A stretch of 20,627 nt of DNA from a virus: positions 1 to 20,627 of IMG/VR virus record IMGVR_UViG_3300017765_000092; one strand, written 5' to 3'. Below are positions 1 to 20,627 of this stretch, piece after piece (positions within the stretch are counted from its first letter, which is position 1; the number at the start of each line of letters is the position of its first letter). The position numbers were made by a program, and so were the translations under genes. The notes under the pieces were generated by a model that was not told the DNA's origin, made no database searches, and was given only the letters and a program-made list of their open reading frames with translations.

Positions 1-2820
1 ACCTATGTAATCGTCCATCCTAAATCCACCTAGTGTATAAATTATATCTTCGTTAACTTCAAAAGTTGGTGAGAAAAATACACCTAAATCTGAATAATCA
101 AGGGGTTGTCTATCTTGGGGTGAAGTTTCAACTGAAATAAATGGGTCTAAGAAATTGTCATCAAAGGTACCGTCATCAAGTCTAACTTTATCGGATACCA
201 TTCCTGAACCTACAGTATCTGGTGTAGTTAGGTGGTGGGTTTCTTCTATAAATATTTCAGTACCATTACCTACACTAGCTAGATCACTAAATGATGTATT
301 TGGGGCTTGGTTTTGTTGACCAGTTATTATGGTTTTGTTATTTGAACCTAATGATATTCTTTGAAATAATGCTTCAAAACTTGAACTTATAGTATTACCA
401 TTATAATTAAAAGGAGATAAGGATTGAGTAACTATTGTTGATTTGGTAAGTTTTTCAGTCCATGCTCTATATTCTTGCATACTACCTGTAAAAGGAGCTA
501 TTAAACTACCAACAGTATCATTGGATCCTATAGCATTGCGGCTTCCTACATTAACTGTTGTATTCCCCGCAAAATCAGTAAAGAAATTTGGTACTTCCAT
601 ACTACAAGATAAAACATAAGTATTTTTATTAAATGTAGTATTAGTTGCAAATGCTTCAACTGTATTACCTTCTGCGGATCCACTGTTTAGTCTTACTGAT
701 AAATTCCATACTTTACCATTAAAAATAGGTCCTAATGAACTACTAAAAATAGCCTTAATTCTACCCGCCGATGAATCGGCTAATGAACCAGAAGCAATTA
801 CTAAATGAGCAAATGATGCCGAATTATTATTAGTAGTATCTAAACTTTGGGAAAGACCAATTACTATGTCATTAGTACTCCCATTGGGAGCAATCGACAT
901 TAAATCAAAAGCGGTAGTAGGACCTTTAGTTGGTAAAAATCTTACTTGTAAAGTTGAACCTGAGTCAGGGATATTAGAATCAAAAACGGCTGCATCGGCA
1001 GAGGCAGGAGTATACATCCTGCTTTCTTTTTGGTAGCTAAATGTTCTAAATCCTGTTTTATCTACTAATGGTCCACCATATTCTTTAACATGTAATACTG
1101 TTTCTGGAATACCATAACACGCAATCAATGCTTTTAGACCACGTTCAGTGCCTTTGGTTTTTAAAAGATATGATGAATTATGGTATAATCGTTTCCAAAT
1201 TTCTTTTGCAATGTCACCTTTTGGAATTGATCCTGCATTAGATGCTGATATCATAGTAAAATTACTACCGCCATCGTATTGAAAAGTAGCAGTACCATCG
1301 TCACCAATTAAGTACTCATATAGTGATGAGTTTGAAAATTGATCATATGCACTAATACCTCTTGAAGTTAACTGATTTAATACTAAATCTTTGGATATAC
1401 CATCTCTTAATCCACTGTATGCTTCGTTTAAATCTGTAATACTGTCAATATATCCCCAAATACCATCAAAGTGTTGGGCTATCATTTCAACAAATAAAAC
1501 ATATTTATCGTTTTGTGCATTATCTTTAATATGTGGTGGGATAGTGTTAACTAAACTATATTGGTTACACTCATCATATTTAGAGGCACTATGCATTTGC
1601 CCCCCACTATAGGTTTCGAGGTTACTATCTATTAAAGTACCAAACCATGAATTAGCAGCGGCCGATTCCGTTTTAGCATTAATAAATGGTCTAGTAGGAC
1701 CTGTACCTTCTTTAGGCCAAGCAAATGTTCCTGATTCATAGTAAAGATATCTTTCATAGTTATCAAAACCTTGGATTAGTTTATTTTCTTTATTCCTAAA
1801 AATATTGATATTATCAATTACAAATTTAGATTCACTTACACTACCCGTAACATTATTTAAATTAGCTATAGAACTAGAATACGATTGTAATAATCCTAAT
1901 TTATATTTAAAGTTTTTTAACCTTTCAGCAGCTGAACTAAAGTGTACAAAGTTTTCAAAATGGTATCCTGAAGGAGTATCTGTGTTATCATATTCTAAAT
2001 CAATATAAACACCACTACCACTCATTAAGTTTTGAATATTATTAAAGCTTGATGAAGCAACACCACTACCTAATATTTGATCAAATGTTTTATAACCACT
2101 AGGTACAGTGAATATATCGTCTGTACTAATGTTAAAATTAGGAGATCCAATATCAATTCCTGTATCCTGAATGGCTTTATTAGTACCTGATAATTCAATA
2201 GTAACCTCTAAGGGGTTAATTATTTCTTCATAAATTTTAGGAGTATCACCTACACTAATACCAAAAGGAAGTGGATTATAGAGTTTAATTAACCCTGTAT
2301 TATTTCTATCTAATGCAACATTAACAGTTAAGGCTGAGGATCTACCAAAAGATAAATTAATATCTTTAATAAAAGCAGAACTTAAAATAGCATTGCCTAA
2401 TGAAGTAATTTCTGTTCTAAAAGCATTTTGGGATAATCCATTAGGGGTTACTCTGATTTCCTTTCTAGAGGGAGAAATTTCCGAGATTGAAAAAGGTTTA
2501 GAGTTATTAGTTACTTTTCTTTGAAAAGAAAATTCCATAACATAAGTACCATTAGTATACCCATAATCTCTTAAAACTTCTTCATAATCTATGTCAATAG
2601 AAGTAATTTTTGAAGTGCCTTTAGTACCACCCTCGTCGTTATAAGTTTTATATTCCCTAAACGATTGATCAGTCATAAGTAATTTACCCTGTGTATCAAA
2701 TATATTTAATACAATTGAATCATTTCCTTGACCAAAACTCCTCCTTAGTAATTTACTAGGGATTTGTTCTAGATCACCTGATTTAATGGTTTCAACTGTT
2801 TGTGTTCCTAGTATTGCCAT
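1..2820 (-). CDS. Large baseplate wedge-like protein (gp7/P2 gpI-like), LamG-like domain, C-terminus cut by window edge
   Basis: The frame is open from the ATG at 2820 to position 1 with no stop: 940 codons, C-terminus missing. Around residue 565 is the sequence KGTERGLKALIACYGIPE. This matches the KGT...L...G pattern found in the P2 gpI / T4 gp7 group of baseplate proteins, which lie at the inner edge of the wedge. Residues of about 610-800 look like a LamG / concanavalin-type jellyroll, closing with FTGSMQEYRAWTEKL. The order gp25-like, gp6-like, then this gene fits the conserved gp25-gp6-gp7 (P2 W-J-I) wedge core, and T4 gp7 is of comparable size (about 1030 residues). The start lies 8 nt after the upstream stop. 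I am confident it is a large virion protein, fairly confident of a baseplate role, and less sure of strict gp7 homology. The LamG-like part could bind glycans on the host or simply be structural. Confidence 0.72.
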   Translation of the reverse strand, partial: MAILGTQTVETIKSGDLEQIPSKLLRRSFGQGNDSIVLNIFDTQGKLLMTDQSFREYKTYNDEGGTKGTSKITSIDIDYEEVLRDYGYTNGTYVMEFSFQRKVTNNSKPFSISEISPSRKEIRVTPNGLSQNAFRTEITSLGNAILSSAFIKDINLSFGRSSALTVNVALDRNNTGLIKLYNPLPFGISVGDTPKIYEEIINPLEVTIELSGTNKAIQDTGIDIGSPNFNISTDDIFTVPSGYKTFDQILGSGVASSSFNNIQNLMSGSGVYIDLEYDNTDTPSGYHFENFVHFSSAAERLKNFKYKLGLLQSYSSSIANLNNVTGSVSESKFVIDNINIFRNKENKLIQGFDNYERYLYYESGTFAWPKEGTGPTRPFINAKTESAAANSWFGTLIDSNLETYSGGQMHSASKYDECNQYSLVNTIPPHIKDNAQNDKYVLFVEMIAQHFDGIWGYIDSITDLNEAYSGLRDGISKDLVLNQLTSRGISAYDQFSNSSLYEYLIGDDGTATFQYDGGSNFTMISASNAGSIPKGDIAKEIWKRLYHNSSYLLKTKGTERGLKALIACYGIPETVLHVKEYGGPLVDKTGFRTFSYQKESRMYTPASADAAVFDSNIPDSGSTLQVRFLPTKGPTTAFDLMSIAPNGSTNDIVIGLSQSLDTTNNNSASFAHLVIASGSLADSSAGRIKAIFSSSLGPIFNGKVWNLSVRLNSGSAEGNTVEAFATNTTFNKNTYVLSCSMEVPNFFTDFAGNTTVNVGSRNAIGSNDTVGSLIAPFTGSMQEYRAWTEKLTKSTIVTQSLSPFNYNGNTISSSFEALFQRISLGSNNKTIITGQQNQAPNTSFSDLASVGNGTEIFIEETHHLTTPDTVGSGMVSDKVRLDDGTFDDNFLDPFISVETSPQDRQPLDYSDLGVFFSPTFEVNEDIIYTLGGFRMDDYIG

Positions 2821-2828
2821 GATCTAAT

Positions 2829-3674
2829 TTATATTCTCCATCCATTTCCTGCTGCTATGCTGCTTCTAGTGGCACTAATTAAGTCTCTTAAATCATCTTT
2901 AACTTTACCTTCAGCACGTTTTTGTATAGCAGCATTCCACTCATTATAACTTCTTTTATTAGTATTATTGTTTTCTTTTTCTTTAGCTTGCCTTAAATCT
3001 TTTTCGTTTTTATTTTTACTTTTACGGAGTTGACCATTAGCCGCCATAGTATTAAGATTTATTTTTAGTTTGCTGTATTCTAATTGTGGATTATTAATAT
3101 AATCTGAGCCATATGTTGCTTCATAAGCAGCTTGGGCAGCTGCAGCGTTGGCTTCTGCTTGAGCTGCCTCGGCATCTGCTTGGGCGTCATCAGCAGCTTG
3201 TTGAGCTATTAAATTATCTAATCTAGTTTCGGCTTCACTTTGTGCAAGTAAAGCAGCTTCTAATTCAGTAGCTTGTGCATCTACGAGGCCTTGCAAAGGA
3301 TTTTCATAATCATTTATATAATCTAAACTAGTTTGAATTATAGTAGAATGCGAATTTTCTCCAGTTTTGGGGATATCAAAAAACATTTCATTATATAAAT
3401 CAAAAAATTCTTCAACACTAATACTTACTTGGTTAGCTGTTAATTCATTAAATTCAGTATCTATCTTAGTTTCAAAAGAAACTTTACTATTTATAGTTTT
3501 ATTAAATACTATATCACCTGTGTATTTATCAGGAATAGGGTTTTCTTCATCTACAATAGGAGGAGGAACAAAACGTTTAGGTTTAGGTTTTTTAGAAGTC
3601 CTACGTTTACTAAAGCCCTTTTGATCTTTAGCTATAGTTTTGCTAAATTTTTTATTTGAATAAGATATAGCCAT
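2829..3674 (-). CDS. Structural protein of unknown function with Ala-rich coiled coil
   Basis: This is a 281-residue protein starting in a TAATG overlap with the stop of the gene before it. Residues 1-40 are basic and Pro-rich (KKPKPKRFVPPP). Residues of about 135-195 form a long Ala/Gln/Glu/Asp-rich heptad-like stretch (for example AQADAEAAQAEANAAAA), which predicts an extended helix or coiled coil. The C-terminal third is basic and charged. The Ala-rich stretch is noticeably richer in GC than the surrounding DNA because of its GCN codons. I do not recognise the family. Its place between the gp6-like gene and the giant gp7-like gene points to a baseplate or tail-fibre-linked role, which is inference from position only. 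Confidence 0.7.
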   Translation of the reverse strand: MAISYSNKKFSKTIAKDQKGFSKRRTSKKPKPKRFVPPPIVDEENPIPDKYTGDIVFNKTINSKVSFETKIDTEFNELTANQVSISVEEFFDLYNEMFFDIPKTGENSHSTIIQTSLDYINDYENPLQGLVDAQATELEAALLAQSEAETRLDNLIAQQAADDAQADAEAAQAEANAAAAQAAYEATYGSDYINNPQLEYSKLKINLNTMAANGQLRKSKNKNEKDLRQAKEKENNNTNKRSYNEWNAAIQKRAEGKVKDDLRDLISATRSSIAAGNGWRI

Positions 3675-4843
3675 TATGATTTAACTACTTTAAAGTAATA
3701 ATTTTCGTCATATACCCTTATACCATCATTATTTTCATGTTTAAATAATAATTTATAGTATCTTTCTTCTTGTAACCCATTCATATACATTTTAAAATAC
3801 ATACCTTCGGAATCAGCACTTAGTTTAGTATTTTCATCAAAAGGAATAACTGTTTCTTCAGTGGCGTAATCAACTAAAGAATAAAATGATCTACTAGTAA
3901 AATAATTTACATCTAAATAATTTGAAGTAGTTGTAAATTTACGTGTAGTGTATAATTCTCTAACATTTAATCTAAATGTTGGTTCTTCTATAGTTCTATA
4001 TTTTTCTTTATTGTTTCTTAAAGTAATATAACATTCTCCTGTCTTTTTGATTTTGTCATCGGTAGCAAAAGTAGTATCATAATTTGAATCATCCCACGCA
4101 AAATCTAGGTGTGAGGGATATATAGTATGAGTATCCATAGAGAAGAAATTTAATTCTCCCTCATCTCTATCTGTAAATTCTTGTGATCCAGAACGTTTAA
4201 TTATAAATCCATTATTAGGGATGCCACCTTGGGTATAAGAAAATCCATTATAAGCACTATTATAGTGTTTTTTAACCGGATCAGTTATATCTAATGATAA
4301 ATCTATATTATCGTTAAATCCATATTTTTTTGTTACTTCAAATCCGTCACCAAAATACCAAACTCCTCCACCGGGGGCTTCGTTAGTAAAACTAGCAGTA
4401 GAAACATTTGGTACTAAACTACCAGTACTCCAAAGCGTACCAAAAGTATTTGAGTAAGAATCATCACTACCATCTCTAAATTTCCATGAAGCACCGTTTG
4501 TAGTTTGAGGAGTATTTGCTATTCTACCTGTACCATTAACCCATGATTCTGATAAAGGATATATTTCTATATGTTGGTCTGTGGCTAATTCTCTATGTTC
4601 AGTTTGGAATAATTTTAAAGTAGAAGACCATTCAGTGCTATTTCCTATAGTATTATTAACTAAATCTGTGATTTGTTCTTGGTTAAATTGGATTAAAAAC
4701 CTACTAGGGTAATAATTAGAATCAGTAAAAGATTCTTTATCTCTTAATGTTAATATTTCGTCTATCCCTGTGTTTAGAGATTGGTTAGTAGGATGCGAAT
4801 ATATAGTTGCATCTTTTTCTGGAAAAATAAAATAATGTGGCAT
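3674..4843 (-). CDS. Baseplate-region structural protein, DNRLRE-like beta-sandwich N-terminus
   Basis: This 389-residue protein lies between the gp6-like gene (4 nt upstream) and the coiled-coil gene (1-nt overlap). The first 90 residues read DATIYSHPTNQSLNTGIDEIL, then RFLIQFNQ, then a strand containing STLKLFQTEHREL. This order resembles the DNRLRE-type beta-sandwich (D-A-x-I-Y...N-x-G...L.L..R..S..LI.F......A.L.L), a domain often seen in secreted or surface proteins. The rest is rich in Tyr, Asp and Ser and probably beta-structured, with a C-terminal strand YYFKVVKS. There is no signal peptide, so it is probably a virion component and not exported. The DNRLRE resemblance is by eye, and the exact structural role (wedge, fibre attachment or decoration) is unknown. 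Confidence 0.68.
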   Translation of the reverse strand: MPHYFIFPEKDATIYSHPTNQSLNTGIDEILTLRDKESFTDSNYYPSRFLIQFNQEQITDLVNNTIGNSTEWSSTLKLFQTEHRELATDQHIEIYPLSESWVNGTGRIANTPQTTNGASWKFRDGSDDSYSNTFGTLWSTGSLVPNVSTASFTNEAPGGGVWYFGDGFEVTKKYGFNDNIDLSLDITDPVKKHYNSAYNGFSYTQGGIPNNGFIIKRSGSQEFTDRDEGELNFFSMDTHTIYPSHLDFAWDDSNYDTTFATDDKIKKTGECYITLRNNKEKYRTIEEPTFRLNVRELYTTRKFTTTSNYLDVNYFTSRSFYSLVDYATEETVIPFDENTKLSADSEGMYFKMYMNGLQEERYYKLLFKHENNDGIRVYDENYYFKVVKS

Positions 4844-4847
4844 GATA

Positions 4848-6725
4848 TTATTTAGTTACTCTACCGATTATGTCAGTATTAGGGTATTTTAATTCAAAAA
4901 TTGATGGATCTACTGGGGGGTATATTATTCCTTTACGTCTAGCTGCTTCAAAATTATATTTAAATTGAGAATAATTACCACCATATTTGTTTATAAATTC
5001 TATTCTACTAACATTTTGAACTCCCTCAACATTAAATAAAACATTAGAGGCATCACCTTCTATTATAGGTTGATTGATTTGTTGGTTATCTATATTGAAT
5101 GTTCGTTTTAAAGCATTAACACATCTAAATAATACTTGATCATTATTAAATCCCGCTCTAACGGTAACATCAAATTCTATTTGGAAATTTAATACAGATG
5201 CGTTTTTAATATTAATAGAATCTGTTAACATTCTGTATTGTTCTAAATAAGTTGCTAGATTAAATTTAGCTGTATTAGGTAATTCGACTAATTGGCGGTT
5301 TATATCATATCCTAACACGTATAAATTAAGGGCATTAGGATTAGTAATACGTTTATTGGTTTCAAGAGATATTTGATTATCTTGCGCTATATACGCTTTA
5401 GCAATATTACCAAATTTAGGGGGCATAGATAAAGTTCTAAAAATATAGTCTTCTTTAGTTACAGTACGTTTTTGAGCAGCAAACTGAGCCATAGTATTTA
5501 AACGAATATCTTGTGCAGAATCACCAGGCCCCCCTCCTAATGCAGGAGTAGGATTATTACAAGAAAGACTATTTTTAGCATCGGTGAATAAACCTGAATC
5601 TAAACCTCCTTTTCGGGATGTAATAGTTACATCACCTATTCTATTAATTACATTAGCTTTAACGTTAGCTGATAACCCACCTCCTACTAAATACCTTATA
5701 GTTAATGTAGTATTAGAAGGGGCTTCTCCATAAGCCTTTGTAAATAAAAAGTTTGAAGGATCATATGCTCTATCTAGTAATGACCTACCATCACTAATTC
5801 CTAGCCCAATATTATCTGGGTTAGGTATAATAGTAGTATCATCACCTCCAGTAGATCCTGCCCCAAAATGGATTTCTAATTTTTTATTTGATCTAAATCT
5901 AGTAATAAATCTTTTAGATACTTTTTTAGTTCTTAATAAATAAGGAACTTGATTATTATATTGTGGTAAGTCAGGATCATTAGCTTCATCATTAGTAACT
6001 TCATCAAATATAGTTTCTTGAGCTAAATAAGGCACTTCAGTCCAGGTATTACCTTCACTATCAGTGATAGATTCTATTCTAATAATATTAGAATCATCTA
6101 ATGATAATGTTTTAAATCTTTCAGCACCCCCTATATCAAAGGTAGCTGTTTTGATTTCAGCACTAATAGCTTTAACGGTTTTCTTTAGTAAGAAAAAGTC
6201 AGGTTGGGTACTCCCGGGTTTTATTGTATAAACTGTTTGTTCTGTAGGATCTGCAGATGATGAAAAAGCAAAGTCTACAGAATCTTGGATTAAATATCTG
6301 GTAGTTAAACCATTATTAGGTTGGAAATTGGAATTTTTTTCTACTTTAAAGGCATAATCCAAATCAGCATCACCCTCGCTGTTTGCGGGGACTTGTTGAA
6401 ATAATTCTAAGTCAACTACTGCGGGTGTTGTTACAGTAGGTATATATCCTAAGTTATAGGCTAAAGCATATAAATTTTCTCTTTCTTGAGCGTATTGTAA
6501 AAATACTTCTTGAATTTGAGCATCTGTATAAAATGAAAGTACATCACCTACATAAGATGCCATTTCAATAAACATAGTACCGGGGCTGCCCTCAGTAAAA
6601 TCATTTAATAGGTCCGGGTAATATACCTCGGCCATGTTAATTAAGGCATTTTTAAAGTCACTAAAGTCTTTATCTAAATACCTTACAGGTTTTCTATTGT
6701 TATTAGCTGAAGAATAAGTAGCCAT
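4848..6725 (-). CDS. gp6: Baseplate wedge protein, gp6 / P2 gpJ-like
   Basis: This 625-residue protein begins in a TAATG overlap with the stop of the gp25-like gene. The N-terminus has the gp6/baseplate-J pattern: RYLDKDFSDFKNALINMAE, then YYPDLLNDFTEGSPGTMFIEM, ASYVGDVLSFYTD, and a helix with QERENLYALAYNLGY followed by a strand. T4 gp6 has a similar length (660 residues). In the family this protein dimerises to form the inner ring of the baseplate wedge and passes the sheath contraction signal. Other visible stretches are a mid-domain with RTKKVSKRFITRFRSNKKLEIHFG and a C-terminal region ending YPNTDIIGRVTK. Adjacent gp25-like and gp7-like genes support the assignment. Nothing looks truncated. 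Confidence 0.9.
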   Translation of the reverse strand: MATYSSANNNRKPVRYLDKDFSDFKNALINMAEVYYPDLLNDFTEGSPGTMFIEMASYVGDVLSFYTDAQIQEVFLQYAQERENLYALAYNLGYIPTVTTPAVVDLELFQQVPANSEGDADLDYAFKVEKNSNFQPNNGLTTRYLIQDSVDFAFSSSADPTEQTVYTIKPGSTQPDFFLLKKTVKAISAEIKTATFDIGGAERFKTLSLDDSNIIRIESITDSEGNTWTEVPYLAQETIFDEVTNDEANDPDLPQYNNQVPYLLRTKKVSKRFITRFRSNKKLEIHFGAGSTGGDDTTIIPNPDNIGLGISDGRSLLDRAYDPSNFLFTKAYGEAPSNTTLTIRYLVGGGLSANVKANVINRIGDVTITSRKGGLDSGLFTDAKNSLSCNNPTPALGGGPGDSAQDIRLNTMAQFAAQKRTVTKEDYIFRTLSMPPKFGNIAKAYIAQDNQISLETNKRITNPNALNLYVLGYDINRQLVELPNTAKFNLATYLEQYRMLTDSINIKNASVLNFQIEFDVTVRAGFNNDQVLFRCVNALKRTFNIDNQQINQPIIEGDASNVLFNVEGVQNVSRIEFINKYGGNYSQFKYNFEAARRKGIIYPPVDPSIFELKYPNTDIIGRVTK

Positions 6726-7168
6726 TAGTTATAATTTTCAAAGTTATCGTTAGTAAAACTTAAATTTATAGAATCTTCTTCATCATTATTAACTAAACTA
6801 TAATTTACGGTAACAAATAAAGTATGGCCTTGGGGACCTCCATCTCTTAAAAAAATATTTTCTATTTTTATCTCGGGGACATACTGTTCTACTTGGGGGG
6901 TAACTATATCTCTTAGTTCATCTCCTGCTATAGGGGTATTTTGTTGAAAAAGTCTATTTTTTAAACCTGCTCCAAATAAAGGTTGATTTATTCTTTCTCC
7001 TGGAGAAGTTAATAATACATTAATTAATTTAGAACGAGCATGTTCTTTAGTAGTAAAATCTAAATCAAATATACCTACTTTATTAAAAGGTAGGTGAATG
7101 CCTACTGCTGATCTTTCACTAACATCAATTGGATCTATATTAATATTTTTACGTGGTTTTATAGCCAT
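6725..7168 (-). CDS. gp25: Baseplate wedge / sheath initiator protein, gp25-like (GPW_gp25 family)
   Basis: This 147-residue protein starts in a TGATG overlap with the preceding stop. It carries the gp25/GpW hallmark: a helix with ARSKLINVLLTSPGER, then INQPLFGAGLKNRLFQQN, then a helix DIVTPQVEQYVPEI leading to beta strands (KIENIFLRDG). In the family, the Glu-Arg of the PGER turn is highly conserved and gp25 links the baseplate wedge to the first ring of sheath subunits. T4 gp25 is about 132 residues, so the size fits. Together with the gp6-like gene directly downstream it firmly identifies a contractile tail. Confidence 0.92.
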   Translation of the reverse strand: MAIKPRKNINIDPIDVSERSAVGIHLPFNKVGIFDLDFTTKEHARSKLINVLLTSPGERINQPLFGAGLKNRLFQQNTPIAGDELRDIVTPQVEQYVPEIKIENIFLRDGGPQGHTLFVTVNYSLVNNDEEDSINLSFTNDNFENYN

Positions 7169-7536
7169 CAGGGTCTAAAAGCTTTCTTTTTATCTATAGC
7201 ACTCATTATTTCACTATAATCTTTATTGATGAATTGATTTACAGGATCATTAGAAGCAAATGTTTGTTCAGGAGTTGGTGATACAGCTGTTTCAGATAGG
7301 AGTGTGTTAAGAGTATTATTACCCGTATTAAAATTAGGTGGGGGCATTTGTTCTCTTAATTTTGCTCTAAAGTTTTCAGCTTCTTGAGGGTTAGACTGGG
7401 ATTCAACAACGCGTTGTTGGGGTTGAATAGAAGGGGTTAATTCTTCTTTTAGTAATGCAATTTCACGCCTTAAGGCATGGTCAATTTCCTCACGCACAAC
7501 TTTTCTAATAATTTTTTCAAATGAACTTAATTTCAT
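7168..7536 (-). CDS. Small hypothetical phage protein upstream of the baseplate wedge genes
   Basis: This is a 122-residue protein of unknown family. Residues 1-33 form a charged amphipathic helix (MKLSSFEKIIRKVVREEIDH), followed by Pro/Gln-rich, probably disordered sequence (residues 34-75) and a Thr/Ser-rich tail ending in a short helix with DKKKAFRP. It has no signal peptide or membrane segment. It is preceded by a 31-nt intergenic gap, one of few in this tightly packed region, and its ATG has an A-rich leader with a shared ATATTTATT element 14 nt upstream. Translation runs into the gp25-like gene by a 1-nt overlap. The function cannot be assigned; the position suggests a tail assembly or baseplate accessory role. 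Confidence 0.65.
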   Translation of the reverse strand: MKLSSFEKIIRKVVREEIDHALRREIALLKEELTPSIQPQQRVVESQSNPQEAENFRAKLREQMPPPNFNTGNNTLNTLLSETAVSPTPEQTFASNDPVNQFINKDYSEIMSAIDKKKAFRP

Positions 7537-7567
7537 TATTATTGGTTTTTAATAAATATTAACTAGT
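7537..7567 (-). promoter_or_regulatory. Intergenic leader with ATATTTATT element, candidate late promoter or leader
   Basis: This 31-nt gap precedes the ATG at 7536. On the minus strand ATATTTATT occupies 7559-7551 and is followed by a 14-nt A-rich leader (AAAAACCAATAATA). The same element at the same 14-nt spacing occurs before the gene starting at 15468. It could be a promoter for the late sigma factor or an AT-rich translation leader. The evidence is two copies and position only. Confidence 0.3.
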
Positions 7568-8470
7568 TTAATTTATTGGTTCTTCTATAATACCTGCTTC
7601 ACGTAATTCAGAGCCGGGACCTTTATCTCTTACCTCATAATATATTTTTCTAGTAGGGATAATTAATTTTTCTACAACATCTGATAAGTTATCAGGATTA
7701 GATAAATAGTCTTCTAAAGTAGTTCCTGTTAATACAGATGATGTACTGGTTTCTCCACTACCATCACCTGTAGTAGTGTCTTGTAATTCAGGCATGGTGC
7801 TTGATGCTTGGATTAATGAATTACCCCAAAGTTTATTAATTTGATCTAAAATTAGTTGAAGTTTGTCTATACTAATTTGGATATTTTGAATACCTAAATC
7901 TAAAGGTTTAATTAAAACACTAGTTTCTTTTTCAAAATATTCTGCAGATTTATCTAAACTGCGTACCCCATTTTCAAAGTTTTTAATAGCATTTTTAACG
8001 GCATCTTTAAGTTCACCTGCTTTATCTATTACAGTACCACTTACTACAGGAGTAACTTGTGAAGCTAATGCACCATCAATAAGAAAGGGTAAACCTTTAA
8101 AAATAAGTAATAGTCCCCCAAATAAAGAATCATCAGGTAATACATTTTCGTTAAAATAATTAAATTTATCATTAACGTCTGTTAGTTTAAATTTAATAGA
8201 TTCTAGTTCTTCTTTTGATCTAGTTAATTTATTTATAGCTTTTTCTAATAACCTTTTAGTTTTTTTATATAGATTTTGGGCTTTTTTAGCTTCTTTAGGG
8301 TCATTTAATTGAAAGCTACTAATCTTTGCTTTAAAATCAGCTGGTGAAGGGATATCAATATCAAAATTTTCTTGGGCTCTTTTTTTAGATATTGCTAAAA
8401 TTTGATCTTTAGCATCAGATAATTGAAAAGAAGCACGATTTAATATACTATTTAATATACCGTTAATCAT
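7568..8470 (-). CDS. Coiled-coil structural protein of unknown function
   Basis: This 300-residue protein starts at an ATGA overlap with the stop of the spike-like gene. Residues 45-110 form a strongly charged helical stretch (for example AKKAQNLYKKTKRLLEKAI) that predicts a coiled coil. A hydrophobic stretch follows at about residues 115-145 (FGGLLLIFKGLPFLIDGAL), then further amphipathic helices (LGIQNIQISIDKLQLILDQI) and a Ser/Thr/Gly-rich linker. The mix of coiled coil and a hydrophobic segment recalls tape-measure-like or hub proteins, but it is much shorter than a typical tape measure. Its position between spike and wedge genes suggests a baseplate hub or tail-tip component. I do not recognise a family. 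Confidence 0.66.
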   Translation of the reverse strand: MINGILNSILNRASFQLSDAKDQILAISKKRAQENFDIDIPSPADFKAKISSFQLNDPKEAKKAQNLYKKTKRLLEKAINKLTRSKEELESIKFKLTDVNDKFNYFNENVLPDDSLFGGLLLIFKGLPFLIDGALASQVTPVVSGTVIDKAGELKDAVKNAIKNFENGVRSLDKSAEYFEKETSVLIKPLDLGIQNIQISIDKLQLILDQINKLWGNSLIQASSTMPELQDTTTGDGSGETSTSSVLTGTTLEDYLSNPDNLSDVVEKLIIPTRKIYYEVRDKGPGSELREAGIIEEPIN

Positions 8471-8898
8471 TTTATAAATACTTTTTTACTATCTATATCA
8501 TCTAATCTAGATTTAACTTTAGCTAAATCTTTTAATAAAGGTTGTGGTAATACTGCATTGGTAGGACCGGGACCCATTAATCCAGAGGTTTGGGGGAACT
8601 GAATAGTGAAAAACATTTCTAACGCTCCTATTAAATCTCTTAATATTTGTTTTAATTCTTTACTCCTAACAGCAGGTATATTGACATCTTGATTATTTTC
8701 TATAGGCCCTATAAATACTTGAGAACCATTTATAAAAACATCTTTTTTACTATTAACATGAAATTCACCATCAGTTTTAAATATAAAAAGATTTTTAGCA
8801 GAAAATACGCTGTCATTTCTACCATTAAATACTAATCGATCACTGTCAATTAATATTTGTTTGCCTACAAATTCATTTTCTTGGATAAAATCAGCCAT
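8467..8898 (-). CDS. Spike-like beta-strand-repeat protein (gp5 C-terminal-like)
   Basis: This 143-residue protein starts 1 nt after the stop of the M15-containing spike gene. Residues 13-65 consist of short repeating strands with alternating hydrophobics (ILIDSDRLVFNGR, then NLFIFKTDGEFHVN, then DVFINGSQVFIGP). This pattern resembles the intertwined beta-helix of T4 gp5 and VgrG-type spikes. The remainder is helical (a stretch with LKQILRDLIGALEMFF and a C-terminal helix LAKVKSRLDDIDSKK). In T4 the beta-helix is the C-terminal part of gp5; here it seems to be a separate gene directly downstream of the gp5-like protein, which would complete the central spike. The beta-helix assignment is by pattern only. 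Confidence 0.66.
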   Translation of the reverse strand: MADFIQENEFVGKQILIDSDRLVFNGRNDSVFSAKNLFIFKTDGEFHVNSKKDVFINGSQVFIGPIENNQDVNIPAVRSKELKQILRDLIGALEMFFTIQFPQTSGLMGPGPTNAVLPQPLLKDLAKVKSRLDDIDSKKVFIK

Positions 8899-8899
8899 A

Positions 8900-10660
8900 T
8901 TATGTTGTAAATTCTAAGGTTGTATGATCAGGGACCTGGGTTATACCTATATTTCTTGCATAGGTTCCTTTAAATTTAACTTGATCTATATATTGGGTTT
9001 CTAAAGCTTTTTTTAGTGCAGAGTTTTTGCATGCTATAGTTCTATTATAGTTATTTGGATCTTTGGAACCTGGTTTAAAACCAATATAACTAATGTGAAT
9101 CCATGATCCCGAATTATACTCTGGGAATTCCCATATTAATTGATTATAAGGGATATTATTATTAACTATATAATTAAATATTTCATAAGTAGGAACTCCA
9201 GAAACTGCAATATCAACAGCTCTTCCTATTCTATGTTCAGATCTTGGGGATCCTCCTATAGCAGTATTTAATGTCCCAACTCTTAATCCTGAGTTGATAT
9301 TTAAATTAGGGTATTGTGATAATAAAGGATCAATACAATTTAGAACTAAACTATCTAGATTATACATAATATTAGGGGCTTGGTAAGCTCTACCATCTGC
9401 TCTATCTGCTCCAGGGAAGTTAGCAATTTTCTTCTCTTTAGCAGTTGAGCTTTTAATTACTGTTGCTAATGTAATTCCTTTATTTCCTAAAGGAGCGTCT
9501 ACCTTAGTATATATATCTTGGTCTTGTATTTCGGTATAATCAGCTTCAGATGAAATAGTATTTGGTTCTATACCATTATATGATATATCATTTTCTGTAG
9601 ATTCAAGGTCTTTACGTACATCTTCTCCTATAGAAATATCATAAATAGACATTGATACTTCTAATAATCCTTCTTCTTGGGCCTCATTTAAAGCAGCAAA
9701 TACTGGGTCAGGATCTTCAGGTATCTCATCTGGTAATGATGGGGTAGTAGCTTCATCTACAGTAGGAATAAGATTAGTAAATGATATAGGTTCAAGTATT
9801 AGTTCTTGATCCGGGATAGGATTTGGGATAGCCTCAGCAGGAGATTTACTAATTTCTTCTAAAGGTTTAGGAATGGGTTTATAAGTTGAGTTTAAAGAAT
9901 CTATGTTTGTAGAGGTAGCATCAATAGGAAGATTTTGATTTTCTAACATATAAATAGAAGCAGCATCCTCAGTTACATTTTCTTGACTACCATTTCCTAA
10001 ACTTAGAATCATAGCTTTATCTCCCACGCTTGGGTTACCATCATTAGGGTTATCTGTAACGTTATTACTGATTGCATTGGTTCCAGGGGGACCTGTTGTG
10101 GTGAATCTAACTCTTTGACCGTTTTTTCCCTCCATAATTGAATCTCCTTCACCCGGGGTAAGAGGACTTAAATCAGCATTTTCTTTAAAATATGTACCTA
10201 ATTTTAAATCTTCAGAATTTGATTCATTTCCTACATTACTGCTTCTTTTAGGTTTTCTTCTTTTAGATTTAACCTGATTGGGTAATGCATTACTAGCAGT
10301 ATTATTATGAATTCCTATTGCTGGGGTATAATAAGTAGTTTTATTACTAATATCACCACCTATATCACTATAATACTCAGGGCTAGGACCTTCTATAATT
10401 TGCACAATATCACCAATAGAGGGATAAGTAAAATTATTTCTATTTAGTGGTTTAGCTGAAGGGAGATTAATAGTATTAATAACCTCTTGGTTAAATCCTA
10501 TCTCAGTAAAAAATATTTTACCTAAATCTTCATCTGTTTTATAAGCACGGTGATTTCGTGATAGAATTATGTCTTCTACCCTTTTATTTTGATTTTGAGA
10601 TTTAGAGGAACCAGCGCGGCCTACTTTAGCTCCTTGATTACGATTCTTTTTTAGACTCAT
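8900..10660 (-). CDS. gp5-like baseplate central spike protein with C-terminal M15 peptidase domain
   Basis: This is a 586-residue protein. Residues of about 45-120 look like the gp5-type OB-fold (KIFFTEIGF, then FTYPSIGDIVQIIEGPSPEY). Around residues 175-250 a second strand-rich stretch (RVRFTTTGPPGTN, then GDKAMILSLGNGS) also fits gp5-like proteins. A long acidic, Pro-rich linker follows. Residues of about 430-525 match the M15_3 family of zinc D-Ala-D-Ala carboxypeptidase / endolysin-type enzymes: SGLRVGTLNTAIGGS, then SEHRIGRAVDI (zinc-ligand His and Asp) and WIHISY (third ligand His). The enzyme would cut the peptide cross-links of peptidoglycan as the tail penetrates the cell wall, the role played by the lysozyme domain in T4 gp5. 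All zinc ligands appear intact. The gene starts 23 nt inside the end of the upstream gene and is followed 1 nt later by the spike-like gene. Confidence 0.82.
   Translation of the reverse strand: MSLKKNRNQGAKVGRAGSSKSQNQNKRVEDIILSRNHRAYKTDEDLGKIFFTEIGFNQEVINTINLPSAKPLNRNNFTYPSIGDIVQIIEGPSPEYYSDIGGDISNKTTYYTPAIGIHNNTASNALPNQVKSKRRKPKRSSNVGNESNSEDLKLGTYFKENADLSPLTPGEGDSIMEGKNGQRVRFTTTGPPGTNAISNNVTDNPNDGNPSVGDKAMILSLGNGSQENVTEDAASIYMLENQNLPIDATSTNIDSLNSTYKPIPKPLEEISKSPAEAIPNPIPDQELILEPISFTNLIPTVDEATTPSLPDEIPEDPDPVFAALNEAQEEGLLEVSMSIYDISIGEDVRKDLESTENDISYNGIEPNTISSEADYTEIQDQDIYTKVDAPLGNKGITLATVIKSSTAKEKKIANFPGADRADGRAYQAPNIMYNLDSLVLNCIDPLLSQYPNLNINSGLRVGTLNTAIGGSPRSEHRIGRAVDIAVSGVPTYEIFNYIVNNNIPYNQLIWEFPEYNSGSWIHISYIGFKPGSKDPNNYNRTIACKNSALKKALETQYIDQVKFKGTYARNIGITQVPDHTTLEFTT
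9086..9373 (-). other. M15_3 peptidase domain within the spike protein
   Basis: This segment encodes about residues 430-525 of the spike protein. The visible catalytic pattern is the S-G-x-R strand, GGS...S-E-H, V-D-I and W-I-H, which gives the His, Asp and His ligands of the single zinc in this family. Confidence 0.8.
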
Positions 10661-10994
10661 CTTTTGCTACTTCTTCAGCTATTGATTGTAATTGTTTGAG
10701 TTCTTCATCAGTTAATAATGAATCCCCACCACCAGAAGTAGCGTTATTACTTATACGCTGAATAACGGTCATCATTTTGATTAGATGTTCATCATTTTTA
10801 ACACCTATTTCTAGATATTCTTTAATAAGAGGAACAACTACAGGAGCATCTCCTATGTTCTGTATTAAAGGTTTTAGTTCAGCAATTAAAGAATTAATTT
10901 GTTTATCCTTTTTTTTACTATTATTATAAATTTCTTTAAATACATCAGAAGATGTTTTCCCATCAAATATTACTGTATCAAGGGGATTACTCAT
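10638..10994 (-). CDS. Small helical phage protein between the late sigma factor and the spike gene
   Basis: This is a 118-residue protein of unknown family. I chose the ATG at 10994 (MSNPLDTVIFDGKTSSDVFK) because the frame further upstream offers only a TTG at 11018; the ATG gives a short 8-nt overlap with the end of the sigma gene. The sequence is mainly helical and charged (EIYNNSKKKDKQINSLIAEL, then HLIKMMTVIQRIS), with a Gly-rich hinge SGGGDS and an acidic C-terminal helix. Its 3' end overlaps the spike gene by 23 nt, so it is probably translated together with it. It may be a tail assembly chaperone or hub accessory, but nothing in the sequence proves this. Confidence 0.62.
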   Translation of the reverse strand: MSNPLDTVIFDGKTSSDVFKEIYNNSKKKDKQINSLIAELKPLIQNIGDAPVVVPLIKEYLEIGVKNDEHLIKMMTVIQRISNNATSGGGDSLLTDEELKQLQSIAEEVAKDESKKES

Positions 10995-11694
10995 GGTTAT
11001 AAATATACCCAGTTTCAAGATATTCGGAATAACGTTTCTGATATTCCCCTTTCATTTTTTTAACTACTTTAGTTATTATAGGAGTTTCTTCACCTGTGAT
11101 TTCTCTAATAAAAATATAAATAGCTTTTTTATTAAAAATTTCTAGATGTTCTCTTTTTTTAAATATAGTTAAAACGGCATCTGCAACTTTTATCTCTTCA
11201 GCCTTTTTAAACATACGGTGCATTTTCACATCCATATATGCTATAAATAAATCTAAAAATTCAACTTTTTCACCTCTAACTACTTGACGATCAAATTCAT
11301 TTAGTATATTGTCGTCAGTATCTACATCACCTAAATCCGCTTTAATTTTCTTTTTAGCGTAATTTTTATTATTATAGAGTATAAGGTAGTTTTTACCTAC
11401 AATACTAAAATATGAAAATGCTTTACCTTTACCTGCTTTGAAGTAATGGAGTTTCTCGAGTAGGAAGCAGATAACCTCGTGTTTTAAATCCTCGAGGTCA
11501 TCTACTTCAGTATAATAAAATTTAAATGTGTGGATAAGATTTTCGGCTAATTTATAAAACGAATGGTGAATTCGTGAATTATAAATCCGATTTCTTTCAT
11601 CTTGATCTTCGCTCGCTAAATATTCTATTATTGCGTGCTCTGTATCTTCTGTAAAATATTGTCTTTTACTTTTGCGTCCTCTTTTTTTAGCCAT
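10987..11694 (-). CDS. gp55: Late-transcription RNA polymerase sigma factor, gp55-like
   Basis: This 235-residue protein begins with a basic tail (MAKKRGRKSKRQYFTEDTE). It then has a sigma region 2-like helical block: EDQDERNRIYNSRIHHSFYK, LAENLIHTFKFYY, the acidic VDDLEDLKHEVICFLLEKL, and the aromatic segment KAGKGKAFSYFSIVGKNYLI followed by LYNNKNYAKKK. This arrangement matches the short phage sigma factors of the T4 gp55 type, which direct host RNA polymerase to late promoters (T4 consensus TATAAATA) and contact the sliding clamp through a C-terminal tail. No region 4 DNA-binding domain is visible, as in gp55. It starts 4 nt after the small membrane protein and is followed by late structural genes, consistent with a late-gene switch encoded beside its targets. 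Length and order support the call. Confidence 0.82.
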   Translation of the reverse strand: MAKKRGRKSKRQYFTEDTEHAIIEYLASEDQDERNRIYNSRIHHSFYKLAENLIHTFKFYYTEVDDLEDLKHEVICFLLEKLHYFKAGKGKAFSYFSIVGKNYLILYNNKNYAKKKIKADLGDVDTDDNILNEFDRQVVRGEKVEFLDLFIAYMDVKMHRMFKKAEEIKVADAVLTIFKKREHLEIFNKKAIYIFIREITGEETPIITKVVKKMKGEYQKRYSEYLETGYIYNHE

Positions 11695-11698
11695 TTAA

Positions 11699-11947
11699 TT
11701 AGCGGAGACGGAATTCGTTTATTGCCTCCTGTATCTTCCTAACTTCGGTAAAAAACCAACCTATCTCATCATCAGAAGCAAAAAAACCTTTATCGTCTAT
11801 TTGCTTTAATCTTTGGTCACACATATTAATAGCTTCACTTTGCTTAACTATAAAATCTTCTAGTTCTTCGTTTTTTTTAATCATATTACGAAGTGCAAAT
11901 CCAGCTACTACCAACAGTGATATTAATATGCCAATTATAATTTCCAT
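11699..11947 (-). CDS. Small single-pass membrane protein of unknown function
   Basis: This 82-residue protein starts in a TAATG overlap with the HD-like gene. Residues 2-19 form a hydrophobic N-terminal helix (EIIIGILISLLVVAGFAL) followed by Arg and Lys, so the rest is predicted to be in the cytoplasm. Residues 24-50 are a charged coiled coil, and the end is a conserved-looking acidic/aromatic motif (FFASDDEIGWFFTEV) followed by a helix. It could be a small membrane anchor or a lysis accessory such as an inner-membrane spanin-like protein, but no Cys lipobox or partner gene is visible. Confidence 0.65.
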   Translation of the reverse strand: MEIIIGILISLLVVAGFALRNMIKKNEELEDFIVKQSEAINMCDQRLKQIDDKGFFASDDEIGWFFTEVRKIQEAINEFRLR

Positions 11948-12735
11948 TATTCGTCGTCGCTAAAAAATGAATCAATTATTGATTTAGTTTTTTCGTTAAA
12001 GTTAGGATTATTTTCTGGGTTAATCGCTTTAGCTTTCCTTATTGATTTATCTGCTTTGGAAGCATTAGCGGGTTTCGTCGATTGTTGTACAACCGCTTTT
12101 CCGGAATTCCAAGTTTGATATTCAATTTCTTGAGCTGTTTGGATAGCTTGGTGGATTAATAGTGGTAAATGATTTCTGAATTTAGTTTCTTTTTGACCAC
12201 TGTAAAAGTAAAACTTATTACTTTCATCAAATAAACCTTCTTGATTACGGATAGCTAGGTATTCGTTATGTGAAACCTTAATACCAGCATCCTGTAGGAG
12301 ATATATTGTACGGTCATATATTTTCATTGCAGGAACATGTTCGTTAAATTTATATACCATACCTAGGTTTTTAACATGCCAGTCAGAATCGTTTTTAGTA
12401 AAGTACTCATGTTCCCAATCTCCTAATTTACCTAATTGGCAAAATAAAGATACAAAATTAAGTTCTTCAGTAGTATAAGATTCTGTTGCCCCATGAAAAT
12501 CATATAATTTATGAAGTTGGTTAGCTATTTTATTTACACGTAAAACGTGATCTAAATAACCGCCGGGAAATGCATTATTAAACCAATCTTTAGTTGATGC
12601 AGGAGCTAACATCATACGTTCTTTTATACACTCGGTTAGTGTTTGGAGTTTTTCTAGACGTTCCCCTTCGAAGTTAGTTTCTAAAACCTCATTAAAAGTT
12701 TCAAAATTAACTTTTATTTGTTCTGCTCCTATCAT
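11947..12735 (-). CDS. HD-domain-like protein with degenerate HD motif
   Basis: This 262-residue protein has the layout of a phosphohydrolase-type HD domain: FPGGYLDHVLRVNKIA (His63), then LFCQLGKLGDWEHEYF, then DSDWHVKNLGMVYKFN and a late helix LPLLIHQAIQTAQEI. In HD enzymes the second motif is H-D-x-G-K; here the metal-binding His-Asp doublet is Cys99-Gln100, while the following L-G-K is kept. A late Asp that usually follows a His-x-Ala motif is also missing (HQAI). The C-terminal 60 residues are Lys-rich and probably disordered, ending in the acidic tail FFSDDE. It overlaps the preceding gene by ATGA and the next by TAATG. I infer a catalytically dead HD-fold protein that may still bind nucleotides or act as a scaffold. 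Confidence 0.68.
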   Translation of the reverse strand: MIGAEQIKVNFETFNEVLETNFEGERLEKLQTLTECIKERMMLAPASTKDWFNNAFPGGYLDHVLRVNKIANQLHKLYDFHGATESYTTEELNFVSLFCQLGKLGDWEHEYFTKNDSDWHVKNLGMVYKFNEHVPAMKIYDRTIYLLQDAGIKVSHNEYLAIRNQEGLFDESNKFYFYSGQKETKFRNHLPLLIHQAIQTAQEIEYQTWNSGKAVVQQSTKPANASKADKSIRKAKAINPENNPNFNEKTKSIIDSFFSDDE

Positions 12736-12941
12736 CGTCCCCCCATAAACCCTACTCGTGATTGATCATTTTCAGGGGTGATACTAATAATGTTTTGAAG
12801 TTCATCATATAATTCTTTCAAATCATTTTCCATATAATGGATAGCTTCGGTGTTTTTTCCTCGTTTAACCATACTATGCACACGAGCTAAACCTTGATCA
12901 AGTCGATCTAAGGCTACTTGTAGTTGTCTTTTATAAGCCAT
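12732..12941 (-). CDS. Small helical hypothetical protein
   Basis: This 69-residue protein is predicted to be an all-helical hairpin: MAYKRQLQVALDRLDQGLAR, then KRGKNTEAIHYMENDLKELY, ending in GFMGGR. It is preceded by a 32-nt gap whose leader is A/T-rich (CAAAAATTTTTATT before the ATG). It runs into the HD-like gene through an ATGA overlap. The function is unknown; there are no membrane segments or known motifs. Confidence 0.6.
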   Translation of the reverse strand: MAYKRQLQVALDRLDQGLARVHSMVKRGKNTEAIHYMENDLKELYDELQNIISITPENDQSRVGFMGGR

Positions 12942-12973
12942 AATAAAAATTTTTGTGTAATATACGAAAACTA

Positions 12974-13258
12974 TTACTGTTTTCCAAGTTTTTTATAGAA
13001 AGAATTACATTCTTTTAATCTTCCTATTAAATATTGTTTATTTTTCTCACTACTATAGGCACTATTAGCCATATAATCTGAGCTTTTAAATGTAAGGTTA
13101 TCTAAAAACTGTAGTGTTTCACCAACAAGTAAAAGTTCTTCTCTGTTTTCTATAGGAAGAGTATTTTTAAGGTGAATTAATTTTTGTCGAATGTTCGACC
13201 TCCAGGCGTCAAATTGCGCCTCTGTATCCAATGTATCGAAGAAACTGTTTAATGACAT
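12974..13258 (-). CDS. Small hypothetical protein after the GC-rich spacer
   Basis: This is a 94-residue, mostly helical protein (for example FDAWRSNIRQKLIHLKNTL, EELLLVGETLQFLDNL, then NKQYLIGRLKECNSFYKKLG). It has no signal peptide, membrane helix or recognisable motif. It is the first gene after the unusual GC-rich, hairpin-bearing spacer at 13259-13344, which could hold its control signals. A 32-nt gap separates it from the next gene. Confidence 0.6.
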   Translation of the reverse strand: MSLNSFFDTLDTEAQFDAWRSNIRQKLIHLKNTLPIENREELLLVGETLQFLDNLTFKSSDYMANSAYSSEKNKQYLIGRLKECNSFYKKLGKQ

Positions 13259-13344
13259 AATGTGCGACTGTGCGATCCGTTGCGACCCTTACCCTTACCC
13301 CCCTACAGTAAGGGAAGATACAGACAAAAATCTGAAAAGCCAAA
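13259..13344 (-). promoter_or_regulatory. GC-rich spacer with direct repeats and hairpin
   Basis: This 86-nt non-coding spacer has far more G and C than its surroundings. On the plus strand it shows TGTGCGAC-TGTGCGAT-CCG-TTGCGACC (13261-13287), a near-perfect repeat of a GCGA core. CCCTTAC repeated twice follows, then C6 and GTAAGGG. The second CCCTTAC (13292-13298) can pair with GTAAGGG (13308-13314). No U-run follows on the transcribed side, so it is not a typical intrinsic terminator. It may be an operator, an RNA regulatory element or a replication signal. Confidence 0.45.
13292..13314 (-). repeat. Inverted repeat, 7-bp stem with 9-nt loop
   Basis: CCCTTAC at 13292-13298 and GTAAGGG at 13308-13314 are exact complements around a 9-nt C-rich loop. 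An additional CCCTTAC copy starts at 13286 and could pair in its place, allowing two mutually exclusive hairpins. On the minus strand the segment is G-rich (a G6 and two G3 tracts). Confidence 0.55.
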
Positions 13345-13827
13345 TTATCCTTTATATCTTATTCTAGGTCTTAAATTATTAATTCCAATTCCCTGAAAAT
13401 AAGCACCTGAATCAAATAATTGATCTGCCATAGATTCAGGAGTACCAAAGACATAAACATATTCTCCGTTATCGGGGGCAGCACTAGCACCACCATAATC
13501 ATGGGTTAAAAAGTGAGTAAATCCTTCTTTAGTAGCATATCGAATAAAATTCATTAATGCTATATTTTTATTAATTGAATTAATATCATCAAAATCTATT
13601 TTATCAATTCTAACTTCTACTCCTACTCCTAGCTTTATATCATTTAATAAAATATCTTTTAAATCTTCTTTAAATTGTTTTTTATCAGTAGAATTTTTGT
13701 ATTTTTTAGAGAGTAAAATAGGAAGTTTACCAGGTTCAAATTGTTCGCCATCTACAACTAATTTAGTTTGATTTTGAATTTTTCCACTTTTTAATTTTAC
13801 TTTTCCTATTTCTAACCCTATACCTAA
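13345..13827 (-). CDS. -1 frame continuation of the PD-(D/E)XK-like protein (C-terminal part)
   Basis: This frame is open from just after an in-frame stop at 13837-13839 down to the stop at 13345, but the first ATG inside it is only at 13554. The upstream part (LGIGLEIGKVKLKSG, EQFEPGKLPILLSKK, FKEDLKDILLNDIKLGVGVE) therefore has no start codon of its own. It overlaps the A6 run at the end of the preceding gene and would be joined to it by a -1 shift, giving a product of about 417 residues. The C-terminal part (FIRYATKEGFTHFLTHDYGG, then GEYVYVFGTPESMADQLF, ending INNLRPRIRYKG) has the look of a folded domain. If only the ATG at 13554 were used, a 69-residue protein would result, leaving 90 conserved-looking codons unexplained. 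I favour a split or frameshifted single gene. Confidence 0.6.
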   Translation of the reverse strand, partial: LGIGLEIGKVKLKSGKIQNQTKLVVDGEQFEPGKLPILLSKKYKNSTDKKQFKEDLKDILLNDIKLGVGVEVRIDKIDFDDINSINKNIALMNFIRYATKEGFTHFLTHDYGGASAAPDNGEYVYVFGTPESMADQLFDSGAYFQGIGINNLRPRIRYKG

Positions 13828-14597
13828 TTTTTTAATTTATCTGGATCTACTTTAAAATCCCCAGGTTTTTCACCTAATGTAGCATTAAATCCCTTAATTT
13901 CAAATTCACCTCCATTTAATGTCAAATCACCTGCAGCTACGGCAGCAGATATATTTTTAAAAAACATAGCTAAAGCTACTTCACCCATACCTACTCCTAA
14001 TTTTTTTTCATCCTGAGCAGTAAATCTTATTATTCTGTTTATAATAGTAGGGCTAACTTTAGTTGTACTTAATAATGATTCGAAATTCCCATCTCGGGTT
14101 TTAGGGAAAGTCTGTTGTTTCGATTCATCTTCTATATACTTCAAAAAAGCATCTCTATCCTCTTCAGGAATGTCTTCTATTAAACCTGCTAATTCTTTAC
14201 TCCATTGGGGGACAATTTTTTCATGCCAATCCTTTTTTGCTAAAATATCTAGTATTTTAGATTTAGATCTTTTATTTAAAACCATATTAAGAGCTTCTCT
14301 TTTTCCTTCAGGGGTATCAATTTCTAGTTTTTTAGCAACTTCGGGAGATATTTTATTAAATACTCTTTCAAGTTCTTTTTCACTATCAATAGTCCTAATA
14401 TCTATTCCAGTATCCTTTTTTATCATTTGGGCCATTTCCTCTTCAGAAAAGAGAGATAACTGTTGTTCAGGTAGTTCGATACCTTGTTCTTTTAGAATGG
14501 TATTTAAAACACGAAGATCAGAGGGGCTATCCATATCTGGATAGCCCTTCTTGCATCGGTATGCCCATTCGCTCAATAAAGCGTCTATATTGACCAT
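13824..14597 (-). CDS. Putative PD-(D/E)XK nuclease-like phage protein, N-terminal part (0 frame)
   Basis: This is a 257-residue product in the 0 frame. It opens with LLSEWAYRCKKGYPDMDSPS, continues with charged helical sequence, and near the end shows VGMGEVALAMFF (Glu206), GDLTLNGGEFEIKG (Asp224 and the Glu233-Ile-Lys235 triad) and NATLG. The order E...D...E-x-K is the catalytic layout of the PD-(D/E)XK nuclease fold, in which Asp, Glu and Lys hold the metal. The frame stops with TAG straight after an A6 run, before the fold would be complete, and the -1 frame continues for 160 codons. In a virus this might be a nuclease for DNA processing or packaging, or a structural protein that keeps the fold. 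The nuclease call is by motif only. Confidence 0.62.
   Translation of the reverse strand: MVNIDALLSEWAYRCKKGYPDMDSPSDLRVLNTILKEQGIELPEQQLSLFSEEEMAQMIKKDTGIDIRTIDSEKELERVFNKISPEVAKKLEIDTPEGKREALNMVLNKRSKSKILDILAKKDWHEKIVPQWSKELAGLIEDIPEEDRDAFLKYIEDESKQQTFPKTRDGNFESLLSTTKVSPTIINRIIRFTAQDEKKLGVGMGEVALAMFFKNISAAVAAGDLTLNGGEFEIKGFNATLGEKPGDFKVDPDKLKN
13827..13833 (-). promoter_or_regulatory. Candidate -1 frameshift slippery heptamer A_AAA_AAT
   Basis: On the minus strand the 0-frame codons read TTA-AAA-AAT-TAG. A_AAA_AAT fits the X_XXY_YYZ rule for -1 slippage, and the stop follows at once. No strong downstream stem-loop or upstream Shine-Dalgarno-like stimulator is obvious, which weakens the case. 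A natural or assembly-derived loss of one A from an A7 run would give the same appearance. Confidence 0.4.
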
Positions 14598-14609
14598 TGA
14601 AATAAGTTT

Positions 14610-15026
14610 TTAGCCGTTTATATTGGCGAGTTTTTTAAAGCGGGCTACTGATTCGTTTAATCCTTTATTAACATCCTCAGCATTATGTGTTACTTTACTA
14701 ATTTGGTCCGCTCTATGATTTGGGTATCCAACGGCTTCATCCATTTCCTCTTCAGGTTCTTCATCACCTTCTTCTTCAGCTGGTTCTTCCATATCCATTT
14801 CTGGTTCTTCCTCTTCTTCAGGTTCAACCATAGGCTTAAGCATATTATAGATTTGTCTTAAAGTATCTAATGCTTCGTCTTCACCACCTTCTTCGGGTTC
14901 GTCAGTAGTTACTTCAATATTATCATCACCGTCTTCATCCTCCATGTAGGCTTCGTCGGTTTGCTCTTCATTTAAGTAAGCTTTAAGCTCTTCTTGAATG
15001 ATTTTGTTTAGTTCTTCAATAGTCAT
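14610..15026 (-). CDS. Very acidic phage protein of unknown function
   Basis: I chose the ATG at 15026 (MTIEELNKIIQEELKAYLNE), which lies 4 nt after the previous stop. A start at 15080 would overlap that gene by 50 nt and add an unlikely leader. The 138-residue product starts with a short helix, has a long Asp/Glu-dominated stretch (residues of about 25-105, including EPEEEEEPEMDMEEPAEEE), and ends in a conserved-looking helix LNESVARFKKLANING. Such acidic proteins in phages can be scaffolding proteins, DNA mimics or inhibitors. No specific family is recognised. A helix pair flanking a disordered acidic linker is the visible structure. Confidence 0.66.
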   Translation of the reverse strand: MTIEELNKIIQEELKAYLNEEQTDEAYMEDEDGDDNIEVTTDEPEEGGEDEALDTLRQIYNMLKPMVEPEEEEEPEMDMEEPAEEEGDEEPEEEMDEAVGYPNHRADQISKVTHNAEDVNKGLNESVARFKKLANING

Positions 15027-15030
15027 TTTA

Positions 15031-15468
15031 TTATAATTTAAAAATTTCGTTAATTTTATTCCTAACTTCAGCTCTAACATTTTCTTTGAGCTTAATTTCT
15101 TTCATTTTATCCTCAGTAAATTTTTCACCTACTTCTTTCATTGAATGATCACCAATTTCTTTTACAAAAGACTTAAATGAGGGTTTACGATCCATATTAC
15201 GGGTAATTACTTCATAGTGCTCCATATAGGAGTAATAAGCAGGAACATCTTTTAAGTTTTTTAAAACAGCTTCAGTAGCTTTTTCTCTTTGTTCTGATTC
15301 TGATTCTCTAAGTGTAGTACCCATTTTTTCTAATTCACAGTACATTCCTTTTTTAAACTCATAAGGATTTACTGATTCAAATTCCATATCTACGCCTTTA
15401 TAAGACTCTGAAGCCTTAGCACGTTTTTTAGGGTCTCTTTTATATCCGTAAAAATTATCGTTAGCCAT
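15031..15468 (-). CDS. Small charged hypothetical phage protein
   Basis: This is a 145-residue protein with a basic N-terminus (YGYKRDPKKRAKASESYKG) and a long Lys/Glu-rich helical remainder (for example MYCELEKMGTTLRESESEQ, then KATEAVLKNLKDVPAYYSYM). It has no membrane segment or known motif. It follows a 39-nt gap whose minus strand carries ATATTTATT exactly 14 nt before the ATG. It may be a structural or regulatory protein; the function is not known. Confidence 0.63.
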   Translation of the reverse strand: MANDNFYGYKRDPKKRAKASESYKGVDMEFESVNPYEFKKGMYCELEKMGTTLRESESEQREKATEAVLKNLKDVPAYYSYMEHYEVITRNMDRKPSFKSFVKEIGDHSMKEVGEKFTEDKMKEIKLKENVRAEVRNKINEIFKL

Positions 15469-15507
15469 GTGTTGGTTTTGTTAATAAATATAAGAAAGAT
15501 CCAAAAA
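15469..15507 (-). promoter_or_regulatory. Intergenic leader with ATATTTATT element, second copy
   Basis: This 39-nt gap precedes the gene starting at 15468. On the minus strand ATATTTATT occupies 15491-15483 and is followed by a 14-nt leader AACAAAACCAACAC up to the ATG. Both the element and the spacing match the gap upstream of 7536. It may be a promoter or a translation leader; two copies are too few to decide. Confidence 0.3.
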
Positions 15508-15888
15508 TCAACGTTTTCCACCGTCGTATTCAACAGCGTGTCCTTCTTTAATTAATTGTTTATTTACATCTACTAAAGTTATAGAAGAATCTGTGGATAC
15601 AGGAGATAAATTACTTACAAATACAGTGGCTAACGCCCTTCCATATTTTCCAAGTCCTGATACTTTTAATATACAGTGATTCTTATTATATTCTAAAATT
15701 TCTTGTAGCCGTGCTTTGGCAGCAAGACCACGTTTTTTCTCTTCTAGGTTCCTTGTGCGCGATTCAGGGGCATTCATACCCTCCATCCTTACACGAGTTT
15801 TTATATGGGCATGGAACCCTAAATCAATGGTGACATCAATTGTGTCACCATCAACTACTCGGTCCACTATTGCGTGGTATTCGTACAT
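15508..15888 (-). CDS. Staphylococcal-nuclease-like protein (SNase/TNase domain)
   Basis: I chose the ATG at 15888, 1 nt after the stop of the membrane-protein gene; a TTG at 15900 would add four residues. The 126-residue protein is a minimal SNase domain with no signal peptide: VDGDTIDV (Asp15, equivalent to staphylococcal Asp21), TRVRMEGMNAPES (Arg34, equivalent to Arg35, and Glu42, equivalent to Glu43) and GKYGRALATVFV (Arg84, equivalent to Arg87). The residue matching the calcium ligand Asp40 is Asn39. The family cleaves DNA and RNA with calcium. In phages it may act in host DNA breakdown or nucleotide scavenging; next to a membrane protein it might instead act at the envelope. The Asn change could lower but need not abolish activity. 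Confidence 0.8.
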   Translation of the reverse strand: MYEYHAIVDRVVDGDTIDVTIDLGFHAHIKTRVRMEGMNAPESRTRNLEEKKRGLAAKARLQEILEYNKNHCILKVSGLGKYGRALATVFVSNLSPVSTDSSITLVDVNKQLIKEGHAVEYDGGKR

Positions 15889-15889
15889 T

Positions 15890-16108
15890 TTATTTTGCAA
15901 ATTTTTCTAAGCCTGCTATACCAAAGCTACCTAAAGTTACAAATACAAATGAGTTGTAAATAGCTTCGTTGATTACTAAATCTTGTCCAAAATAGCCTGT
16001 TGCTAAATCGGTTATAGCAAATACTACCATAATAGCAAATGCTGAAAAACCAACTACTGATTTTTCGTTAATGTCGTTTTCATCTTTAAAAATATCTTTA
16101 AATGCCAT
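15890..16108 (-). CDS. Small two-helix membrane protein, possible holin
   Basis: This 72-residue protein has two hydrophobic segments: VVGFSAFAIMVVFAITDLA (about residues 18-36) and YNSFVFVTLGSFGIAGLEKF (about residues 51-70). A charged N-terminus (MAFKDIFKDENDINEK) and a short polar loop complete it. Size and topology fit small phage holins that make pores in the inner membrane at lysis, but no endolysin gene is adjacent, and many small phage membrane proteins look alike. It starts 12 nt after the outer-membrane protein gene, with an A/C-rich leader. Confidence 0.62.
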   Translation of the reverse strand: MAFKDIFKDENDINEKSVVGFSAFAIMVVFAITDLATGYFGQDLVINEAIYNSFVFVTLGSFGIAGLEKFAK

Positions 16109-16120
16109 AATTGTGTTGTT

Positions 16121-17164
16121 TTAAATTATTCTATAATTAAAACCAACTGAAAAATCATGCCATGCACGATTCCAGTACTTATGGTATTTTCCTTCTGAGA
16201 AAAGACCTAATCTTTTATTTACTTGCCATCCTAAAATTAATCCGCCTGTATAATCAAACCAAGTATTACCATCTACAAAATTAGTATACGAATATTCATT
16301 TTTAGCACTTACGTGAAGTGGTAATATACTAGCCCATGAGTGAAACCAAAATGATTTAGTATAGTGGTAATAATCATATCCTAATACTAACGAATGGTTC
16401 CATTGATATGGTAGTAAAGCCCTTTCTTGATCAACATATTCATTTAATACATTAGGAAGTGCTACAGCATTCCATACTATATTATTTTCGGCAACTACAG
16501 CTCCGTCTGGATTAACCCATTCGCCTTCAAAATTAGTACCGTAACCCTGTTCAATAGCTATATTTGTAAAATCTGCTCCTGCTAATTCGGATAGAGGATC
16601 AAATCCATAAGGTTCAGAAAAACGTTGTACTAAACCAACGTTTAAAGAAAATTCTTTTGCTATATTATATCTGTAACGTTGGGATGATTCAAAATATCTT
16701 AAATCAGCAAATCCATCTTGTACATATTCTACTTTTACTATCCAGTGATCATGAACATATCTTAAAAAGTGTTGTTGATCAACAAATTTACTTCCTTGTT
16801 GTCTTTTATAATCAAATTCAAATAAATATTCTAAACCTTCTACGTTACCTACAGTAGCAGCATCTGAAACTGAACTTTCAGTACCATTATAAAAAACATT
16901 TTTTCTGTTTTCATAATCTAAACGAGCAATTTTTCTAACCCCAAAAGCTAAAGTATAATCAAAGGGAGTAGACTCAATATTTTCTTCTAAAATACCCGTA
17001 GTAGGATTTATAGAATAAATACTAACATCTGCTAATGAGTTATTACCTGTTACTGCTGTATAAAAAGTAGCAAATTTAAGTTGTTGTTTACCCCAGTCTT
17101 TAAGTTGTTGGGATTGTGCTAAAAAAGGGACACAACATAATAAAGTAATTAAAAGCTTTTTCAT
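16121..17164 (-). CDS. Predicted outer-membrane beta-barrel protein with signal peptide
   Basis: This 347-residue protein begins with a clear signal peptide (MKKLLITLLCCVPFLAQSQQ; cleavage around residue 16-18). The rest alternates hydrophobic and polar residues with many aromatics (for example YLFEFDYKRQQ, HWIVKVEYVQDG, SLVLGYDYYHYT, GLILGWQVNKRLG) and ends with strand DFSVGFNYRII. A terminal aromatic-rich strand is typical of outer-membrane barrels inserted by the Bam machinery. It overlaps the T9SS-cargo gene by ATGA, so the two are probably translated together. It does not match the PorP/SprF proteins that often accompany some T9SS cargo. The host outer membrane is the likely location; possible roles include a phage-encoded surface change, receptor block or anchor, all inferred. 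Confidence 0.75.
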   Translation of the reverse strand: MKKLLITLLCCVPFLAQSQQLKDWGKQQLKFATFYTAVTGNNSLADVSIYSINPTTGILEENIESTPFDYTLAFGVRKIARLDYENRKNVFYNGTESSVSDAATVGNVEGLEYLFEFDYKRQQGSKFVDQQHFLRYVHDHWIVKVEYVQDGFADLRYFESSQRYRYNIAKEFSLNVGLVQRFSEPYGFDPLSELAGADFTNIAIEQGYGTNFEGEWVNPDGAVVAENNIVWNAVALPNVLNEYVDQERALLPYQWNHSLVLGYDYYHYTKSFWFHSWASILPLHVSAKNEYSYTNFVDGNTWFDYTGGLILGWQVNKRLGLFSEGKYHKYWNRAWHDFSVGFNYRII

Positions 17165-20100
17165 TGTTTAACAATTTTTTTAGTAAACTGGAGATCATTA
17201 TGAGTAAGAATTAAATTATAAATCCCTGCCTCAAATCTGCTTAAATCCAATTGATTCACGTTAGTTTCTTGTAATACGGGCTGTCCTATGGAGTTATAGA
17301 GGACTGCGTTTATACGCAAGTTACTTGCGATATTTATGCGATCTCTTGTGGGGTTGGGGAAAATAACTATTTGAGTTTCACCAAATTCCGTTATATTAGT
17401 AACTGTATTTTCATCACAGTAATTATATATTGTTTGACATCCATCTGCCCACTCATTATTACAACAACTCGGACTAACATCAATCACCCAAGCAAAACAT
17501 TCACTTTCTAATTCTAATAAATTGTAAGTTTCAACTACTGAATCTATACAATTAGCATATACGGTTTCACAGGTACCGTTATCTGTGTTTGCTAATTCAT
17601 CATAGTTAGCTGCTTGTGAGTCTGTACAACCATAAATAAATGGTTCACAACTAAAGTCTTCAGTATTTGCTTCTGGATTATAATTAAATGCTGTGGGATC
17701 AGTACATCCTTCAACTACATCTACACAAGTTCCATTATCAGCATTTGCTAATTCGTTATAGTTAAAAGCATTTGGATCAGTACAACCATAAATCGCATCT
17801 ATACAACTGCCATCCTCAACATTAGCTAATTCGTTATAATTAAGTGCTAAAGGATCCATACATCCCTCTACTATTTCTTCACAAGATCCATTATCAGTAT
17901 TTGCGTCTGGGGTATAATTTAAAGCTGTCTCATCTAAACATCCAAATATTATTGCTTCACATGATCCATTATCTGTATTTGCTAATTCATCATAATTAAA
18001 TGATGTGGGGTCAGTACAGCCAAATATTTCAGCTTCACAGGTATCATTATCAGTATTAGCTTGGGGGTTGTAATTAATAGCTTCTTCATCAGTACAACCT
18101 TCAACTACTGATTCACAACCAACATTCGTATTAGCATTTTCATCATAGTTAAAAGCAGTTTCATCTGTGCAACCAAATACTATAGATTCACATGATCCAT
18201 CATTTACATTAGCACTAACATTAAAATTAAATGCTTCTATATCAGTGCATCCCTCAACTATAGACTCGCATCCTACATTTGTATTAGCTAGGGGGTTGTA
18301 ATTAAAGGCAGTTTCATCAGTACATCCAAATACTACTTCTACACATGAATTATCATCTGTATTAGCTAGTGGATTATAGTTAAATGCTGTTGGGTCAGTG
18401 CAACCTAAAATTGGAAGTATACAGCTGAAGTCTTCTGTATTGGCTTCAAGGGTGTAATTTAATGCCTCAGGGTTAGTACAACCTTCTATAATGGGTACAC
18501 ATGAGTTATCATCAGTGTTGGCTAATGGGTCATAGTTGAATGCTAATTCATTAGTACAACCAAGTATTTTATCAACACATGTTTCATTATCTACGTTTGC
18601 TCCCTCATCAAAGTTAAATGCATTATTATCTGTACAACCAAATACTGCTAATGTTTGGCAATCCCCATTATCAAAATCGGCTTCAAATCCTTGGGTATAG
18701 TATTCTAAATACCCAGCCTGAGTACATCCTGGTTCATAATAACAACTTCCATCGTCTATATTAGCCTCGTCATTATAATTAAGTGCTATTGGGGATTGAC
18801 AACCAAAAATAAGCTCTTCACAAGTGTTACCACAATATAAATCTATTTCATAAGTATACCACCCACTTTCTCCAGTAAATGGAATCGCACTAAAGAAAGG
18901 AACATCAATAATAACATCACCTTCGGGGTTAGTTAAAGTAAACCCACATTGTTGAATAGTACTAATTGATTGGGGAGAAATGAAGAAATATATGTAAGCC
19001 TTTTTAGAGGCATCTAAACCGGATACATTAAATGATAATTCGGTGCCATCATTGGGGCCCATTTGATATTGAGGTGAAAAATACCATTGTTGGTATATTC
19101 CAACCCAACTACCAAACCAACCATCTCCAACACCATCTGTAATAGTTAAGGTATAATCACAAAATTGAATAACATCTTCAGTATTAGCATCTGGGTTATA
19201 ATTAAACTGAGTTGGATCTAAACACCCTAATACAATAGGAGTAACACAAAATGATTCAAGTGGGTTATCTATAACAGCTTCAGGGTTGTATTCTACATAA
19301 TTGGGATCAGTACATCCTACTAAATCATCTATATCTTCACATACTATTGGAGTAAATTGGTCTGATCCTGTTATATAACCAAAGTTTCCATCTGGGTGCT
19401 CGTCTTGAAGATTGTATAATACTTCGCCTTCACAATCTAAAATTTGAATATTACCTGGTTGTCCATTTACTCCTATTATTCCATCGCCGTATGAATCTTG
19501 TATTACAATATCATAAGGTTGAGCGATAGGAACACAAACACCAGTTGTAACAGGAATACCAGGAGAAGAACCAGCATAAGTACCTACGGGGGCAGATGCT
19601 ACATCCCCAAAATCCCCATATAAAATCCAACTTATTTCACCACCCCACTGATCTGGGGTTACTATAATTTCAACTAAAGTTTCACCTAAAGCACATTCTG
19701 TGGTTTGATCTATGCAAGAACCATCGTCAAAATTGGACCAAGGATTCCAGTTAATAGCATTGAAATTAGTACATCCAGGAATAGCACCACAAGGTAAACA
19801 CGATTCCCAACAATAATTAGGAAGAACTGTTTCTTCCTCTTCAATTACTGTTAATGTTCTATTAATAAATCCAATTTGATCAAGTTGGAAACAAGAACCC
19901 CCTTCAATTCCTACAGGTAATTCTTGTAAATCTGGGTTATTAACATCAGCAAATTTCCATAAATAATTTCCTGCTTGTATAGGAATAGTCACAAACCATT
20001 CATCATCCTCATCATATTCCATAGGAATAACTTGCCACCCATTCCAGTTACCTAATACACCAGGTGTTTCAATTTCAGGGGGAGCATTAGCTAAATTAAC

Positions 20101-20514
20101 TCTGAACATTACATCTGTTGTGGGAACTTCACAGGGTAATAAGTTAAAAGTATAACTAACTTCAGAAGATCCAAAAGCAGAATCTTCAAATATTATACCT
20201 TCACAATTATTAGCAGAAATAAAAAATCCTTCTCCAAATTCACAACAGATCCCATCACCATATACATCTAATATAGTAAAAGTATAATCTATCCCCGATT
20301 GAAGGAATAATCTTTGTTCGGCTGTACCATTAATATATTCAGGTAATCCATAGTCAGGGCTTGTAATTAAAGGTATAGTATCCGTTCCTTGAGTAATAAC
20401 CCAAGCAGTTTCTTGTGGGAACTGATCAAATTGAATAAAAAGATCTAAGTAAGTTGGCTGAGCCAATCCTGTAAGACCAATAAGTAATAAAAGGGGGGTT
20501 AATAAATGTTTCAT
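17161..20514 (-). CDS. Secreted Cys-rich repeat protein with T9SS type A sorting domain
   Basis: This is a 1117-residue protein. Residues 1-18 are a signal peptide (MKHLLTPLLLLIGLTGLA). Three Gly-Asp-Gly-containing beta modules lie near residues 25-128, 272-385 and 455-565 (DVYGDGICCEFGEG, then DSYGDGIIG, then DGVGDGWFG). A CBM48/AMPK-type carbohydrate-binding-like stretch lies at about 135-200 (GVLGNWNGW, then DEWFVTIPIQAGNYLWKF). There are 19 Cys-framed repeats of 20-24 residues (GC-T/L-D...N-Y...AN-x-D...C): four dispersed, fifteen tandem. The Cys-rich module NNEWADGCQTIYNYC precedes the C-terminal sorting domain at residues 1047-1117 (VIFPNPTRD, NSIGQPVL, LDLSRFEAGIYNLIL, KIVKQ). T9SS type A cargo passes the outer membrane and is attached to the cell surface. 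It starts in a TAATG overlap with the upstream phage gene and runs into the outer-membrane protein gene by ATGA. The genomic context is phage; the protein style is typical of marine Flavobacteriia. Confidence 0.9.
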   Translation of the reverse strand: MKHLLTPLLLLIGLTGLAQPTYLDLFIQFDQFPQETAWVITQGTDTIPLITSPDYGLPEYINGTAEQRLFLQSGIDYTFTILDVYGDGICCEFGEGFFISANNCEGIIFEDSAFGSSEVSYTFNLLPCEVPTTDVMFRVNLANAPPEIETPGVLGNWNGWQVIPMEYDEDDEWFVTIPIQAGNYLWKFADVNNPDLQELPVGIEGGSCFQLDQIGFINRTLTVIEEEETVLPNYCWESCLPCGAIPGCTNFNAINWNPWSNFDDGSCIDQTTECALGETLVEIIVTPDQWGGEISWILYGDFGDVASAPVGTYAGSSPGIPVTTGVCVPIAQPYDIVIQDSYGDGIIGVNGQPGNIQILDCEGEVLYNLQDEHPDGNFGYITGSDQFTPIVCEDIDDLVGCTDPNYVEYNPEAVIDNPLESFCVTPIVLGCLDPTQFNYNPDANTEDVIQFCDYTLTITDGVGDGWFGSWVGIYQQWYFSPQYQMGPNDGTELSFNVSGLDASKKAYIYFFISPQSISTIQQCGFTLTNPEGDVIIDVPFFSAIPFTGESGWYTYEIDLYCGNTCEELIFGCQSPIALNYNDEANIDDGSCYYEPGCTQAGYLEYYTQGFEADFDNGDCQTLAVFGCTDNNAFNFDEGANVDNETCVDKILGCTNELAFNYDPLANTDDNSCVPIIEGCTNPEALNYTLEANTEDFSCILPILGCTDPTAFNYNPLANTDDNSCVEVVFGCTDETAFNYNPLANTNVGCESIVEGCTDIEAFNFNVSANVNDGSCESIVFGCTDETAFNYDENANTNVGCESVVEGCTDEEAINYNPQANTDNDTCEAEIFGCTDPTSFNYDELANTDNGSCEAIIFGCLDETALNYTPDANTDNGSCEEIVEGCMDPLALNYNELANVEDGSCIDAIYGCTDPNAFNYNELANADNGTCVDVVEGCTDPTAFNYNPEANTEDFSCEPFIYGCTDSQAANYDELANTDNGTCETVYANCIDSVVETYNLLELESECFAWVIDVSPSCCNNEWADGCQTIYNYCDENTVTNITEFGETQIVIFPNPTRDRINIASNLRINAVLYNSIGQPVLQETNVNQLDLSRFEAGIYNLILTHNDLQFTKKIVKQ
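17164..17376 (-). other. T9SS type A C-terminal sorting domain
   Basis: This segment encodes residues 1047-1117 of the secreted repeat protein. Key positions are the PNP motif, a Gly in NSIGQ, LDLS...GIYNL, and the closing KIVKQ. In Bacteroidota this domain targets proteins to the type IX translocon and is removed by the PorU sortase when the cargo is attached to the surface. Confidence 0.88.
17569..18804 (-). repeat. Tandem Cys-framed repeat array, 16 units
   Basis: Sixteen consecutive coding repeats of about 25-32 residues lie here, at about residues 571-982. Each has the frame G-C-x-(D/N), a hydrophobic/Asn-Tyr core such as AFNYNP, then AN-x-D and a closing Cys. Two units (end ANTNVGC) are one residue shorter than the norm. 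Three further diverged units lie upstream at about 19776-19714, 19317-19246 and 19222-19160. The units differ from one another at many third positions, so they have diverged and are not recent copies. Confidence 0.85.
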
Positions 20515-20627
20515 TAAAATTTGCTCATTATGATTTCATCAATGGATCCTTGTACCTCTTTGCGGGTAGCTTCCATTTTCATCATAATGTTAGCCTGAAA
20601 CCTCGCTACTTCTTCTCCATCTTCTAA
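20514..20627 (-). CDS. C-terminal end of an upstream phage gene, cut by window edge
   Basis: Only the last 37 residues are present (LEDGEEVARFQANIMMKMEA, then a Lys/Glu-rich helix ending EIIMSKF). They form a single charged helix without known motifs. The stop overlaps the ATG of the secreted repeat protein (TAATG), which places that protein inside the same transcript. Function cannot be judged from this piece. Confidence 0.6.
   Translation of the reverse strand, partial: LEDGEEVARFQANIMMKMEATRKEVQGSIDEIIMSKF

Follow-up and report, generated by a model that had tools for sequence, protein, structure and literature searches.

A hijack of the type IX secretion system (T9SS) by phage-encoded cargo was proposed in 2020 for Cryophage (Nat Commun, PMC7468147). 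According to the parts of that paper drawn on here, phage proteins with type A sorting domains might serve superinfection exclusion or competition between strains. The genes concerned are three variable ones (endoglucanase, GH39 and PA14) in a cryoconite-hole phage, and partners such as a barrel, a thioredoxin or a coiled coil do not appear in the same parts. In the crAss-BACON cluster 2 contigs, T9SS sorting-domain proteins, one of them with BACON, lie near head genes; these are gut phages, for which the relevant portion of the source mentions no linked envelope cassette (PMC6949934). Among cultured phages, gp015 of Flavobacterium phage immuto (NC_055915) is a 243-aa Cohesin protein with a type A sorting domain (TIGR04183, E 9.3e-12), encoded at least 30 kb from the annotated endolysin, holin and baseplate genes. 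Both immuto and LR756502 have TIGR04183 matches and had been found before eight cultured Bacteroidota phages were picked blind to the result; none of these eight has one.

Other systems resemble the locus described below in arrangement or in proposed purpose, as far as the excerpts used here describe them. In Flavobacterium johnsoniae, the gene of the T9SS cargo SprB is followed by that of the outer-membrane barrel SprF, yet SprB is a chromosomal gliding adhesin with a type B tail and SprF belongs to the PorP/SprF family (PMC9127263). Phage T5 makes the surface protein Llp, which prevents adsorption and keeps phage from being inactivated on debris; it is an unrelated lipoprotein that involves neither T9SS nor barrel (PMC4728585). 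Rz/Rz1 spanins pair an inner-membrane protein with a periplasmic part and an outer-membrane partner, near lysis genes, but that partner is a lipoprotein (PMC6139136).

Here we describe a phage locus in which a T9SS cargo gene is accompanied by genes for an inner-membrane protein with a coiled-coil-like tail (TMcc), an exported protein of thioredoxin fold (TRX) and an outer-membrane β-barrel (BAR) that does not match the PorP/SprF family. The first-pass annotation, which had considered the cargo gene by itself, knew of no established phage system of this kind; the Cryophage proposal had put the same hypothesis into print. The four-gene setting was not found in print.

A type A cargo in a marine phage genome

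The window is the whole stretch of 20,627 nucleotides of the IMG/VR record IMGVR_UViG_3300017765_000092 (Table 1). All 23 genes found by a simple caller lie on the minus strand, in agreement with the phage block described at first, and its tail genes were recovered as a gp25-like protein (PF04965) and a gp6-like baseplate wedge in Pfam and PHROG. A late-sigma gene had been read into the same block at 10987-11694. This assignment found no backing: neither Pfam nor PHROG matches the gene at E<=0.01, and a seven-sequence profile of it has no PDB match at E<=1. The T4-type late promoter motif is TATAAATA; upstream of the cassette genes it is not enriched over shuffles and so lends no support to late expression.

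Table 1. Position and character of the cargo gene, its parts and its neighbours in the window
Feature	Position	Strand	Description
T9SS type A cargo	17161..20514	(-)	1117 aa, open reading frame intact
Type A sorting domain (TIGR04183 / PF18962)	17164..17364	(-)	residues 1051-1117
Cys-rich pre-tail stretch	17380..17553	(-)	about residues 988-1045; C.AWVIDV...CC...W...C...YNYC
Array of 14 GC....AxNY....N....C repeats	17569..18639	(-)	residues 626-982, spacing 25-26 residues
CBM20/CBM48-like domain	19840..20127	(-)	about residues 130-225; predicted, from model and Foldseek
Signal peptide	20458..20514	(-)	about residues 1-19; direct reading by eye
TRX, 3' end	20515..20627	(-)	cut by window end; TAA overlaps cargo ATG; matched to TRX family
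BAR	16121..17164	(-)	347-aa outer-membrane β-barrel with signal peptide; ATGA overlap with cargo
Small membrane protein	15890..16108	(-)	72 aa; relative is gp192 of Flavobacterium phage immuto
SNase-like nuclease	15508..15900	(-)	adjoins cassette in the window's phage group

As first annotated, the cargo reading frame is open over its full length and overlaps both neighbours; the overlaps are TAATG with the TRX stop and ATGA (4 nt) with the BAR start. From the N-terminus, the protein consists of a signal peptide, a β-sandwich, the CBM20/48-like domain, a second β-sandwich, 17 Cys-rich repeats, the Cys-rich pre-tail and the sorting domain. The signal peptide noted earlier is again seen by eye and ends in A-Q. 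Such an end is usual in Bacteroidota. Three of the 17 repeats lie upstream of the array of 14 that begins at residue 626, and the repeat DNA has a period of 78 b at 17678-17904; the pre-tail stretch is seen again in relatives. In Foldseek comparisons of the predicted structure, the CBM-like domain resembles 1z0n (TMt 0.73) and 8x8k (TMt up to 0.75). Only this domain stands out: the matches of the whole N-terminal model (pTM 0.38) were discarded as meaningless.

The C-terminal 67 residues match TIGR04183 (E 4.4e-10, 39.4 bits against a cut-off of 23) and PF18962 (E 3e-9, 37.5 bits against 27). Both scores exceed the curated cut-offs and lie far beyond chance, which upholds the type A assignment made from the letters alone. 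By profile search the domain occurs once in the whole record, at the position in Table 1, and Pfam and NCBIfam scans of the window cargo find type A only, with no type B domain (TIGR04131 / CHU_C). Its sequence marks the protein as a true T9SS type A cargo encoded by a marine phage, the assignment to Bacteroidota being made by the tail. With this sorting domain, the product of the phage gene is probably exported by the host T9SS, and its passage to the cell surface is very likely.

The tail is also a stable feature of the family. Among 42 distinct C-termini (44 after dereplication, minus a fragment from L007 and the type B tails of L032 and L043, with the window added), 40 match TIGR04183 at E<=0.001 and two miss. 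The type B tails belong to a second cargo in those two loci, and one phage group has a shortened tail that lacks the PNP motif. Sorting domains are found in 26 of the 27 large cassette contigs, over the cut-off in 25 and exactly once in 25; no match was seen in the L099 contig.

A linked set of four genes

When loci are anchored by TMcc or TRX and are well flanked, all three partners TMcc, TRX and BAR are present in 76/76, the anchor itself by construction. Loci anchored by TMcc contain BAR and TRX in 42/42 cases each, and those anchored by TRX contain BAR and TMcc in 34/34 each. These counts rest on the best-scoring 80 relatives per scan and lean to close relatives; 81 of 157 loci were left out for short flanks or no usable anchor, and the 76 become 64 after dereplication by BAR similarity. 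A cargo is seen in 72 of the 76, its tail found by its own profile in 62. The remaining four loci keep the core (L155, L181 and the pair L198 and L224, which share one contig), and L155 has a 183-aa mini-cargo in place of the cargo. Seen from the other side, loci found by BAR or cargo, with at least 5.5 kb on each side of BAR and contigs not dereplicated, have the cargo in 38/38, TRX in 36/38 and TMcc in 35/38.

The four genes occur in three orders, which vary between phage groups and are all rotations of one circle. When phage groups defined by hand were compared in 15 pairs, five pairs had only cassette families in common among those detected in the sampled flanks. Over 32 loci the distances of the four proteins correlate with r 0.74-0.91, a level reached in 0/999 permutations, the highest value being that of BAR and cargo (r 0.91). 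At least 203 TMcc and at least 554 TRX relatives were confirmed among about 600 candidates each; therefore the cassette is common in IMG/VR. tblastn searches of the cultured phages in INPHARED gave no match for cargo, BAR, TMcc or TRX, and a profile search of the immuto genome, run without a positive control, gave none for BAR or TMcc.

In the window's own group the cargo-BAR junction recurs with the same downstream phage genes. The adjoining SNase-like nuclease is probably not a cassette member. Lysis neighbours of the cassette are less clear in this group than in several others.

Taken together, it is highly probable that the T9SS cargo sits, as the outermost part, within a conserved phage envelope cassette. 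The hijack proposed in the first-pass annotation survives in part: the gene belongs to the phage, encodes a true type A tail, and its product is probably exported and may coat the infected cell as suggested; but with four genes linked, the cargo alone was the wrong unit. That reading had overlooked the thioredoxin fold of the upstream gene, the 17 Cys-rich repeats, the four-gene linkage and the lysis genes that adjoin the cassette in several phage groups.

The partner proteins

Scans of family libraries gave no named family for BAR or TMcc. The AlphaFold2 model of BAR is a predicted transmembrane barrel of moderate quality (pLDDT 73, pTM 0.68) that names no specific family; its best matches in both structure comparisons are outer-membrane barrels, with Z up to 11.4. 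The window BAR has no family in Pfam or, at E<=1, in NCBIfam, and 36 members have no NCBIfam match at E<=0.01, TIGR03519 (PorP/SprF) included. A PorP/SprF identity was therefore ruled out. A TIGR03519 search of the genomes gave no match anywhere, which is uninformative by itself.

TRX has a signal peptide by eye, and its profile finds thioredoxins in the PDB (2vim, E 5.8e-7), with the thioredoxin matches of the two single proteins scanned falling below the Pfam cut-off. The alignment lacks CxxC at the thioredoxin position, and TRX is therefore not a thioredoxin by function; as its other Cys are not conserved, a role as redox partner was dropped. TMcc has one membrane span and a coiled-coil-like tail, and would fit an i-spanin by composition. 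In the cultured phage P2559S, a gene one gene from the endolysin was considered as a TMcc relative (E 0.013) and set aside as a chance match, the conserved motifs being missing. In a crude lipobox scan no cassette protein of the window group fits, one group D TRX (L098) does, and some loci have lipoprotein candidates at other places, for example L028:834-1106.

What the cassette may do

What purpose could hold these four genes together? Our confidence here, be it in receptor blocking or in an opening of the outer membrane at lysis, is lower than that in the cassette itself. We tentatively favour, at somewhat less than an even chance, a role of BAR and cargo in remodelling or masking the cell surface, and that of lysis debris, against phage binding. 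The infected cell would produce all four proteins; Sec would carry TRX, BAR and cargo across the inner membrane, and BAR would enter the outer membrane. Through the host T9SS the cargo would reach the surface and there lose its tail by cleavage, and the repeat protein would stay attached or be shed. Cell and debris would then no longer bind phage, much as with T5 Llp, while TMcc and TRX might support the BAR-cargo assembly from inside. This reading is supported by the overlap of BAR with candidate receptor-like genes in group D, as llp likewise adjoins the receptor-binding gene of T5 (PMC4728585, in the part used here). In part of the group (L083-L085, L090, L092, L094, L096) there is an 8-nt overlap between BAR and a gene for which the one member tested, in L090, has a sub-threshold LamG match; in L099 BAR overlaps a 1931-aa gene read as tail-fibre-like, and in L091, L093 and L097 no receptor-like gene was recognised beside it. 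Receptors of flavobacterial phages are presumed to be part of the gliding machinery (PMC7345892), and the adhesins of this machinery, SprB and RemA, require the T9SS pore SprA (PMC9127263).

Lysis genes stand beside the cassette in several phage groups, so that a rival function is possible; such neighbours suit a role in lysis as well as they suit surface masking, or better. There TMcc would be an i-spanin-like protein and BAR an outer-membrane partner replacing the lipoprotein o-spanin, which we consider doubtful. Just as doubtful is the remainder of this scheme, with TRX bridging the periplasm and the cargo loading or loosening the outer surface until the outer membrane opens after the endolysin. 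As a whole, a mobile egress device that spans the envelope with a part in each layer, and that would open or reorganise the outer membrane at lysis, appears rather unlikely. The set does offer one protein for each envelope layer, and its neighbourhood is suggestive: in group C it is flanked by endolysin and holin, in group B the distance from a holin to the cargo tail is 2.1-3.0 kb, and group D has weak holin matches (E 1.8e-5 to 1.3e-4) or DUF5675 at a distance of 0.2-1.5 kb. A gene that we read as M15-peptidase-like comes after TRX in L181 and after the mini-cargo in L155, and the immuto relative of the 72-aa gene, gp192, sits just before endolysin and holin. A lysis family is found within 4 kb of the cargo tail in 17 of the 21 large contigs that match at least one of four such families. 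Yet 6/27 large contigs have none of the four, among the five large contigs of the window group three lack them and two have them 10.1 and 35.5 kb away, and in two group E contigs the lysis gene is 9 kb off. M15 is not among the four; the window has an M15 domain (E 1.1e-21, 8900-10660) among baseplate genes, 6.5 kb from the cargo tail. Endolysin or holin matches in PHROG were obtained for 16 of 141 genes adjacent to or inside the cassette against 3 of 141 controls (Fisher p 0.003; 141 of 192 control genes, those above 420 aa excluded from both sets), but the phages are related, and the tallies cover 25 of 39 and 25 of 84 families, with a control count that may be low. Eight of these 16 fall in phrog_894, to which the window M15 domain belongs, seven in phrog_3427 and one in phrog_2649. 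Placements in single contigs are not striking (0.014-0.74). Conservation also speaks against spanins, since mean column identity is higher in TMcc (76%) than in BAR (61%) or TRX (50%), as does a separate u-spanin-like gene in group C (L056, L072, L079). As to the literature, one source favours the lysis reading in that it leaves open, in the part used, that an outer-membrane protein acts as o-spanin, and lists phages of Bacteroides and Croceibacter among those without identified spanins (PMC6139136); against it, an excerpt of another reports u-spanins as the only spanins in Bacteroidetes phages (PMC12596118).

BAR might instead be a dedicated secretion or anchoring partner of the cargo in the outer membrane, like SprF/PorP, and so form a private branch of the T9SS. 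This idea is compatible with both surface masking and lysis, its purpose being any surface function. The near-strict co-occurrence and correlated divergence of BAR and cargo point in this direction, as does the direct succession of cargo and barrel genes in the window group, which recalls sprB-sprF (PMC9127263, as excerpted). The idea is unlikely, as BAR does not match the PorP/SprF model and is kept in loci where no cargo is seen, and as the tail is of type A; such tails are not known to require SprF. More improbable still is an accessory adhesin of host origin, an auxiliary gene whose repeat protein would help infected cells to stick to particles or polysaccharide. The CBM20/48-like domain would suit it, along with a weak Pullulanase X25 match, below cut-off, in a relative and the replaced cargo N-terminus of the close relative L040; for an adhesin, however, the company of TMcc, TRX and BAR in every locus would be superfluous, and a two-pattern BAR scan of 84,980 species genomes, which a more distant chromosomal relative could escape, yielded only 7 loci, all on MAG contigs and mostly with phage-type genes, four of them (L106-L109) with cassette neighbours. 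Finally, it is very improbable that the cargo is a virion component such as a tail fibre or decoration, or that the contig is chimeric. Tail genes are nearby, but a signal peptide and a sorting domain are unsuited to assembly in the cytoplasm, and a virion protein was rejected on these grounds. The chimera of host and phage sequence that the first-pass annotation had allowed for, like host contamination, is ruled out by the arrangement: the cargo-BAR junction recurs in dozens of viral contigs.

Implications

Phage genes with T9SS tails have so far been reported as separate, variable cargo; here a tailed cargo is a fixed member of a conserved four-gene set. A set that is conserved across phage groups, several pairs of which have no further detected gene in common, has the pattern of a dedicated machine, and BAR and TMcc are ready targets for work on structure and function. 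If the cassette were to act in egress, it would explain how marine Bacteroidota phages without classical two-component spanins pass the outer membrane. It makes testable how Bacteroidota phages deal with this membrane, and also whether phages exploit the T9SS to change the surface of their host cell during infection. The cassette points to a so far undescribed mode of remodelling the surface of infected cells.

The cargo protein and its neighbours

The window comprises a 20,627-base virus record from IMG/VR. The open reading frame that the first-pass annotation had described as T9SS cargo is present as stated, and its type A sorting domain holds up: the last 67 residues match the NCBIfam model (E 4.4e-10; 39.4 bits, cut-off 23) and the Pfam model (E 3e-9; 37.5 bits, cut-off 27). 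The overlaps with both neighbouring genes were also found, a TAATG junction upstream and ATGA downstream. The protein contains 59 cysteines and 17 repeats of the form GC....AxNY....N....C, of which 14 follow one another from residue 626 at a spacing of 25-26 residues. Its N-terminus, modelled from a 14-row alignment (pLDDT 63.4, pTM 0.38), is predicted to form two similar β-sandwiches flanking one CBM48/CBM20-like domain (1z0n, TMt 0.73; 8x8k, up to 0.75). CBM48 and CBM20 are glycogen- and starch-binding domains. Together with a sub-threshold X25 match in one relative, this modelled domain suggests that the cargo may bind surface glycans. In locus L040 the N-terminus is replaced.

The downstream neighbour, here called BAR, is a barrel in its AlphaFold2 model (pLDDT 73.2, pTM 0.68). 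Outer-membrane barrels rank on top in both Foldseek (NanC, E 6.8e-6) and VIA-align (highest Z 11.4; 174 residues superposed with an rmsd of 4.4), while none of 36 BAR members matched Pfam or NCBIfam at E<=0.01 and PHROG gave no match for the window's BAR. The profile of the upstream neighbour, TRX, matched thioredoxins in the PDB (2vim, E 5.8e-7) despite the absence of CxxC; its intact relatives are mostly 107-123 residues long. Baseplate genes are supported in the window, whereas the 'late sigma' label found no backing in Pfam, PHROG or PDB profile searches.

Features in the window and in related or cultured phages
Feature	Location	Remarks
Cargo	17161-20514 (-)	1117 aa
TRX, 3' end	20515-20627	small exported protein; gene cut by window end
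BAR	16121-17164	347 aa, signal peptide by eye; downstream of cargo
72-aa membrane protein, SNase gene		beyond BAR, downstream
M15 peptidase protein	8900-10660	586 aa
Mini-cargo	L143:10640-11179; L153:10664-11185; L155:10640-11176	~180 aa, signal peptide, one YGDGW domain, short tail
Second GC-repeat cargo	L043:11008-14774 (-); L032:17198-20619 (+)	type B tail
~585-aa protein	L028:3178-4932; L017:3136-4896	HExxH-like stretch
~99-aa protein	L130:10658-10954, 14 others	very basic
u-spanin-like proteins	L056:14071-14262; L072:6419-6610; L079:3553-3735	60-63 aa
C-type lectin and Cohesin + T9SS genes	L105:3528-6423	NC_055915 gp013-gp015
TIGR04183 tail	LR756502.1:325937-326140	L113/L122; uncultured, unannotated; 49 bits, on 202-codon open frame

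A cassette of four genes

Scans of IMG/VR retrieved 22 loci with the cargo and at least 79 distinct loci with BAR. Clustering of the genes around BAR revealed TRX and TMcc, a protein of ~94 residues that spans the membrane once and has a charged tail of heptad-like pattern, as its companions. Among 95 loci with BAR, 38 extend at least 5.5 kb on both sides; these contain the cargo (38), TRX (36), TMcc (35) and the 72-aa family (24), having been found via BAR or cargo and several sharing one contig. For this reason the linkage was approached in reverse, with TMcc and TRX profiles and the best 80 relatives per scan, which gave 157 loci, some on contigs seen earlier, of which 76 extend 7 kb either way from the anchor. 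Among these best relatives, BAR and TRX lie within 9 kb of TMcc in 42 of 42 loci, and BAR and TMcc within 9 kb of TRX in 34 of 34. The cargo was recognised by repeats or tail in 72 of the 76, the tail by the alignment A4 profile in 62; it was not found in L155, in L181 or in the single contig that L198 and L224 both represent.

Across 32 loci the four proteins, with the cargo represented by its tail, show correlated distances (r 0.74-0.91; 0/999 permutations as high), so the cassette is mostly inherited as one set. Among the loci with BAR its genes occur in three orders: TMcc-TRX-cargo-BAR (the window's group), cargo-BAR-TMcc-TRX and BAR-TMcc-TRX-cargo. Each is a rotation of the others, as if one circular set had been cut open at different places. 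Foreign genes are inserted at varying sites, for example in L099. When the phages were grouped by hand (A: the window, L002, L028 and others; B: L053; C: L056; D: L083; E: L099; F: L012), five of 15 group pairs had no detected family in common outside the cassette, with flanks of up to ~21 kb and the 72-aa family counted as cassette. In 84,980 species genomes, scanned with two patterns, BAR relatives were found at seven loci, all on MAG contigs; L106-L109 have the cassette neighbours and, in most, phage-type genes. The phage-like contigs L106, L110 and L111 belong to MAGs that carry the labels Nitrosopelagicus and Woesearchaeota, in all likelihood through binning errors.

Two further proteins recur nearby. 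The very basic one is the commonest cassette neighbour in a second locus set (15/141 genes), and the conserved ~585-aa protein immediately precedes the cassette in two groups, with no Pfam match of weight in the single member scanned (L003).

Variation of the cargo

TIGR04183 matches 40 of 42 distinct C-termini of the cargo family, a set from which three of 44 rows were excluded (the L007 fragment and the type B tails of L032 and L043) and to which the window was added. A single TIGR04183 match was found in 25 of 27 large contigs of 28-123 kb; of the other two, one carries a pair and one lacks any. The score exceeds the cut-off in 25 of the 27. In one group the tail is shortened to ~35 residues (ITDLLGRP...IYDDGSVERK.IK) and lacks the PNP motif (L160, L162, L167, L169, L183, L185, L187, L189, L191, L199, L202, L203), which offers a test of what makes a minimal T9SS signal. 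The mini-cargo of L155 has 183 residues, with a signal peptide, a single β-sandwich-like stretch and a tail end; its family also adjoins the cassette in L143 and L153.

L043 and L032 encode a type A cargo besides the type B-tailed one, which is directly followed by a small lipoprotein-like gene. CHU_C scores over its cut-off in both, TIGR04131 in L032 only.

Cultured phages

No INPHARED record gave a tblastn match to cargo, BAR, TMcc or TRX. Flavobacterium immuto phages do have relatives of the 72-aa protein (52.8% identity), where it precedes endolysin and holin, and of the gp6-like gene (45.8%). Immuto also encodes its own T9SS-tagged protein, gp015, with Cohesin and a type A tail; a neighbouring gene encodes a C-type lectin protein that also matches SdrD_B below the threshold. 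TIGR04183 was detected in two of ten records tested. These two, immuto and LR756502 (642 kb), were positives known beforehand; the other eight, all isolates, had none.

Possible purposes: receptor masking or lysis

Sequence or model shows the T9SS tail, the thioredoxin fold, the barrel, the membrane-spanning segment with its charged tail, and the linkage. In the proposed mechanism the host T9SS would export the cargo, BAR would insert into the outer membrane, and the cassette proteins would act jointly. Masking of receptors in the manner of T5 Llp (PMC4728585) seems somewhat more likely as their purpose than a part in lysis. The latter draws on the neighbourhoods of groups B, C and D and of L155 and L181. 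At least one of four lysis families (holin phrog_3427, PG_binding_1, Phage_holin_4_1 and DUF5675, the last not proven lytic) occurs in 21 of 27 large contigs, within 4 kb of the cargo tail in 17 of these and within 2.5 kb in 15, the group D holin matches being weak (17-20 bits); the remaining six contigs lack all four. Among the second set of loci, endolysin or holin matches account for 16/141 genes in or adjoining the cassette against 3/141 controls (Fisher p 0.003), counted among the top 25 families listed in related phages; they comprise eight phrog_894, seven phrog_3427 and one phrog_2649, a phrog_1224 match being taken as the same protein.

The lysis context is weak, however, in the window's own group (G001-G005), where three of five large contigs have none of the four families and two have one at 10.1 and 35.5 kb. 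M15 peptidases were outside these families; the window's M15 domain, 6.5 kb from the cargo tail, is C-terminal in a protein encoded among baseplate genes and matches phrog_894 'endolysin' (E 1.1e-21); this protein is perhaps a tail-associated lysin. A u-spanin-like gene (lipobox and C-terminal span), found in group C only, also speaks against a lysis role. PMC12596118 states that Bacteroidetes phages 'exclusively use USP', and PMC6139136 reports ~13% of genomes without identified spanins, including Croceibacter and Bacteroides phages, and names an OMP as possible o-spanin. A role of BAR for the cargo similar to that of SprF (PMC9127263) would be compatible with both masking and lysis.

Phage-encoded T9SS cargo is already in print for Cryophage, where PMC7468147 proposes host hijack and names superinfection exclusion as a possible role, and for crAss-like contigs (PMC6949934). 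The four-gene cassette was not found in searches of open-licence PMC papers, each of which covered fewer than its four parts.
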